A DNA stretch of 64,000 nt from contig JALCQR010000006.1 in NCBI GenBank assembly GCA_022651385.1, forward strand, positions 62,001 through 126,000. Direction: 5' to 3'. This document shows, one piece after another, positions 1 through 64,000 of the stretch (position 1 is the first letter of the stretch; the number at the start of each line of letters is the position of its first letter). The stretch is from Clostridia bacterium. Lineage in GTDB: Bacteria; Bacillota; Clostridia; Lachnospirales; Anaerotignaceae. Made by a program: the position numbers and the translations under genes. Under the pieces are notes generated by a model. It made no database searches, was not told the origin of the DNA, and saw only the letters and a program-made list of their open reading frames with translations.

Positions 1-1350
1 CTTGTCAATTCCAAGATAGCCGAGGCTGTCCAGTCCGGACACTTTAGCTATCTCGTCTATGTTGTACCTGCATGCTATAAGTTTATCCCTGCTTGGTACA
101 TCCGTTCCATAATAACACGGCCATCTGAAAGGCGGTGAACTGACACGCATATGAACTTCTTTTGCTCCGGCATTATGAAGTATTTCAACAAGACGTGCTA
201 TAGTCGTTCCTCTTACTATGGAATCGTCTACCATAACTACTCTTTTGCCTTCCACAGCGCTTTTAAGAGCATTGAGTTTAATTTTCACTCCGTCCTCTCT
301 TGCCGACTGTGTCGGAGCTATGAATGTACGTCCTATATATCTGTTTTTAACAAGTCCTTTTCCGTATGGTATTCCGCTTTGTTCTGCATATCCTATAGCT
401 GCATCCATTCCGCTGTCCGGCACACCTATTACAAGGTCTGCATCAACAGGATGCTCAATTGCAAGCTGGCGTCCGGCTTCTTTTCTGGACTCATAAACAC
501 TTATTCCCTCTATAAAGCTGTCCGGACGGGCAAAGTAAATAAGCTCAAATATACAAAGTGCTCTCTTTTTCTTTCCGCAGTGTGTTTTTATTGAGCGAAG
601 CCCGTTTTCGTCAATTACAACTATTTCTCCCGGCTCAACATCTCTTATATATTTTGCACCTACAGCGTCAAGAGCACATGTCTCAGATGACAATATATAG
701 CTTTTTCCTCTTTTTCCAATAACAAGAGGACGTATTCCCTGAGGGTCACGGCAACCAATAAGCTTCTTGGGACTCATTACAATAAGCGCATATGAACCTA
801 CAACTATATCCATCATTTTGCTTACAGCATCTTCAACAGACGGATTTTTTACTCTTTCACGGGCAATAACATATGCAAGAACTTCCGAATCAATAGTTGT
901 CTGGAAAATATAGCCTTCATTTTCAAATTTTTCTCTAAGCTCAAAAGCATTTGTAAGATTGCCGTTATGGCTGATTGTAAGGGCACCTTTAATATAACGC
1001 GAAACAAGGGGCTGTGCGTTTTGTCTAAAGCTTCCCCCTGCCGTAGAATAGCGGACATGACCTACAGCAATTTTGCCCGTAAGCTCATTTAATATATCGG
1101 AATTAAATACGCTTGATACAAGGCCCATATCCTTATATTGTTTTACAGTAGTGTCATCCGTAACCGCTATGCCGCAGCTTTCCTGACCTCTGTGCTGGAG
1201 TGAAAAAAGTCCGTAATACACTACTCTGCCGCTGTCAATATCGTCATTATTGTAAATGCCGAAAACACCGCATTCTTCTTTAAGTTCGTCTTCCTCGGAA
1301 TATGGTGCAAATTCAGTTGTATCAGTTGTGTATACTTTTTTTTCAATCAT
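1..1350 (-). CDS. purF: Amidophosphoribosyltransferase (PurF), C-terminus beyond window
   Basis: First committed step of purine synthesis: glutamine and PRPP give 5-phosphoribosylamine, in the cytoplasm. The reading frame is open from an ATG at 1350 to the left edge (450 codons of the usual 470-500). A short propeptide of about 26 residues precedes CGVFGIYN, whose cysteine is the expected N-terminal glutaminase nucleophile after self-processing. The PRPP-binding loop [13 protein letters not shown] is legible near 260-220. The start overlaps the purC stop by 4 bp (ATGA), so the two are co-transcribed and probably translationally coupled. Product identity is certain; only the end is missing. 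Confidence 0.97.
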
Positions 1351-2051
1351 TTGTTTATCCTTCTCCATACTTCCTGATAGGCTTCCTCCACATTTCCTAA
1401 ATCTCTTCTAAAACGATCTTTGTCAAGTTTTTCATTTGTCTTTACATCCCAAAGACGGCATGTATCCGGAGATATTTCATCAGCAAGAATTATTCTGCCG
1501 TCATATCTTCCAAATTCTATTTTAAAATCTATAAGTTTAATATCTTTTTCAAGGAAAAATTTCTTAAGAAGCTCGTTTATTTTAAGAGCCTGTTTTGAAA
1601 TTGAGTCTATTTCCTCTTTTGTTGCAATGCCGATAGCAAGAGCCTGAAGTGTATTTATCATAGGATCGCCGAGAGCATCATTTTTATATGAAAACTCAAG
1701 TATAGGGTTATTGAGAGCCCTGCCTTCCTCAACTCCGAACCTTTTTGAAAAGCTGCCTGCGGCAACATTTCTTACTATTACCTCAAGAGGTACAATTGAT
1801 ACTTTTTTTACTATGGTTTCTCTGTCACTTATTTCTTTTACGTAATGAGTTTCAATACCGTTTTTTTCAAGATACTGCAAAATAATATTTGTCATCTTGT
1901 TATTGATAACGCCTTTTCCAACTATTTGGCCTTTTTTGAGACCGTTAAAAGCTGTGGCATCATCTTTATAATCTACTATAAGTTTGTCTTCGTCATCTGT
2001 TTTGAATACTTTTTTTGCTTTTCCCTCATAAAGCATTTCAAGTTTTTTCAT
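1347..2051 (-). CDS. purC: SAICAR synthetase (PurC)
   Basis: Joins aspartate to CAIR in purine synthesis, using ATP. The 234-residue length is normal for the single-domain bacterial enzyme. N-terminal [10 protein letters not shown] (residues 7-16) is the nucleotide-binding start. [11 protein letters not shown] (90-100), [10 protein letters not shown] (173-182) and [13 protein letters not shown] (190-202) are the conserved family blocks. The start ATG at 2051 has a GGAGGT ribosome site 7 bases upstream. It sits directly before purF with a 4-bp overlap, forming a purCF pair; the rest of the pathway is not in the window on this side. Confidence 0.98.
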
Positions 2052-2091
2052 TCTTGTACCTCCGATTTCACTAAAGAATATAAAATATTTC

Positions 2092-2922
2092 TTATTTAAT
2101 CATATTTGAAATTTTATTTATAGCTACTGAAAGGTTTTCCGTATCAGCGTTATATACTTCACCACTGTCACAAAGTTTTGCAGTTTCAGGGTTTATTGGA
2201 AGCTGTCCTAAAACGTCAATGCCGTATTCTCCGGCAATTTTGTTTATTTTGCTCTCGCCGTAAATCATTATTTTGCTTCCGCAGTCAGGGCATAAAACAT
2301 AGCTCATATTTTCTACAATTCCGAGAATCGGTATGTTCATAAGCTGTGCCATTTTAAGAGCTTTGCCCACAATCATGCTTACAAGATCCTGAGGAGATGT
2401 TACCAAAATTATACCGTCTACCGGCAATGATTGAAATACAGTAAGAGGCACATCGCCTGTTCCCGGAGGCATATCAACAAAAAGGAAATCTATATCTTTC
2501 CAAATTACGTCCGAATAAAACTGCTGTACAACACCTGCAATAACAGGTCCCCTCCAAACAACAGGATCGGTGTCATTATCTACAAGCAGATTAACGCTCA
2601 TAACATCAACGCCGTTTACGCTCTTTATAGGAAGCATACCATACTGGTTGCCGCCTGCTTTGCCTTTTATACCAAACATCTTAGGTATTGACGGTCCGGT
2701 AATGTCAGCATCAAGTATACCGCATTTATAGCCTTTTGCTGCCATTGCGCTTGCAAGAAGCGATGTTACAAGTGACTTGCCTACTCCGCCTTTGCCGCTT
2801 ACAACACCAATAATTTTTTTGATGCTGCTGTATTTGTTATGCTGTATAATCATACTTTCTGCTGTTCTTTCACTGCAATTTTCACCGCATGTTGAACAGT
2901 TGTGCGTACAATCTTCGCTCAC
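2092..2922 (-). CDS. Mrp/NBP35-family iron-sulfur cluster carrier ATPase
   Basis: A P-loop ATPase of the Mrp/ApbC family that assembles or carries [4Fe-4S] clusters to apoproteins in the cytoplasm. Counting from the ATG at 2937, [10 protein letters not shown] (47-55) is the deviant Walker A, DMPPGTGD (155-162) follows, and CPDCG (216-220) is the C-terminal cluster-binding CxxC. An N-terminal Cys cluster (Cys10, 14, 17, 21) marks the NBP35-like subtype. The GTG at 2922 is preferred as start because GGAGAGG lies 6 bases before it, whereas the ATG at 2937 has no ribosome site; all N-terminal cysteines are kept either way. It stands alone, 40 bp upstream of purC. Confidence 0.93.
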
Positions 2923-3113
2923 GTAAATCCTCTCCATTCTGTATTAATAATAAAGAAATTATAATCACTGAATTTTATAATGTCAATACAACTTCAAATT
3001 TATTATAGCACAAGGTATTATCAATAATCAAAAAGTTTTCATTATTTTTTCAGTGTGTTTTCACATATCATACACAATTACATGTTTTACTTTTAAATAA
3101 GAGAAAGGCGTGT

Positions 3114-5276
3114 ATGCTTATGAAAATGAATTTTTTGAGAAATATTATGGCGATATCTGCACTGAGTACGGCAGTTGTTTTGTCAGGCTGCAGCAGCTCT
3201 TCAGTAGGTATAGCCGATAAATCTAAGGCATCCGAGATAGAACTTATTTCAATGTCCGACGCAGATTTTTCATCCGACGATAAATATATAGATTGGAAAA
3301 ACAGTGAATATACAACTATAACAGCAGAAAACGGAACATTTAAAGTAGACGGCGAAGGTGCCGAGGCAAACGGAAACACAGTTACAATAAATCACAAGGG
3401 TACGTTTGTATTAAGCGGCACAATGGACGACGGATACATAATTGTAAATTCAAGTATGAGCGGGAAAGTACGACTTGTGCTAAATAACTTCAGTATAACA
3501 TGCAGCAACGGAGCCCCTATTTATATAAAAGACTCAGATGTAATGCTTTCGCTTTCTGAAGGAACAGTAAACAACGTAACTGATTCAGCAGATTATACAT
3601 ATAAATATTATGATGAAACAGATAGTTCCCCTAATGCAGCAATATTTGCAAAAGATGACCTTGTAATAAACGGTACAGGTACGCTTAATGTTACGGCAAA
3701 CCACAAAAACGCAATTCAAAGCAAGGACGACCTTAAAGTGGTAGAAGGAACCATAAACATAACCTCTGTAGACGACGGATTTGTGGGAAAAGACATGGCA
3801 GCGTTTAAAGATGCCACAATAACTCTTAAAACAGACGGTGACTCTATAAAATCAACAGGTACTGACAATGGTACGGGATATATAATAATCGGCGGCGGAA
3901 CATTTGATATTGATTCTCAAAATGACGCTTTGCAGGCATCAAATGAGCTCTGTATAGAAGACGGAAAATTCAATATAAAAACCGGTGACGGCGACAGTGA
4001 TTTTTCTTCTTCGCAGGGAGAAGGTATGGGAGGCGGCATGCCTTCAAGGCCTGATAAATCAGATTTCGGTTCATCTGACAAAAACACTTCAGCAGGCACA
4101 TCTTCAGGCAGCAATGCTAAATTAAGCAGTGATTCTACAAATAACGAAAACACTCCTTCAGGAATGACTCCTCCTGATAACGGAATTGCACCTGATATGC
4201 CCGGAGGAAATGCCCCATCCGATATGAGTTCTAATAAATCAGAAACAGAAAGCATGAAAGGTATAAAATCAGACACAACAATACATATAACAGGCGGAAC
4301 TTTTAATATTGATACGGAAGATGACGCCGTTCACTCAAACAGCACAGTCATAATAGACGGCGGCAAATTCTCAATAAACACCGGCGATGACGCAATGCAT
4401 GCAGATAATACGTTAACTGTTAATAATGGCGGCATAAGCATTTCAAACTGCTATGAAGGACTTGAGGCAGCAAAAATAAATGTAAACGGCGGAAATATAG
4501 ATGTAAATGCAACAGACGACGGAGTAAACGCTTCCGAAAAGAAAGCAACTGAAAGCACAGAAAATACACAGCAGCAAAATACATCGAATGACAGCAACAC
4601 ATCACAAAATAATCAAATTTCTGAAAACACTTCTGATTCTAAGTCCGATGGTTCGTCAGTAAATTCCGAACATGCAGATAGGCCTTCCGGCAATAATATG
4701 GATTCCAGCAATGCCGTGCTCAATATAACAGGCGGAACTCTAAATGTAAATGCATACGGCGACGGCCTTGATGCAAACGGCTCAATATATATGTCCGGAG
4801 GCTCGGTAACCGTAAGCGGTCCTATAAATGACGGAAACGGTGACCTTGATTATGATAGTGTATTCGAAATAACAGGAGGAACTCTTGTTTCTGCCGGCAG
4901 CAGCGGAATGGCTCAGAATCCGTCTGATACATCATCACAGTACAGCATCGCCGGCATACTTGATAACCAACAATCAGCAAATTCAGTTGTTTCGCTTACA
5001 GATGATAACGGAAATAAAATCTTATCATTTACGGTGCCTAAAATATATTCACATTTGGTATTTTCATCATCTAAAATTAAATATGGCGAAACATACCACA
5101 TACTTGTTGACGGAAACGAAGTAAAATCCGTTGAGGTTTCCGAAATTGTATCACTGTTTTCTGAAATGAAAAACGGTATGAGCGGAGGTCCCGTAAAGGG
5201 TATGGAAGGCCGCAAAACAGACAATAATGACTTACATATGACACAACCAGCGCAGCTTAAGCAAACTCAACAGTAA
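3114..5276 (+). CDS. Lipoprotein with carbohydrate-binding beta-helix repeats (DUF4353/Cthe_2159-like)
   Basis: 720 residues. An N-terminal signal peptide ends in LSGC (Cys26), so the mature protein should be lipid-anchored outside the membrane. The body is a succession of short beta-strand repeats with signatures such as GGTFDIDSQNDALQAS and GGTFNIDTEDDAVHS, typical of carbohydrate-binding domain-containing (DUF4353) proteins with a right-handed beta-helix related to polysaccharide lyases. No catalytic residues can be assigned. Two low-complexity Ser/Asn/Gly/Met/Pro-rich segments (about 292-382 and 475-535) interrupt the helix and may be flexible loops. A likely role is binding of plant polysaccharide; this is inference. 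It is monocistronic and faces sigE across a shared terminator. Confidence 0.85.
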   Translation: MLMKMNFLRNIMAISALSTAVVLSGCSSSSVGIADKSKASEIELISMSDADFSSDDKYIDWKNSEYTTITAENGTFKVDGEGAEANGNTVTINHKGTFVLSGTMDDGYIIVNSSMSGKVRLVLNNFSITCSNGAPIYIKDSDVMLSLSEGTVNNVTDSADYTYKYYDETDSSPNAAIFAKDDLVINGTGTLNVTANHKNAIQSKDDLKVVEGTINITSVDDGFVGKDMAAFKDATITLKTDGDSIKSTGTDNGTGYIIIGGGTFDIDSQNDALQASNELCIEDGKFNIKTGDGDSDFSSSQGEGMGGGMPSRPDKSDFGSSDKNTSAGTSSGSNAKLSSDSTNNENTPSGMTPPDNGIAPDMPGGNAPSDMSSNKSETESMKGIKSDTTIHITGGTFNIDTEDDAVHSNSTVIIDGGKFSINTGDDAMHADNTLTVNNGGISISNCYEGLEAAKINVNGGNIDVNATDDGVNASEKKATESTENTQQQNTSNDSNTSQNNQISENTSDSKSDGSSVNSEHADRPSGNNMDSSNAVLNITGGTLNVNAYGDGLDANGSIYMSGGSVTVSGPINDGNGDLDYDSVFEITGGTLVSAGSSGMAQNPSDTSSQYSIAGILDNQQSANSVVSLTDDNGNKILSFTVPKIYSHLVFSSSKIKYGETYHILVDGNEVKSVEVSEIVSLFSEMKNGMSGGPVKGMEGRKTDNNDLHMTQPAQLKQTQQ

Positions 5277-5288
5277 ATTCTAAATTAA

Positions 5289-5335
5289 AAAACAGGGCTT
5301 ATAAACTTTGATTATTCTTAGCTTATAGTCCTGTT
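5289..5335. terminator. Bidirectional hairpin between converging genes
   Basis: AAACAGG pairs with CCTGTTT, continuing imperfectly through GCTTATA. A-runs on the left and T-runs on the right let it end both the lipoprotein gene and sigE. Confidence 0.75.
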
Positions 5336-5344
5336 TGTTTATAA

Positions 5345-6076
5345 TTATGTAAATTTCATAATTTCTTTTTTCAGTCTTCCTATAATACGTTTTTCAAGCC
5401 TTGATATATATGACTGTGAAATGCCCAGCATGTCGGCCACTTCTTTTTGAGTTTTTTCCTCACCCTTCGGCGTCATGCCGAATCTTAACTGTACTATTTT
5501 CTTTTCTCTTTGGCTTAATTTATTTATTGCCGCTTTAAGCAGATTTCTGTCCACTTCGTCTTCAATGTCACGGAATATTATATCATTGTCAGTACCGAGA
5601 ATATCACTTAAAAGCAGTTCGTTGCCTTCACAGTCAACATTTAACGGCTCGTCTATCGAAACCTCCGTTTTTGTCTTAGAATTGCGTCTAAGAAACATAA
5701 GTATCTCATTTTCAATACATCTTGATGCATATGTGGCAAGTTTTATATTTCTGTCGGTGTTAAATGTGTTAATCGCCTTAATAAGACCTATGGTGCCTAT
5801 TGATATTAGGTCCTCAACATTTATGCCCGTGTTTTCAAATTTTCTGGCAATATATACAACAAGCCTTAAATTACGCTCTATTAATATTGATTTTGCATTA
5901 TCTTCTTGGTCTGTTTTAAGCATGTTAAGTACACTTGTTTCTTCATCAGGTTCAAGCGGAGGTGGAAATACATCGCTGCCGCCTATGTAGTAAACCTCGT
6001 TTTCCTCTTTTCTCAGACGCATAAGAAATCCTTTAATACTGTATCTGAGCATAAATAAATAATAGTTGATTTTCAT
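5345..6076 (-). CDS. sigE: Sporulation sigma factor SigE (pro-form)
   Basis: Early mother-cell sigma factor, made as an inactive membrane-associated precursor and cleaved by SpoIIGA. The N-terminal ~28 residues are the hydrophobic/basic pro-sequence; EVYYIGGSD marks the processing region. Then follow [20 protein letters not shown] (region 2.1), [12 protein letters not shown] (2.3) and [14 protein letters not shown] (2.4). The region 4.2 helix-turn-helix is [19 protein letters not shown]. Start: ATG 6076 has GGAGG 9 bases upstream and overlaps the spoIIGA stop by 4 bp; the in-frame ATG at 6091 lacks a ribosome site. At 243 residues it is full length. sigG does not follow it here, unlike in Bacillus and many clostridia. 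Confidence 0.97.
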
Positions 6077-6954
6077 ATTCGCTGCCTCCATATATCAATG
6101 TCTCTGCGGGATATTATGGCATGATACCCGCCCGATGATGAAAAACGGCCGTTAAACACCGCTGCTTCCGCATTTTGAAATTTTATTGACTTGCCGTCTG
6201 AAAACACTGCTTCTGCGCAATCAAGTTTAAGTACAGGTATTTCACCGTTTGCGGCACCGAGAGAGGAAAAATTTATATATGATATCCTGTCGTTTTTGTC
6301 ATAACACCCGATAAGAAAATCTTCTCTTTGGCTGTCCGGCAGCAAATTTATTATTGCCGTGTTTTCAGCAGGTATCACAACTGCCCCGCTTTTGCTGTCA
6401 CTTATGAAACATCCCGTGTCAATAAGCGCATCCGTCTCTATAGTTTTGCCGGTATAAAGCATTTTTAACTTGCAGTAATCCTGTCTATTCGAAAACGCCG
6501 ACTCCTTCCATTTTCCGGCTAAATTAAAAAATAAAAAAGCAAGACCGGAAGTTATAATAAAAACAAAAATACTGTTTTTAGGTCCATAGTTTTTAAAGTA
6601 ATACATGACGGACTCAGGCAGATTTGACATTTTTTTAATCCAGACTAATAGACCATATAATAGAGCTGAAAAAAGCATTGTAAGCGCTATTATTTTAAAA
6701 AATCCATATATGCTTTTAGGTTTGAAAAGCAGCCATGAGACACAGATATTAGCAAGAAGTGCCGATAATATGTATAGTATTGGTTTATTGACAAAAATAC
6801 ACATAAGTATTACTTCCGCCAAGGCTCCCAAAGCCGCAAATATTATTATCTTTTTAAGTTTTAAGTATGTTCGTGAAATTACTGAAACAAAATACAGTAT
6901 TGCCACGTCCATAATAAAGCCCTCTATAAATATCTTGTCGGCATATAAAGTCAT
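6073..6954 (-). CDS. spoIIGA: SpoIIGA, pro-SigE processing aspartic peptidase
   Basis: Membrane protease that cleaves pro-SigE after a forespore signal. The N-terminal half has about five transmembrane helices (residues ~10-150). The C-terminal cytoplasmic half carries LIDTGCFIS with the DTG catalytic motif (Asp near 180), as in a retroviral-like aspartic protease that works as a dimer. At 293 residues it matches family length. ATG 6954 is preceded by GGTGGAGAT. It is translationally coupled to sigE by ATGA and driven by the wide-spacer promoter at 6975-7007. Confidence 0.95.
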
Positions 6955-6974
6955 ATCTCCACCGTCCTGATATA

Positions 6975-7007
6975 ATTATATAGCTGATGATATGCGAATT
7001 ATGTCAA
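6975..7007 (-). promoter_or_regulatory. spoIIG-type promoter with 21-bp spacer
   Basis: On the minus strand TTGACA (7007-7002) and TATAAT (6980-6975) are both perfect sigma-A hexamers, but they are 21 bp apart instead of 17. The Bacillus spoIIG promoter is likewise over-spaced (22 bp) and needs Spo0A~P. The -35 region read in reverse, TGTCAAA, resembles a 0A box (TGTCGAA). Spo0A control is inferred from this layout. Confidence 0.7.
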
Positions 7008-7042
7008 ACTGTGAAATGGAAAATTATTTTCAGACGCAAAAA

Positions 7043-7083
7043 AAGCCGACGTTTTTTTTAATATCCAAAAAAACGTCAGTTTT
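7043..7083 (-). terminator. Intrinsic terminator after the DUF362 gene
   Basis: GACGTTTTTTT pairs with AAAAAAACGTC around a 9-base loop, followed by more T residues on the minus strand. It insulates spoIIGA from the upstream gene. Confidence 0.75.
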
Positions 7084-7097
7084 CTTAAAAAGCATTA

Positions 7098-8198
7098 TTA
7101 TTTTACTTCTATAAGCTCATATTCAAGTGTTCCCAACCCAATTTTTTCGGCATGTTTAAGACATCCGAGCCAGTCGGTAGTCGGGTGCATTGCGTGGAAG
7201 TGGTCGTCAGACTTGTCACCTTCAATAGCACTGCCAAACAAAACAGGCTGTTTATTTACCATATCGGCACATGCTTTATCCAGTGCAACAGGGTCAAATG
7301 ACGCAAACATTCCTACATTAGGCACAAGTGCAATATCATTTTCCGCATGACAGTCACAGAAAGGCGACACGTCCATTACGAGATTAATATGGAAAGAAGG
7401 TCTGTCTTTTACAACAGCCCATGCATATTCAGCCATTTTCTTATTGAAATTCTCAATAGATACTCCCCAGTCCGGTTTTATGGCATTAAATGCACAAACA
7501 CCTATACACCTGCCGCAGCCGACACATTTTGATAAATCTATAGAAGCCTTTTTATTTGTATATGATATGGCCGAATGAGCACAGATTTTAGCACACATAC
7601 CGCAGCCAACACACTTTTCCTGAGAAACATTCGGTTTTCCGTCAGAATGCATTTCCATTTTTCCGGCGCGGCTTCCGCAGCCCATTCCTAAATTTTTAAT
7701 TGCTCCTCCGAAACCGGCCTGCTCATGCCCTTTAAAATGATTAAGCGATATTATAACATCGGCGTCCATTATAGCAGTACCAATCTTAGCCTCTTTTACA
7801 AGCTCACCGTTAATCGGCACACGAACTTCATTAGTGCCTTTAAGTCCGTCGGCAATAATAACATGACATCCCGTTGTCATCAATGTGAAGCCATTTTCAT
7901 AAGCGGAATCCATATGTTCAAGAGCCTGTTTACGCCTTCCTACATAAAGCGTGTTGCAGTCTGTCAAAAAAGGCATTCCTCCTAAGGACTTAACTGTGTC
8001 AGCTACTGTTTTGGCATAATTCGGCCTTATGTAGGCCATGTTTCCCGGCTCACCGAAATTAATCTTTATCGCTGCAAATTTTTTGTTAAAATCTATTGTT
8101 TCTATTCCGGCTTCTTTAATAAGCTTTTCAAGTTTTTGCAAAAGGCCATAGTTAAATTTTGTTTTCATATTGGTAAAATATACCTTTGATTTTTCCAT
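7098..8198 (-). CDS. DUF362 protein with two [4Fe-4S] ferredoxin motifs
   Basis: 366 residues. The first two thirds are the DUF362 fold (TKFNYGLLQKLEKLIKEAGIE, then AAIKINFGEPGN near residue 45). Two ferredoxin motifs follow at about 190-240: CVGCGMCAKICAHSAI and CVGCGRCIGVCAFNAI. Such proteins are common in anaerobes and are thought to be redox or Fe-S proteins of unknown partner; the function is not established. No signal peptide is visible, so it is cytoplasmic. It is single-gene, divergent from the DUF1540 peptide. Confidence 0.9.
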   Translation of the reverse strand: MEKSKVYFTNMKTKFNYGLLQKLEKLIKEAGIETIDFNKKFAAIKINFGEPGNMAYIRPNYAKTVADTVKSLGGMPFLTDCNTLYVGRRKQALEHMDSAYENGFTLMTTGCHVIIADGLKGTNEVRVPINGELVKEAKIGTAIMDADVIISLNHFKGHEQAGFGGAIKNLGMGCGSRAGKMEMHSDGKPNVSQEKCVGCGMCAKICAHSAISYTNKKASIDLSKCVGCGRCIGVCAFNAIKPDWGVSIENFNKKMAEYAWAVVKDRPSFHINLVMDVSPFCDCHAENDIALVPNVGMFASFDPVALDKACADMVNKQPVLFGSAIEGDKSDDHFHAMHPTTDWLGCLKHAEKIGLGTLEYELIEVK

Positions 8199-8288
8199 GT
8201 TTTACCATTTCCTTTCTTTTTTGCTACGAATAAATCTAAACCTATAAGACATAATAACTATATCCCAAAAAGTAAAGGAGGAATATAA

Positions 8289-8444
8289 ATGTCAGCCAAT
8301 CCAAGCATCAAATGTACAGTATCACAGTGCAGAAACCATTGCAAAGGTGAAAACTACTGTTCTCTTGACTGTATAACAGTAGGAACACATGAAGCATCTC
8401 CAACTCAGGACGCATGTACAGACTGCAAATCATTTATGAAATGA
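8289..8444 (+). CDS. Small Cys-rich DUF1540 protein
   Basis: 51 residues, starting MSANPSIKC and ending CKSFMK. Seven cysteines occur with the pattern C-x4-C-x3-C...C-x3-C...C-x2-C, as in DUF1540 proteins of clostridia, presumed metal-binding. The start has a strong AAAGGAGGA ribosome site 7 bases upstream, and codon usage is like that of its neighbours. It is transcribed alone, divergent from the DUF362 gene, with a terminator at 8487-8516. The function is unknown; related genes are often linked to sporulation or stress. Confidence 0.85.
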   Translation: MSANPSIKCTVSQCRNHCKGENYCSLDCITVGTHEASPTQDACTDCKSFMK

Positions 8445-8486
8445 TTTATTTTAAATAAAGCATATGTATTTTAAAACATATACTTT

Positions 8487-8516
8487 ATAAGCCGTTTGGA
8501 AAACCGAACGGCTTAT
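8487..8516. terminator. Bidirectional terminator between DUF1540 and cyclophilin genes
   Basis: ATAAGCCGTT pairs perfectly with AACGGCTTAT over a 10-base loop; the genes converge here. Confidence 0.85.
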
Positions 8517-8521
8517 TTCTA

Positions 8522-9043
8522 TTACATTTTTTCTGGTTCAGGATAATCAGTACCAAATGTGTCAACTGTTACTTTAGTCATTATCTGCGGTTCTTCAGGC
8601 ATGTCCATTCTGTCGGTTTTAACACCAGCAAGTTTGTTAACCACATCCATTCCTTCAATCACCTTTCCAAAAGCAGCATATTGTCCGTCAAGATGCGGAG
8701 CGTCTTTATGCATGATAAAAAACTGGCTTCCTGCCGAGTCATTTCTCATGCTTCTTGCCATTGAAATAACTCCGGCTGTATGCTTTAGGTCGTTTTTAAC
8801 CTTATTAAACGCAAATTCTCCTTTTATGCAGTATCCCGGGCCACCCATTCCAGTTCCTTCAGGGTCTCCGCCCTGAATCATAAAACCTTTTATAATTCTG
8901 TGAAAACTGAGATTGTCATAAAAACCTTTTTTTACAAGCGAAATAAAGTTATTTACTGTGTTTGGTGCAACATCAGGGTAAAGTTCGATTTTAATTGTGT
9001 CTTCACCATTAATTTTCATTGTTACTATTGGATTTTGTGCCAT
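8522..9043 (-). CDS. Cyclophilin-type peptidyl-prolyl cis-trans isomerase
   Basis: 173 residues, a compact cytoplasmic PpiB-like cyclophilin that speeds proline isomerisation in folding. FHRIIKGFMIQGGDPEGTG carries the active-site Arg, and GSQFFIMHKDAPHLDGQYAAFG holds the FxxxxxxPHLDG block. There is no signal peptide. The ATG at 9043 (MAQNPIV) is chosen because GAAGGGAAG lies just upstream; a start at 9061 has no ribosome site. It converges on the DUF1540 gene. Confidence 0.95.
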   Translation of the reverse strand: MAQNPIVTMKINGEDTIKIELYPDVAPNTVNNFISLVKKGFYDNLSFHRIIKGFMIQGGDPEGTGMGGPGYCIKGEFAFNKVKNDLKHTAGVISMARSMRNDSAGSQFFIMHKDAPHLDGQYAAFGKVIEGMDVVNKLAGVKTDRMDMPEEPQIMTKVTVDTFGTDYPEPEKM

Positions 9044-9097
9044 TATATTTCTTCCCTTCAATTAATTTTTATTAAATATAATATTTTTATTAAATCA

Positions 9098-9529
9098 CTA
9101 ATCAGCCTTTAACACAAATTCATTATATACATCTTCAAAATCTCTTATCATCCAATACGGCAGGTGCATTTTACGCATATCACTTATTGTCATCCAATAA
9201 TACCCGTCATGTTCACTGCTAAGCTTTACCTCTCCGTCGATATATTTGCACAGATACGTAAGTATAGTCAAATGCACGTCGCTTCGTATTGCATCATAGC
9301 AATTGAGAATTCTTACAAGAGACACTTTAAGGTTAGTTTCTTCACCTACTTCTCTGAAAAGGCCTCTTTCAGCTGTTTCTGAAAACCTTACTCCTCCTCC
9401 GGGAAGATCCCACGCTACATGGTGATTCATACTGCTGCTTTTAATTTCTTCCTTTGACCTATGAAGTACAAGAAAGCGCCCGTCTCTTATTATAATTGCC
9501 TTAACAGCAAGAGCAAAATCTCTTTTCAA
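9098..9529 (-). CDS. Nudix hydrolase
   Basis: 143 residues. The Nudix box is intact: G-x5-E-x7-REVGEE, reading GGVRFSETAERGLFREVGEE at about residues 45-64. Substrate (a nucleoside diphosphate derivative) cannot be told from sequence. The likely start is TTG 9529, preceded by AAGGTAGTG. It lies 14 bp downstream of hslO and reads with it, so probably forms an operon methyltransferase-hslO-nudix. Confidence 0.88.
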   Translation of the reverse strand: MKRDFALAVKAIIIRDGRFLVLHRSKEEIKSSSMNHHVAWDLPGGGVRFSETAERGLFREVGEETNLKVSLVRILNCYDAIRSDVHLTILTYLCKYIDGEVKLSSEHDGYYWMTISDMRKMHLPYWMIRDFEDVYNEFVLKAD

Positions 9530-9543
9530 AACACTACCTTCTT

Positions 9544-10425
9544 TCAGCCTTTTGCCTCAGAAAGAAGTTTTAAAAGTTCTTCCTCGTTAAATTTATATAC
9601 CGTATTGCAAAAATGACATGTAAGCTCGGCCTTTTTGTCTTCTTTAGCTATTTTTTCAAGTTCTTTCTTGCCAAGACTTATCAATGCTCTTTCTGTTCTT
9701 TCCCTTGTACAGCTGCATTTATACTGCATTTGTACTTTATCAAGTATTTCTATTCCAAAGTCACCAATAATAAATTTTAATATATCTTCAGGTGTCATGC
9801 CTTCTTCAAGAAGTTTAGTAACAGAAGGCATATTTTTAATTTTTTCTTCAAGCTTAGATACCGTTTCCTCCGGGCAGTCGGGCATCAGCTGTATTAGAAA
9901 TCCCCCCGCCTGCTTAACTGAACAGTCAGTATCTATCAGTACCCCAAGTCCTACAGATGACGGTACCTGTTCACTTTTTGCAAAATAATAAGTTAAATCT
10001 TCTGCTATCTCTCCAGATACCAGCTCAATCATTCCGCAATACGGCTCTTTTAAGCCAATGTCTTTTATTACTTTTAAATTTCCGTTTCCAATTGCTCCGC
10101 CTACGTCAAGCTTTCCGTTTTTCTTAAGCGGTATGTCAACATTAGGCTCAAATACATAACCTTTTACATTTGCATGACTGTCACCTGTTACAAGCAAGCC
10201 TTCCAAAGGTCCGTCACATTTTATCTGCAATGTAACGAGGTCTTTTTCAGACTTGAGTGTCAAGCCTATCATAGCACCTGCTGTAAGAAGCCTGCCGAGA
10301 GCCGCTGTTGCCACAGGTGACGTGTTATGTATGTTTCTTGCTTTTTCCACAGTTTTTCTGCTTGAGGCCGCAAAAGCCCTAATTCTGTTATTTCCGGCAG
10401 AAGCTCTTATAATATAATCATCCAT
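9544..10425 (-). CDS. hslO: Hsp33 redox-regulated chaperone
   Basis: 293 residues, the usual Hsp33 length. It is a cytoplasmic holdase switched on by oxidation: four zinc-binding cysteines in the C-terminal domain are present as CSC (236, 238) and CHFC (270, 273). The N-terminal domain begins DDYIIRASAGNNRIRAFAA and contains VATAALGRLLTAGAMIG, both family signatures. ATG 10425 is preceded by GGAGGAG and lies 3 bp from the stop of the methyltransferase gene. Confidence 0.97.
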   Translation of the reverse strand: MDDYIIRASAGNNRIRAFAASSRKTVEKARNIHNTSPVATAALGRLLTAGAMIGLTLKSEKDLVTLQIKCDGPLEGLLVTGDSHANVKGYVFEPNVDIPLKKNGKLDVGGAIGNGNLKVIKDIGLKEPYCGMIELVSGEIAEDLTYYFAKSEQVPSSVGLGVLIDTDCSVKQAGGFLIQLMPDCPEETVSKLEEKIKNMPSVTKLLEEGMTPEDILKFIIGDFGIEILDKVQMQYKCSCTRERTERALISLGKKELEKIAKEDKKAELTCHFCNTVYKFNEEELLKLLSEAKG

Positions 10426-10428
10426 TTT

Positions 10429-11202
10429 TTACTCCTCCAAAACTGCTTTTCCGTGTTCTCTTGCCACTATACAAATTCTTTCGCTTTCCGGATGTGGAGG
10501 CTCAAATGTAAAAGCGTCAAAAGAGTCAACAAAAGCAAGTCCGCTTTCTTTAAGTGCCGCTTTTATTTCCTCAAGAGAATATGCCTTCTCATAATGACAT
10601 TCATTTTTCCGGCTGTATTTCTCCGAATTATTGTCTTTAATAAAAAAGTCAACGTAATATTCGTTTATTTTTTCTTCTTCATCATAATAATTCTGCCAAA
10701 CATATGCCGCATTGTCTGTTGATGAACCAAAACTGTTGCATCCGTAAATCTCTTTAAATTTGTACTCGGTGTTAACATCAAAAACAAAAATACCATTCGG
10801 CTCAAGGTAATTGTTTACAAGAGAAAACACTTTTTTTAAATCTCCGTATTCTGTAAGATAATTAAGGCTGTCGCAAAGGCAAAGTATTACATCCACAGTG
10901 CCGTAAAGTTCAAACTCAGTCATGTCCTGACATAAATATAATATATCTTTCCCACTTTTTTCAGCTTTCATTTTGGCAATTGAAAGCATTTGTTCCGAAA
11001 TATCTATTCCAATCATGTCATAGCCTTTTTCAGCAAGTCTTTCCGTAACATTTCCAGTTCCGCACCCCAATTCGGCTATAAGTTTCGGCTTGGAATTATA
11101 ATATTTCCCTATTATCTTTTCAATATACCCAGTCCATCCGTCATAATCCACGTTATCCATAAATATATCGTAAACAGACGCAAAGCCATTATATCTTTCC
11201 AA
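10429..11202 (-). CDS. Class I SAM-dependent methyltransferase
   Basis: 257 residues. Motif I is LIAELGCGTGNVTERL (about 42-57), followed by GYDMIGIDISEQML. Such clostridial proteins resemble small-molecule methyltransferases of the YbaJ/Methyltransf_25 type; the acceptor is unknown. The start is a TTG at 11202 with GAAGGTG 5 bases upstream. It is the first gene of the run with hslO and the Nudix gene. Confidence 0.9.
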   Translation of the reverse strand: MERYNGFASVYDIFMDNVDYDGWTGYIEKIIGKYYNSKPKLIAELGCGTGNVTERLAEKGYDMIGIDISEQMLSIAKMKAEKSGKDILYLCQDMTEFELYGTVDVILCLCDSLNYLTEYGDLKKVFSLVNNYLEPNGIFVFDVNTEYKFKEIYGCNSFGSSTDNAAYVWQNYYDEEEKINEYYVDFFIKDNNSEKYSRKNECHYEKAYSLEEIKAALKESGLAFVDSFDAFTFEPPHPESERICIVAREHGKAVLEE

Positions 11203-11316
11203 AATAACACCTTCTCAAACTAATAAATACTTTTAATATGTTACTATAAATTTTTATTCATATCAAGAATTAAATTAAATTGCATTTAAAATAACACCAA
11301 AAAATAAGCAAAAAAA

Positions 11317-11343
11317 TAAGGCATACAAAACTGTATGCCCTTA
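11317..11343 (-). terminator. Intrinsic terminator
   Basis: GGCATACA pairs with TGTATGCC over a 4-base loop, followed on the minus strand by TTATTTTTT. It ends the Nudix/membrane-protein transcript. Confidence 0.85.
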
Positions 11344-11346
11344 TTA

Positions 11347-11625
11347 TTATTTATCTTCTTCACTCTCTTTGTTATCACTGCCAGAATCAGATTCATCATC
11401 ACAGCCGCAGTTGCAATAATCATCATCACAGTCATCCCAGTCATCATACATATCATCAGCTTCTTTTTCATCCATATGCTTTTTGATAAAAATAGCGGCA
11501 ATACCAACTGCAACAGCACTAACTGCTACAAGGATACCAATAAGGACATAAAGGTTTTTCTTTTCTTCTGAATTTCTTATTTCGGATAACATACCTTTTA
11601 AATCTTCAATGTTGAAATTTTTCAT
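11347..11625 (-). CDS. Small single-pass membrane protein with acidic tail
   Basis: 92 residues from ATG 11625, which has GAGGAGG 8 bases upstream; the in-frame ATG at 11649 contains that ribosome site and is rejected. One transmembrane helix (YVLIGILVAVSAVAVGIAAIF, residues ~26-46) is followed by a strongly acidic tail of Asp, Glu and Ser with three Cys (CNCGC region). It resembles clostridial DUF4366-like small proteins, but no family is claimed. It lies 20 bp downstream of a Nudix gene in the same transcript. Confidence 0.7.
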   Translation of the reverse strand: MKNFNIEDLKGMLSEIRNSEEKKNLYVLIGILVAVSAVAVGIAAIFIKKHMDEKEADDMYDDWDDCDDDYCNCGCDDESDSGSDNKESEEDK

Positions 11626-11645
11626 ATCAATTGCCTCCTCATTTT

Positions 11646-12110
11646 TCAATCATAGCTTTTAAAAAAATTTCTATCTTCAAAAAAACTTGAGCTGTGTATT
11701 TCACTGAATATTTGATAAGCTTTTTTTAAAATCTGGCGCTCATCATTAAATTTAAGAAGATGATAAGCTTCATGAAATTTATAAAAACCAGAATCTGCAA
11801 AATATTCTTCACTTTGCGGCTTACTGTAAAATGAATCCGTTTCCATCAGATACCAATGAACCGTTTTGTTTACAATTCCATTATCGCTGTGGAAACTATA
11901 CTGCGTTTTACCAACATATTTAATTATATTTGCTTTAGAACCAGATTCTTCTTTAACTTCCCTTAAAGCCGTTTCAAAACGCTGTTCACCTTCTTCAACT
12001 GTACCTTTAGGAAGAACCCAGCCAATATAACGACCGTTCTGGTTTTTATATAAAAGCAGTATTTTCCATTTGTATATCACTATTCCGCCGCAGCTTACTG
12101 CTTCTGCCAC
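11646..12110 (-). CDS. Nudix hydrolase (MutT-like)
   Basis: 154 residues. The Nudix box GTVEEGEQRFETALREVKEESG is complete except that box position 1 reads KGTVEEGE, a normal variant. N-terminal EAVSCGGIVIYKWKILLLYK and QNGRYIGWVLPKG resemble diadenosine polyphosphate hydrolases. The GTG at 12110 is taken as start because GGAGG lies 7 bases upstream; an open frame continues to 12209 without a ribosome site and into the neighbouring gene. It lies in the same direction as the PrsW-like gene. Confidence 0.88.
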   Translation of the reverse strand: MAEAVSCGGIVIYKWKILLLYKNQNGRYIGWVLPKGTVEEGEQRFETALREVKEESGSKANIIKYVGKTQYSFHSDNGIVNKTVHWYLMETDSFYSKPQSEEYFADSGFYKFHEAYHLLKFNDERQILKKAYQIFSEIHSSSFFEDRNFFKSYD

Positions 12111-12171
12111 ATTTATACCTCCGTTAATTAATTTCCAACTAACCTCAGTATACAATACATGAATATTTTTT

Positions 12172-12843
12172 TCAATGTTTTGTTTGCCTAAACGGCGATT
12201 TTGAGGCAAACAGTTTCATTTTTGAAAGTGAAAATTTCCATAGCAAAATAAGATACGGTATAAATACAAGTAGATAAATATTCCCCAAAGACAGTATAAT
12301 AAAATTATATGTTCCATGAGCCAGATATGGCAGTAAAAACGAAAGCAGCAAATATACTCTTCCCTTTTTATAATAAGAATAGTAGGCAAAAGCACTGCCC
12401 ATTGTTATACCGAAAAGGAAATGCCCTGGTACAGAAAACACCGCTCTCGATATTGCTGTAGTAAAACTTCCGCTGCCAAATACGTATATAATATTTTCAA
12501 TTGTGGCAAAACCCAAAGACACAAGTGAAGCATACAGGCAGGCGTCAAACGGCTCATTTAAGTTTTTGTTTCTTTTCATAAGAAAATACAAAAACAGCAG
12601 TTTCATACTTTCTTCGGTACCCGCAGAAGCAACATAAGAATCAAATAAGTTTTCAAACCGCAAAGGGATAGTTAATTTTGCAATTAATCTGTCAATTCCG
12701 CCTACAAATGACGCTGTTAAAAAACCAAATATAACACATACAAGCATCATTCTGATTGGTTCTTTTTCGTATTTGTCTTTGCAGTAAATGAAAATAACAA
12801 GAATAATACTCGGAGCAAGGGACAGCTGTAAAAGCATTTTCAT
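12172..12843 (-). CDS. PrsW-family intramembrane protease
   Basis: About 223 residues with seven or eight transmembrane helices. The PrsW signature is visible: EESMK (the glutamate pair) near 78, then GFATIENIIY, PGHFLFGITMG, and LPYLAHGTYNF near 185. In Bacillus PrsW starts proteolysis of the anti-sigma factor RsiW; the target here is unknown and no ECF sigma/anti-sigma pair is nearby. The start is uncertain: TTG 12852, ATG 12843 and ATG 12837 are all possible, none with a strong ribosome site. Confidence 0.85.
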   Translation of the reverse strand: MKMLLQLSLAPSIILVIFIYCKDKYEKEPIRMMLVCVIFGFLTASFVGGIDRLIAKLTIPLRFENLFDSYVASAGTEESMKLLFLYFLMKRNKNLNEPFDACLYASLVSLGFATIENIIYVFGSGSFTTAISRAVFSVPGHFLFGITMGSAFAYYSYYKKGRVYLLLSFLLPYLAHGTYNFIILSLGNIYLLVFIPYLILLWKFSLSKMKLFASKSPFRQTKH

Positions 12844-12897
12844 CACATCCAAGTGTATTATTTACAATTGACTGCAAAAATATAAAAAATATAAAAA

Positions 12898-12919
12898 ACG
12901 GATACAATATTGTATCCGT
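12898..12919 (-). terminator. Perfect-palindrome terminator after gatB region
   Basis: ACGGATACAAT joins directly to ATTGTATCCGT, giving a perfect 22-bp palindrome. T-rich sequence follows on the minus strand (TTTTTTATATT). It closes the gatCAB operon. Confidence 0.85.
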
Positions 12920-12934
12920 CATTGGAATTTAATT

Positions 12935-14368
12935 TTAAAGCTCTTTAAGAGCCTCCGTTATTGCTTCATTTACGCTTGCAGGATCGGCTTTTCCTTTAAG
13001 CTGTTTCATGCACTGTCCCATCAGGTGTCTGCTTACTTTAGTGTTTCCGGCTTTATATTCCTCTACTGACTTTGGATTTGCCGCAATTACTGCGTCAACA
13101 ACACTTTTTACAGCACCAGCGTCATTAGTCATCTCAAGCCTGTTTTCTTTAATATATTTTTCAGGTTCAACATTTTCAGCAAACATTTTTTCAAATACTT
13201 CTTTTGCCGTATTTCTGTTTATGGTCTTATTTTTGAGTAACAATATGAGTTTTCCAAGATTTGCGGCATCAAATTTAATGTTTTCATATTCAGTTGAAGT
13301 CTCGGAAGCAAGTCTTAAAAGCTCACCCATAATCCAGTTTGAAACTTCTTTAGGCTCATTGCATACTTCAAGAGCTTCTTCAAAAATTTTAACAAGATAT
13401 TTAGAACTTGTTATTATATCAACATCATATTCCGGAAGACCGTATTCCCTAATATATCTTTCTTTCTTCTCAGTAGGAAGCTCCGGAAGAGATTTCTTTA
13501 CTTTTTCTATCCATTCATCGCTAATTTCAATTGGTACAAGGTCTGGTTCAGGGAAATATCTGTAATCCTGAGCGTTTTCCTTTGACCTCATAGCATATGA
13601 TTTTCCCTTTGTATCGTCCCATCTTCTTGTTTCCTGAATAACTTTTCCACCGTCTTCAATAAGGTCTATCTGTCTTTCTGTTTCCCATTCAATCGCTCTT
13701 GCTATAGCTTTAAATGAATTGATGTTTTTCATTTCAGTTCTTGTGCCAAGTTTTGTTGTGCCAACAGGTCTTACTGATATGTTTACATCGGCACGAAGCG
13801 AACCCTGTTCCATTTTACAGTCCGAAACACCAATATACTGAAGTATAGCTTTAAGCTTTGTTAGATATGCAATTACTTCTTCTCTGCTTTCAAAATCAGG
13901 CTCAGATACTATCTCAAGAAGCGGAACACCGCATCTGTTATAATCAACAAGCGTACTGTCGTCAAGTGGATCGTGTATAAGTTTTCCGGCATCCTCTTCC
14001 ATATGAATTTCTTTTATTCTTATTGCTTTTTTAGCACCGTTTACTTCTATGTCAACATGTCCGTTATGGCAAATCGGCAGATAAAGCTGTGAAACCTGAT
14101 ATGCCTTGGGTAGATCCGGATAAAAATAATTTTTTCTGTCAAATTTATTATACCTTGTTATCTGGCAGTTAGTCGCAATGCCGGTACGTATAGCATATTC
14201 TACAACTTTTTCGTTTAATACAGGAAGTGTACCCGGCATTCCGGAGCATACTGCACAGACATGTGTATTTGGCTCACCGCCGAACTCAGTTGAGCATGAG
14301 CAGAATATTTTAGTCTTAGTAGAAAGTTCGCAGTGGACTTCAAGGCCCATAGTTGTTAAAAATTCCAT
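12935..14368 (-). CDS. gatB: Asp/Glu-tRNA amidotransferase subunit B
   Basis: 477 residues. GatB binds mischarged tRNA and phosphorylates the carboxyl group before amidation. The N-terminal catalytic core starts TTMGLEVHCELSTKTKIFCSC; CSC and CAVC supply the zinc cysteines (about 23-40). The C-terminal YqeY-like tail ends VSRHLMGQCMKQLKGKADP. GGGAGGTG precedes ATG 14368, and 3 bp separate it from the gatA stop. It is the last gene of gatCAB. Confidence 0.98.
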   Translation of the reverse strand: MEFLTTMGLEVHCELSTKTKIFCSCSTEFGGEPNTHVCAVCSGMPGTLPVLNEKVVEYAIRTGIATNCQITRYNKFDRKNYFYPDLPKAYQVSQLYLPICHNGHVDIEVNGAKKAIRIKEIHMEEDAGKLIHDPLDDSTLVDYNRCGVPLLEIVSEPDFESREEVIAYLTKLKAILQYIGVSDCKMEQGSLRADVNISVRPVGTTKLGTRTEMKNINSFKAIARAIEWETERQIDLIEDGGKVIQETRRWDDTKGKSYAMRSKENAQDYRYFPEPDLVPIEISDEWIEKVKKSLPELPTEKKERYIREYGLPEYDVDIITSSKYLVKIFEEALEVCNEPKEVSNWIMGELLRLASETSTEYENIKFDAANLGKLILLLKNKTINRNTAKEVFEKMFAENVEPEKYIKENRLEMTNDAGAVKSVVDAVIAANPKSVEEYKAGNTKVSRHLMGQCMKQLKGKADPASVNEAITEALKEL

Positions 14369-14371
14369 TTA

Positions 14372-15838
14372 TTACACCTCCCTTTTAATTACAGGTTTTT
14401 TCAAATGAAAGTCTGTTTCCTTCTGGAATGAGTAAGCTATGTTCATAAGCTCATTTTCGCTGAAAGGCTTTCCTGTAAGCTGGAGACCGACAGGCAGACC
14501 TTCTTTATCAAAACCGCAAGGGATAACCATAGAAGGAAGTCCAGCAAGATTAATCGAAACAGTATAAATATCGCCCAGATACATTTTAAGAGGATCGCTT
14601 AAATTCTCACCCATTTTAAGAGCTGTGGTAGGCGCTGTAGGACTTAATATTGCATCATATTTTTCAAAAGCTTTATCAAAGGCTTTCTTAATAACGGCCT
14701 TTACCTGAAGTGCTTTTTTGTAATATGCGTCATAATATCCGCTTGAAAGAACAAATGCTCCAATCATTATTCTTCTTTTTACTTCCATGCCGAAGCCTTC
14801 GCTTCTTGACTTGCAGTAAAGGTCAGTAAGGTCGTCAAAAGACGGTGTGCAGTAGCCATATTTTACACCGTCAAACCTTGAAAGGTTTGAGCTTGCCTCT
14901 GCACAGGCAATAATATAATAAGTCGGGATGACATATTCAATCTCAGGCATTTTGAATTCTTCAATAATTGCTCCCATATTCTCAAGCTTTTTGGCAGCTT
15001 CGAGCACTTTTTCCTTTACATCTTTTTCAAGACCTTCACCAAACCAGTCAGTAGGAACACCTATTTTTTTGCCTTTAACATCATTTTTAAGCGTTATATT
15101 AAGCGCATCCATATTTACAGATGTGCTGTCTTTTGGGTCATGACCTGAAATAATATTTAAAACAGCAGCCACATCCCCCACACTTCTGCCCATAGGTCCT
15201 ATCTGGTCAAGAGATGACGCATACGGTATCAGGCCGTATCTGGAAACCCTGCCGTATGTCGGCTTTATACCAGTTATACCACAAAATGCACACGGCTGTC
15301 TAATTGAACCGCCTGTATCGGAGCCAAGAGCATAATATACCTGGTCTGTAGCAATAGCAACAGCTGAGCCGCCGCTTGAGCCGCCCGGAACTCTGTTTTC
15401 GCCCCATGGATTTAAAGTTGCGCCGTAATATGATGTCTCTGTAGTACTCCCCATTGCAAACTCATCCATGTTGAGCTTTCCCAAAAGTACAGCTCCGGCA
15501 TTTTCAAGATTGCTGTAGGCTGTGGCATTATAAAACGGCTTAAATCCGGTCAATATTTTAGATGCACACGTTGTAAGTATGCCTTTTGTGCACATGTTGT
15601 CTTTTAACGCCATAGGCACACCTGCCAAAGGAGATGTGTATGTTCCGTCATCAATGCCTTTTTGCACTTCTTCGGCTCTCTTAAGCGCTTCGTCAGCACA
15701 TAACGTTATAAATGCATGATAATTTTTATCTGTTTTTTCAATATTTTCAAGTGCCGCTTTTGTAATTTCAGCTACACTTATCTCTTTGTTTTTTATCATT
15801 CTGCCGGCTTCAAGGGCAGATAATTTACTTAAGTCCAT
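14372..15838 (-). CDS. gatA: Asp/Glu-tRNA amidotransferase subunit A
   Basis: 488 residues. GatA releases ammonia from glutamine and passes it to GatB. The amidase catalytic triad is complete: Lys79 (MALKDN), Ser154 (PGGSSGGSA) and Ser178 (SDTGGSIRQP), at the same positions as in the Staphylococcus enzyme. ATG 15838 follows GGAGGGCGGA. It is the middle gene of the operon. Together with aspS in the same neighbourhood, it suggests Asn-tRNA or Gln-tRNA formation by transamidation. Confidence 0.98.
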   Translation of the reverse strand: MDLSKLSALEAGRMIKNKEISVAEITKAALENIEKTDKNYHAFITLCADEALKRAEEVQKGIDDGTYTSPLAGVPMALKDNMCTKGILTTCASKILTGFKPFYNATAYSNLENAGAVLLGKLNMDEFAMGSTTETSYYGATLNPWGENRVPGGSSGGSAVAIATDQVYYALGSDTGGSIRQPCAFCGITGIKPTYGRVSRYGLIPYASSLDQIGPMGRSVGDVAAVLNIISGHDPKDSTSVNMDALNITLKNDVKGKKIGVPTDWFGEGLEKDVKEKVLEAAKKLENMGAIIEEFKMPEIEYVIPTYYIIACAEASSNLSRFDGVKYGYCTPSFDDLTDLYCKSRSEGFGMEVKRRIMIGAFVLSSGYYDAYYKKALQVKAVIKKAFDKAFEKYDAILSPTAPTTALKMGENLSDPLKMYLGDIYTVSINLAGLPSMVIPCGFDKEGLPVGLQLTGKPFSENELMNIAYSFQKETDFHLKKPVIKREV

Positions 15839-15852
15839 ATTCCGCCCTCCGT

Positions 15853-16140
15853 TTATTCAAATGTTTTAGGCACTTTAAAAGCACCGTTTTTTTTGTCCGG
15901 CGCATTAAGAAGTATATCGTCTCTGTCTGCCGAAGGCCTTACTTCGTCTTTTCTGAATACATTTTTCATAGGAAAAGCATGGCTCATTGCCTCAATTCCT
16001 GTTGTGTCAAGCTGATTTAGAGTATCCATATAATTTATTATTTTTTCCATTTCATTTCTTGCACTCTCTTTTTCTTCATCTTTGAGTCTGAGACGTGCAA
16101 GCTCACTGATATAGTCTATCATGTCATCAGTTATTTTCAT
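15853..16140 (-). CDS. gatC: Asp/Glu-tRNA amidotransferase subunit C
   Basis: 95 residues. A small bridging subunit that stabilises GatA-GatB. The pattern ITDDMIDYISELARLRL and the C-terminal VRPSADRDDILLNAPDKKNGAFKVPK are diagnostic. ATG 16140 has GGGAG 8 bases upstream; the upstream in-frame ATG codons at 16158 and 16146 do not. It is the first gene of gatCAB. Confidence 0.96.
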   Translation of the reverse strand: MKITDDMIDYISELARLRLKDEEKESARNEMEKIINYMDTLNQLDTTGIEAMSHAFPMKNVFRKDEVRPSADRDDILLNAPDKKNGAFKVPKTFE

Positions 16141-16370
16141 CTGCATTTCTCCCTTCAAATCATATTACATATGTATGATGTTTTCCAAAAAACAGAAATT
16201 TTAATTGTTTTAATCAATAAATTAAACCTATTATAATAAAATAGCATATATGTTCTAAAAATTCAACTAACAAAGGAAAATATTGAAAAAACAGGTACTA
16301 CTTTGAAATTTTATCACAAACCAGATTAACTTAAAATATAATGATATCAAAAACAGCGGAGGCATATATC

Positions 16371-17099
16371 ATGCAGATAGTTGCTGGTGTAAAGGATATC
16401 AGCCTTTTTTATCACAGTGTCAGCTGTGAAACGGAAGCAATAAGAAATTTATCCTTTGATGTAGAAGACGGAGAGTTTATGAGCATAGTTGGCCCCTCCG
16501 GATGCGGAAAAAGTACATTGCTTTCAATATTAAGCGGTCTCTTAAAGCCTACTTCTGGAAAAGTTTATATAAAAGAAGGCTATAAAACCGGATACATGCT
16601 TCAAAAAGATCATCTTTTTGAATGGCGAACAATATTTTCAAATGCCTGCCTCGGACTAGAGATACAAAAAAAGCTGAACGATGAATCAAAAGACAAAGTT
16701 CATATGCTGCTTGAAAAATACGGCCTTAAGCAATGCGAAAGCTGTCATCCTTCTCAGCTAAGCGGCGGTATGCGTCAAAGGGCCGCTCTTATTCGTACTT
16801 TAGCCACCCAGCCTGATATTCTTCTTCTTGATGAGCCTTTTTCTGCACTCGATTATCAGACAAGACTCAGCGTGTCTGAGGATATAAGCAGAATAATAAG
16901 AGCTGAAAAAAAGACCGCTATACTTGTAACACATGATATTTCCGAGGCAATAGCACTTTCTGACCGTGTTATTGTGCTTTCAAAAAGGCCTGCTATACTT
17001 AAATCTGAATTTAAGATCGACATACAATCTGATAATCACCGTCAGTCACCTAAATTTCGAGAATATTTTGATAAGATCTGGAAGGAGCTGGAAAAATGA
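16371..17099 (+). CDS. ABC transporter ATPase (nitrate/sulfonate/taurine type)
   Basis: 242 residues from ATG 16371, chosen for GGAGG 8 bases upstream. It is the SsuB/TauB/ThiZ type: Walker A GPSGCGKST, a Q-loop in MLQKDHLFEWRT, ABC signature LSGGMRQR and Walker B ILLLDEPFSALD. It powers import by the permease that follows with a 4-bp overlap. The solute cannot be deduced: the family imports sulfonates, nitrate, thiamine precursors or related compounds. The usual periplasmic/lipoprotein binding protein is absent from the cluster. Confidence 0.93.
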   Translation: MQIVAGVKDISLFYHSVSCETEAIRNLSFDVEDGEFMSIVGPSGCGKSTLLSILSGLLKPTSGKVYIKEGYKTGYMLQKDHLFEWRTIFSNACLGLEIQKKLNDESKDKVHMLLEKYGLKQCESCHPSQLSGGMRQRAALIRTLATQPDILLLDEPFSALDYQTRLSVSEDISRIIRAEKKTAILVTHDISEAIALSDRVIVLSKRPAILKSEFKIDIQSDNHRQSPKFREYFDKIWKELEK

Positions 17100-17923
17100 A
17101 AAATTCCAAAGAGCAGGAAAATTTCATAAGAAAAATGAAAAAAAGACATACAATGATAAAAACATGTCAGTTTCTGTTTCTTTTCATATTTCTTGCACTT
17201 TGGGAAATATGTTCTGATACAGGATTAATCAATAAATTCATATTTGCAAGTCCAAGCAGTATACTGCTGTCAGCAATAGATCTTGCCTCAGACGGTACTT
17301 TGTTCAGGCATATTTTTGTAACCGTGTTTGAAACAGTTATTGGATTTACTTCCGGTACAGTTTTAGGTACGCTTATAGCTGTAATACTGTGGTGGAACGG
17401 TTTTATTTCCGATGTAAGCGAACCTTATCTCGTTGTGCTGAACAGTCTTCCAAAAACCGCACTCGCGCCTATCATAATTGTATGGCTCGGAAACAACATG
17501 AAGGCCATAATAGCCGTTGCGCTCATGACTTCCATAGTAGTTACGGTGCTGAATGTTTTAAACGGCTTTAACTCCGCTGACAAAGATGAAATAAAGCTTA
17601 TAAGATCTTTTGGCGGAACCAAAAAGCAAGTGCTTTCAAAAGTTGTCATTCCGTCAAGCATGCCGTCATTTGTAAATGCCCTTAAAATAAATGTCGGATT
17701 ATCATTTGTCGGTGTAATTGTAGGTGAATTTCTTACCTCAAAAGAGGGCCTCGGTTACATGATAGTATATAACTCGCAGATATTTAAAATGCAGAATGTA
17801 ATGCTAAGTGTGGTAATCCTTTGTATTCTTGCCGGACTTTTATATAAAGCTATTCAGATACTTGAAAACCAAATTTTAAAACGTTTTGGCAGACAGGTGA
17901 CAAAATTCCGTTCAGATTCATAA
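17096..17923 (+). CDS. ABC transporter permease (SsuC/TauC type)
   Basis: 275 residues with a basic N-terminal tail then about six transmembrane helices. The EAA loop involved in ATPase contact is SFGGTKKQVLSKVVIPSSMPSF at about 185-206. ALWEICSDTGLINKFIFASPSS is a typical N-terminal start for this family. Its ATG overlaps the stop of the ATPase gene by 4 bp. The next gene, ytaF, starts 33 bp later, so ytaF may be co-transcribed. Confidence 0.93.
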   Translation: MKNSKEQENFIRKMKKRHTMIKTCQFLFLFIFLALWEICSDTGLINKFIFASPSSILLSAIDLASDGTLFRHIFVTVFETVIGFTSGTVLGTLIAVILWWNGFISDVSEPYLVVLNSLPKTALAPIIIVWLGNNMKAIIAVALMTSIVVTVLNVLNGFNSADKDEIKLIRSFGGTKKQVLSKVVIPSSMPSFVNALKINVGLSFVGVIVGEFLTSKEGLGYMIVYNSQIFKMQNVMLSVVILCILAGLLYKAIQILENQILKRFGRQVTKFRSDS

Positions 17924-17955
17924 TATATCAATAATACAAAAAAACGGAGATTAAT

Positions 17956-18567
17956 ATGCTATATAATATTCTTCTGTTTTCGCTTGCCTTATCTCTTGAC
18001 GCTTACGGAGTCGGCATAACTCTCGGCCTCAGAAAAATCAAAATAAGTAATTTTTCACGTTTTATTATAGGTATTGTTTCATTCTGCTTTACATGTGCAG
18101 GTATGCTTTTGGGAAAATTAGTTCTTTCACATGTACCTCAGTCGGCCTCAAAATACATTTCAACATGCATGATTTTTTTAATAGGAGTAAATATGCTTCT
18201 GCAAGGGCTAAAAAAAGAAAAAACTGATACATGCAATAAAAAAAGCAACTTAAAAAACACTGCTTCTATATTATCACAGCCAGAAAAAAGTGATATGGAT
18301 AATTCAAAAAGCATAGACCCACATGAAGCCATGTATCTTGCCTCAGCACTATCAGTAGATGCCTTTTTTTCAACAGCTGCATTAAACTGCGGCGGCATAA
18401 CAACTTTTGCTCTGCCTATAATGATTACTGTCTTTCAAGTTGCAGCTATCTCTATGGGACAATTTACCGGCAGCAGAATTAGGAATTTATTCAGCTTTGA
18501 CTCAAAAAAATGGGCTATATTATCAGGTTCCATAATTATGATTGCAGCTTTAGTGTTTTTAATATAA
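17956..18567 (+). CDS. ytaF: Sporulation membrane protein YtaF (MntP-like)
   Basis: 203 residues. Two similar three-helix halves: LLFSLALSLDAYGVGITLGL at the start and YLASALSVDAFFSTAAL near 130. These are the LxLDAxxVG motifs of the MntP/YtaF family, here with a hydrophilic linker (about 77-122). Bacillus ytaF is sporulation-associated; transport of Mn is the MntP role but is not proven for this clade. It ends at the terminator 18572-18601. Confidence 0.9.
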   Translation: MLYNILLFSLALSLDAYGVGITLGLRKIKISNFSRFIIGIVSFCFTCAGMLLGKLVLSHVPQSASKYISTCMIFLIGVNMLLQGLKKEKTDTCNKKSNLKNTASILSQPEKSDMDNSKSIDPHEAMYLASALSVDAFFSTAALNCGGITTFALPIMITVFQVAAISMGQFTGSRIRNLFSFDSKKWAILSGSIIMIAALVFLI

Positions 18568-18571
18568 CAAA

Positions 18572-18601
18572 AAAGGCGTATCCTCAAAACGGTACGCCTT
18601 T
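18572..18601. terminator. Bidirectional terminator between ytaF and aspS
   Basis: AAAGGCGTA pairs with TACGCCTTT around a 12-base loop. It serves converging transcripts. Confidence 0.8.
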
Positions 18602-18648
18602 GATATTAAAAAAAGTCACCGATTTTTACTGTCAATTACTAAAGCAAT

Positions 18649-20400
18649 TTATTGTCTGACTTTTATATGAACCTCTCTGAGCTGTGTTTCTGTAATATGA
18701 TTTGGAGCACCGCACATAAGGTCCTGTGCGTTTCCATTCATAGGGAAAGGAATAACCTCACGGATATTTTCCTCATTTCTTAAAAGCATTATCATACGGT
18801 CTACTCCAGGAGCCATACCTGCATGTGGCGGAGCACCATACTGGAATGCGTTGTAAAGAGCACCGAATTTTTCTTTAAGGTCCTCTTCAGTATATCCCGC
18901 GATTTCAAAAGCTTTTACCATTATATCAATATTATGGTTTCTTACAGCACCCGACGACAGTTCAATACCGTTACATACTATATCATACTGATATGCAAGA
19001 ATATCAAGCGGATCTTTGCTGTTAAGTGCTTCAAGGCCGCCCTGAGGCATAGAGAACGGGTTATGCGTAAATATGATTTTTTTCTCTTCCGGATCATATT
19101 CATACATAGGAAAATCATTTACAAAACAGAAACGGTATGCGTTTTTTTCGCATAAATCAAGACGTGTGCCCAGCTCTGTTCTAATCTGTCCTGCATAAAG
19201 TGCGGCTTTATCTTCTTTATCGGCTATAAAGAAAATAGTATCTCCAGGGCCAAGGCCGGCAGTTTGTGCTATTTCACCTTTCATATCTTCCGGAATAAAT
19301 TTGTCAATAGGTCCCTTGTAAGTCATATCGTCCATTACTTCAAGATATCCAAGGCCTCCCATACCTATTGATGTTGCAAATTTAAGAAGTTTTTCATGGA
19401 ATCCCTTTGACATATTCGCGTGTACTTTTATAGCTCGTACAGTCTTATTATGGAAAGGTTTAAATGTACATCTCTGGAAAAATTCAGAAAGGTCAATTAT
19501 TCTAAGAGGATTTCTAAGGTCTGGCTTATCGCATCCAAACTCGAGCATAGCCTGCTTGTAGCTTATTATCGGATAAGTGCCTTCTGTAACAGCACTGCCC
19601 TCAGGAGCAAATTTTTTAAATGTATCAGTAAGAACTTCTTCTCCTATTCGGAATACATCTTCCTGCGTAGCAAAGCACATTTCAAAATCAAGCTGATAAA
19701 ATTCACCCGGAGAACGGTCGGCACGTGCATCTTCGTCACGGAAACAAGGAGCTATCTGGAAATACCTGTCAAACCCTGATACCATAAGAAGCTGTTTATA
19801 CTGCTGCGGTGCCTGAGGAAGCGCATAAAACATACCTTTATATTTACGTGAAGGCACAATATAATCTCTTGCGCCCTCCGGAGATGAAGCACAAAGTATA
19901 GGTGTCTGTATCTCCAAAAACCCCATATCGGTCATTTTTTGTCTTAAAAAGCTTATTACCTTTGAACGGAATATAATATTGTCCTTAACTTTTTTGTTTC
20001 TAAGGTCAAGATAGCGATATTTAAGTCTTAAATCTTCTCTTATTTCTTTGGATGTTATTATCTCAAAAGGGAGTTGTTTTTTAACTTTTCCAAGCATTTC
20101 AACATCATGTGCCTCAAGCTCTACAGTACCCGTAGGTATTTTAGGATTGTAAGTGTCTTCATCCCTGTGGTCAATAACGCCCTCAATTGAAATACAGTCC
20201 TCTTTGTTTATGCCGTCAAGCAAGGAAGTATCACGCATAACTACCTGAAGCACACCATACATATCTCTGAGGTCAATAAATGAAACGCCGCCGTGGTCAC
20301 GTATATTTTCCACCCAGCCGGCCACTTTAATTGTTTCACCTACGTCTTTTTCGCTTATTTCATTTAAAACTTTATTTCTGTAAATATTAGATATAGTCAT
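18649..20400 (-). CDS. aspS: Aspartyl-tRNA synthetase
   Basis: 583 residues from ATG 20400 (GGAGGACAAAA just upstream; an in-frame ATG at 20418 has no such site). It charges tRNA-Asp and, given gatCAB nearby, may be the non-discriminating kind that also charges tRNA-Asn. The N-terminal OB anticodon domain contains VAGWVENIRDHGGVSFIDLRD. Motif 2 is FRDEDARADRSPGEFYQLD and motif 3 GMAPGVDRMIMLL. The inserted GAD domain characteristic of the bacterial type lies between. It is regulated by the upstream T-box. Confidence 0.98.
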   Translation of the reverse strand: MTISNIYRNKVLNEISEKDVGETIKVAGWVENIRDHGGVSFIDLRDMYGVLQVVMRDTSLLDGINKEDCISIEGVIDHRDEDTYNPKIPTGTVELEAHDVEMLGKVKKQLPFEIITSKEIREDLRLKYRYLDLRNKKVKDNIIFRSKVISFLRQKMTDMGFLEIQTPILCASSPEGARDYIVPSRKYKGMFYALPQAPQQYKQLLMVSGFDRYFQIAPCFRDEDARADRSPGEFYQLDFEMCFATQEDVFRIGEEVLTDTFKKFAPEGSAVTEGTYPIISYKQAMLEFGCDKPDLRNPLRIIDLSEFFQRCTFKPFHNKTVRAIKVHANMSKGFHEKLLKFATSIGMGGLGYLEVMDDMTYKGPIDKFIPEDMKGEIAQTAGLGPGDTIFFIADKEDKAALYAGQIRTELGTRLDLCEKNAYRFCFVNDFPMYEYDPEEKKIIFTHNPFSMPQGGLEALNSKDPLDILAYQYDIVCNGIELSSGAVRNHNIDIMVKAFEIAGYTEEDLKEKFGALYNAFQYGAPPHAGMAPGVDRMIMLLRNEENIREVIPFPMNGNAQDLMCGAPNHITETQLREVHIKVRQ

Positions 20401-20416
20401 TTTTGTCCTCCGAATC

Positions 20417-20434
20417 ATAATACGTTTTGTATTA
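20417..20434 (-). promoter_or_regulatory. Small hairpin beside the aspS ribosome site
   Basis: ATAATAC pairs with GTATTAT around ACGTTTTG-like loop bases, ending a few bases before GGAGG of aspS. It could affect initiation, but the AT-rich stem is weak. Confidence 0.3.
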
Positions 20435-20475
20435 TTATTGCTTACGGCTGTAAAAACATGCCGTGATATCTGAGC

Positions 20476-20760
20476 ATAAAAGCGCTCATCCTAAAAACTT
20501 CAGGACGAACATTGTCCGCGGTGCCACCTGAATTACTGAAATCACAGTCTCTCTATGGTCGAAAAACCTATCCGCTTAACGCGCGGCCTACGGCTCACCT
20601 ACTAATCCAATCGGACGTTCAGATAGCGGCTGCTAAAGTGTTATTCACACAGATTCACTTTGCAAAGTTCGCACTCTCCTCTGCTCACTGAAAACGATAA
20701 TCCATGTTACTTTTCTTCGTCAAAGCCTTATTCAAATAATTCCAGATCCACTTTTTATGC
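20476..20760 (-). promoter_or_regulatory. T-box riboswitch leader of aspS
   Basis: The minus strand holds AGGTGGCACCGCGG (20529-20516), the T-box sequence that pairs with the acceptor end of uncharged tRNA. The competing terminator hairpin follows, GTTCGTCCT with AGGATGAGC (20510-20484), ahead of a T-run. GACGAAGAAAAGTAAC (near 20735) is a typical stem I start. Uncharged tRNA-Asp should stabilise the antiterminator and raise aspS expression. The specifier codon was not assigned with confidence. Confidence 0.92.
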
Positions 20761-20781
20761 CAAGTATCACCTCCGACATAT

Positions 20782-20928
20782 AAAAAAGCCGTCATAAGTT
20801 TCATAACATATGCGGCCGTTAATTCAAAATCCACACATAATAAGTGTCTGTACAAGAAAAAACAGTGCAGACACTTAAAAGTTCTACTTATTACATTGTC
20901 TTACATTGTCTGCTTTTCCATTTAATAA
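20782..20928 (-). ncRNA. Structured RNA segment with its own promoter and terminator (candidate)
   Basis: This lies between polC and the aspS T-box. A strong promoter (20935-20962) would start RNA near 20928. The middle strand AAGTGTCTGC (20876-20867) can pair with the upstream GCAGACA (20913-20907) or, better, with the downstream CAGACACTT (20850-20842), so two exclusive folds are possible. A terminator-like hairpin follows: GCCGCATA with TATGACGGC, then TTTTTT (20816-20782). No reading frame is evident. It may be a small RNA, an attenuator before the T-box, or partly the 3' end of the polC transcript. Confidence 0.45.
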
Positions 20929-20934
20929 CGTTAT

Positions 20935-20962
20935 ATTATCACATAAAAACAGAAAAAGTCAA
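20935..20962 (-). promoter_or_regulatory. Sigma-A promoter upstream of the aspS leader
   Basis: Minus strand: TTGACT (20962-20957), 16-bp spacer, GATAAT (20940-20935) with an extended TG element (TGTGATAAT). The 716-bp stretch from 20401 to 21116 holds no gene; it contains this promoter, the structured segment and the T-box, with about 150 bp of featureless AT-rich DNA next to polC. Confidence 0.65.
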
Positions 20963-21116
20963 TATAAACAACAAGACCGCATTTTCCTGCTATTTTATTT
21001 AAACCTCAAAACTTTTGTGACAAATCACATTGATGTTTGTTTTTTGTATTTTCCCCTCTGAAAATCTTTTTATATCAATAAAGACAGAATTTTTTAATAA
21101 AGCAGACTCAAAACAC

Positions 21117-24100
21117 TTAAAAATCCAACGTAAGCTGATTTGTCTCCGGTATCCCCCTTAAAACATTGTTTTCCTTAAGCAGTTCAACAAGTGTGCTTCC
21201 AAGCCCGGTTCTCTGTTTAAAATCCTCAATTGTCGTAAATTCTCCGCCACTTGCGCGTCCGTCCACAATGCCCTGCGCAGCAGTAAGGCCAAGGCCCTGC
21301 AAAGAGTTAAACGGAGGTATCAGGCCTCCCTCTGCTATAATAAAGTTTTTGGCATCTGATTTATATAAGTTTATAGGATAAAACTTAAACCCTCTTGCAT
21401 AAAACTCAATAATTATTTCAAGAACAGTCAGTTTATTTTTCTCTTTTGTTGTAGCACTGTTTCCCTTTTCATTTATTTCTTTCGCGGCCTGCTTAGCTAT
21501 TTCAATACCTCTGCACATTGAGGAATAGTCAAAATCATCACATGCTCTTATAGTAAAATACGCAGTATAGTAAGCCAATGGATAATTAATTTTAAAATAG
21601 GCTATGCGGAAGGCCATCATTACATATGCCGCAGCATGAGCTTTTGGAAACATATATTTAATTTTAAGGCAGGAATCTATGTACCACTGTGGAACATCAT
21701 GTTCCTTCATAAGTGCTATATCATCATCAGTAAGTCCTTTGCCTTTTCTTACTTTTTCCATTATCTTAAATGATGCCTTGTTCGGAAGACCTTTGCCTAT
21801 AAGATAAAGCATTATGCTGTCACGAGTTGAAATGCTTTCCTGAAGTGTTATTGTTCCGTTTTCAATAAGTTCCTGAGCATTTCCGAGCCAAACGTTTGTA
21901 CCATGAGAAAGGCCGGATATGCGAAGAAGGTCGGAAAAGTTTTTAGGCTTTGTGTCAAGAAGCATTCCGCGTACAAATTTAGTGCCGAATTCCGGTATTC
22001 CAAGAGTCCCGGTTTCACATCCTATATCCTCCGGCTTTACACCAAGCGCCTCCGGCGACTCGAAAAGCGACATAGTGGCTTCATCTCCCAGCTCAACCGA
22101 CTGAGGATTTACGCCTGTCAAGTCATACAGCATTCTTATAACAGTCGGATCATCATGGCCAAGAAGGTCAAGCTTTAAAAGACGACCGCTTATGGAATGA
22201 TAATCAAAATGAGTTGTCGTTATGTTTGATTTTACATCGTCAGCAGGGTGCTGAACAGGACAAAATTCGTTAATATCGTGGTCGGTAGGCACTATCATAA
22301 GTCCTCCGGGGTGCTGTCCCGTTGTTCTTTTAACACCTGTACAGCCGTTTGCAAGACGTGCTATTTCGGCGCTGCTTGCGGTTTTTCCATTCTTTTCAAG
22401 ATATTTCAATACAAATCCGTATGCTGTTTTGTCGGCAAGTGTACCTATTGTTCCGGCTTTAAATACCTTTCCCTTGCCAAAGAGAACTTCCGTATATGCA
22501 TGTGCCTGCTGCTGGTATTCGCCTGAAAAGTTAAGGTCTATATCCGGTTCTTTATCGCCTTCAAACCCAAGAAAAGTTTCAAAAGGTATATTATGCCCTT
22601 CTTTTTTAAGCTTGTGCCCGCACCTCGGGCAAACCGCGTCAGGCATATCAAAACCGCTGCCGCCTTCGGCTTCCGTCTTTTTTACTATATCACTTTCAAA
22701 ATCGGAATATTTGCAGTTAGGACATCTGTAATGAGGCTGGAGCGAGTTAACCTCCGTTATTCCGGCCATGTTCGCAACAAATGAAGAACCTACGGAGCCT
22801 CTCGAGCCTACAAGGTATCCATGCTCGACACTGTTCCAAACAAGCTTTTGGGCTATTATGTAAAGTACGGCATATCCGTTTGATATGATTGAGTTTAATT
22901 CTCTTTCAAGTCTGCTTTTAACAATTTCAGGAAGAGGGTCGCCATACAGCTCAATTGCTCTTGTAGTTGTTATTCTAATTAAATCCTCATTTGCTCCGTC
23001 AAAATGCGGCGGAAATGTGCCGTCCGGTATAGGTTTTATTATGTCAATCATATCGGCAATGAGATTAGTGTTTTTCACAACAACCTCATATGCCGTATCT
23101 TTTCCCAGATATTCAAATTCTTTTAGCATTTCATTTGTAGTGCGGAAATACAAAGGCGGCTGATTTTCAGCGTCTGAAAAACCTTCAGCGGTCATTATTA
23201 TTTTCCTGTAATCCGCATCTTTAGGGTCTATAAAATGCACATCACATGTTGCTACAACCGGTTTATTATGGCTTTTTCCAAGCTCAACGATATATTTATT
23301 TATTTCCTTAATATCATCTACGGAATTTACCTTATCAATTTTAGGTGAATTTACCATAAACATATTGTTGCCCAAAGGCTGTATTTCAAGATAGTCATAG
23401 AAGTTTACAAGCTCCTCTATTCTAACACTTGGCATATCCTCAAGTATTGCTCTGTAAAGTTCTCCGGCTTCGCAGGCCGAACCCAATATAAGGCCTTCCC
23501 TTTTCTGCATAAACTTGCTTTTTGGTATTCTCGGGTTGCGTTTAAAAAACTCAAGATTTGACATTGATATAAGCTCATATAAGTTTCTAAGCCCGGTGTA
23601 ATTTTTAACAAGAATTATGGCATGATACGATTTTAATTTGCTGTAATTTACAACTCTGCTGCAAAATACATTAAAGTCATCAACTTTGGTTACATTCTTT
23701 TCCGAAAGCATATCCAAAAATTTTACAAACATTTTAGCCGTGGCGTCGGCATCATTTACGGCTCTGTGGTGTCCTTTCAAATCAATTCCGAGAGCATCGC
23801 ATACTATATCAAGTTTATATTTTTTAAGTTTAGGGAGAAGCGACTTTGCAAGCTCAAGAGTATCCACATACGTATTTTGAAGTTCTCCCAACCCCATTCT
23901 TTCCATGGCCTTGCTTATAAATCCAGTATCAAATCCTGCATTATGCGCAACAAGCACACTGTCCGAGAAAAATTTCATAAATTTAGGCAGTACTTTTTCA
24001 ATAGGCTCGGCATCTTCAACCATTTCATTTGTTATGCCTGTAAGTTTTGTTATTCCCTCCGGAATTGGAATTTCGGGATTTACAAAAGTGCTGAATGAAT

Positions 24101-25463
24101 CTGTAACTTTGCCGTTTATAACTTTTACTGCACCTATTTCTGTTATTCTGTCATGTTCTTTAGAAAGACCTGTTGTCTCAATATCAAACACAACAAATTC
24201 ATCATCAATAAGCTGTCCTTTCGGACGAGTAACAGCATTACCCAAGTCATCAATCAGGTAAGCCTCTATACCGTATATTACTTTTATATCTTTTCCGTCT
24301 GCTGCATTCATTGCCTCCGGAAAAGCCTGAACAACGCCGTGGTCAGTTATGGCTATTGCCTTATGCCCCCATTTTAAAGCGCGGTTTATGTATTCTGTCG
24401 CCGGAGTAATACCGTCCATTCTGCTCATCTGTGTATGAAGATGGAGCTCAACTCTTTTTTCCTCGGCGTTATCCATTTTTTCAGGCGGCGGATTTCCAAG
24501 CATTATATCCCGGCTCATTATATTTATTTCTTTGGCATATGTATCATAACGCACGTCGCCTTTAACTCTTAAATACGTACCGGTTTTAAATTTCGACTCA
24601 ATCTCACTTGTAAATTTTTTTGGCTCAATAAAAAGCTTTACTGTTGTGGAATCTGTAAAATCAGTTATGTTAAACATAACAAGATATTTGCCGCCTTTAA
24701 GCTCACGCTTATCATAGTTAAATATAGAACCCTCTATAATAACTTTTTCGCCCTCTGTTTTGGCGTCTCTTATTTTTGTAATTTCACCTTTAAATTCTTT
24801 GCCTATTAAAACGCCGTTAGCAATGTTTGATAATATTTTGCCGTCATTTGCAGCCTGCTTTGCTGCATCCTCACTGATTTTTTTCTCACTTATTGCTTTT
24901 AATATATCAGCGGTGCGTATTTCCTGTTCTTTCAGTATTTCCTCTTTTTGGGCATCTGAGCTTTTGTCATCCTTAAAGATTACGTGCATATCCAAATTGT
25001 TTTCTTTTCTAATCTTTTCAGAAATAAGCCTGTCCACTTTTTTACTTAAAAGATAAAACGACATGTTGTTCTTTACTTTAATAATAAGATTGTTTTTTTC
25101 AATTTCCCAATCAGCGTTTGATATAACGCTTTTGCATACAGGACTAAGTCCGGAAATACAATGCACAATATTTCCCCAGTCATTTTTTACAAGCTCATTG
25201 CAGTTTGAAAACATACATGAATATGTTACCGCCACCAAAATATCAAACAAACCCGGCAGCTGACCGATAAGTTCTTTTTTAAACATGTCAATAAGGCACT
25301 CGTCTATAATCTCCGAAAACCTCAATTTTATATCAATTACTTTTTCTTTTTTATAAATTATAAATGATGTCACCACAGCGTTTTTAAAAGTATCCCTTAC
25401 TGTTTTAGAGAGAGATACTTTTGAAAACACAGTATCAAATGCTTTTGCCTCGCACATTTTCAT
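21117..25463 (-). CDS. polC: DNA polymerase III alpha subunit, PolC type
   Basis: 1448 residues, the Gram-positive replicative polymerase. Domains in order: N-terminal region (1-200), OB fold (about 220-320), PHP domain with HLHTQMSRMDG (341-351), an inserted DnaQ-like 3'-5' exonuclease starting FVVFDIETTG (423-432) with its metal-binding Asp-Glu, the second PHP part, a zinc-binding region (CPNC...CPRCGHK), and the palm with PDIDLNFSGEYQ catalytic aspartates. C-terminal helix-hairpin-helix and tail end NQLTLDF. ATG 25463 is preceded by AAGGGATTGA. It is the last gene of the long leftward run, 14 bp after ispG. Confidence 0.99.
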   Translation of the reverse strand: MKMCEAKAFDTVFSKVSLSKTVRDTFKNAVVTSFIIYKKEKVIDIKLRFSEIIDECLIDMFKKELIGQLPGLFDILVAVTYSCMFSNCNELVKNDWGNIVHCISGLSPVCKSVISNADWEIEKNNLIIKVKNNMSFYLLSKKVDRLISEKIRKENNLDMHVIFKDDKSSDAQKEEILKEQEIRTADILKAISEKKISEDAAKQAANDGKILSNIANGVLIGKEFKGEITKIRDAKTEGEKVIIEGSIFNYDKRELKGGKYLVMFNITDFTDSTTVKLFIEPKKFTSEIESKFKTGTYLRVKGDVRYDTYAKEINIMSRDIMLGNPPPEKMDNAEEKRVELHLHTQMSRMDGITPATEYINRALKWGHKAIAITDHGVVQAFPEAMNAADGKDIKVIYGIEAYLIDDLGNAVTRPKGQLIDDEFVVFDIETTGLSKEHDRITEIGAVKVINGKVTDSFSTFVNPEIPIPEGITKLTGITNEMVEDAEPIEKVLPKFMKFFSDSVLVAHNAGFDTGFISKAMERMGLGELQNTYVDTLELAKSLLPKLKKYKLDIVCDALGIDLKGHHRAVNDADATAKMFVKFLDMLSEKNVTKVDDFNVFCSRVVNYSKLKSYHAIILVKNYTGLRNLYELISMSNLEFFKRNPRIPKSKFMQKREGLILGSACEAGELYRAILEDMPSVRIEELVNFYDYLEIQPLGNNMFMVNSPKIDKVNSVDDIKEINKYIVELGKSHNKPVVATCDVHFIDPKDADYRKIIMTAEGFSDAENQPPLYFRTTNEMLKEFEYLGKDTAYEVVVKNTNLIADMIDIIKPIPDGTFPPHFDGANEDLIRITTTRAIELYGDPLPEIVKSRLERELNSIISNGYAVLYIIAQKLVWNSVEHGYLVGSRGSVGSSFVANMAGITEVNSLQPHYRCPNCKYSDFESDIVKKTEAEGGSGFDMPDAVCPRCGHKLKKEGHNIPFETFLGFEGDKEPDIDLNFSGEYQQQAHAYTEVLFGKGKVFKAGTIGTLADKTAYGFVLKYLEKNGKTASSAEIARLANGCTGVKRTTGQHPGGLMIVPTDHDINEFCPVQHPADDVKSNITTTHFDYHSISGRLLKLDLLGHDDPTVIRMLYDLTGVNPQSVELGDEATMSLFESPEALGVKPEDIGCETGTLGIPEFGTKFVRGMLLDTKPKNFSDLLRISGLSHGTNVWLGNAQELIENGTITLQESISTRDSIMLYLIGKGLPNKASFKIMEKVRKGKGLTDDDIALMKEHDVPQWYIDSCLKIKYMFPKAHAAAYVMMAFRIAYFKINYPLAYYTAYFTIRACDDFDYSSMCRGIEIAKQAAKEINEKGNSATTKEKNKLTVLEIIIEFYARGFKFYPINLYKSDAKNFIIAEGGLIPPFNSLQGLGLTAAQGIVDGRASGGEFTTIEDFKQRTGLGSTLVELLKENNVLRGIPETNQLTLDF

Positions 25464-25476
25464 TCAATCCCTTATG

Positions 25477-26529
25477 TCAAAGCTTTTCAATTTCATCCAT
25501 TAAAGTATCTATTAGCTTATCTTCAGGCACTTTTTTAATTATCTTACCCTTTTTAAATATAAGGCCTTCGCCTTTTCCTCCTGCAATTCCTATATCGGCT
25601 TCTCTTGCTTCCCCCGGGCCGTTAACGGCACAGCCCATTACTGCAACTTTTATGTTCTTATTAATTAAAGCACATCTTTTCTCAACTTCATTTGCAATTG
25701 ATATTATATCTATCTGCGTTCTGCCGCATGTAGGACATGATATAAGCTCTACTCCGAATTTTCTTAGTTCGAGACTTTTTAAAATTTCTTTTGCCGCACG
25801 TATTTCCTCAACAGGATTGCCAGTAAGCGATACCCTTATTGTATCACCTATTCCCATGGCAAGTATAGCGCCTATTCCAACAGCCGATTTTACCGTGCCG
25901 GAATAAAGCGTGCCTGCCTCAGTTATTCCAATATGTAAAGGGTAATCCACTCTTTGAGAAATTAGGCTGTATGCCTTTATTGAAAACGGTACACTTGATG
26001 ATTTTAATGAAATAACTATATCTTTAAAATCATATTTTTCAAGTATTTTAACATGTCTTAAAGCACTTTCACAAAGTGCCTCAGGAGTTACATGGCTATA
26101 TTTTTCGAGAATGTCCTTTTCAAGTGAGCCGGAATTTACACCAATTCTTATAGGAATGTGCCGCTCTTTAGCCATTTCTACAACTGCTTTTATTTTTTCC
26201 TCGTCACCTATATTCCCGGGATTTATCCTTATTTTATCAACGCCCTGTCTCATTGCCTCAAGAGCAAGACGGTAATCAAAATGAATATCTGCAACAAGCG
26301 GAATATGAATTGCCTTTTTTATTTCCCCTATTTTTTCAGCGGCAGCCATATCCGGCACTGCAACTCTTACTATTTCACAGCCTGCCTTTTCAAGGTCAAG
26401 TATCTGTTTAATTGTAGCCTCTGCGTTTCTTGTATCTGTATTGCACATTGACTGTATAACAATTGGATTTCCTCCGCCAATTTTTAAAGGGCCTACAGAT
26501 ACAGCTTTTGTATTTTTTCTCGTTCCCAT
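25477..26529 (-). CDS. ispG: 4-hydroxy-3-methylbut-2-enyl diphosphate synthase
   Basis: 350 residues. An Fe-S enzyme of the MEP isoprenoid pathway converting MEcPP to HMBPP. The cluster-binding cysteines are visible in [12 protein letters not shown] and [12 protein letters not shown]. The N-terminal TIM barrel begins [25 protein letters not shown] 26529 follows AGGTAAAG. It is 4 bp downstream of rseP, and dxr from the same pathway lies two genes upstream, so the operon carries two MEP steps. Confidence 0.98.
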
Positions 26530-26533
26530 AACT

Positions 26534-27616
26534 TTACCTGCCTTTGAATATTCTTAAAATATCGTTTGACGCAACGAGCAGCATAAATATTACAAGCAGT
26601 ACAAATCCTATAAAATGCACAAATCCCTCTTTATTTCTGTCAATAGGTTTTCCTCTTAGACCTTCAACAATCAAAAATGCAAGTCTTCCGCCGTCCATTG
26701 CCGGTATAGGAAAAAGATTTATTGCTCCAAGGTTTGCGCTTAAAAGCGCCGAAATAGTTAAAAGGCTTCTCACAACTGCACTTAAGCTATATTGCATTTC
26801 GCTTGAAACAGTTTGCCCGACCACTTGCACTATTCCTATAGGTCCGGCCACATCATCCGGTGAAAGGCTAAGTGAAAAAAGCCGCACAAAGCCAATTACT
26901 ACTGATTTAACATAAAAAATCATCGTAAAAAAACTCTCATGCACAATTTCACTCATTGTCACTTTTTCATATCCTTCAACAGGTCCTGAAAAATATCCCG
27001 ATTTTACAAGCGGCCTAAAACCTATAATCCACCTTGACTGGCTGTCATCTTTAATAGGTGTAATTTTAAGATGTACCTTTTCGTCATTTCTTTTTACTAC
27101 AACATTCAGATTTTCTCCTGTACATCCATCAAGAGCGAGATATAAGTCCTGATATGTGTTTATCGACTCGTTACCTATTTTTAATATTTTATCACCTGTT
27201 TCAAGCCCCTGTTTTGCCGCGTTGCTGTTTGCAAGCACCTCTGTAACATACGGCTGTACAATTGAAGAGCTTGTAATGCACACAATAAAAACTGCTATAA
27301 ATGCAAACACAAAATTCATAAGTGGCCCTGTAAAAATAACAGCCATTCTGGCAGGAACACTTTTATTGTTAAATGCCCTGTTGTCTTTATTGTCTTCGTC
27401 TTCCCCAAGCATCCTGCAAAATCCGCCCATAGGCACTGCTCTAATGGAATACATTGTTTCTCCGACCGTTTTCGAGTAAATAAGCGGCCCCATTCCAATT
27501 GAAAATTCCTCAACATATATTCCGCACATTTTTGCCACAGTAAAGTGCCCAGCCTCATGCACAAGCACAAGTACACTGAAAATAAGCAACGTGAGCAGAA
27601 TGTTTATTATAGACAT
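26534..27616 (-). CDS. rseP: RIP metalloprotease RseP (site-2 protease)
   Basis: 360 residues from ATG 27616, which follows GGAAGTG; an in-frame ATG at 27631 lacks a ribosome site. It is an intramembrane zinc protease acting on anti-sigma factors and remnant signal peptides. HEAGH (about 20-24) is the zinc motif in the first transmembrane helix. A PDZ domain follows ([19 protein letters not shown]), and [13 protein letters not shown] is the second zinc-ligand motif in the third helix. The operon position between dxr and ispG is the usual one in clostridia. Confidence 0.97.
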
Positions 27617-27633
27617 TAAATTCACTTCCAATA

Positions 27634-28785
27634 CTACATATTAATTTTTGAGGCAAAGTCTCTGCCCCATTTGTCTGCTTCAAGCAGCTCATCTATGGTA
27701 TATTTATCTTTAACAGTATATGCGGCCATAGTTTCTCTTATAATCACAGGAATATCTGTAAATCTGCAATTGCCATTAAGAAATTTTGCCACAGCTATTT
27801 CGTTTGCTGCATTCAGCACGGCCGGCATTGTTCCGCCTTTTTTTATTGCCTCATATGCAAGCGAAAGACACTCAAATGTATCTATATCCGGTTTTTCAAA
27901 TGTTAAAGTGCCAATTTTAAACAAATCAAGTTTTTCAAAATTATTTTTTATTCTGTTCGGATATGTAAGAGCATAAGAAATCGGTACTTTCATGTCAGGC
28001 ACACCCATTTGCCCGATTACGGCTCCGTCTTCATATTCAACTGCCGAATGAAGTATGCTTTGCGGGTGGACCACAACTTCGATTTTGTTAACATCTATGT
28101 TAAAAAGCCATTTTGCTTCAATAACTTCCAGGCCCTTGTTCATCATAGACGCCGAATCTATTGTAATTTTTGCGCCCATATTCCAATTTGGATGTTTTAA
28201 AGCCTGAGATACCGTAACATTTTCAAGCTCGGATTTTTTTCTGCCTCTGAATGGTCCGCCTGAAGCAGTTAAAATAATCTTTCTTATTTTGTTCATGTTG
28301 TTTCCCTGAAGACTTTGAAAAATTGCTGAATGCTCACTGTCAATTGGAAGTATTTGTACATTATGTTTTTCAGCCTCTTTGGTAATAAGGCTCCCTCCGG
28401 AAACCATTACTTCTTTTGTGGCAAGAGCAATTTCTTTTCCCGCCTTAATGGCTTCATATGTGGGTTTTATTCCTATGTTCCCCACAACCGAGACAACTAT
28501 AGTGCCGCTTTCTTTTAAAACAGCCGCTTCAATAAGTCCTTCCATACCTGACATTACTTTAATATTTGGAGCTGCCTTTCGTAGCCTCGTTTTAAGTTCA
28601 TCGGCTTTTTCGGCATTCATAACCGAAACCAGCTTCGGCTTAAACTCAAGAGCCTGTTTTTCAAGAACATCAATACTGCTGTTTGCCGTTATTGCCTCTA
28701 TCTCAAAACCGGGAATATTTCTGCAAACTTCCAATGTCTGAGTACCAATAGAGCCTGTCGAACCCAGTATACTTAATTTTTTCAT
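27634..28785 (-). CDS. dxr: 1-deoxy-D-xylulose 5-phosphate reductoisomerase
   Basis: 383 residues. Second step of the MEP pathway, NADPH-dependent. The nucleotide-binding loop is GSTGSIGTQTL (8-18). LPIDSEHSAIFQSLQG and LTASGGPFRG are the metal and substrate blocks. ATG 28785 follows CGGAGATTAAAA. It is adjacent to cdsA and rseP in the envelope/isoprenoid operon. Confidence 0.98.
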   Translation of the reverse strand: MKKLSILGSTGSIGTQTLEVCRNIPGFEIEAITANSSIDVLEKQALEFKPKLVSVMNAEKADELKTRLRKAAPNIKVMSGMEGLIEAAVLKESGTIVVSVVGNIGIKPTYEAIKAGKEIALATKEVMVSGGSLITKEAEKHNVQILPIDSEHSAIFQSLQGNNMNKIRKIILTASGGPFRGRKKSELENVTVSQALKHPNWNMGAKITIDSASMMNKGLEVIEAKWLFNIDVNKIEVVVHPQSILHSAVEYEDGAVIGQMGVPDMKVPISYALTYPNRIKNNFEKLDLFKIGTLTFEKPDIDTFECLSLAYEAIKKGGTMPAVLNAANEIAVAKFLNGNCRFTDIPVIIRETMAAYTVKDKYTIDELLEADKWGRDFASKINM

Positions 28786-28797
28786 TTTTAATCTCCG

Positions 28798-29616
28798 TTA
28801 CTTTATTGTTCGAGTTAAGAAAATCATTATATAATACACTACCGGTGCAGTTACTATTACGCTGTCAAATCTGTCAAGTATTCCTCCATGGCCCGGTATA
28901 AGATTGCTGTAATCCTTTACACCCATGTACCTTTTAAAAGATGATGCCGCGAGGTCACCGACCTGTGAAAGCACAGAGCCCCATGCACCTATAATAGTAC
29001 ACATAAGCAAAGTATTTACACCCTTTATAGCAAAACTTTCACCGCACAGCAGACCAAATACAACCGATAATAAAGTTGCTACAATCACACCGCCTATAGC
29101 ACCTTCAACAGTTTTTTTTGGGCTTAGAGAAGGTATTAGCTTATGTTTGCCAAAAAAGCGTCCTATAAAATATGCGCCTGTATCACATCCAAAAGCCGCT
29201 ATAAATATAAGCCATACAAAATAATTTCCGTATTTGTACTCTCTTACAAGATAAATATGTGTAAGAAGGAACGGAACATAAAATACACCAAAAAGAGTAA
29301 CAAAAATATCTTTTATCTCTACGCTTTTATGAAATAAAACCATATAAAAAAGAAGTGTGCCGATTGTAAATGAAATAAAGAAGCTAAAAAGCTGTCCGTT
29401 TTTCATCATTGAATCAACAAAGATAACATAAATCAGTCCGGAAATGAAACCTATAAAATGAACAAGTTTTATCTTGCCCGAAAGCACTTTATAAAATTCA
29501 TATAGTCCCATTACAGATATTACAGCAATTGCTATATGAAGCGGAAGCCCGCCGTAAATTATAAAAAACAGCAGTACAGGCAAAAGGACTGCTCCGGATA
29601 TTATTCGTGTAGCCAT
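28798..29616 (-). CDS. cdsA: Phosphatidate cytidylyltransferase
   Basis: 272 residues with about eight transmembrane helices. It makes CDP-diacylglycerol for phospholipid synthesis at the membrane. The C-terminal signature region is complete: FKRYMGVKDYSNLIPGHGGILDRFDS, with the key Asp residues of the CDS family. GGGAGATG precedes ATG 29616. It lies 7 bp after uppS. Confidence 0.97.
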   Translation of the reverse strand: MATRIISGAVLLPVLLFFIIYGGLPLHIAIAVISVMGLYEFYKVLSGKIKLVHFIGFISGLIYVIFVDSMMKNGQLFSFFISFTIGTLLFYMVLFHKSVEIKDIFVTLFGVFYVPFLLTHIYLVREYKYGNYFVWLIFIAAFGCDTGAYFIGRFFGKHKLIPSLSPKKTVEGAIGGVIVATLLSVVFGLLCGESFAIKGVNTLLMCTIIGAWGSVLSQVGDLAASSFKRYMGVKDYSNLIPGHGGILDRFDSVIVTAPVVYYIMIFLTRTIK

Positions 29617-29622
29617 TTAAAA

Positions 29623-30369
29623 TCATCTCCCGTTTCTTCCACCAAAGCGTCTGTCTCTGTTTTGGAACTCATAAATCGCCTCTTTCAGGTCATCTCCGGT
29701 GAAATCAGGCCAAAGTTTATCTGTAAATAAAAATTCTGTATATGCAAGCTGCCATAAAAGGAAATTACTGAATCTATACTCACCGCTTGTTCTTATAAGA
29801 AGTTCAGGATCTGGTATATTTGCGGTATCAAGATTTCTTACAATATCTTCTGTTTTAATTTCTTCAGCTTTCAGCGTACCGTTTTCTACTTCGGCGCCAA
29901 CTTTTTTAACCATTCTTAAAATTTCATCCCTGCCGCCGTAGTTTAACGCAATATGAAGAAAAAGTCCTGTTTTTTCTTTCGTAAGATTTTCAAGTGTTAT
30001 TATTTTTTCCTGAATGTCCTTATCAAGCCTTGAAGGATCACCTATCATATCAACTCTGAAAGACTCGGTTTTGCATCTCCTAATGTGATCATCAAGATAT
30101 TTTCTTAGAAGATCCATTATTCCGGAAACTTCTTCATCGCTTCTTTTCCAATTCTCGGTTGAAAAAGCATAAGCGGTAAGATGTTTTACACCAAGCTTTT
30201 CAGCAACTTTGGATACTCTTTCAAGCGTATCAGCTCCCGCTTTGTGCCCGGCTTTTTTTACAAGACCGCGCTTTTTTGCCCATCTTCCATTGCCGTCCAT
30301 AATTATGGCAATTGACTGCGGAATTTTTGTCATATCAAGTTCAGGCAAATCCCTTTTACTGAATATCAA
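29623..30369 (-). CDS. uppS: Isoprenyl (undecaprenyl) diphosphate synthase
   Basis: 248 residues, making the C55 lipid carrier for cell-wall synthesis. The signature IAIIMDGNGRWAKKRG includes the catalytic Asp. ELLIRTSGEYRFSNFLLWQLAYTEF is the second block. The start is judged to be TTG 30369: AAAAGGGG lies 8 bases upstream and the resulting N-terminus (IFSKRDLPELD) is of usual length. The open frame back to 30465 runs through the frr terminator and is rejected; ATG 30333 is the alternative. Confidence 0.95.
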   Translation of the reverse strand: MIFSKRDLPELDMTKIPQSIAIIMDGNGRWAKKRGLVKKAGHKAGADTLERVSKVAEKLGVKHLTAYAFSTENWKRSDEEVSGIMDLLRKYLDDHIRRCKTESFRVDMIGDPSRLDKDIQEKIITLENLTKEKTGLFLHIALNYGGRDEILRMVKKVGAEVENGTLKAEEIKTEDIVRNLDTANIPDPELLIRTSGEYRFSNFLLWQLAYTEFLFTDKLWPDFTGDDLKEAIYEFQNRDRRFGGRNGR

Positions 30370-30413
30370 TTTCAATACCCCTTTTCTTCCATTTAATATA
30401 AACCTATTATTCA

Positions 30414-30440
30414 ATAAAAAACCCCTCAATAATGAGGGGC
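30414..30440 (-). terminator. Terminator between frr and uppS
   Basis: CCCCTC pairs with GAGGGG around ATTATT, followed by TTTTTT on the minus strand. It lies inside the gene run, so it likely causes partial termination or uppS has its own promoter. Confidence 0.75.
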
Positions 30441-30473
30441 AAGCGTACAGTATATCCTGCACCAAAGCTTAAA

Positions 30474-31028
30474 TTAAACAGAAAGTATATCTTTGCTCTT
30501 TGTCTCTGCTTTTTTGTCAATCGCTGCTATATGCTCATCTGTCATTTTCTGTATCTCATCAGCAATATCGGCAAGTTCATCTTCTGTAATCTCATGAGAT
30601 TTTTCTTTCTTTTTAAAAACATCAAGAGCATCTCGTCTTATATTCCTTATGGCAACTTTGGCTTCTTCGCCTTTTTTCTTAACGTCCTTTGTAAGGGAAA
30701 CACGTCTTTCTTCTGTAAGCTCTGGAAATATAAGACGTATTACTTTGCCGTCATTGTTCGGGTTAATACCAATATCAGATTGATTGATAGCTTTTTCGAT
30801 TGCCTTAATAAGACCTCCGTCCCAAGGCTGAATCTGAAGAAGGCGAGGCTCAGGAATCGTTATATTACCTACCTGATTTAAAGGTGTAGCCACACCGTAG
30901 TAATCTACCGTTATTCTGTCAAGTACATGAGGATTGGCTCTTCCGGCTCTGATAGTAGCATATTCACTTTCAAGATTTGCAAGGGTTTTTTCCATTTTTT
31001 CCTTGTATAATGTTACTTTATCTGACAT
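30474..31028 (-). CDS. frr: Ribosome recycling factor
   Basis: 184 residues, splitting ribosomes after termination together with EF-G. The three-helix-bundle sequence YATIRAGRANPHVLDRITVDYYGVATPLNQ and VALTKDV-like block SLTKDVKKKGEEAKVAIRNIRRDA are diagnostic. ATG 31028 follows GGAGGAAT. It is 30 bp downstream of pyrH, the standard arrangement. Confidence 0.98.
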   Translation of the reverse strand: MSDKVTLYKEKMEKTLANLESEYATIRAGRANPHVLDRITVDYYGVATPLNQVGNITIPEPRLLQIQPWDGGLIKAIEKAINQSDIGINPNNDGKVIRLIFPELTEERRVSLTKDVKKKGEEAKVAIRNIRRDALDVFKKKEKSHEITEDELADIADEIQKMTDEHIAAIDKKAETKSKDILSV

Positions 31029-31058
31029 ATTTATTCCTCCTGCATTATGTATAATATT

Positions 31059-31766
31059 TTAATCTACAGTTACAGCAGTTCCTATTTTTTCACCGCTGAC
31101 AGCACGAATAATGCTGTTTTTCTCATTAAGTCCGAATATCACAACCGGTACTTTGTTGTCAAAACATAAAGAAGCAGCCGTGAGATCTATTACTCTAAGA
31201 TTATTTTTAATTATATCCTGGCATTTAATCTCATCAATCTTTTTGGCATTTGGATTTTTAGCGGGATCATCATCATAAACCCCGTCAACATTTTTAGCAA
31301 AGAAAAGTCCGTCTGCCTCAAGTTCGGCTCCTCTTAAAGCCGTTATTGTATCTGTCGAAAACATTGGATGTCCAAGACCGCCTGCGAATATAACAACTTC
31401 TTTGTTTTTAATATGCTTCAGCGCTGAATCTTTTGAAAATTCTTCTGTCATAGTTCCGCATTTAAACGGAGTCTGCACAACAGCTTCCACGCCCTCCTGC
31501 CTTAAAAAATCAGAAACATAAATAGCGTTCATTACAGTAGCAAGCATACCTATTTGGTCGGCTTTTGTTCTGTCCATGGCATGGTCGGCACTTCTGCCTC
31601 TCCAAAAATTGCCACCTCCTATAACAAGTGTTACTTCTGTTCCCATATTTATTATTTCCTTAATCTGTAAAACAATACCCCTTATTATTCCATTATCAAA
31701 TTTTACCTCGGGTTTATCTCCAGAAAGAGCTTCTCCGCTCAGTTTAAGGACGATTCTTTTGTACAT
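31059..31766 (-). CDS. pyrH: UMP kinase
   Basis: 235 residues from ATG 31766 (MYKRIVLK), which has GAGGGTG 9 bases upstream; an in-frame ATG at 31778 is less likely. It phosphorylates UMP to UDP and is of the hexameric amino-acid-kinase fold. Blocks: VLKLSGEAL, VIGGGNFWRGR, MDRTKADQIGMLATVMNA. It is the first gene of the leftward run pyrH-frr-uppS-cdsA-dxr-rseP-ispG-polC. Confidence 0.98.
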   Translation of the reverse strand: MYKRIVLKLSGEALSGDKPEVKFDNGIIRGIVLQIKEIINMGTEVTLVIGGGNFWRGRSADHAMDRTKADQIGMLATVMNAIYVSDFLRQEGVEAVVQTPFKCGTMTEEFSKDSALKHIKNKEVVIFAGGLGHPMFSTDTITALRGAELEADGLFFAKNVDGVYDDDPAKNPNAKKIDEIKCQDIIKNNLRVIDLTAASLCFDNKVPVVIFGLNEKNSIIRAVSGEKIGTAVTVD

Positions 31767-31864
31767 TTTAAAATACACCCTCTAACTTTTTTGTTACCCA
31801 TAGATTATCATACTTTTCTAACAATTTCAACCAAAATAAACAACACAAATTCTTTAAAAAACCT

Positions 31865-32386
31865 TTAGTCATCGTCGTAACGAAAACTTTCATAGAAGTA
31901 ATAAAAATTATCGCATATTTTTTTAGTTTTGTAACTATAATCGTCATTGTCGTATTCCCAGCAGTTATATCCTGTTTCTTCTAATTTGTCCGGATAACCA
32001 AACCTCACCTCGGGCTTGTCTTCTTCAGAGTAGTAAAATCCGGAATTGGCATCTTCAAAATCCGAGCTTCCGCAGAAGAAAACCACAGCGGAATTAAAAT
32101 CGTATTCGGATATATCGGTTACTCCGTCAATTTTGCTGTACTGTATTGATCCATCTTTTATAGCCGTCAAAATATCATCTTTGTTATTATTTAAAATTTT
32201 TTCTACTTTCCACTTTGACGGAGCTGGCGGAAACATGTAATTTAATATGACTGCACAAGATGAAAACAAAAACACTATGCCTATAACTAAAGCTAATAAA
32301 GTGTCTGCTAAACAGCCGCGACGTTTTTTCTTAATACTTTTTTCATGTTCGTTTTTCTGAATAGACGTTTCATCTTTATTCTCCAT
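31865..32386 (-). CDS. Hypothetical membrane-anchored protein
   Basis: 173 residues of no family recognised. A basic, hydrophilic N-terminus (about 1-25, rich in Lys) precedes one transmembrane helix (TLLALVIGIVFLFSSCAVILNY), so the C-terminal ~120 residues should face outside. That part is acidic and rich in Tyr and Asp, ending YYFYESFRYDDD. Codon usage is more AT-rich than neighbouring housekeeping genes. It sits between trpS and pyrH with another short exported protein upstream; the two may form a small accessory pair. Confidence 0.6.
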   Translation of the reverse strand: MENKDETSIQKNEHEKSIKKKRRGCLADTLLALVIGIVFLFSSCAVILNYMFPPAPSKWKVEKILNNNKDDILTAIKDGSIQYSKIDGVTDISEYDFNSAVVFFCGSSDFEDANSGFYYSEEDKPEVRFGYPDKLEETGYNCWEYDNDDYSYKTKKICDNFYYFYESFRYDDD

Positions 32387-32428
32387 TTAATTCCACCGCT
32401 TATTCAATGATCAACTTTTAAATTCTGT

Positions 32429-32875
32429 TCAATCAGACAAATACATATATTTCACACCATTTTTTTCTTCAACAATAAACACGGCATTTTTAGATGAATT
32501 AATACAATTACTTCCTATTCCGTAAAAAGACATATTAAATCCAATATTTTTCGGATATCCATAAACCGCACATACAACTTTTTTCCCTTTTACAAAAACA
32601 ATATTTGTCATATCTTCACTGACAGACTCACGAAGATGTAGACTTTTTATCCCAGTTTCTTTTTCTATCTCTTCTTTGCTTTCATAAGGATCAAAACTGT
32701 ATACCGAATCCCAACTAAATGAAGTTATATCATTAAGTGTAACTTTCTCATCTTTTAATTTTAAAACTGACCTTTTGAAATCAGAACAGTTTTTTATATA
32801 TATAATTTCACATGCAGAAAAATATGATAATATGAATACAGCTAAAATTATAATCTTTTTATGTTTACTTATCAT
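32429..32875 (-). CDS. Hypothetical exported protein
   Basis: 148 residues, no family recognised. The N-terminus has a signal-like segment (KKIIILAVFILSYFSACEI); SAC near residue 22 could be a lipobox but is atypical (SYFSAC lacks the usual Leu at -3). The remainder is a small mixed domain without recognisable motif. It is followed after 42 bp by a second uncharacterised membrane protein in the same direction. Confidence 0.55.
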   Translation of the reverse strand: MISKHKKIIILAVFILSYFSACEIIYIKNCSDFKRSVLKLKDEKVTLNDITSFSWDSVYSFDPYESKEEIEKETGIKSLHLRESVSEDMTNIVFVKGKKVVCAVYGYPKNIGFNMSFYGIGSNCINSSKNAVFIVEEKNGVKYMYLSD

Positions 32876-32991
32876 TTTATCATATCCTTAATTTAATAAA
32901 TATACTGATGTTACTATATTAAAAAGTCCTAAAACATTTCAACCCAAAACTGTTATTATCATAATTATTCATAAACTTTGCATACAAAAAA

Positions 32992-33015
32992 CCTGCATTT
33001 TATTAAAAACCCAGG
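32992..33015 (-). terminator. Weak terminator after trpS
   Basis: CCTG and CAGG pair, then TTTT with AAAA across a small internal loop, followed by TTTTTT on the minus strand. Confidence 0.45.
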
Positions 33016-33033
33016 CTTAGTGCATTCGTTCTG

Positions 33034-34041
33034 TTATCTTATTTTTTCAACAAACCCAACTTTTTTCCTAACTTTAGAAAGTGTCTTGGTTGCTATTGCA
33101 GATGCTCTTTCAGTGTTTTTCTTTATTATTGACTCAATGTAGTCTTTGTTGTTCTGAAGGTCGGCAAATTTTTTCTGTATAGGCTCAAGATTTGCTACAA
33201 CTGCTTCTCCTACGCTTGTCTTAAAATTGCCGTATCCGCAGTTTGCAAACTCTTTTTCACATTCTTCAATTGTTTTTCCTGTAACGGCACTGTATATGCC
33301 TAAAAGATTGCTAACACCAGGCTTATTTTCAGGATCATAGTGTACTTCGTTTTCCGAATCAGTAATTGCCTTTTTAAATTTATTCATTATAACTTTAGGA
33401 TCATCCATTAAAGCAATGGTATTGTTTTTATTTTCATCGGATTTGGACATCTTCTTTGTTGGGTCCTGAAGTGCCATTATTCTTGCTCCAACTTTGCCTA
33501 TATAACCTTCCGGAATAGTAAACACATCGCCGTAAAGTGAATTAAATCTTTCGGCAATATCTCTTGTAAGCTCAAGATGCTGCCTCTGATCCTCACCTAC
33601 GGGAACAAGGTCTGTCTGATAAAGAAGAATATCAGCCGCCATTAAAACAGGATAATCAAAAAGTCCAGCGTTTATATTGTCACTGTGCTTCTGACTTTTT
33701 TCCTTAAATTGAGTCATTCTTGAGAGTTCGCCCATATATGTGAAACAGTTGAGTATCCAGCTAAGTTCAGCATGCTGGGGTACATGTGACTGATAATAAA
33801 TAATATTTTTTTCCGGATCAAGACCAGAAGCAATATACTGCATTAATATATCTCTACCTGCTTTTCTGAATTTAGCCGGGTCTTGTCTCACAGTAATTGC
33901 ATGCATATCAACAATGCAATAAAGACAGTTATAGTCATATTGCAGTTTTTTCCAGTTGTTAAGTGCTCCAAGATAGTTGCCCAAAGTCATAAAGCCTGAA
34001 GGCTGCATACCGCTGAATATTACTTTTTTATCTCCTATCAT
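33034..34041 (-). CDS. trpS: Tryptophanyl-tRNA synthetase
   Basis: 335 residues, class I synthetase. The HIGH-like motif is PSGFMTLGNYLGAL (15-28) and the KMSKS motif is intact in KKMSKSDENKNN near 198. ATG 34041 follows GAGGAGAG. It is transcribed alone and divergent from the DAHP synthase gene; no T-box or other leader is visible in the 120-bp intergenic region. Confidence 0.98.
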   Translation of the reverse strand: MIGDKKVIFSGMQPSGFMTLGNYLGALNNWKKLQYDYNCLYCIVDMHAITVRQDPAKFRKAGRDILMQYIASGLDPEKNIIYYQSHVPQHAELSWILNCFTYMGELSRMTQFKEKSQKHSDNINAGLFDYPVLMAADILLYQTDLVPVGEDQRQHLELTRDIAERFNSLYGDVFTIPEGYIGKVGARIMALQDPTKKMSKSDENKNNTIALMDDPKVIMNKFKKAITDSENEVHYDPENKPGVSNLLGIYSAVTGKTIEECEKEFANCGYGNFKTSVGEAVVANLEPIQKKFADLQNNKDYIESIIKKNTERASAIATKTLSKVRKKVGFVEKIR

Positions 34042-34162
34042 ATATATCTCTCCTCAAATAATTATTGCAAATAAAGTGAATTTCTTATATAGTATACAGT
34101 GATATTGTACTTTTTTCAATAAAATAAACAAATTAGAATTAATTTTGAAAGGATGTGGAAAA

Positions 34163-35191
34163 ATGAGTTTCACTAAAATACAGAATATACCGACACCTGA
34201 AGAATTCATTGCTAAAATACCTATGTCCCCGGAGCTTACTGAAGTTAAGGCAAAAAGGGACGCCGAATTAAAAGATATTATCGAAGGAAAAGACAAAAGA
34301 TTTGTCTTAATAGTAGGACCGTGTTCCGCAAGCGATGAAGATGCTGTTTTGGATTACACGTCAAGACTTGCCAAGCTTAATGATAAAGTAAAAGAAAAAC
34401 TTTTTATTATTCCGAGAATATATACAAACAAACCTCGTACTAACGGTGACGGATATAAGGGTATGCTTCATCAGCCGGACCCGACAAAAGGCACAAATAT
34501 ACTTGCAGGTATAGAAAAGCTTAGAGAAATGCACATAAAATCAATCAGAGAAACACACCTTACTGCTGCGGATGAAATGCTTTATCCGGAAAACTATGCA
34601 TTTTTGTATGACATTTTAAGTTATGTGGCAATCGGTGCCCGTTCTGTTGAAAATCAGCAGCATCGTCTCGTATCAAGCGGAATTGACGTTCCTGTCGGTA
34701 TGAAAAACCCTACCTCAGGCGATTTTAATGTTATGTTAAATTCTGTTTATGCCGCACAGTCAAGCCATATATTCCTTTACAGGGATGCCGAGGTTTCAAC
34801 TCACGGTAATCCTCTTACACATGCTATAATAAGAGGTTATGTAAATAAGCATGGCAAGACCCAGCCAAACTACCATTATGAAGACCTTGAGCTTCTTGCT
34901 GATATGTATTACAAAAAAGGCGTTCTCAATCCTTTTGTAATCGTAGATGTAAATCATGCAAATTCTGGAAAAAAATTCTATGAACAGCCAAGAATTGTCA
35001 AAGAAGTGCTACACAGTCGTACAATGAACAAAACAATAAACGATTTAATTAGAGGAGTTATGATAGAAAGCTTTATTGAAGAAGGAAACCAGAAAACAGA
35101 CGGTGGTGTATACGGAAAATCAATAACTGATGCCTGTCTCGGCTGGAACGATACTGAAGAACTCATTCTTGAAATTGCTGACAGAGTATAA
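34163..35191 (+). CDS. aroF: 3-deoxy-7-phosphoheptulonate (DAHP) synthase, class I
   Basis: 342 residues from ATG 34163 (AAAGGATG upstream). First step of the shikimate pathway, condensing PEP with erythrose 4-phosphate. It is the AroF/G/H kind: LIVGPCSASDEDAVLDY, KPRTNGDGYKGMLHQPD, and VNHANSGKKFYEQPRI with the metal His. The paralogue (F, G or H) and its feedback amino acid cannot be settled. It is monocistronic, with a terminator right after. Confidence 0.95.
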   Translation: MSFTKIQNIPTPEEFIAKIPMSPELTEVKAKRDAELKDIIEGKDKRFVLIVGPCSASDEDAVLDYTSRLAKLNDKVKEKLFIIPRIYTNKPRTNGDGYKGMLHQPDPTKGTNILAGIEKLREMHIKSIRETHLTAADEMLYPENYAFLYDILSYVAIGARSVENQQHRLVSSGIDVPVGMKNPTSGDFNVMLNSVYAAQSSHIFLYRDAEVSTHGNPLTHAIIRGYVNKHGKTQPNYHYEDLELLADMYYKKGVLNPFVIVDVNHANSGKKFYEQPRIVKEVLHSRTMNKTINDLIRGVMIESFIEEGNQKTDGGVYGKSITDACLGWNDTEELILEIADRV

Positions 35192-35193
35192 AT

Positions 35194-35221
35194 AAAAAAG
35201 CCCTATTCTAAGGGCTTTTTT
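35194..35221. terminator. Bidirectional terminator after DAHP synthase
   Basis: AAAAAAGCCCT pairs with AGGGCTTTTTT around TATTCT; it also lies beyond the end of the converging PspC gene. Confidence 0.88.
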
Positions 35222-35233
35222 ATATTCTTTAAA

Positions 35234-35473
35234 TTAAATTTCTTTGCAGTTTCCGTTTATATTTCCGTCACTGCTTCCGCCGTCATTTGTAGGCACTATT
35301 ATCATAGCTATAATATATAAAACAATACCAGGGAAAAACCCAGTGCATAATGTAAGTCCTGCCCATATAAGACGAATTATTGTTACATCAAAATCAATAT
35401 AATCAGCAATGCCACTGCACACACCGGCTAATTTATTATTTGACATATTTCTGTAAAGTTTTTTTCCGTTCAT
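35234..35473 (-). CDS. PspC domain protein
   Basis: 79 residues. LYRNMSNNKLAGVCSGIADYIDFDVTIIRLIW is the PspC signature, followed by one or two transmembrane segments (LCTGFFPGIVLYIIAMIIV). Proteins of this type sit in the membrane in stress-related contexts; the role of this small stand-alone form is unknown. It lies 17 bp after radC in the same direction. Confidence 0.88.
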   Translation of the reverse strand: MNGKKLYRNMSNNKLAGVCSGIADYIDFDVTIIRLIWAGLTLCTGFFPGIVLYIIAMIIVPTNDGGSSDGNINGNCKEI

Positions 35474-35490
35474 TAAATATCTCTCCTTTT

Positions 35491-36219
35491 TTAAATCATA
35501 TTTTTTATAAAGCCCTCATCACACAAACTTATATACTTGTCGTCTGCTACTATAATATGATCAACAACGTAAATATCTATCTGGTTCATAATTTTTATTA
35601 TCTGAACCGTCGTGCTTATATCATCTGATGTTGGAACAAGACTTCCTCCGGGATGATTGTGAGCAATTATAATGCTTCTTGCATTAAATTTAAAAGCCGC
35701 TTCCATTATATTTCTCAGATATACAGCCGTTTCGCTTATTGAACCCCTGCTTACAAGAGATGTGCCGATAAGACGACTTTGAACATCAAGACAAATTACA
35801 TAAAAACACTCTCTTTTCTCTCTTGAAAGAAGAAAAACAGCATATTCTCCCGCTAATTCCGAGCTGTCAATAACTTTCTTTTTTGAAAACCTGACTCTCA
35901 TATATCTGTGCAGAAGTTCAGACGCTATCGAAAAAAACATTGCCGTATTTTCAGATACATTGCAGCGGTTCATAATGTCTGTTGGGTCTGCGTCAAAAAG
36001 CAATCCAAGATTGTTGTCATATTCATTTAATATCTTATGTGCTTTTTCATTGGTATTCTGTCTTGGATAAGTAGAGTAAAGAAGCATTTCAATCAGTTCG
36101 TGGTCGGCAAAAGAACTGCATCCGTCTTTAAAAAGACGTTCCTTCATCCTCTTTCTGTGACCTTCATGAATCTGATGTTTTTCATCTTTTTCTGTTTTCT
36201 TAAATTCTCTGTCCTCCAT
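35491..36219 (-). CDS. radC: RadC family JAB/MPN-domain protein
   Basis: 242 residues. The N-terminal helix-hairpin-helix-like part precedes the JAMM metal site, IIIAHNHPGGSLVPTSDD near 172-189. Despite the historical DNA-repair name, the function of RadC is not established. The start ATG 36219 has GGAGA upstream and is 4 bp from the end of the DUF402 gene, suggesting co-transcription. Confidence 0.93.
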   Translation of the reverse strand: MEDREFKKTEKDEKHQIHEGHRKRMKERLFKDGCSSFADHELIEMLLYSTYPRQNTNEKAHKILNEYDNNLGLLFDADPTDIMNRCNVSENTAMFFSIASELLHRYMRVRFSKKKVIDSSELAGEYAVFLLSREKRECFYVICLDVQSRLIGTSLVSRGSISETAVYLRNIMEAAFKFNARSIIIAHNHPGGSLVPTSDDISTTVQIIKIMNQIDIYVVDHIIVADDKYISLCDEGFIKNMI

Positions 36220-36223
36220 AGCA

Positions 36224-36685
36224 TTATGTCTCCGGAACCAGCTGTTTTATACCGCTTGAGTAAATAATTTTTAAAAGAGCGTCAAGCTGTCTTAAGGCCA
36301 TGCTAAGTTCATTTTTTGTAATGAGCCCCTTTTCATAAGCCTCTGCCAGCTCATCAAGGTCAACTACTTTCACGGTTTTATCAGGATAAACTTTTACATC
36401 GGCCAAAAGGTCTGTAAAAATATATGCTCCTTCTCTGCTTTTATACTCAGTTTTTATTATGTCACAATAATAACAAAGAAGCGATTCATCATCTTTCAAA
36501 TAACTGCTTATCTTATATCCATCATTAATATAATAACACGAATACCCGTGAGTAAAATCTTTTCTTGGTTTAAGTACATTCCATTTTGTAATTATCTTTT
36601 CGTTATCACATGAAAGAATTATATCATCCCTTAAAAGCACTGTTTCATTCGGTATAAACCGCTTTCTGTATAGCTTTATATCCAT
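36224..36685 (-). CDS. DUF402 domain protein
   Basis: 153 residues from ATG 36685 (AGGTGAT upstream; GTG 36697 is an alternative start). The family pattern is seen in DLLADVKVYPDKTVKVVDLDELAEAYEKGLI; members related to FomD and Ntdp hydrolyse nucleoside di/triphosphates. That activity is known for family members, not shown here. It is the first gene of DUF402-radC-pspC. Confidence 0.85.
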   Translation of the reverse strand: MDIKLYRKRFIPNETVLLRDDIILSCDNEKIITKWNVLKPRKDFTHGYSCYYINDGYKISSYLKDDESLLCYYCDIIKTEYKSREGAYIFTDLLADVKVYPDKTVKVVDLDELAEAYEKGLITKNELSMALRQLDALLKIIYSSGIKQLVPET

Positions 36686-36697
36686 ATATTTTATCAC

Positions 36698-36953
36698 CTG
36701 TCCGAAATTTTAATATCTTTTTTTGATTTTATCATAAATATTTCATATTTTCTATAAAAAGCTGATTATAACTAAGAAAAGCAATCCATTTCGGAAAATT
36801 TATAAAATAACTTCATGAATTGATATATTTTTAATGTCTTATACATTTACTTTTTTATATTAAACTGTCTGGTACAGCATTTTATTATATATGTATATTG
36901 TAGGCGTGGCACAAAGTCATAATAAACATCTTCTAAACCAATTTTAAAACAAG
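36698..36953. other. AT-rich intergenic stretch without a gene
   Basis: About 255 bp between the DUF402 gene and the DegV terminator. No open frame with a ribosome site is seen. It presumably holds the leftward promoter of DUF402-radC, which I could not place firmly. Confidence 0.5.
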
Positions 36954-36974
36954 ACCCCTCATAATATGAGGGGT
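36954..36974 (-). terminator. Terminator after the DegV gene
   Basis: ACCCCTCATA pairs perfectly with TATGAGGGGT, then CTTGTTTT on the minus strand. The GC part matches the hairpin after frr. Confidence 0.85.
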
Positions 36975-37023
36975 GAATTCAGTTATATACAAATAACTTT
37001 TCTGACAATTTAATGGTCTTCTA

Positions 37024-37872
37024 TTAAGCTCTGATTATAACAAGTCCTACGGCACCTTCGCCGCCATGTGTCGCCATTACGCTTCCGGTTATTGTAAGTT
37101 CTACGTCTTCAAAACCTTTTGACATAAGCGTTTCTTTCATTTTTTCAAGTACGTCTTTGTTGCTTCCAAGAGTATAAATTATATAAGCCTTTCTCATATC
37201 AAATTTTTCATTTTCCAAAAAATCATCTATAAGCTTATTATAAAATTTGCTTATGGTATTTCTGTATTTTTTAGTGGCAATAAGTTTTCCGTCAACTATA
37301 TCTATTCTTGGTTTAACTCTAAGCACCGATGCAAGAAGCACTGATGCATTTGAGCATCGTCCTCCGGCTACAAGGTATTCGAGTTTATCCGGTACAAAAC
37401 ATGTTTTTACTTTAGGAACAATAGCTTTAAGCTTTTTTACAAGACAGCCTACATTAATTTCAGGCTCATCTCTAAGCATTTGTGCGGCTGCGATTGCAAT
37501 TGCCCCAGCTCCTCCAGAAACATTTCTTGAGTCAATCAAAAATACATTTTCCAATTCTTCTACAGCCGTTACGGCATTTTGATAGGTAGATGAAGCAAGT
37601 GACGAATAACCTATATGCACTATCTGTGCACCCGGCACTTCTTCTTGTATTTTTTTGAAAAAGCTTTTAAATTCCTGAGGATTAACAGCACTTGTTTTCG
37701 GAACCTGTTTTGTTTTATTAAAAAAGTCATACACTTCCTGTACGTCAAGTTTTCCATCATCACAATCCCTGTCAGGAAAAACCACATGCATCGGTACAGA
37801 GTATATGCCATATTTTTTTTTATTTTCTTCGGAAACATCAGAGCAACTTTCGGTTGAAATAACGATTGGCAT
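37024..37872 (-). CDS. DegV family fatty-acid-binding protein
   Basis: 282 residues. DegV proteins bind a fatty acid and serve fatty-acid kinase (FakB-like) in phospholipid synthesis. N-terminal IVISTESCSDVSEENKKKYGI, TSAVNPQEF near 60, and the C-terminal THGGEGAVGLVII are the family blocks. ATG 37872 follows AAGGAGG. It is a single gene between two terminators. Confidence 0.93.
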   Translation of the reverse strand: MPIVISTESCSDVSEENKKKYGIYSVPMHVVFPDRDCDDGKLDVQEVYDFFNKTKQVPKTSAVNPQEFKSFFKKIQEEVPGAQIVHIGYSSLASSTYQNAVTAVEELENVFLIDSRNVSGGAGAIAIAAAQMLRDEPEINVGCLVKKLKAIVPKVKTCFVPDKLEYLVAGGRCSNASVLLASVLRVKPRIDIVDGKLIATKKYRNTISKFYNKLIDDFLENEKFDMRKAYIIYTLGSNKDVLEKMKETLMSKGFEDVELTITGSVMATHGGEGAVGLVIIRA

Positions 37873-37973
37873 AGTTAAACCTCCTTATATAGTATCTAAT
37901 ACCACTTTATATCTTTTCAATTACTTTGTCAATCGTATAATGACAAATTTATGCCAAAAACTGCACAAAAAAT

Positions 37974-37993
37974 CCGCCTGACAAACAGGCGGA
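37974..37993 (-). terminator. Terminator after the esterase gene
   Basis: TCCGCCTG pairs with CAGGCGGA over 4 bases, followed by TTTTTTGTG on the minus strand. Confidence 0.88.
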
Positions 37994-38007
37994 AAATTAT
38001 CGAGCAT

Positions 38008-39084
38008 TTACTTATTCTTTTTTTGTTTAAAAAGCCAATCTCTCATATCTTTGTTGGCATAAGCAGGTGTCCACGAAAAATGTCCTGAAGGCCAGAAAAC
38101 AGTATCTGCGTCATAAATTGTTTTTGTATAGTCAATTTTAGCATTGTCAAAAGCCTTCATTGTAGGTACGCTCCATTTTTTATAATCAACCAAAGGATCA
38201 TCAACAGCATGGAACATCCAAATAGGCAGGCCTTTTAAAGCTATAATTTTTTCAGGATTTCCGCCTCCGCACACAGGCACAATTGCTGCAAACTCGTCAG
38301 GATGTTCAATAGCCATCTCAAATGTTCCGAACCCGCCCATAGACATTCCTGTAAGATATATTCTGTCGGTATCAATGTTATAATCTGCTTTTATGGCCTG
38401 AAGAAGATCATAGGCAGTAAGTCCCCAATTTGTAAATTTAAAAGGATCGGCATATTCGTTTTTATCAAGTATCGTCATAAAATAAGTCCAGCCTATACCA
38501 TTGGCCTCAGCACACTGCGGTGACACAACAATGCACTCATTTATGCCTTTTTCAGAATCTTTTGCCCATATAGTAGCACTTTGATATCTTTTTAAAACCA
38601 TATCAACGCTTTGAAGTCTCTGCCCTGCGCCATGAAGTACATAAACAAGTGGATATTTCTTTTTGCTGTCATAATTTGAAGGAACATAAACCTCATAAGG
38701 CATTTTTGTAAATGTATTTTCATCATCAAATACATATGATTTAAAAAGATTATAAGTCTTTGTATCATTTTCTCTTATTATCTCAACATTATATTTTTTA
38801 ACATCATTTCCGCACACAGCCTTTATTTCGGCCCTAACTCTATATTCAATATCATAATCAGCATAGTCCTGAGATAATTCGATTAATACAGGCTTATTTT
38901 TTTCGGCCTTTTTTCCATTTATAAAAATATCGGTTCCATCTGCCGCGTCTGCATAAAGCCTTACACCGTACACGTCGCTTTGTACATTAAATTTGTAATC
39001 AGTGATATTGCTTTTAAAAGCCGGCTTTAAACTGTTTCCGGTAAAAGTAATATCTGATGCAATAAGTGATAATAACTCTGCCAT
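38008..39084 (-). CDS. Alpha/beta-hydrolase esterase with N-terminal beta-sandwich domain
   Basis: 358 residues. Residues ~1-115 form a cadherin-like beta-sandwich (SLKPAFKSNITDYKFNV pattern); residues ~125-358 are a PHB-depolymerase/carboxylesterase-like hydrolase. The nucleophile elbow is GMSMGGFGT, with Asp in AVDDPLVDYK and His in WPSGHFSW completing a plausible triad. LVYVLHGAG is the oxyanion region. No signal peptide is seen, so it may act inside the cell or be released otherwise. ATG 39084 follows GGAGGG. Confidence 0.88.
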   Translation of the reverse strand: MAELLSLIASDITFTGNSLKPAFKSNITDYKFNVQSDVYGVRLYADAADGTDIFINGKKAEKNKPVLIELSQDYADYDIEYRVRAEIKAVCGNDVKKYNVEIIRENDTKTYNLFKSYVFDDENTFTKMPYEVYVPSNYDSKKKYPLVYVLHGAGQRLQSVDMVLKRYQSATIWAKDSEKGINECIVVSPQCAEANGIGWTYFMTILDKNEYADPFKFTNWGLTAYDLLQAIKADYNIDTDRIYLTGMSMGGFGTFEMAIEHPDEFAAIVPVCGGGNPEKIIALKGLPIWMFHAVDDPLVDYKKWSVPTMKAFDNAKIDYTKTIYDADTVFWPSGHFSWTPAYANKDMRDWLFKQKKNK

Positions 39085-39099
39085 TGTGATCCCTCCAGT

Positions 39100-41037
39100 T
39101 TATTTAAACATATTTATATACTCATCCTCAGTAATTACCGGGATGCCAAGCTCCGACGCTTTTTTGTTTTTTGTAGAAGCAGAAAGAGAATCGTTATTAA
39201 TAAGGTAAGTTGTATTTTTAGTTACGCTTCCTGTAACTTTTCCACCTTTAGACTCAATCTCTTTTTGCATTTCTTTTCTGTTTTTGTATTTTTCAAGATC
39301 ACCTGTTATTACAAAAGTCATACCTTTTAGTATCCCGTTTTCGTCTGTCGGCTCAGGATTTGAAAACGTGATGTGTTTTAAAGCTTTTTCTACAAGTTTT
39401 CTATTTTTGTCGTTTGTAAAATATATGTGTATGCTATGGGCAATTACCGTTCCGAAACCATATATTTCAGCAAGTTCCTCCTCTTTTGCATTCATAATAG
39501 CATCAATATCGTTGTCGTAATATTTACATAAAAGTTTTGCATTGCTTAATCCGACATTGTTTATTCCGAGAGCATATAAAAAGTTAGGAAGAGCACATAC
39601 ACGCGATTTTTCAATAGACTTCTCAATATTACTGTACGATTTTTCACCAAATCCGTCAAGTTTTTTTATTTCAACCTCATATTTTTTAAGTTCAAAAATA
39701 TCGGTATAATTATCTATAAATCCGTTTTCAATGAATTTTCTTAAAGTTTCTTCCGAAAGTCCTTCAATATTCATTGCGTCACGGCTTACAAAATGATCAA
39801 GAGAACGTAATCTTTGCGCCGAACAGTTTGGATTAGTGCAATAAAGTGCCCTGCCGTCACGAAGCTGACGAATTTCCGTTTCTCCTCCGCATACAGGACA
39901 GACTCTTGGAATTTCTACATTTCCGCTTTTAGTAATATTTTCCTGAATCTGAGGAATTATCATATTTGCCTTATAAACCCTTATTGTGTCACCAATACCG
40001 AGTTTTAGCTCTTGTAGTATACTTACATTGTGAACACTTGCGCGGTTTACAGTCGTTCCCTCAAGTTCCACAGGCTCAAACACAGCTACCGGATTAATAA
40101 GTCCTGTCCTTGATGTGCTCCAGTCAATATATAAAAGTTTTGTTTCGGCAGCTTCATCCTTCCATTTAAAAGCAATTGAGTCTTTGGGAAATTTTGCGGT
40201 TTCGCCAAGAGAACGGCTTATGTCTATGCTGTCTATTGTAAGAACAAGCCCGTCGGAAGGAAAATCATTATCGCAAATCCTGTTTTCAAATTCTTTAACT
40301 GTCTGTTCAAGATTGTTTTCGTCTGCAGGAACATGCTCTACAACTTCAAACCCAAGAGATGAAAGATAATCAAGCTGTTCTGATTTTTTGTTAAACTCTA
40401 TTCCCTCGGCAGAGACAAGAGTAAACACATAAAGGCTGACTTTTCTGTCTGAAACAAGCTTGCTGTTTAGCTGGCGTACAGTCCCGCTTGTAAGATTGCG
40501 CGGGTTTTTATATTTTTCGTCATCCGGAAGATTGTCGTTAATTCTCGCAAACTCAGAATATGATATAACGCCTTCGCCTCTTAAAACAAGCTCGCCTTTA
40601 AATGAAATTGAAAGAGGAACGTTTCCAAAAACCCTCGCATTATGCGTAATGTCTTCGCCTATATCGCCGTTGCCTCTTGTTACAGCCTGAACAAGCTTTC
40701 CCTCGTTATATTTCAAAACAATAGTGAGTCCGTCCATTTTCCATGAAAGCATACCTTTATATTTTCCAAGCCAGCTTTTTAATTTTGTGACGTCCTTAGT
40801 CTTGTCCAAAGAAAGCATACGTTTGTCATGTTTTACTTTTTTAAGGCTGCTTACAATTTTGTATCCGACATTCTGCGTAGGCGACGAACTCAGAATAATA
40901 CCTGTGCTTTTTTCAAGCTCAACAAGCTCATCGTAAAGCTTGTCATATTCAAAATCCGTCATTATCGGATCAGCGTCCATATAATATCTTTTTGATGCCT
41001 CATTTAAAAGCGATATGAGCTGCTTCATCCTGTCCAT
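39100..41037 (-). CDS. ligA: NAD-dependent DNA ligase
   Basis: 645 residues from ATG 41037 (GAGAGGTG upstream). Seals nicks in replication and repair. The adenylated Lys lies in SWKMDGLTIV, with Met where KIDG is usual. Domains in order: Ia (YYMDADPIMTDFEYD), adenylation, OB, a zinc finger (CPVCGG...CTNPNC), helix-hairpin-helix repeats, and a C-terminal BRCT domain (GMTFVITGDLEKYKNRKEMQ). It overlaps the end of pcrA region and is clearly in one operon with it. Confidence 0.97.
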   Translation of the reverse strand: MDRMKQLISLLNEASKRYYMDADPIMTDFEYDKLYDELVELEKSTGIILSSSPTQNVGYKIVSSLKKVKHDKRMLSLDKTKDVTKLKSWLGKYKGMLSWKMDGLTIVLKYNEGKLVQAVTRGNGDIGEDITHNARVFGNVPLSISFKGELVLRGEGVISYSEFARINDNLPDDEKYKNPRNLTSGTVRQLNSKLVSDRKVSLYVFTLVSAEGIEFNKKSEQLDYLSSLGFEVVEHVPADENNLEQTVKEFENRICDNDFPSDGLVLTIDSIDISRSLGETAKFPKDSIAFKWKDEAAETKLLYIDWSTSRTGLINPVAVFEPVELEGTTVNRASVHNVSILQELKLGIGDTIRVYKANMIIPQIQENITKSGNVEIPRVCPVCGGETEIRQLRDGRALYCTNPNCSAQRLRSLDHFVSRDAMNIEGLSEETLRKFIENGFIDNYTDIFELKKYEVEIKKLDGFGEKSYSNIEKSIEKSRVCALPNFLYALGINNVGLSNAKLLCKYYDNDIDAIMNAKEEELAEIYGFGTVIAHSIHIYFTNDKNRKLVEKALKHITFSNPEPTDENGILKGMTFVITGDLEKYKNRKEMQKEIESKGGKVTGSVTKNTTYLINNDSLSASTKNKKASELGIPVITEDEYINMFK

Positions 41038-41053
41038 TAAAGACACCTCTCTT

Positions 41054-43285
41054 TTAGTCAACCTTTATTAGTTTTGAAAGCCTTGCCATGAATTTTCTGC
41101 TGCCTTTTCCGGCAAATGACACTTCAACTTCAAAATCAGCACCCGCCGGAGATATATCCTTAACTGTTCCTATGCCGTATTTTGGTGCACGCACTTTATC
41201 ACCTACGGAAAACGAAAGTGTAAAGTCTTTTGGAGCAGGTATTTCGCTTTTACTTTTCTTGAGTCCGTAACTTAACCCGCTTGCAGCCGCAATGGAACTG
41301 AACTTTTTAGGTGCGGCAGACGCAAACGGTATTCCGAAACTGTTTGTACGTTCGTTTTTAATCCACTTTATTATATCTGCTGGTATCTCGTCCAAAAATC
41401 TTGAAGGCCTGTTATACTTCATATTTCCGTGCTGCATTCTTGTTTTGGCAAATGTCATCCAAAGTTCTTCTCTTGCCCTCGTTATTCCTACATAGCAAAG
41501 ACGCCTTTCTTCCTGAAGCTCATGTTCGGAATTCGGAGAAGTAGTGCTTCTGTAGCTCGGGAATAGCCCCTCTTCCATTCCCGACATAAATACAATCGGA
41601 AACTCAAGTCCCTTTGCAGAATGCAAAGTCATCAAAACAACAGCGTTTTCGTCTTCGGAATATGAGTCCACATCAGCAACAAGAGCCACTTCCTGTAAAA
41701 AGCCCTCAAGTGAAATATCGCCTGTCGATTCAATATATTCTGTAGCTTTTGAAACAAATTCCTCAATATTTTCCAAGCGCATTTTAGCTTCTTCTGTACC
41801 TTCAAGCTCAAGATAATTTATATAACCGCTGCGCTTTGCCACTTCGTCAATAATCTGCGCAGATGTCATGTCTTTTAAATCTTTTTTGAAATTTTCGGCA
41901 AGCTCATAAAATTTCTCAAAATTTTTCGCACTTCTCCCGCATATTCCATCATTAACAGCTTTAGGTATAGCGTCATAAAAAGAAAGCCCGTTATCTATGG
42001 CACATGAAGACACCTTTTCAACAGATGTAGCTCCTATACCCCTTTTAGGCACATTTATTATTCTCTTTATAGCTATATCATCATTTGGATTTGCAATCAT
42101 TTTCAGATATGAATGTATATCTCTTATCTCTTTCCTATCATAAAATCTTACACCGCCGCAAAGTCTGTAAGGTATATTTTTTCTTATAAGCTGTTCCTCA
42201 ATTACTCTTGACTGGGCATTTGTCCTGTAAAGCACGGCAAAGTTTTTGTATTCTTGCCCTTCTGCAATGTATTCGTCTATGGTTTTAGCAATAAACCGGC
42301 CCTCGTCATACTCATTCTCAGCACAATATGCTTTTATTATACTGCCTTTTTGATTTTCTGTCCAAAGTGATTTTTCCTTACGCTCATCATTATTTTTTAT
42401 AACGCTGTTTGCGGCGTCAAGTATCATTTGGGTTGAACGATAATTTTGCTCAAGTTTAATAACGGTAGCGTTTGGAAAATCCTTTTCAAAATCAAGTATA
42501 TTTCTTATGTTTGCGCCTCTCCAGCCATAAATGCTCTGGTCATCGTCGCCTACAACACATAAATTCTTATATTTATCTGCAAGCAGTTTTACAAGTGAAT
42601 ACTGACTTGTATTTGTATCTTGGTATTCATCTACCATTATGTATTTAAATTTTTCCTGATAATAGTTAAGTACATCTGGGTTAAGCTGAAAAAGCAAAAC
42701 AGTATTAAATATTATGTCATCAAAATCAACGGCGTTGTTCTTCTTTAGTTTTTTTTGATATTCCCTATAAACTTCTCCTACTCTTGTCTGTCTGAAATCC
42801 AAATCAGGCTGCTGCATATACTTTGACGGCGATACAAGTTCTTCTTTTGCCTTGCTTATTTCGGACAAAACACCTTTAATTGTAAATGTCTTGTCTGATA
42901 AACTCAGATTCATTCTTAAAAATATATCTCTCATTACTTTTTGCGAATCTTCAGGATCATATATAGAAAAATTTCTTTCATATCCGATTTTTTCAATATC
43001 ACGTCTTAATATGCGAACACATGCGGAATGAAACGTACTTACCCAAATATCTTTTACATTACTCTCGATTGCAACAATTCTGTCACGCATTTCTTTAGCC
43101 GCTTTGTTTGTAAAAGTAATCGCAAGTATATTCCAAGGCTTAACACCGTTTTCAATAAGATTTGCCACTCTTACCGTGAGAGCTCCTGTTTTTCCGGAGC
43201 CTGCTCCCGCAAGTATTAAAACAGGCCCATCCTGCTGCATAACAGCCTTTTTCTGCATTGGGTTTAGTTTTTCAAATTCAATCAT
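41054..43285 (-). CDS. pcrA: ATP-dependent DNA helicase PcrA/UvrD
   Basis: 743 residues from ATG 43285 (GGAAGGAC 7 bases upstream; an open frame to 43348 has no ribosome site). Superfamily 1A 3'-5' helicase for repair and rolling-circle replication. LILAGAGSGKT is Walker A, VDEYQDTN motif II, GDDDQSIYGWRGA motif III, LEQNYRST motif IV, VVLMTLHSAKGLEFP motif V and ITRAREEL motif VI. It comes just before ligA, which starts 17 bp beyond the stop; the pair is commonly linked in Firmicutes. Confidence 0.98.
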   Translation of the reverse strand: MIEFEKLNPMQKKAVMQQDGPVLILAGAGSGKTGALTVRVANLIENGVKPWNILAITFTNKAAKEMRDRIVAIESNVKDIWVSTFHSACVRILRRDIEKIGYERNFSIYDPEDSQKVMRDIFLRMNLSLSDKTFTIKGVLSEISKAKEELVSPSKYMQQPDLDFRQTRVGEVYREYQKKLKKNNAVDFDDIIFNTVLLFQLNPDVLNYYQEKFKYIMVDEYQDTNTSQYSLVKLLADKYKNLCVVGDDDQSIYGWRGANIRNILDFEKDFPNATVIKLEQNYRSTQMILDAANSVIKNNDERKEKSLWTENQKGSIIKAYCAENEYDEGRFIAKTIDEYIAEGQEYKNFAVLYRTNAQSRVIEEQLIRKNIPYRLCGGVRFYDRKEIRDIHSYLKMIANPNDDIAIKRIINVPKRGIGATSVEKVSSCAIDNGLSFYDAIPKAVNDGICGRSAKNFEKFYELAENFKKDLKDMTSAQIIDEVAKRSGYINYLELEGTEEAKMRLENIEEFVSKATEYIESTGDISLEGFLQEVALVADVDSYSEDENAVVLMTLHSAKGLEFPIVFMSGMEEGLFPSYRSTTSPNSEHELQEERRLCYVGITRAREELWMTFAKTRMQHGNMKYNRPSRFLDEIPADIIKWIKNERTNSFGIPFASAAPKKFSSIAAASGLSYGLKKSKSEIPAPKDFTLSFSVGDKVRAPKYGIGTVKDISPAGADFEVEVSFAGKGSRKFMARLSKLIKVD

Positions 43286-43383
43286 ATCTAATGTCCTTCC
43301 ATGTTTTTCCAGATTTAATACAAAAATTAAGGAAGCTGATAGAATCAACTCCCTTACGAGATATTAAAACTTCTCTTATGAGA

Positions 43384-43704
43384 TTATCTGGTTTCAAGAT
43401 CTTTCCCGTTTTTCTTTTTTTCATTAACTCTGTCTATGGCAAGCTTGTACCCGTCGGTACCATATATGAGCGCTCTGTTGACACGGCTTATTGTTGCAGT
43501 GGAAGCCCCTGTCTTTTCGGCTATCTCAATATATGTGCATTTTCTGTCAAGCATTTCAGCTACGGCCATTCTTTGTGATATGGCATTTATCTCATGCACA
43601 GTACACAAATCCTCAAAAAGCTGATAACATTCATCAACTGTGTTCATAGTGAGAATGTATTCAAAAAGTCTATCTGCAAAATCACTTTTAATCTTATTAT
43701 TCAA
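43384..43704 (-). CDS. YerC/YecD family TrpR-like regulator
   Basis: 106 residues. DNA-binding TrpR-like helix-turn-helix: CTYIEIAEKTGASTATISRVNRAL at about 57-80. In Bacillus, yerC lies next to pcrA/ligA, as here. The start is TTG 43704, spaced 8 bases from AAGGTGA. Target genes are unknown. Confidence 0.9.
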   Translation of the reverse strand: MNNKIKSDFADRLFEYILTMNTVDECYQLFEDLCTVHEINAISQRMAVAEMLDRKCTYIEIAEKTGASTATISRVNRALIYGTDGYKLAIDRVNEKKKNGKDLETR

Positions 43705-43806
43705 AAAAAAATCACCTTCACAGTAATAATAGTTAATTCAATCAAAGATATATATATTTTAACATTTTACTACTGTAAAGTAAAGCAGATTGTTAAATTT
43801 TTCATA

Positions 43807-44025
43807 TCATTTTTTCATAAATGCTTCGATTTTTGCCCAACAATCCTCACAAATATCATATGAACATTCTTTTCCGTCATTTTTTGAGCCGTAGCCCCAC
43901 TTTTTCTCAATGTGGATATAGTCTTCATGAAGTTTGTCAAGCTCCGTATGAATGCGTTTTTTGCATACATCGCAATATACATCGGTAACAAACTCACGTT
44001 CCACAAGACGCATTTCTTTTTTGAC
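43807..44025 (-). CDS. Small zinc-ribbon-like protein
   Basis: 72 residues from ATG 44025, which follows GGTGGGGG; an earlier ATG at 44046 has no ribosome site. Two CxxC pairs (YCDVCKK and CEDCW), with another Cys in KECSYD, suggest a zinc or iron site. No known family is claimed. It lies divergent from the radical SAM gene. Confidence 0.65.
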   Translation of the reverse strand, partial: VKKEMRLVEREFVTDVYCDVCKKRIHTELDKLHEDYIHIEKKWGYGSKNDGKECSYDICEDCWAKIEAFMKK

Positions 44026-44156
44026 CATTTCCCCCACCGCCTTCATTTGTAATTGTCTTTTAAAAACTTCTATTAGATTCTAACATGGTTTTTAAAAAAA
44101 ATATATATAAAATATCTGCCACCAGTGTTAAAATATTACAGAAAGGACGAGTAAAA

Positions 44157-45059
44157 ATGGAAAATATAACAGATATGTCACACTGCATGCTTTGCCCAAG
44201 AAACTGCGGCGTTGACAGAAGAAATTCAACCGGATACTGCAAATGTACAGATAAAATAAAAGCCGCGCTTGCGTCGGTTCATATGTGGGAAGAACCTCCG
44301 ATAAGCGGCACAAGGGGTTCCGGCACAGTGTTTTTTTCAGGCTGCTCTTTAAGATGTGTTTTCTGCCAAAACTATGATATAAGCCAGGAAAACAACGGTA
44401 TAGAAATTACAACTGAGAGACTTTCAGATATATTTATAGAACAGCAAAACAGAAATGTTCACAATATAAATCTTGTTACCGCCGGACATTTTCTTCCGCA
44501 GGTTGTCTATGCTTTAAAAATCGCAAAGAAAAAAGGACTTAAAATTCCAGTTGTATATAATTCCGGAGGCTATGAAAAAGTTGAAGCTTTAAAACTTCTT
44601 GACGGCCTTGTCGATATTTATATCCCTGATATAAAGTTTTTTTCATCTGAAATATCAAAGAAATATGCCTCATGCGAAAATTATTTCGAGTATGCTTCAA
44701 AAGCAGTTAAAGAAATGTTTCGTCAAACAGGCGGTTTACAGCTTGATGATTCGGGTATAATGAAAAAAGGTATAATTATCCGTCATCTCATATTGCCTGG
44801 ATGCAGAAAAGACGCAGAAAAAATACTTGATTTTATAAAAGGAAATTTTGGAAACGATGTATATGTTTCTCTTTTAAATCAGTACACGCCTATGTATAAG
44901 GCAACTCAAATAAAAGAATTAAATCGCAGGCTTACAACTTTTGAATATCAGAAAGTCACGGATTATTTTCTTGATATAGGTCTTGAAAACGGATTTGTTC
45001 AGGAAAAATCATCGGCGCAAAAAAAATACACGCCTATTTTTGACCACAAAGGATTATGA
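44157..45059 (+). CDS. Radical SAM protein (PflX/COG1313-like)
   Basis: 300 residues from ATG 44157 (AGAAAGGACG upstream). The radical SAM cluster is FSGCSLRCVFCQN (CxxxCxxC at about 62-70). An N-terminal CMLCPRNCGVDR and CKC add extra cysteines. The family resembles pyruvate formate-lyase activases, but no glycyl-radical enzyme is adjacent, so the substrate is unknown. It precedes pepT by 28 bp in the same direction. Confidence 0.9.
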   Translation: MENITDMSHCMLCPRNCGVDRRNSTGYCKCTDKIKAALASVHMWEEPPISGTRGSGTVFFSGCSLRCVFCQNYDISQENNGIEITTERLSDIFIEQQNRNVHNINLVTAGHFLPQVVYALKIAKKKGLKIPVVYNSGGYEKVEALKLLDGLVDIYIPDIKFFSSEISKKYASCENYFEYASKAVKEMFRQTGGLQLDDSGIMKKGIIIRHLILPGCRKDAEKILDFIKGNFGNDVYVSLLNQYTPMYKATQIKELNRRLTTFEYQKVTDYFLDIGLENGFVQEKSSAQKKYTPIFDHKGL

Positions 45060-45087
45060 AAGAAAATTATGAAAGGAATGAAATAAT

Positions 45088-46299
45088 ATGGAAAACGTTA
45101 AAGACAAATTTCTGCGCTATATATCTTTTGACACACAGTCGGATGAAGATTCGTCCACATTTCCGAGTACGGCAAAACAGCTAAATTTTGCCAGACAATT
45201 AAGACAGGAATGTATTTCAATCGGACTTAAAAATATTAAAATAAGCGATAAAGGATATGTTTACGCAAAACTAAGTAAAAACACCGACGGATTTCCGGCA
45301 ATCGGTTTTATTTCTCATATGGATACAAGCCCCGACGCTTCGGGAAACGGTGTAAAGCCAAATATAATCGAAAAATATGACGGAAGGCCAATTCAGTTAA
45401 AAAATGCCATCTTAAGCTGTGAGGATTTTCCGGAACTTAAAAACTATATAGGAGAAGAAATTATTACAACCGACGGCACAACATTGCTTGGCGCTGATGA
45501 CAAGGCCGGTATTGCGGAAATAATGACTGCTGTTGAAAGAATAAAACACAGCAATGTTCCTCATGGTGATATTTGCATTGCTTTTACCCCTGATGAGGAA
45601 GTAGGACACGGAGCAGATTATTTTGATGTAAAAAAATTTGGGGCTGAATTTGCATATACAGTAGACGGCGGCAAAATCGGCGAACTTGAATGTGAAAACT
45701 TCAATGCCGCAAGAGCAAAAATTACAATAAGGGGACGGAATGTACATCCTGGATATGCAAAAGGAATAATGATTAACGCGGCCTTAATAGGTACCGAGCT
45801 TGCAGCTTTGCTTCCTGAAAACGAAATACCTGCCAAAACAGAAAAATATGAGGGATTTTATCATCTCTGCTCATTTTCCGGTACTGTTGAAGAATGTAAA
45901 ATAACATATATAATACGTGACTTTGACAGGGACTCTTTTGAAAAACGCAAAGACATAATAAAACAGGCTGTTGAAAAAATAAATAAAAAATACAATGGCG
46001 CTGTATCTGTTGAATTATATGACGAGTATTATAACATGATGGAAAAGCTGGAAGACCATGAAAATATAATACTTCTTGCTCAGCAGGCTATGGAAAAATG
46101 CGGTGTAGTTCCAATTAAACAGCCTATAAGAGGCGGAACCGACGGAGCAAGGCTTTCATTTATGGGGCTTCCGTGCCCTAATCTTTTTGCCGGAGGATGC
46201 AATTTTCACGGCATTTATGAATTTGTGCCTGTAAAAAGCATGGAAAAAGCAGCTGACGTCATAGTAGAAATCTGTAAAAACGCCAAAAATATAATTTGA
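45088..46299 (+). CDS. pepT: Peptidase T (tripeptidase)
   Basis: 403 residues, M20 zinc aminotripeptidase. Metal and catalytic blocks: ISHMDTSPDASG (His and Asp), LLGADDKAGIAE (bridging Asp), TPDEEVGHGAD (catalytic Glu), and C-terminal NLFAGGCNFHG with the last His. GAAAGGAATG precedes ATG 45088. Its stop codon lies inside the -35 box of the tyrS promoter. Confidence 0.97.
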   Translation: MENVKDKFLRYISFDTQSDEDSSTFPSTAKQLNFARQLRQECISIGLKNIKISDKGYVYAKLSKNTDGFPAIGFISHMDTSPDASGNGVKPNIIEKYDGRPIQLKNAILSCEDFPELKNYIGEEIITTDGTTLLGADDKAGIAEIMTAVERIKHSNVPHGDICIAFTPDEEVGHGADYFDVKKFGAEFAYTVDGGKIGELECENFNAARAKITIRGRNVHPGYAKGIMINAALIGTELAALLPENEIPAKTEKYEGFYHLCSFSGTVEECKITYIIRDFDRDSFEKRKDIIKQAVEKINKKYNGAVSVELYDEYYNMMEKLEDHENIILLAQQAMEKCGVVPIKQPIRGGTDGARLSFMGLPCPNLFAGGCNFHGIYEFVPVKSMEKAADVIVEICKNAKNII

Positions 46300-46324
46300 C
46301 ACAAATATAGTTGTGTGATATCAT
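46296..46324 (+). promoter_or_regulatory. Sigma-A promoter for tyrS
   Basis: TTGACA (46296-46301), 17-bp spacer, TATCAT (46319-46324). The -35 box overlaps the pepT stop codon. Confidence 0.8.
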
Positions 46325-46339
46325 AACGGCATTAAAATA

Positions 46340-46578
46340 AGTTAAAAGCAATGACTGAGACATCAAGCGGATTCGGTTACAGCCTCAGAGAGCAGAGCGG
46401 ATGATGAAAGCTTTGCAGAACGATTCCGTAAATTACACCTCACGAGCCCCGATTCAGAAAATTTAAAGTAAGCTTCGGCGATATGCCGCGTTAAGGCATC
46501 AGAGGTATTTTTTAATACGAATTAAAGGTGGTACCACGAGTCATTTCGTCCTTATGGATGAAGTGGCTTTTTTTATTT
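46340..46578 (+). promoter_or_regulatory. T-box riboswitch leader of tyrS
   Basis: AGGTGGTACCACG (46526-46538) is the T-box motif. The terminator TCATTTCGTCC/GGATGAAGTGG with a T-run lies at 46541-46574. Stem I begins near 46345 (AATGACTGAGAC) with the CAGAGAGCAGAG element at 46384-46395. A specifier for Tyr (TAC) occurs in the stretch TTACACC near 46435, which I read as probable but not proven. With the promoter it fills the 304-bp gap after pepT. Confidence 0.92.
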
Positions 46579-46603
46579 TCAGAAAATATAGGAGGAATAA
46601 TAT

Positions 46604-47827
46604 ATGTCAGTATTTGATGTACTTCAGGAAAGAGGATTTATTGAACAGCTTACACATGAGGCAGAAATCAAAGAGCTTTTTGAAAAAGAAAAAGTAACAT
46701 TTTACATTGGTTTCGACCCTACCGCCGACAGCCTTCACGTAGGCCATTTCCTTACAATAATGGCTATGGCACACATGCAGAGAGCCGGACACCGTCCGAT
46801 AGCACTTATGGGCGGCGGCACAGGCATGATTGGTGACCCTACAGGAAAAACAGACATGAGAAAAATGCTTTCGGTTGAAGATATTGACCACAATGTAGAG
46901 TGTTTTAAAAAACAGCTTTCAAGACTAATTGATTTTTCGGACGGCAAAGCTCTTATCGTAAACAATGCGGATTGGATAAGAAACTTAAACTACATTGACT
47001 TTTTACGTGAAATAGGCGTTCATTTTTCGGTAAATAAAATGCTTACGGCTGAATGTTTTAAAACAAGAATGGAAAAAGGCCTTTCATTTCTTGAGTTTAA
47101 CTATATGCTTATGCAGGCAAACGATTTTCTTGAACTTAATAAAAAATACGGCTGTGTTCTTGAACTTGGAGGAAATGACCAGTGGTCAAACATACTTGCC
47201 GGCGTAGACCTTATAAGACGCAAACAGCAGACTCCGGCATACGGTATGACATTTAAGCTCCTTACTACAAGCGAGGGCAAAAAAATGGGTAAAACCGAAG
47301 GCGGTGCCGTATGGCTTGACCCAAATAAAACATCACCATATGAATTTTACCAGTACTGGAGAAATGTTGGTGACAAAGACGTTGAAAAATGTCTGTCCCT
47401 TCTTACATTCCTTCCAATGGATGAAGTAAGACGTCTCGGCTCGCTTCAGGGAAGCGATATTAACAAAGCAAAAGAAATACTTGCTTTTGAAGTTACAAAG
47501 ATAATTCACGGCGAAAAAGAAGCCATAAAGGCACAAAATGCTGCAAAAGCCCTTTTTGCAGGTGCTGCAGAAGGCGGTTCAATACCTACAACAGAAATTG
47601 CTCCTTCCGAAATTGAAAAAGGCATGGATATTATTTCAGTGCTTACGCTTACAGGCCTTGTATCATCAAGAAGCGAAGGCAGAAGACTTATTCAGCAAAA
47701 CGGTCTTAAAATCAATGATGAAAAGGTTGATTCATTCGATATAAAAATAACAGCTTCAGATTTTAAAAACGGTAAAATGAAGCTCCAAAAAGGCAAAAAA
47801 TCTTTCCATTTTCTTAAACTTATTTAA
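46604..47827 (+). CDS. tyrS: Tyrosyl-tRNA synthetase
   Basis: 407 residues. The HIGH-type motif is [12 protein letters not shown] (41-52) and KMSKS reads KKMGKTEGG (about 225). The C-terminal S4-like RNA-binding domain is [23 protein letters not shown] 46604 follows GGAGGAATA. It is under T-box control and ends at the terminator at 47839-47874. Confidence 0.98.
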
Positions 47828-47838
47828 AAGTCATAAAT

Positions 47839-47874
47839 CCGGTGTTTTCTTATTATTGGAAATCACCGGGTTTT
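47839..47874 (+). terminator. Terminator after tyrS
   Basis: CCGGTG pairs with CACCGG, extended by TTT/AAA across a mismatch, followed by GTTTT. Confidence 0.75.
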
Positions 47875-48005
47875 AAATTAAAAAAACGTTGTAATACATT
47901 ACATACTAATGCTATTTATTATTATAAATCCAAATTAAAAATTCCTTTTATTTCTTTTTTAACATTTTACGTCTAAAACGCCAAAATATAGTGTTTTTAC
48001 ACTGG

Positions 48006-48034
48006 TTGACGGGCAAAAATTAATGATATATAAT
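48006..48034 (+). promoter_or_regulatory. Sigma-A promoter for the thioredoxin-fold lipoprotein
   Basis: TTGACG (48006-48011), 17-bp spacer, TATAAT (48029-48034), with the gene starting 38 bp further on. Confidence 0.8.
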
Positions 48035-48072
48035 TACTCAATAATTCATTAAAAAGGAGACGTAATAAACTA

Positions 48073-49143
48073 ATGAAAAAATTCATATGTATATTTACAG
48101 CCACACTTCTTACTGTCACTATGCTGACGTCATGCGGAAATAAAAACACGGTAGCATCTTTCTCGTCAGCTGCTTCACAGTCACAGACATCGGAAGATAA
48201 CAAAAACCGTACTGTAGTGCTTGATAATGTAGGGCTTACATACACTACTCCTGATGAGTGGCGTCAAATTGAAAAAACGAATCTTTATCCTTTAACTTTA
48301 CAAACCGACGGCACTCTTGCCAGAATCATTTACACATATGTAAAGGCCGATGATATTGATAAAATTCAAAACATTAATGATGATTCATCAGTATATAAAT
48401 ACCTTTACCCAATATGCGAGATAACAATAGCCAAAAGCGAAAACTTTACAAATGACAGTCTAAAAAGCGTATTTGATGTATATAAAAATGACAAGTCGGT
48501 AGCAACCGAGGGTGATTACAGCTATCATGTGCTTTATGATTACGTATCTAAGGACAACCTCGACGGCGATGACCTTGATAAATACAACAAGGCTGTTGAG
48601 GCCGTACCTGAGCTTATTAAAAGCATCTCAACAAGAAAGTTTAATCCTGACGATGTAAAGAAAACTGTTGACACAAGTGATATTTCAAACAACTATATTA
48701 CATTCAATACCAAAACTATTGAGGGAAATCCAATAGATTCTTCTGTTTTTTCAAAATACGATATAACAATGATAAATTTCTGGGGAACATATGCTATAGA
48801 CAAAAGCAACGAACAAAATACTCTCGAGGAAGTATATGAAAATGTACAGACTTGGGATAAAAAGGTCAATGTAATAAATGCAATAGTAGACACTCCAAAC
48901 GATGAAAACGAAGCAACAGTGAAAGACCTTAAAAGCGAAGCAAACGGAAAATTTACAACAATTGTAATGGATGATATTCTTGCAAACTGGGCTGTTAAGC
49001 ATCTTGAGGGTGTACCGACAACAATATTTGTTGATTCCGACGGAAAAATAATCGGCGACCAAATAAAAGGAGCAAAAACAACACAAGAATATCTTGATGA
49101 AATAAAAGCAAGACTTTCTGAAACAGATAAGGCGAGCAAATAA
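48073..49143 (+). CDS. Lipoprotein with a cysteine-less thioredoxin-like domain
   Basis: 356 residues. Signal peptide with lipobox TSC (Cys21, MLTSCGNK). Residues ~55-190 form a domain of unrecognised family. Residues ~215-350 look like a TlpA/ResA thioredoxin fold: ITMINFWGTYAIDKSNEQNT is where FWATWCGPC is expected, and GVPTTIFVDSDGKI retains the cis-proline and following strand. Both catalytic cysteines are missing, so disulfide chemistry is unlikely; a binding or structural role is inferred. ATG 48073 has AAAAAGGAG 12 bases upstream. Confidence 0.85.
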   Translation: MKKFICIFTATLLTVTMLTSCGNKNTVASFSSAASQSQTSEDNKNRTVVLDNVGLTYTTPDEWRQIEKTNLYPLTLQTDGTLARIIYTYVKADDIDKIQNINDDSSVYKYLYPICEITIAKSENFTNDSLKSVFDVYKNDKSVATEGDYSYHVLYDYVSKDNLDGDDLDKYNKAVEAVPELIKSISTRKFNPDDVKKTVDTSDISNNYITFNTKTIEGNPIDSSVFSKYDITMINFWGTYAIDKSNEQNTLEEVYENVQTWDKKVNVINAIVDTPNDENEATVKDLKSEANGKFTTIVMDDILANWAVKHLEGVPTTIFVDSDGKIIGDQIKGAKTTQEYLDEIKARLSETDKASK

Positions 49144-49214
49144 ACGTTTAAGACTTCACTATCATCTTTAATAAAACATATAAATACTTTCAATACTTTT
49201 GCTTAAATAAATAA

Positions 49215-49244
49215 ACCCCCTCTTTAAAACATTTAAGAGGGGGT
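49215..49244. terminator. Bidirectional terminator
   Basis: ACCCCCTCTTTAAA pairs with TTTAAGAGGGGGT; it closes the lipoprotein gene and, in reverse, the PBP gene. Confidence 0.9.
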
Positions 49245-49272
49245 ATTTCTTATATTATTTTATATTTACATT

Positions 49273-50679
49273 CTACTTTAACTCTTTTCTGTTTATTGCG
49301 TTATACAGCATTTTGCGTGCAATGACAGAGGCATTTGCGCTTCCGTCGGCGTTTTCAAGTACAACCGATACAGCATACTGCGGATTGTCTGCCGGAGCAA
49401 ACCCCACAAACCACCAATGGTCGTTTCCGCCGGGGTTTTGAGCAGTTCCTGTCTTTCCGGCAACCTGAAAATAATCAGATTTAGCATTAAAGCCTGTGCC
49501 TTCATTTACCACTGCAATCATCATTTCTTTCAGCTTTTTACATTCGCTTTTTGTAAACACTGTCCTTAATGCTTCGGGAAGCGTTGTATCAACCGTTGCA
49601 TCATCATAATTCACTATATGGTCAATTATATAAGGCTGCATCATAACGCCGTCATTTGCTATAGATTGTACAATTGAAGCCATAAACAAAGGTGTAACTG
49701 TCGTTCTTCCCTGTCCTATGCTTGTTTCCACAAGCTCGCTTTCAGTTGCTGTTTTATCGATTTTAACTGACGGTATGTTGTATGGAAGTGAAAACTCAAC
49801 ACCTGTATTAAAAAGGAGATCATCAGCCGTTTTCCGCAATGTTGCAGCACCTATTTTATCTCCAAGTGCAGAGAAAAAACAGTTGCAGCTGTTGGCAAAA
49901 CCGCTTGTGAGATTTTCTTTTCCATGGGACTCACCGTTAAAACAGTGTATTACTTTCCCTCCAAATTTGTCCTCGCCATGACATGTATATGTGAAATTAC
50001 CCACATCTTGAAGATTTCTCATTGCCGCCGTTGCCGTAACAATCTTAAATATAGAACCCGGCGTATACTCACCCTGAGTGGCACGGTTTACAAGCGGCGT
50101 TGTTTTGTCAACTTTAAGGCTGTCCCAATTTTTTGCCAGAGTCTGCGGGTCATACATTGGTTTTGAAACCATGCACAAAATCCGTCCTGTTGAAACCTCT
50201 TCAACTACAACTGCACCTTTATTAGACTTCATAAGTTTTGAAGCAATGTCCTGAAGGTTTTTATCTATTGTAAGATATACTGAGTCGCCTTCAACTTCAC
50301 CGCCCTTTAAAAAACTTCTGAGCCTCTGAAAAAGTTCATTGTCAATGTGCTGTAATGTAAAGTTTTCAACTGCTTCCGTTCCTGTCTTTCCGGCACCTGT
50401 ATACCCCACCACATGGCATGACGTTTTTGCGTCATTATATTTGCGCACATAACCATTGTCACCGTTTACGCTTTCGGCCAAAACAAATCCGTCTATATCT
50501 CTTATGTCCCCTCTTTTAATTGTCGTATCAGATGAACTTATCCTTGGATTATATGAATTGACTATCATTTTGCCGCTGTCTTTTATTACTATTTTTAGCA
50601 GATATGAGATAATTACAGCAAACATAAGTATTATAATTACCGTAACTTTCTTAATACTTTTTTTACTGTTTCCCATCAT
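49273..50679 (-). CDS. Class B penicillin-binding protein (PbpA/FtsI-like transpeptidase)
   Basis: 468 residues, compact. An N-terminal signal anchor (VTVIIILMFAVIISYLLKIVI) is followed by a short dimerisation part (RGDIRDIDGFVLAES) and the transpeptidase domain. Active-site motifs: SIFK (Ser in TPGSIFKIVT), SCN (in ANSCNCFF) and KTGTAQ. It cross-links peptidoglycan together with the adjacent SEDS polymerase. ATG 50679 overlaps the end of the ftsW-like gene by 17 bp with GGAGG upstream, so the two are coupled. Confidence 0.93.
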   Translation of the reverse strand: MMGNSKKSIKKVTVIIILMFAVIISYLLKIVIKDSGKMIVNSYNPRISSSDTTIKRGDIRDIDGFVLAESVNGDNGYVRKYNDAKTSCHVVGYTGAGKTGTEAVENFTLQHIDNELFQRLRSFLKGGEVEGDSVYLTIDKNLQDIASKLMKSNKGAVVVEEVSTGRILCMVSKPMYDPQTLAKNWDSLKVDKTTPLVNRATQGEYTPGSIFKIVTATAAMRNLQDVGNFTYTCHGEDKFGGKVIHCFNGESHGKENLTSGFANSCNCFFSALGDKIGAATLRKTADDLLFNTGVEFSLPYNIPSVKIDKTATESELVETSIGQGRTTVTPLFMASIVQSIANDGVMMQPYIIDHIVNYDDATVDTTLPEALRTVFTKSECKKLKEMMIAVVNEGTGFNAKSDYFQVAGKTGTAQNPGGNDHWWFVGFAPADNPQYAVSVVLENADGSANASVIARKMLYNAINRKELK

Positions 50680-52015
50680 ACTGTTCCTCCATTTCTTCGG
50701 CCTTTTGATAACCGTTTACCCATTGTATAAAGCTAAGTGACATTATACTCACAAGTATTGATGTACCGCCGTAGCTTATAAACGGCAATGTTACACCCGT
50801 AAGAGGAATAAGCTTTATAACTCCGCCGATAATTAAAAATGTCTGAAACGCCATCATTGCCGTAAATCCGGCAGCAAGGAAACTGTAATACCGTCTTTTG
50901 CACTTAAAAGCAATCATCATGCCGCGTATAAAAAGTATCATAAATATACCTATAAGACACACGGCATATATTGTTCCAAATTCTTCACATATAGCTGAAA
51001 ATATAAAATCCTTGGTTACTACCGGTATACTTGTCGGCATTCCTCTTGTAAGACCGCTTCCAAGCATACCGCCCGTTCCTATGGCAAACAGTGACTGGCA
51101 GATTTGATATCCTCCGGAATCTATGTCTGCCCATGGGTTCTTCCATGCAGCAACCCTAACACGTACGTGTGAAAACAGTTTATACGCAAACATTGAACCT
51201 ATGGATGCCGCTCCTATTCCCAATACAGCTAAAAATTCATTGCTTGTTGCAATATATAGCATTACCATATATGTCATAAAGAAAATAAGAGCGCTGCCCA
51301 AATCTTTTTGAATAACAAGCAGCATAACAAGTCCGGCACTTAATATACATGTTATTATAAGCTTTTTTAAGTCAACTTTTTTTCTAAAAACACTTGCCAA
51401 ATAAAAAATATATAAAAATTTTACTATCTCCGAAGGCTGAAAACTGAAATTTCCAATATGTATCCAGTTTATAGAGCCATATTCTTTAGATCCAAGAGCA
51501 AGCGTTGATATAATAAGTATAAAGCTTAAAATAATATAAAGTTTTTCAAACTTTTCAAATTTCGGTACAAGTTTTATTACAGCCGGTATCCAAAACGCAG
51601 TAAGAAATCCAACGCCTATCCATATAAGCTGTCTTACGGCAAGAGTATCGTTTAATCTCATAAGCATTATTATGCCTGTGTCAAGAAGGAAAATAATACA
51701 GTTCCAAATAAGCGGACATCCGTTTTTATACACTTTTTGCGCTATATAATTTCCTCCTATTATCGCCGCAAGTCCAACGCCGCCAACAGCTAAATGAAGC
51801 AAATTAAAATTTATCTCTTCCCGGTTATAGCTAATAATTAAAAATGCAGTTATATGCATAAGGGCCGTTACCGTTCTGCCCGTAAACACGGCATGCCTGT
51901 GGCTATGTTTTGTCATACCTGCTTCGTCAAGCAGATATTCGGCGGAACTGAAAAGAAAAATCAAAATATACCCTATAAAAAGATATCTGCTAATTATAAT
52001 CAGTAAATCAAACAT
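50663..52015 (-). CDS. FtsW/RodA/SpoVE family SEDS glycosyltransferase
   Basis: 450 residues with about twelve hydrophobic segments. The family signature is FSAICEEFGTIYAVCLIG and the region GTGGMLGSGLTRGMPTSIPV. It polymerises glycan strands from lipid II together with its class B PBP, encoded immediately downstream. Whether it serves division, elongation or sporulation is not decided by sequence; clustering with ZapA and the spoIIA operon leaves both open. Confidence 0.92.
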   Translation of the reverse strand: MFDLLIIISRYLFIGYILIFLFSSAEYLLDEAGMTKHSHRHAVFTGRTVTALMHITAFLIISYNREEINFNLLHLAVGGVGLAAIIGGNYIAQKVYKNGCPLIWNCIIFLLDTGIIMLMRLNDTLAVRQLIWIGVGFLTAFWIPAVIKLVPKFEKFEKLYIILSFILIISTLALGSKEYGSINWIHIGNFSFQPSEIVKFLYIFYLASVFRKKVDLKKLIITCILSAGLVMLLVIQKDLGSALIFFMTYMVMLYIATSNEFLAVLGIGAASIGSMFAYKLFSHVRVRVAAWKNPWADIDSGGYQICQSLFAIGTGGMLGSGLTRGMPTSIPVVTKDFIFSAICEEFGTIYAVCLIGIFMILFIRGMMIAFKCKRRYYSFLAAGFTAMMAFQTFLIIGGVIKLIPLTGVTLPFISYGGTSILVSIMSLSFIQWVNGYQKAEEMEEQYDGKQ

Positions 52016-52025
52016 AAAATCACTT

Positions 52026-54440
52026 CTATTCTACACCTCTGAAATAATGACCTTTTGTCGAACCATTCTCCGACATTTCCTCAATTACTCTTTTTACCCT
52101 AAAGGAAGGATTGTCAGGAGAATTTAACATATCAAGGTATGCACCTATGATCCTATTTGTTTCAGAAGCTGTTTCATTAGTAAATATCAGTCTTAGACTT
52201 CCGGCCGGATTTTCCTGAAATTCATCGAAAAATTTAAGTAAAAACAAAGGTTTTCCATTTAAAATAAAACTTACGCACTGACGGCAGTCAGTCATTATTT
52301 CAAACTTTTCGCCCTTTCTGTCCTTAATAAAATAGCCGCCGGCTTTCCCCTTTTGGGAACAAAACATGCCCTTTTCCTTGCCTCCGCTGAAATTGCCTAT
52401 AGGACACTGATGAGTAGTCATAAGAGGCAATTTTCCATAGGCTAAAAGCTCGCATTTTTTATCTGCCATTGTTCTTATTTCATTTAAGTTAAGCTCAGGC
52501 GAAAGAGTGACTCTGTCGGCACCCTTGTTTTCCCAAAAAGCTACATCCAAAGCGTTAAAAATATTTGCGCTGTAGTCAACCGTTATATTTTTGCCGCAAC
52601 TTTTAAGCATTTCAAGCTGACCAAGGCTTCTTACGATAAAACCGTCTATTTTACTTGTTTTAAGCTTTTCGAGAAATTTACCATAAAATTCTTCGGAGTA
52701 TTTTCTGTATATTCTCGGCATAACAGCGTAAAGCATAATGTGCTTTTCATTACATTTGCATATGCACCTATCAAGATTGTTTTCAAGGTCATCGCACATG
52801 TCAAAATATATTATTCCTAACCCGCTGTTTGTAACGGCAGCCTCAAACTGAAGAATGTTTGATACCTGTACGTTTAGCCTTTTGCTTTTCACATTTGGCT
52901 CATGCTTTATTTCAATATTTTTTGGTGTAATGCTTTTTCTTTGATACGATTTAATTGTTTTTTTCTCAAGTTCTTCTATTGCTTCTCGTCTTAATTTATT
53001 TATAGACGAAATACCGATATAAATGTCTTTATCACATTTTAAATTTAAGTTTGATATTTTAAAAGGTGTTCCGCCTGTTTTTGATATCTGTTGTATTATT
53101 TTTTCTTCCGAAAGCGGCTTGTTTTCAGCCTCAGTAACATCATCGCCCTGCACAAATACACTGTTACCGTTTGTATCAAAAAGTTTTAATGAGGAAGGTT
53201 GTCCAATATTAAACACTGCTTCAGCAAAAATATCTTTCTGTCTTGTATCTTTTACAAAAGTTGCGTCAAGTTCGTCTTCAAGGTGTTTATCATGTGTTCT
53301 GTAAACCACATCGTTTTTATTAATTTCACCTTTAAGCATTATATTTATTACTTCTCCGGCTTTTGAGGCTTTATTTATGTTGCATCCGACATGAGGTTCT
53401 TCCTGAGTCCAAACCTCAATTCCATCTCCTGGACAAAGCGGCTCTCTTGTCCTTATAACAGTTCGGCCATGTTTTCTGTCATAAGTGTCTACTATTCCGC
53501 ATTTTACGCCCCAGCTTTTAGGTCTTTCAACACTCATCATACTGTTTCCCGAATGAGTCTGATAGTACCCCTCAGTAAAGCCGCCCCTGTTAAAAAGCTG
53601 CAGAAGTGTTTTAACGTCCTTTTCGTCAACTTTATATTCATTAGGAGTATTTATATATGTGTCAATATATTTTCTGTATATCTTGGTAACTCCGGCAACA
53701 TATTCGGGATTTTTCATTCTTCCCTCAATTTTAAATGACGTTATGCCGGCTTCTATAAGCTTTGGAAGTATTGTTACTGTTTCTATATCCTTACAGCTTA
53801 AAAGATATCCTTCCGTAATTTTTTTGTAGCCATCATAAAGAGAATACGGAAGGCGGCATGTCTGCGCGCACCGTCCTCTGTTACCGCTTCTTCCGCCAAG
53901 CATACTGCTCATTATACATTGACCGGAATAAGAAACACAGAGAGCGCCGTGTATAAATGTTTCAATTTCGGCCTCTGTATTTTTCAATATGTACTTTATT
54001 TCTTCTAATGAAAGTTCACGGCTGAGCACAACTCTGGAAAAACCGTTCTTATATAAAGCATTTACGTCCTCAAGAGAATTTGCCGTAAGCTGCGTACTTG
54101 CATGAACAGGAATTTCAAATGTTTTTTTAACAATGTCTGCAAGCCCGATATCTTGTATAATCAATGCGTCAACACCTATTTGAGATAATGTTGAGACATA
54201 TTTCATGACATCGTTTAATTCCTGATTTTTGTACAAAGTATTTACGGCACAATGCACCTTTATTCCTCTTAAATGACAGTACTCAACTGTTTTTTCAATT
54301 TCTTCAATATCAAAGTTTCCCGCAAACTGCCTTGCGCTGAAATCTTTACCGCCTATATATACCGCGTCACAGCCGTTTTGCACAGCCGCTCTTACACATT
54401 CGAAACTTCCTGCCGGTGAAAGCAGTTCTGGCTTAATCAT
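52026..54440 (-). CDS. U32 family peptidase with DUF3656
   Basis: 804 residues. The U32 signature is intact in EIETFIHGALCVSYSGQCIMSS near residue 165, next to GGRSGNRGRCAQTCR. N-terminal KPELLSPAGSFECVRAAVQNGCDAVYIGG is the family start. The C-terminal half (about 390-804) carries DUF3656 and a second U32-like region with CxxC (MTDCRQC). Bacterial U32 relatives include collagenase-like PrtC and RNA-modifying TrhP/RlhA; activity here is unassigned. ATG 54440 follows AAGGAGTG. Confidence 0.92.
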   Translation of the reverse strand: MIKPELLSPAGSFECVRAAVQNGCDAVYIGGKDFSARQFAGNFDIEEIEKTVEYCHLRGIKVHCAVNTLYKNQELNDVMKYVSTLSQIGVDALIIQDIGLADIVKKTFEIPVHASTQLTANSLEDVNALYKNGFSRVVLSRELSLEEIKYILKNTEAEIETFIHGALCVSYSGQCIMSSMLGGRSGNRGRCAQTCRLPYSLYDGYKKITEGYLLSCKDIETVTILPKLIEAGITSFKIEGRMKNPEYVAGVTKIYRKYIDTYINTPNEYKVDEKDVKTLLQLFNRGGFTEGYYQTHSGNSMMSVERPKSWGVKCGIVDTYDRKHGRTVIRTREPLCPGDGIEVWTQEEPHVGCNINKASKAGEVINIMLKGEINKNDVVYRTHDKHLEDELDATFVKDTRQKDIFAEAVFNIGQPSSLKLFDTNGNSVFVQGDDVTEAENKPLSEEKIIQQISKTGGTPFKISNLNLKCDKDIYIGISSINKLRREAIEELEKKTIKSYQRKSITPKNIEIKHEPNVKSKRLNVQVSNILQFEAAVTNSGLGIIYFDMCDDLENNLDRCICKCNEKHIMLYAVMPRIYRKYSEEFYGKFLEKLKTSKIDGFIVRSLGQLEMLKSCGKNITVDYSANIFNALDVAFWENKGADRVTLSPELNLNEIRTMADKKCELLAYGKLPLMTTHQCPIGNFSGGKEKGMFCSQKGKAGGYFIKDRKGEKFEIMTDCRQCVSFILNGKPLFLLKFFDEFQENPAGSLRLIFTNETASETNRIIGAYLDMLNSPDNPSFRVKRVIEEMSENGSTKGHYFRGVE

Positions 54441-54456
54441 AAAGACACTCCTTCAT

Positions 54457-55341
54457 TCATATATGACGGTAATAATTTTGCTTTGTATGAGCCTTCCTGA
54501 ATTTGCTGCTGTCCATTGAAAGGCTGCTGCCCAAAGCTTCATCGTCCTCAGCTTCCTGCTCGGACTTTGTTTGCTCGTTATTTAAACGCTCCTGTTCTTT
54601 CTTTTCAAAATCAAGCAGTTTGCTTTCAATTGATTTGAAATGATTTATCTGAGCAATCTTTTTAACATTGTCTTCCTGAAGCTCATCATATTTTTCGATT
54701 TGTGATTTTAATTCATCATTTATATTGGAAATTTTCTTTTCTGCTTCTGAAAGCTGAGATTTAAGCGTCTCCGCTTCTTCTTTAATCTTTTCATTTTCAG
54801 TTGACAGTGCAGCCTTATCAGCAGAAAGCTTTTCGTTTTCCTCAATGATTCTTTTGCTTTCGGTATCATCTCCCGTACTTACGCTCTTAAGCTTCTCAAT
54901 CTCAGCCTTAGCTGTATCTGCTTCGTTTTTCGATGCTTCAAGCTCTTTTTTAAGAGCTTCTAAATCGGAAGTATACTTTTCAATTGTCACTTTCGATTCA
55001 TCAAGTTTTTTTGAAAGCTCTTTTGATTCAGAGAGATATTTTTCGGCATCTTCGGCAGTTTTCATTTTTTCTTCACTGTTCTCAACACCCGAGTTTTTAA
55101 GAAGTTTTTCAAGTTCTTGATTGTCTTTTTTCGCTTTAAAATAGTCATCGGCAATGTTAATTGAAGTAAGTACGGAAACCATTGTAGGGCTCAAATTTTT
55201 TGAATTTTCGCTTGCTCGAAGCTGAGCCGCTTTCTCCTCAATATAATTTGCAACTTTCGTTATATACTCAACCGATTCATTGCCTGTAAGCGTCATAGTT
55301 CTGCCGCATACCTTTACGGAAACCATATTTCTATATTCCAT
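54457..55341 (-). CDS. zapA: ZapA-domain cell division protein with long coiled coil
   Basis: 294 residues. Residues 1-90 are ZapA-like (VSVKVCGRTMTLTGNESVEYITKVANYIEEKA), a promoter of FtsZ bundling at midcell. Residues ~90-260 are an extended coiled coil rich in Glu, Lys, Ser and Ala, longer than usual since ZapA is normally near 90-130 residues. The C-terminus is short and basic (FRKAHTKQNYYRHI). It precedes the U32 gene by 16 bp. Confidence 0.88.
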   Translation of the reverse strand: MEYRNMVSVKVCGRTMTLTGNESVEYITKVANYIEEKAAQLRASENSKNLSPTMVSVLTSINIADDYFKAKKDNQELEKLLKNSGVENSEEKMKTAEDAEKYLSESKELSKKLDESKVTIEKYTSDLEALKKELEASKNEADTAKAEIEKLKSVSTGDDTESKRIIEENEKLSADKAALSTENEKIKEEAETLKSQLSEAEKKISNINDELKSQIEKYDELQEDNVKKIAQINHFKSIESKLLDFEKKEQERLNNEQTKSEQEAEDDEALGSSLSMDSSKFRKAHTKQNYYRHI

Positions 55342-55422
55342 ATAAACAGTCCTTCCTAAAAATTACGATTTTTCGGCATACATGGTTAAGTATATCATAA
55401 AAATCACTGTTTCAACAGATAT

Positions 55423-56136
55423 TTAAACAAGTTTTTGTCGCATTTTATCAAGTATTCTCTTTTCCATTCTGGATACCTGAACTTGAGATATATTCATCTT
55501 TCTTCCTGTCTCGCTTTGAGTTCTGTCAAAGTAATAACGCATGAGTATAAGCTGTTTTTCACGGCTGTCAAGACTGTCAAGCGCTTCTTTTAATGACATT
55601 ATCTCATCTGCTTTTTCCGTGCTGTCGCTGTTTTTAATTGTGTCAATTAAGTATGTCCCCTTTCCATTTTCCTCATCAGACTTTCTGTATAGTGACTCTA
55701 CGTCTTTTCCGCTTTCCATTGCCGTAACAAGTTCATCCTTAGGTACATCAAAAATTTTACTAAGCTCACTTATCGTAGGCCATTTTCCCGATTGTGAAAA
55801 AATGGCTTCCGAAACCGTTTTTATCTTGTTCGAAAGCTCTTTTATATTTCTGCTTACCTTTATGATACCATCGTCACGCAAAAAGCGTCTTATCTCTCCA
55901 ATTATCATAGGTACAGCATAAGTTGAGAATTTAACTCCAAAACTTTCGTCAAAACGGTCAATACTTTTAATAAGCCCAATCGAACCTATCTGGAATAAAT
56001 CTTCCATATCGGTACCACGTCCGGAAAATCTTTTTACGGTACTCCAAATTAAACCGCTATTCTCTTTTACTATTCTGGCCCTCGCCTCCTTGTCCCCATT
56101 TTTTGCTTTTCTTAGAAGCTCTGCCATATCGCCCAC
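55423..56136 (-). CDS. sigF: Sporulation sigma factor SigF
   Basis: 237 residues, first forespore-specific sigma factor, held inactive by SpoIIAB. Region 2: LIWSTVKRFSGRGTDMEDLFQIGSIGLIKSIDRF; region 2.4 into 3 reads FSTYAVPMIIGEIRRFLRDDG. The region 4 helix-turn-helix is ETGRKMNISQVQVSRMEKR. Start GTG 56136 has AGGAGT 8 bases upstream. It is the third gene of spoIIA, after the sigma and anti-sigma switch genes. Its conserved AVPMIIGEIRR block is uninterrupted, in contrast to sigG. Confidence 0.97.
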   Translation of the reverse strand: MGDMAELLRKAKNGDKEARARIVKENSGLIWSTVKRFSGRGTDMEDLFQIGSIGLIKSIDRFDESFGVKFSTYAVPMIIGEIRRFLRDDGIIKVSRNIKELSNKIKTVSEAIFSQSGKWPTISELSKIFDVPKDELVTAMESGKDVESLYRKSDEENGKGTYLIDTIKNSDSTEKADEIMSLKEALDSLDSREKQLILMRYYFDRTQSETGRKMNISQVQVSRMEKRILDKMRQKLV

Positions 56137-56142
56137 AAGACA

Positions 56143-56580
56143 TCACTCCTGTTCAGGTTTGCCAATTTCCTTAACCATGAATACACGGGTACCCTTTCCC
56201 ACAGCGCTTTCGACTTTAACATCATCCATAAAGCTCTGCATAATGGTAAATCCAAGCCCGCTTCGCTCCATATCCGGCCTTCCGGTATAAAGCGGCTCCA
56301 TAGCAAGGGCAATATCTTCAATGCCCTTTCCTTCATCTGTTACTTCTATGTAAACTGTGGCCTGGCATATGCCGCACCACATTCTGACGATACCCTCCTT
56401 ATTGTCATAACCATGAATTATACTGTTTGTAACAGCCTCCGAAACTGCTGTTTTTATGTCGTTCATTTCTCTTACACAGGGGTCTAAGCCTAAAATAAAA
56501 GCGGAAACCACCGTTCTTGCAAATGCCTCGTTTTCTCCAATAGCCTTGAAGCTGACAGCCATTTCGTTGTCGTATTCCAT
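56143..56580 (-). CDS. spoIIAB: Anti-sigma F factor SpoIIAB
   Basis: 145 residues from ATG 56580 (GGAGGTG 8 bases upstream). A GHKL-fold serine kinase that binds SigF and phosphorylates SpoIIAA. ATP-site boxes: AVSEAVTNSIIHGYDN (N box), VTDEGKGIED (G1) and RSGLGFTIMQSFMD (G2). It lies between spoIIAA and sigF, with 6 bp to sigF. Confidence 0.97.
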   Translation of the reverse strand: MEYDNEMAVSFKAIGENEAFARTVVSAFILGLDPCVREMNDIKTAVSEAVTNSIIHGYDNKEGIVRMWCGICQATVYIEVTDEGKGIEDIALAMEPLYTGRPDMERSGLGFTIMQSFMDDVKVESAVGKGTRVFMVKEIGKPEQE

Positions 56581-56596
56581 GTGTCTTTCACCTCCG

Positions 56597-56932
56597 TCAC
56601 ACTGCCTTTGCGGCATCTTCTACAGAATCATATATTTTTATTATTCTATATAATCCGGAAAGCATCATTATTTTTTTCAGATTTTCACTTAATCCTGCAA
56701 CAGCCGTAAGTCCTCCTTTATTGAGCGTATATTTATATCGTCCTATTATCATTCCGATTCCGGCGCTATCCATAAAGTCAACATGTGACAAATCAAACAC
56801 TATATTTTTCACACCTGTTTTTACTGCTTCATTATCTATAGCCGTTTTTGCCAAATCCGCAAAATGATGGTCAATGTCTCCAAGAACGCTGACTACAAGG
56901 CAGTTTTTATGCCTTTCAAAAGATATATCCAT
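56597..56932 (-). CDS. spoIIAA: Anti-anti-sigma factor SpoIIAA
   Basis: 111 residues from ATG 56932 (GGAGGGGAG upstream). STAS domain; LSHVDFMDSAGIGMIIGRY contains the Ser phosphorylated by SpoIIAB. Dephosphorylation by SpoIIE releases SigF in the forespore. It is the first gene of the spoIIA operon. A GAAT-bearing possible sigma-H -10 lies near 56972 but at wrong spacing from AGAGGAAAA. Confidence 0.96.
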   Translation of the reverse strand: MDISFERHKNCLVVSVLGDIDHHFADLAKTAIDNEAVKTGVKNIVFDLSHVDFMDSAGIGMIIGRYKYTLNKGGLTAVAGLSENLKKIMMLSGLYRIIKIYDSVEDAAKAV

Positions 56933-57030
56933 TTTCTCCCCTCCTGGAATTTGTTTTTTGTACATACAGTATTCTTTTACTATATTGGAATGTATTTTCC
57001 TCTATGAATCATGACAAAAATTAAGACAAA

Positions 57031-57061
57031 AAAAGACAGTCTTTTTTTTAAGACTGTCTTT
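57031..57061 (-). terminator. Terminator after the isochorismatase-fold gene
   Basis: AAAAGACAGTCTT pairs with AAGACTGTCTTT around a short T loop; T-run on the minus strand. It separates this transcript from spoIIA. Confidence 0.88.
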
Positions 57062-57083
57062 AAATATCGAATTATATATTGTT

Positions 57084-57626
57084 TTATTTAGTAAGCTTTG
57101 AAATTGCCTTAAAATGAGGATTTGCTGCACCCTGAGTCAGCTCATATAGCACACCCTCATAAGTCGTGATAAACGCCCCTTCTTTTTCCGCTCTTTTAAC
57201 CGCCATATTTTTGTCGTTGTCTTTTCTGGAACCTACACAGTCCTCAACAAAAAACACATTAAAGTCCTTTTCCAAGAGGTCGATAGTTGTCTGAAGTACA
57301 CATATATGAGCCTCGGCACCAAATATAACTACGTTTTTTCTTCCTGCAGAATATATTGCCTTCATTATATCGTCATCCATGCAAAGGCTGAATGATTTTT
57401 TATCGTGTGGTTCAAAATCACCTAGAGCCTGTGCTATTTCATCAACCGTTTTGCCAAGCCCCTTTGTATACTGCTGGGATACAATTATAGGTATATCAAA
57501 TTCTCTAAGTCCTTTAATAAGTATTGCTGAGTTTTTAATTAGCTTTTCGTTTTCATTTATTGCAGGCATAAGCTTTTCCTGATAATCAATTGCTATTGCC
57601 ATAGTTTCTTCAGCTTTAAGTCTCAT
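57084..57626 (-). CDS. Isochorismatase-fold cysteine hydrolase
   Basis: 180 residues from ATG 57626 (AAGGAGG 8 bases upstream). Catalytic triad of the family is visible: Asp in IAIDYQEKLMP, Lys in HDKKSFS, and Cys in EAHICVLQTTIDLL. Substrates in this fold vary (nicotinamide, isochorismate, carbamates), and none is implied here. It follows the MaoC gene by 13 bp, so the pair forms an operon. Confidence 0.9.
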   Translation of the reverse strand: MRLKAEETMAIAIDYQEKLMPAINENEKLIKNSAILIKGLREFDIPIIVSQQYTKGLGKTVDEIAQALGDFEPHDKKSFSLCMDDDIMKAIYSAGRKNVVIFGAEAHICVLQTTIDLLEKDFNVFFVEDCVGSRKDNDKNMAVKRAEKEGAFITTYEGVLYELTQGAANPHFKAISKLTK

Positions 57627-57639
57627 TTTGACTTCCTCC

Positions 57640-58098
57640 TTAAATTTTATCCGAACCTTTATTTGCCATAGCTGTAGCTTCACCGTCTACTACTATTTCA
57701 CCATGTTGGTTTACAATTGTCATTTTAAGAGTTACTATCCTTTTTTCTTTTCTTATACCGGTTACTTCACCTGTTATGGTAACGGTGTCATTAAATTTTA
57801 CTGGCTTTAAAAACCGGCAGCTTTGGCCGAGAAAAATTGCGTCCATTCCCGGGATACACATTCCGATTATAGTAGAAAAAAGCGAAGCCGTAAGCATGCC
57901 GTGGGCAATTCTTTCTCCAAAACGTGTGTTTTTGGCATATTCAGCATTTACATGAAGCGGATTAAAATCACCGCACAGACCGGCAAACGTGTATACATCA
58001 TGTTCAGTAATTGTCTTTGTAAAACTTTCCTTCTGCCCTATGTAAATTTCATCAATACTGTAACCCTTCATATTGAGGCTTTTTGATATATTTTCCAT
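57640..58098 (-). CDS. MaoC-type acyl dehydratase / enoyl-CoA hydratase
   Basis: 152 residues, hot-dog fold. The hydratase motif is GLCGDFNPLHVNAEYAKNTRFGERIAHGML with the Asp and His of (R)-specific enoyl-CoA hydratases (PhaJ-like). It would hydrate trans-enoyl-CoA, but the physiological acyl chain is unknown. ATG 58098 follows GGAGGTAG. Confidence 0.92.
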   Translation of the reverse strand: MENISKSLNMKGYSIDEIYIGQKESFTKTITEHDVYTFAGLCGDFNPLHVNAEYAKNTRFGERIAHGMLTASLFSTIIGMCIPGMDAIFLGQSCRFLKPVKFNDTVTITGEVTGIRKEKRIVTLKMTIVNQHGEIVVDGEATAMANKGSDKI

Positions 58099-58341
58099 AT
58101 TTTCTACCTCCGATATTTTAATTATGTTTTATAAAAATTATATATCCAAAATTACAGTATGTCTATGTTTTTATAATTGTATAATATTATTCGTAAAATA
58201 TGCGTCATATTATTTATTTGCAATAACTTGTTTTTTCTTTAATATTATAGTTTACAATTGCTGCACAAATAGAATTATAGGAAAACAGAAATTCTTTCAA
58301 AAATGAAGATTAAAAAGCAAACAAAATAATACTTTAAAAAA
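58099..58341. other. AT-rich intergenic stretch
   Basis: No gene seen. It must carry the leftward promoter of the MaoC operon; I could not fix it. Confidence 0.5.
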
Positions 58342-58368
58342 ATAGCCCCGCATTAAATGCAGGGCTAT
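58342..58368 (-). terminator. Terminator after sigG
   Basis: ATAGCCCTGCATT pairs with AATGCGGGGCTAT on the minus strand with one mismatch, followed by TTTTTTT. Confidence 0.88.
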
Positions 58369-58417
58369 AAAAATCAGTTTTTAAAAACTCTTCTTATATA
58401 CACAAATATTTATGTTT

Positions 58418-58903
58418 TTAAACATATTTTCTCATATGCTTAAGGGCACTTTTTTCAAGTCTTGAAACCTGTGCCTGACTTATACCTACCTCACTGCTTA
58501 CCTCCATTTGAGTTTTTCCTTCAAAAAATCTTAAATTCAATATATGTCTTTCTCTCTCGGGAAGATGGCTCATTGCCTGAGAAACAGCAATATTTTCTAT
58601 CCATTTTCCGTCTTTATTTTTTTCATCGCTTATCTGATCCATTACATATAAAGTGTCTCCGCCGTCGTGAAATACCGGTTCATACAGCGATACCGGGTCC
58701 TGTATTGCGTCAAGAGCCATACATATATCCTCTTTTTTCTCACCAAGTTCTTTTGCAATCTCTTCAATTTTAGGCTCCCGTGAATATTTGTTAATAAGTC
58801 TCTCTTTGGCCTGCAATGCTTTATATGCCATATCTCTTAAACTGCGGCTTACTCGTATTGAATTATTGTCGCGAAGATAACGCCTTATTTCGCCTATTAT
58901 CAT
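58418..58903 (-). CDS. sigG: SigG, C-terminal part (separated from N-part by an intervening segment)
   Basis: 161 codons beginning M-IIGEIRRYLRDNN, closely matching SigG from region 2.4 to the end; the second DNA-binding block is EVSSEVGISQAQVSRLEKSA. SigG is the late forespore sigma factor, and this part carries promoter recognition. The ATG at 58903 is not a convincing start: no ribosome site precedes it (ACATTATCATTCCA), and it is the Met of the AVPM motif repeated at the element boundary. There is no frameshift or stop in the frame. Joined to 59624-59337 it gives a SigG of about 256 residues, near the 260 of Bacillus. Confidence 0.95.
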   Translation of the reverse strand: MIIGEIRRYLRDNNSIRVSRSLRDMAYKALQAKERLINKYSREPKIEEIAKELGEKKEDICMALDAIQDPVSLYEPVFHDGGDTLYVMDQISDEKNKDGKWIENIAVSQAMSHLPERERHILNLRFFEGKTQMEVSSEVGISQAQVSRLEKSALKHMRKYV

Positions 58904-58915
58904 TGGAATGATAAT
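58896..58915. repeat. Boundary palindrome at the downstream edge of the sigG insert
   Basis: ATTATCATTGGAATGATAAT is a perfect inverted repeat of 9-bp arms around a central GG (58905-58906). The left arm belongs to sigG codons, the right arm to the insert. It is a plausible hybrid attachment site. Confidence 0.7.
58900..58906. repeat. Direct repeat copy 1 flanking the sigG insert
   Basis: TCATTGG, identical to 59336-59342. Recombination between the copies deletes exactly 436 bp and restores ...GTG CCA ATG ATA ATA... in frame. Confidence 0.9.
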
Positions 58916-59342
58916 GTTATGTCAAAACAGAGGCATTTAACATATAAAATAAAGTCTATTATTCTTTTGACTTATATCTTGTAAACTTCCGTTAAATTGG
59001 TATATAATTACATAATACGTCAAATATAGTAAGAACGATAAAAAATGTAATAGAACATACATAAAACTTTTGAAGAATTAATGTAAGATAAAATAGAGTG
59101 TTTATTTTGTAAGAGAAAAAAAATATATACGGGTATCTTCTTATATCCAAGACCTTCTCCCAAGAAGCCGGCGGTGTCTTCTGTTGGCTTTCCGCAGTTT
59201 AGGGGTAAAAATTCACCTATAAAAACGCCTTTGCTTGAAGTTGAGGGATTATAAGAATAAATATGGGATATAATCAGATGAAAATTGACTACTATAATTC
59301 CTAATTACCGCTGTGTATATTTTGACCTTTAATGTTCATTGG
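58907..59342. mobile_element. 436-bp intervening element inside sigG
   Basis: It separates the codons for AVPM from those for IIGEIRR. It is mostly very AT-rich, but 59150-59250 is clearly richer in GC. No complete reading frame, recombinase or transposase is present. Its two ends, read inward from the central GG, are AATGATAATGTTATGTCAAAA and AATGAACATTAAAGGTCAAAA, matching at 16 of 23 positions including GTCAAAA at the same distance (15-21). That symmetry fits the two arms of a serine-recombinase attP. It could equally be a miniature insertion with terminal repeats. It needs an enzyme supplied in trans if it moves at all. Confidence 0.8.
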
Positions 59343-59624
59343 CACGGCATAAGTCGAAAACTGCACGTTTTGCGATGTATCAAAATTATCTATTGCTTTT
59401 ATTAGCCCTATACAGCCTACCTGGAAAAGATCGTCCATAACTTCGCCTCTGTTTGAGAAACGCTGGATGACACTTAACACTAAACGCAAATTTCCATATA
59501 TAAATTCACTTCTGGCGTTTTCGTCGCCTTGTTCAATTTTTTTAAACAGTTCTTTTTTCTTATCGGCACTCAAAACAGGCAGCCTTGATGTATTTACTCC
59601 ACATATCTCTACTTTGCTGTACAC
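59301..59624 (-). CDS. sigG: SigG, N-terminal part (reads into the insert and stops)
   Basis: 107 codons. The first 96 match SigG: YSKVEICGVNTSRLPVLSA is the diagnostic N-terminus, then region 2 NLRLVLSVIQRFSNRGEVMDDLFQVGCIGLIKAIDNF and FSTYAVPM (ending at 59337). The last 11 (NIKGQNIHSGN) are insert-encoded before TAG. Start GTG 59624 has AAAGGAGTG 8 bases upstream. As it stands, the product would lack regions 3 and 4 and could not recognise promoters. The interruption is therefore lethal for SigG unless removed. In other spore-formers sigG usually follows spoIIGA-sigE, which here lie 52 kb away in the window. Confidence 0.95.
   Translation of the reverse strand: MYSKVEICGVNTSRLPVLSADKKKELFKKIEQGDENARSEFIYGNLRLVLSVIQRFSNRGEVMDDLFQVGCIGLIKAIDNFDTSQNVQFSTYAVPMNIKGQNIHSGN
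59336..59342. repeat. Direct repeat copy 2 flanking the sigG insert
   Basis: TCATTGG. It lies at the junction of sigG codon AVPM and the insert; flanking bases on the sigG side (CACGGC) do not continue the palindrome seen at the other boundary. Confidence 0.9.
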
Positions 59625-59769
59625 TGTTTATCACTCCTTTCAAATGTCCATCATATTGATGTTTTTTAATTCAAGTATAAATACAGGTGATACCGAAAGC
59701 TCATCACCTAAGAACTTCTCAGTAATGTCAAGTGCCAAGTTCTCCTCATATACCTGCTTATATTTCCTC

Positions 59770-59905
59770 CTTATGTGTATTTTTGTAGCCTTATTCCTAC
59801 AAATTTTACATATTTCGACTTTGTATGAGGTACTGCTATTCCTCGCCAACAACCGTAGAACTGATATTTTCATGTTCTTCAAGCTGTTTTGCTTGAAACA
59901 AATTC
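59770..59905 (-). pseudogene. Remnant of a fructose-PTS EIIA domain
   Basis: Reading the minus strand gives FQAKQLEEHENISSTVVGE, then after a 1-base shift IAVPHTKSKYVKFVGIRLQKYT and a stop. The combination SSTVVGE(G)IAVPHTKS is the EIIA-Fru active-site region (GIGEGIAIPHAKS type) with the phospho-His in PH. Only about 45 codons survive, with a frameshift. It lies downstream of the fruK remnant, in the gene order fruK-fruA. An 80-codon frame over 59882-59640 crosses it in another phase and is not credited. Confidence 0.7.
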
Positions 59906-59959
59906 CGCATTAAAAATCATCTTTGCTGATTTTTAATTTCATTTTTATTGTCTGCTTTC

Positions 59960-60530
59960 ACATTGAGATTTATGCTTTTTCATTTGATTCTTTTTTATTT
60001 GTTTTTATAAAAAAAGGTCTAAGTTTAATAATTTTTTTAATTAAGCACCGGAAACATCACATATAATTTTTGCTCTGTTTTCAGCTGTTTTTGTAATTAA
60101 AAAATAATACATCTCTGTTCTAAGCCTTATAAAAATATAGCAGTATTATCTATTATTAATTTTCCCGGCCTTTTAAGAAGTTCTTCAGCTTCGTAGCATT
60201 TTGGCCTTCCAGAATTTATCTCTGTTTCTCTGTTTCAGTTTTGCCATGCAGTCTAATATTTATCCTCGAAAATCTGTTTTTTATCGAAACAAAATTATGT
60301 TTAATTTCACATTCGTCTAACTGGCTGCATATTTAATCTCCTATAAAAACGGATGCAAACCCCAGTATTGTACCTTCAAGGCCAATATTTCTAAGCATTC
60401 TTGAAATGCTTATTCCATTTCCGACTATAATAAAACACTATTTTGATGAACGGTTTATGTCGCCTTTAATAATTTTATTTATATTCATACTTAAGTCAAT
60501 AGATGGACTAAACGTAAAAGTATATATCAA
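59960..60530 (-). pseudogene. fruK: Decayed 1-phosphofructokinase gene
   Basis: From TTG 60530 (AGAGGTGA upstream) the frame reads LIYTFTFSPSIDLSMNINK, KGDINRSSK, stop, then IIVGNGISISRMLRNIGLEG, GFASVFIGD, stop, then FSRINIRLHGKTETE, and after a shift INSGRPKCYEAEELLK. Near 60050-59980 it resumes as RAKIICDVSGA...RPFFIKTNKKE. These match FruK blocks MIYTVTxNPxLDY, GGKGINVSxVLKNLG, and KPFLIKPNxxE in order. At least three stops and two shifts, with the last third lost, make it a clear pseudogene. The rest of 59880-60600 is AT-rich with no credible gene. Confidence 0.8.
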
Positions 60531-60633
60531 AAAATCACCTCTGGTTAATGATTTATCAAAAAGCATGTCTCAAAATCCATATTTATGATATAATAAATTT
60601 AATGTTTTTATACAAATGTTAGGAGTGATGTTA

Positions 60634-61746
60634 ATGAGAAATTTTGGTTTTGGAGGAATGCGTCTCCCTCTTTTAGATGAAAATGATCCCAAAAGTATTG
60701 ACCAAAATGAAGTAAACCGTATGGTAGATCTTTTCATTTCAAAGGGCTTCACATATTTTGATAACGCGTATATCTATCATTCAGGTGAATCAGAGAGTGC
60801 TTATAAAAAAGCGATTGTTGACAGATATCCGAGAAACAGTTTTCTCATAGCAGATAAAATGCCCACAATGGCTGTAAAATGTCCTGAAGATTACGAAAAG
60901 TTTTTTGCCCGTCAGCTTGAAAGACTTGGCATTGACTATTTTGATTACTATCTTCTTCATAATATAGGCCATAAAACTTACGAGGAATCTGAAAAATGGG
61001 GCGGGTTTGATTTTCTTGTAAAAAAGAAAGCCGAAGGCAAAATAAAAAAAATAGGCTTTTCATTCCACGATACTCCGGAGCTTCTCGACGAAGTACTTTC
61101 CAAACATCCTGAAATTGATTTTGTTCAAATTCAGTTAAATTATATAGACTGGAACAACGCCGCAATACGAAGCCGTGAATGTCTCGATACAGCAAGAAAA
61201 CATGGCAAGCCTGTATCGGTAATGGAACCTGTAAAAGGCGGCGGTCTTGCCTCCCTTCCTGAAAAAGCGGAAAAAATACTTAAAAAAGCTGATCCTCAAA
61301 TGTCAATACCTTCATGGGGAATACGATTTGCGGCATCATGCGACGGAGTTTTCATGGTTTTAAGCGGAATGAAAAGTGTTGAGCAGGTAAGGGACAATAC
61401 TTCATTTATGGAAAACTTCAAACCCCTTACCGCAGATGAAAAAAATATGCTTACGGGAACTGTTACCGGCATAATTAACGAGTCTGTTTATATTCCATGC
61501 ACCGCTTGCCGTTACTGCACAGACGGCTGTCCTAAGAATATTAATATTCCTTCATATTTTGCTATATACAATAACTACAAACTGTATGGCATGAGGAATT
61601 TCCCTATGATGCACTACAGAAAGCAGTCTTTCGGGCACGGACTCGCTTCCGATTGCATTGAGTGTAAGCAGTGTGAAATTCACTGCCCGCAGCATATTGA
61701 AATAACTAAATATTTAAAAGAAATTGCTGCTGATTTTGAAAAATAA
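60634..61746 (+). CDS. Aldo/keto reductase with C-terminal ferredoxin domain
   Basis: 370 residues from ATG 60634 (TTAGGAGTG 6 bases upstream). TIM-barrel reductase: FDNAYIYHSGESESAYKKAI holds Asp and Tyr, FLIADKMP the Lys, YYLLHNIG the His. The C-terminal 70 residues carry PCTACRYCTDGCPKNINIP and CIECKQCEIHCPQHIEI, two ferredoxin-like cysteine sets (the first CxxCxxCxxxCP). Such proteins are common in anaerobic gut Firmicutes. The substrate is unknown. The next gene is a flavodoxin-ferredoxin 20 bp downstream, suggesting a shared electron path. Confidence 0.93.
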   Translation: MRNFGFGGMRLPLLDENDPKSIDQNEVNRMVDLFISKGFTYFDNAYIYHSGESESAYKKAIVDRYPRNSFLIADKMPTMAVKCPEDYEKFFARQLERLGIDYFDYYLLHNIGHKTYEESEKWGGFDFLVKKKAEGKIKKIGFSFHDTPELLDEVLSKHPEIDFVQIQLNYIDWNNAAIRSRECLDTARKHGKPVSVMEPVKGGGLASLPEKAEKILKKADPQMSIPSWGIRFAASCDGVFMVLSGMKSVEQVRDNTSFMENFKPLTADEKNMLTGTVTGIINESVYIPCTACRYCTDGCPKNINIPSYFAIYNNYKLYGMRNFPMMHYRKQSFGHGLASDCIECKQCEIHCPQHIEITKYLKEIAADFEK

Positions 61747-61766
61747 TTATAAAGGAGTTGTTCAAA

Positions 61767-62528
61767 ATGGTATATTCAGTTTATTTTTCACCAACCGGCA
61801 CCTCAAAAAAAGGCGCCGAGACAATTGCTAAAGTTTTTTCGCCTGATTTCAAGGCCATCGACATTACAAAATTTGACAGTATGCCAAAAGATATGTCATT
61901 TAAAAAAGATGATATAGTCGTTTTCGGAGCACCGGTATACAGCGGAAGGATATATAAAGGAGCTTCCGAAAGGCTTAAAAAATTCAAAGGTGACTCAACT
62001 ATATGTATTATATCGGTTACATATGGAAACAGAGCTTTTGACGACGCCTTAATTGAACTTAGCGACATTGTTTCCGAAAACGGATTTATTCCAGTAGCCG
62101 GAGCAGCTCTTGTAGCTCAGCATACATACGGTGAAATTCAGGTAGGCCGTCCCGACGACAATGATGTAAAAGAAGATACTGATTTTGCAGAAAAAGTCAA
62201 AAGCAAAATTGAAAACGGAAAAACGGAAAAAATATCTGTTCCGGGAAACAGACCGTATATTAAAGGCGACCAAGGCGGCAAAGGCGGTTCATTCCGTCCT
62301 CTTACAAATGACAACTGCATACAATGCGGCCTTTGCGTTGATAACTGTCCTGAGGGAGCCATTGCTCCAGACTGCCGCACAATAAGTGACAAATGCATTG
62401 CCTGCTTTAGATGTATCCGCAATTGCCCAATGGGTGCAAAATATATAGATACTCCTGAATACCTCGGTTTTGCAGAAAGCTTTACAAAAAAACTAAGCAA
62501 GAAACTCGAAAATCAGTATTTTATTTAA
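61767..62528 (+). CDS. EFR1-type flavodoxin-ferredoxin protein
   Basis: 253 residues from ATG 61767 (AAAGGAG 9 bases upstream). The N-terminal flavodoxin fold starts VYSVYFSPTGTSKKGAETIA with the FMN phosphate loop SPTGTS; FGAPVYSGRI follows. The C-terminal part has two [4Fe-4S] motifs: CIQCGLCVDNCPEGAI and CIACFRCIRNCPMGAK. It probably shuttles electrons for the upstream reductase; that is inference from position. The cluster is short of a terminator I could see. Confidence 0.92.
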   Translation: MVYSVYFSPTGTSKKGAETIAKVFSPDFKAIDITKFDSMPKDMSFKKDDIVVFGAPVYSGRIYKGASERLKKFKGDSTICIISVTYGNRAFDDALIELSDIVSENGFIPVAGAALVAQHTYGEIQVGRPDDNDVKEDTDFAEKVKSKIENGKTEKISVPGNRPYIKGDQGGKGGSFRPLTNDNCIQCGLCVDNCPEGAIAPDCRTISDKCIACFRCIRNCPMGAKYIDTPEYLGFAESFTKKLSKKLENQYFI

Positions 62529-62746
62529 CAAAAATTCCATTTTAATTTGTCAAGGTTTCGTGCTTTCGGTATTTTTTATTGAGTATAAAATCAGTTTAAT
62601 TACAAATAATCCCATAAAACTAAATTCTATAAATGGTCATATATATTAAATCTGTGCCATATATATGAGAAAGAACGAAACTCTGACAAAAATCCATTAA
62701 AAATCTGAATGCCGGAAACAAAAATCACAAAGGGGTGATATAATAC
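62529..62746. other. Intergenic stretch without a gene
   Basis: AT-rich, 218 bp. A possible -10 (TATAAA) is at 62584-62589 but no matching -35 is convincing. Confidence 0.5.
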
Positions 62747-63340
62747 ATGTCAAAACTTCTATATCAAGGTCACGGAAGTTACCGTATTGAAACAAACAAA
62801 GGTATAATAATATATGTAGATCCCTTCGCCGGAACGGGATATGACAAAAAGGCAGATATTGTACTTATAACCCATCATCATTATGATCATGATAATATTT
62901 CGCTTATAACTCAAAATGCCGAATGTACCGTGATAGGTCCTGAAGACGCTTTAAACGGTGTCAAATACAATTCTTTTGACACTCATGGGATTAGGATTGA
63001 CAGTGTTTCAGCATATAACAAAAATCATGATAAGCATGAATGTGTTGGTTATGTGCTTCTTTTTGACGGAATAAAGCTGTATGCTTCCGGAGACACTTCG
63101 CTGACCGAGGATATGAAAGACATGTCATATATGCATATTGATTATGCCCTTCTTCCTATAGACGGAATATACAATATGAATGTTAAAGAGGCAATAAAAT
63201 GTGCTGAAATAATAAACGCAAAACATACAATTCCTGTACACATGAAGCCCGGTGAACTTTTTGACATAAACCTTGCCGAAAAATTTATGACACCTTCTGC
63301 ATTAATAGTCGAGGCCGGAAAGGAAATTACATTACAATGA
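62747..63340 (+). CDS. UlaG-like metallo-beta-lactamase-fold hydrolase
   Basis: 197 residues. The zinc motif HHHYDHDN (residues 44-51) is HxHxDH-like, and a second pair comes from TIPVHMKPG. The compact UlaG/YtkL type (L-ascorbate-6-P lactonase relatives) fits, but the ulaG operon is absent and the substrate is unknown. GGGGTGAT precedes ATG 62747. Its last 4 bases overlap the PAP2 gene. Confidence 0.88.
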   Translation: MSKLLYQGHGSYRIETNKGIIIYVDPFAGTGYDKKADIVLITHHHYDHDNISLITQNAECTVIGPEDALNGVKYNSFDTHGIRIDSVSAYNKNHDKHECVGYVLLFDGIKLYASGDTSLTEDMKDMSYMHIDYALLPIDGIYNMNVKEAIKCAEIINAKHTIPVHMKPGELFDINLAEKFMTPSALIVEAGKEITLQ

Positions 63341-63831
63341 GCAATGAAAAATACATTGCGCTTAACACTGCGATACATCAAAATTCCTGTTTAAAAAAAG
63401 TTGTTGTTTTCTCAGACAAACATCTTCCAAAGATTGTTATGTGGATATTTTACGGAATGCTTCTGTATTTAGCAATAAGACTTGATATCCGAATATTAGC
63501 CTGCGGTATTATTCCGTGGATTGATTTTTTAATTGTTACTATAATACGCAAAAATATCGACAGCAAACGCCCTTTTGAGGCATTAGCTTATGAACCCATA
63601 ACACCTCACAGCAAAGGGAAATCATGTCCAAGCCGCCACGCTTCAAGTTCCGTGATTATCGCTATTGCGGTCTTTTACATTGATCATGTGCTTGGCATAA
63701 TAACAGCAATAATAGGTGCAGCAGTATGTATTTCACGTGTTATTGCCGGAGTGCACTATATACATGATGTTGTATATGGTGCACTTATTAGTCTTATATT
63801 TGGGTACATTTGTTTTTATGTTATTTTGTAA
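63337..63831 (+). CDS. PAP2-family membrane phosphatase
   Basis: 164 residues with about four transmembrane segments. The PAP2 motifs read KNIDSKRPFE, CPSRHASS and SRVIAGVHYIHDV, with the catalytic His in both the second and third. It likely dephosphorylates lipid phosphates such as PgpB/undecaprenyl pyrophosphate substrates; specificity is inferred. It is translationally coupled to the UlaG-like gene by ATGA. Confidence 0.88.
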   Translation: MSNEKYIALNTAIHQNSCLKKVVVFSDKHLPKIVMWIFYGMLLYLAIRLDIRILACGIIPWIDFLIVTIIRKNIDSKRPFEALAYEPITPHSKGKSCPSRHASSSVIIAIAVFYIDHVLGIITAIIGAAVCISRVIAGVHYIHDVVYGALISLIFGYICFYVIL

Positions 63832-63846
63832 GGATAGTTTTTTAAC

Positions 63847-63880
63847 AAATTAGGGAAAGTAAAATTACCTTCCCTAATTT
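63847..63880. terminator. Bidirectional terminator
   Basis: AAATTAGGGAA pairs perfectly with TTCCCTAATTT over a 12-base loop; it overlaps the stop codon of the converging gene. Confidence 0.88.
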
Positions 63881-64000
63881 GTGTGCCCCAAATCTTTATT
63901 TAATGAATCAACATATTCCTTGGCTTCTTTTAATTCAGCACCAGTAGCAATTCTATACTTTTTTATTGCCTCAACATTTTTGCCTTCTAAAATAAGAGCT
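63874..64000 (-). CDS. C-terminus of a ribosomal protein L7/L12-like domain protein, cut by window
   Basis: The last 42 codons read LILEGKNVEAIKKYRIATGAELKEAKEYVDSLNKDLGHTN and stop at 63874. This matches the C-terminal L7/L12-like helix-turn pattern (EAIKxYRxxTGxxLKEAKxxV) found in small stand-alone proteins of Firmicutes, rather than ribosomal L7/L12 itself. The start lies outside the window. Confidence 0.75.
   Translation of the reverse strand, partial: ALILEGKNVEAIKKYRIATGAELKEAKEYVDSLNKDLGHTN

Follow-up and report, generated by a model that had tools for sequence, protein, structure and literature searches.

A 436-bp element interrupting the forespore sigma factor gene sigG in a Clostridia bacterium, probably removed by a large serine recombinase encoded on another contig

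Large serine recombinases (LSRs) integrate DNA without a partner and excise it together with a directionality factor. The attP site of a large serine integrase consists of a two-base core between long imperfect dyad arms, and the motifs of attP and attB are usually offset by about 5 bp. A gene may also be switched when a mobile element integrates reversibly, as in the active lysogeny of the comK prophages of Listeria. Among the sporulation genes that host such elements, spsM and spoVFB are likewise mother-cell or SigK-controlled targets. Sporulation genes split at LSR att sites include gerE of B. cereus ATCC10987 (gin), spsM (SP-beta), spoVFB (vfbin) and yabG (yin), as given in PMC5595907 and PMC10747680. 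According to the same papers, GerE and SigK act in the mother cell (PMC5595907) and yabG is under SigK control (PMC10747680). PMC5025042 describes the excision of C. difficile skin as confined to the terminal mother cell, and for this element it also covers the scheme in which an LSR excises with a directionality factor and integrates without it. Excision in the mother cell costs the lineage nothing, because this cell dies. To our knowledge, all programmed gene-intervening elements of sporulation lie in mother-cell genes.

The interrupted gene considered here is sigG, located in a window of 64,000 nucleotides (the whole stretch of DNA analysed) from a genome labelled G000. The 5' half (59336..59624, minus strand) starts with GTG at 59624, runs to AVPM plus one base of the next codon and matches the SigG model TIGR02850 at positions 2-96, while the 3' half (58418..58906, minus strand) reads from MIIGEIRR to the stop and matches positions 94-254. 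Either half alone matched both TIGR02850 and NF006071. In agreement with the initial annotation, the reading frames within the window contain no stop or frameshift in either half, and the 7-bp direct repeat TCATTGG lies at both edges of the insert, one copy belonging to each half: 58900..58906 at the C-half junction (plus strand, core GG/CC at 58905-58906) and 59336..59342 at the N-half junction (plus strand, core GG/CC at 59341-59342). The intervening element (58907..59342, minus strand) comprises 436 bp, that is a 429-bp interior and one repeat copy. The claim that its exact removal restores the gene was reproduced in silico and gave an open SigG of 256 residues. The insert thus sits inside the coding sequence of a sporulation-specific gene, the frame of which is restored by exact removal between short direct repeats, as in elements of the skin/gin type.

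A second complete sigG, which had been considered earlier as a possibility, was not found in G000: the TIGR02850 profile (E≤1e-30) matched four places, one in each half, one in sigF and one in a sigma gene of the housekeeping type. A full-length sigG match was present in 45 of the 58 genomes of the family, and all 80 named loci retrieved with the C-half as the sole query were uninterrupted. The remaining 13 family genomes are G000 itself, G004, in which the gene is broken elsewhere (residues 114/115), five in which it is ended by contig edges and six without a match above the sigF level. Since sigG is mostly whole in family genomes and named loci, the break in G000 is real and is not the usual state of the gene. 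The loss of sporulation, which had also been raised, is made less probable by two operons that are recognisable and unbroken in the window, spoIIGA-sigE (5345..6954, minus strand) and spoIIAA-spoIIAB-sigF (55423..56965, minus strand); they count against an asporogenous organism without ruling it out. The stretch of the window upstream of sigG (59640-60600) is gene-poor and, by eye, contains a decayed PfkB-type kinase gene.

The ends of the insert are very probably att sites of the LSR family represented on contig C3. When joined, they are symmetric about the CC of the repeat at 17 of 25 positions, and when 60,000 end pairs were drawn at random from the window, 16 gave a dyad this good at one of six centres, the dyad having been seen by eye before the test. 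The motif GTCAAAA occupies positions 15-21 of both arms, i.e., 59320-59326 in the arm at the N-half junction (59316..59340, minus strand) and 58921-58927 in the arm at the C-half junction (58907..58931, plus strand). A matrix made from 31 arms of other genomes (12 N-side and 19 C-side, G000 left out) and scored over 127,950 window positions ranked these two arms 9th and 30th, respectively. Their scores of 10.6 and 7.2 bits are below every leave-one-out value in 12 other genomes (13.2-23.0 for the N arm, 8.5-23.8 for the C arm), and therefore the G000 arms are divergent members of the att set. The dyad in the joined ends recurs in 13/13 genomes with both arms, at 14-21 of 25 positions. In the restored sigG, which represents attB, positions 11-17 are occupied by GTCGAAA in one flank and by GGCGAAA in the opposite flank, closer to the core than in the arms, and the shift between attP and attB amounts to 4 bp. 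The insert is thus flanked by apparent att sites of a recombinase that contain both direct and inverted repeats, a further property of skin/gin-type elements, and the 7-bp repeat is the att overlap (the CC core plus AATGA) and not a transposon duplication. No copies of the arms were found in the surroundings of G000 LSR genes that were examined, and in two arm-pattern scans of viral contigs, which returned 25 and 3 stretches, the dyad never exceeded 10 of 25.

The 429-bp interior contains no ORF of at least 60 aa, and its three longest stop-free frames had no PHROGs or Pfam match at E≤0.1. The insert matched no Rfam family, either at the gathering score or at E≤10, its predicted fold was no better than that of shuffles (z 0.88), and no second copy was present in G000. 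The Rfam result and the fold speak against a group I/II intron or another RNA element, and the single copy speaks against a MITE or insertion sequence. The interior had no detected homologue among 392 order-level genomes (four matches, each of at most 47 bp), a comparison set in which the genus of G000 is represented by one genome, or in plasmids (38 bp in two records only). Among phages, the search returned only 56 bp at no more than 81% identity in one Flavobacterium phage group (best E 8e-4), and this AT-rich match is taken as due to chance.

Nine LSR genes were found in G000, two of which have no phage neighbours in the stretches read, one on contig C3 and the other on contig C9, adjoining a piece of pdaB. 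The C3 LSR (G000:C3:64659-66011, 450 aa) belongs to the phrog_95 integrase family, is full-length and possesses the resolvase, recombinase and zinc-ribbon domains, as well as a length within the 400-650 aa, that define the LSR family. As read, its neighbours are a TrkA-type gene on one side and an RfbA-type gene on the other, and no att site of its own is visible beside it. It shares 48% identity (over 457 aa) with the LSR of a phage whose integration site is the same sigG codon, and 23-29% with the other eight LSRs of G000. From this kinship we infer sigG as its target, and it is likely to be able to act on the sigG att sites of G000. The initial annotation had cautioned that a tiny element without a recombinase may simply have inactivated sigG. 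The first part of this caution holds, as the insert lacks the site-specific recombinase that a skin/gin-type element carries, the candidate LSR being on contig C3; the inactivation does not follow from it. A recombinase-free insert need not be dead, given that the genome encodes a sigG-targeting type of LSR elsewhere, as an orphan, and that the ends of the insert match the att arms of this type.

Directly upstream of the C3 LSR, ending about 15 bp before it, lies a gene for a 40-aa protein (G000:C3:66026-66148) that matches no PHROGs or Pfam family. Most LSRs of this family are preceded by a small ORF with a common N-terminus of the R-hydrophobic-NG type; G079, G155 and G162 yielded no such ORF, and the ORFs upstream of the G662 and G745 LSRs are outside the common pattern. 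The 40-aa protein is a candidate directionality factor. A terminator-like repeat upstream of the operon is duplicated about 270 bp apart (L157:11237-11265 and 11508-11540). In a promoter scan upstream of the LSR operons at 19 loci with consensus strings, the number of shuffles per 300 that scored as well was 2 (sigma-F), 3 (sigma-K), 13 (sigma-A), 39 (sigma-G) and 47 (sigma-E); the scan is not specific to a sporulation sigma factor and was therefore not used as support.

The same junction occurs in phages. The C-half of sigG as a query against viral contigs returned three IMG/VR contigs (3300029305_011549 and two shorter ones) in which the LSR is followed directly by a sigG C-half with the break at the same codon; they were counted as one phage because their LSRs are identical. 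Up to the core, the phage junction has 18 of 23 letters in common with that of G000. The N-half query gave one weak, unrelated match. The phage scaffold MT839977.1 in GenBank, the record examined out of 160 matched phage records, has the same layout of LSR and sigG C-half.

The C3 LSR as a query (E≤1e-85) retrieved 12/392 order-level and 10/391 class-level genomes, G000 being in both, which gives 21 genomes. Among these, sigG is split at the same codon in 19; the exceptions are G282, where sigG is intact and the LSR is present only as fragments at the ends of contigs, and G190 (68% complete), in which no sigG was seen. The LSR adjoins a sigG half in 11 genomes (G075, G079, G090, G155, G162, G225, G232, G249, G391, G398 and G757), where it is 54-60% identical to the C3 LSR, and does not adjoin it in eight (G000, G436, G440, G463, G494, G561, G662 and G745), some of these LSRs being on contigs as short as 3.1 kb (G463) or 9.6 kb (G440). 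G130, from the genus of the split G090 and G155, has no LSR match and a whole sigG, and in the LSR-free G111, from the genus of an LSR bearer, sigG is uninterrupted as far as residue 240, close to the edge of a contig. Fifteen LSR-bearing genomes yielded both halves, only the C-half was located in G075, G398 and G561, and the C-half with a partial N piece in G162.

The halves lie on the same contig in four genomes (G000, G090, G225 and G391), always in direct orientation, and therefore the joining reaction there would be excision. The element of G090 (2.55 kb) contains tRNA-Trp and tRNA-Thr genes, and the halves in G225 are 14.7 kb apart, with ordinary genes such as a YceG-type one between them. 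The 2.5-kb element of G391 carries a gene for a bacterial microcompartment (BMC-domain) shell protein as cargo (L239:11146-11859). Similar cargo proteins starting with MTRKQAL lie at opposite insert ends in G090 (L246) and G225 (L274/L242), which indicates that the LSR and its cargo have opposite orientations with respect to sigG in these two genomes. The halves were on different contigs in 11 genomes. The bases from break to contig end of both halves sum to at least 37 kb in G436, G494, G662, G745 and G757, and the genes next to the breaks in different-contig genomes look ordinary chromosomal; in G436, for instance, the N-half is followed across the break by a class I tRNA synthetase gene.

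Both halves of the split gene are under strong constraint. In five congeneric split pairs, dN/dS was 0.009-0.084, values that are rough because synonymous sites are near saturation, and that come from a comparison of split pairs only. The N- and C-half values were 0.009 and 0.034 for G090/G155, 0.069 and 0.054 for G232/G249, 0.036 and 0.018 for G436/G463, and 0.084 and 0.074 for G662/G745; for G494/G561 only the C-half was compared (0.036). The neighbours of the orphan LSR are conserved within G436/G463 and within G662/G745, and those of the N-half in G662/G745, which suggests that in these pairs the split is older than the species. If so, the halves were constrained while apart, and therefore both stayed useful and had to be joined at some point. 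In the LSR tree, the trans arrangement does not form one clade; it requires four changes, at least two of them forced by well-supported branches. The C3 LSR is paired with that of G391, where the element is encoded in cis, with modest support (85/78).

A second sporulation gene of G000, pdaB (spore polysaccharide deacetylase), is also split, between C1 (~165377; L198) and C9 (~130549; L158:8191-8435), and another LSR gene starts about 70 bp from its C-half. The frame is restored when the pieces are joined at TGATA, and the ends brought together are symmetric about GA at 18 of 25 positions. This LSR was set aside as an actor on sigG, being 29% identical to the C3 LSR and having the core GA versus CC. 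At least 20 of the 58 family genomes have pdaB in two pieces with a similar break (profile position ~130), the base-level check being that in G000; among the matches listed, the pieces are on one contig in at least 10, all in direct orientation and 10 to 46 kb apart. A conserved pdaB-intervening element in the family is a likely reading of these pieces. A prophage-like region of G000 (G000:C7:145001-175977; L151, L152) has two neighbouring LSR genes at its end and a third further on.

Taken together, the insert in G000 is probably a non-autonomous sigG-intervening element that is removed by an LSR acting in trans. Its ends would be the attL and attR of a former LSR-integrated element, a phage or a small mobile element, which now enclose 429 bp without genes. 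In the default state sigG would be split, with attL and attR present. The C3 LSR would recombine attL with attR at the CC core, releasing the insert and leaving a restored sigG and an attP, and the 40-aa protein would probably assist it; in the absence of a directionality factor, the enzyme would run the reaction backwards and re-integrate. The action of the C3 enzyme on the sigG site, the directing role of the 40-aa protein and the tie to sporulation are each deduced. The tie to sporulation is less firm than the action of the enzyme: excision is somewhat more likely than not to form part of sporulation.

The same parts could serve a reversible switch outside the sporulation programme, with occasional excision and re-integration during growth, which would leave sporulation to be completed by a subpopulation alone. 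In its favour, LSR-att systems can integrate without a directionality factor and excise with it, the related element yin of C. botulinum is described in PMC10747680 as a mixture of integrated and excised states in pure culture, and the germ-line problem discussed below would be eased. The promoter scans of the LSR operons, which single out no sporulation sigma factor, do not speak for it, and it is considered rather unlikely. It is improbable that the insert is a dead relic, i.e., a phage or element once integrated in sigG and decayed to a 436-bp scar, with sigG inactive, spores lost or SigG dispensable and the C3 LSR serving otherwise. The loss of all genes from the insert, arms that are the weakest of the att set and the stretch upstream of sigG (59,640-60,600), which reads as degraded, would agree with decay. 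However, the sigG halves have kept their frames free of stops and shifts, the C3 LSR is full-length with all three domains, the spoIIGA-sigE and sigF operons are uninterrupted, and the split sigG remains constrained in other genera.

This constraint on both halves, together with an in-frame start near the junction in several C-halves, could also be expected if the halves were translated separately and acted together without any joining of DNA, a two-piece sigma factor for which SigO-RsoA is the comparison case. However, the break at SigG residue 94-96 falls in what we take to be conserved region 2, and therefore neither half contains a complete domain; the conserved non-coding att arms and the association with an LSR are left unexplained, and the halves are on different contigs in several genomes. 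Such a factor is very unlikely. Least credible of all is removal at the RNA level, by self-splicing or otherwise, or the insertion of a transposon or MITE. A small non-coding insert with a short direct repeat has the appearance of either, but the Rfam search, the fold and the single copy all oppose it, and an identical junction in unrelated inserts tracks an LSR.

The preferred reading, a sigG element removed in trans during sporulation, meets a difficulty that its mother-cell counterparts avoid. SigG is active in the forespore, the cell that passes on its chromosome, and therefore excision there would strip the insert from the germ line. The loss of 429 gene-free bp might be harmless, but tRNA genes lie between the halves in G090 and ordinary genes in G225. 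The different-contig splits, with ordinary chromosome next to the breaks, could not be resolved by forespore excision unless DNA were lost, and the options there are inversion, re-integration or a different cell. A wider proposal, which is put forward tentatively and is more doubtful than the reading for G000, is that sigG-specific LSRs form a widespread forespore sigma-G switch in Clostridia, germ-line and reversible, in which the recombinase has repeatedly been uncoupled from its DNA and halves on different contigs are joined by a chromosome-scale rearrangement, e.g., an inversion. That sigG is split recurrently and under constraint, with a recombinase of its own that several genomes encode away from it, raises the question of how a developmental DNA rearrangement in the germ line can persist. 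The case also presents a family of serine integrases that share a single conserved target within a coding sequence and that occur naturally both in cis and in trans, and gut Clostridia in which sigG is called a pseudogene may have been misjudged. No account of an interrupted sigG was found by title or abstract start in the open-licence literature, and sporulation target genes are absent from the main text of a large survey of LSRs (PMC10083194).

Summarizing, the earlier view of a precisely excisable element in sigG, comparable to skin, holds in silico, and the likeness to skin is apt. As with skin in sigK of B. subtilis and C. difficile, the coding sequence of a sporulation sigma factor is interrupted, precise removal restores the gene and a serine recombinase is involved in the proposed reaction. 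Unlike skin, the target is a forespore gene, and the 436-bp insert contains neither a recombinase nor a directionality factor, the LSR being on another contig. The gin element differs further, with 28.6 kb and three recombinase genes. The sigG-integrating phages (IMG/VR 3300029305_011549 with its two shorter contigs, and MT839977.1) share the LSR family, the adjoining sigG C-half and the codon junction with the G000 locus, but they are contigs of phage or phage-like nature that have kept the LSR beside the sigG half. In contrast to active lysogeny, no autonomous phage resides in the sigG of G000. Because the definition of an intervening element demands its own recombinase, the sigG element, which carries none, is not a standard member of this class; in its mode of action it would resemble skin.
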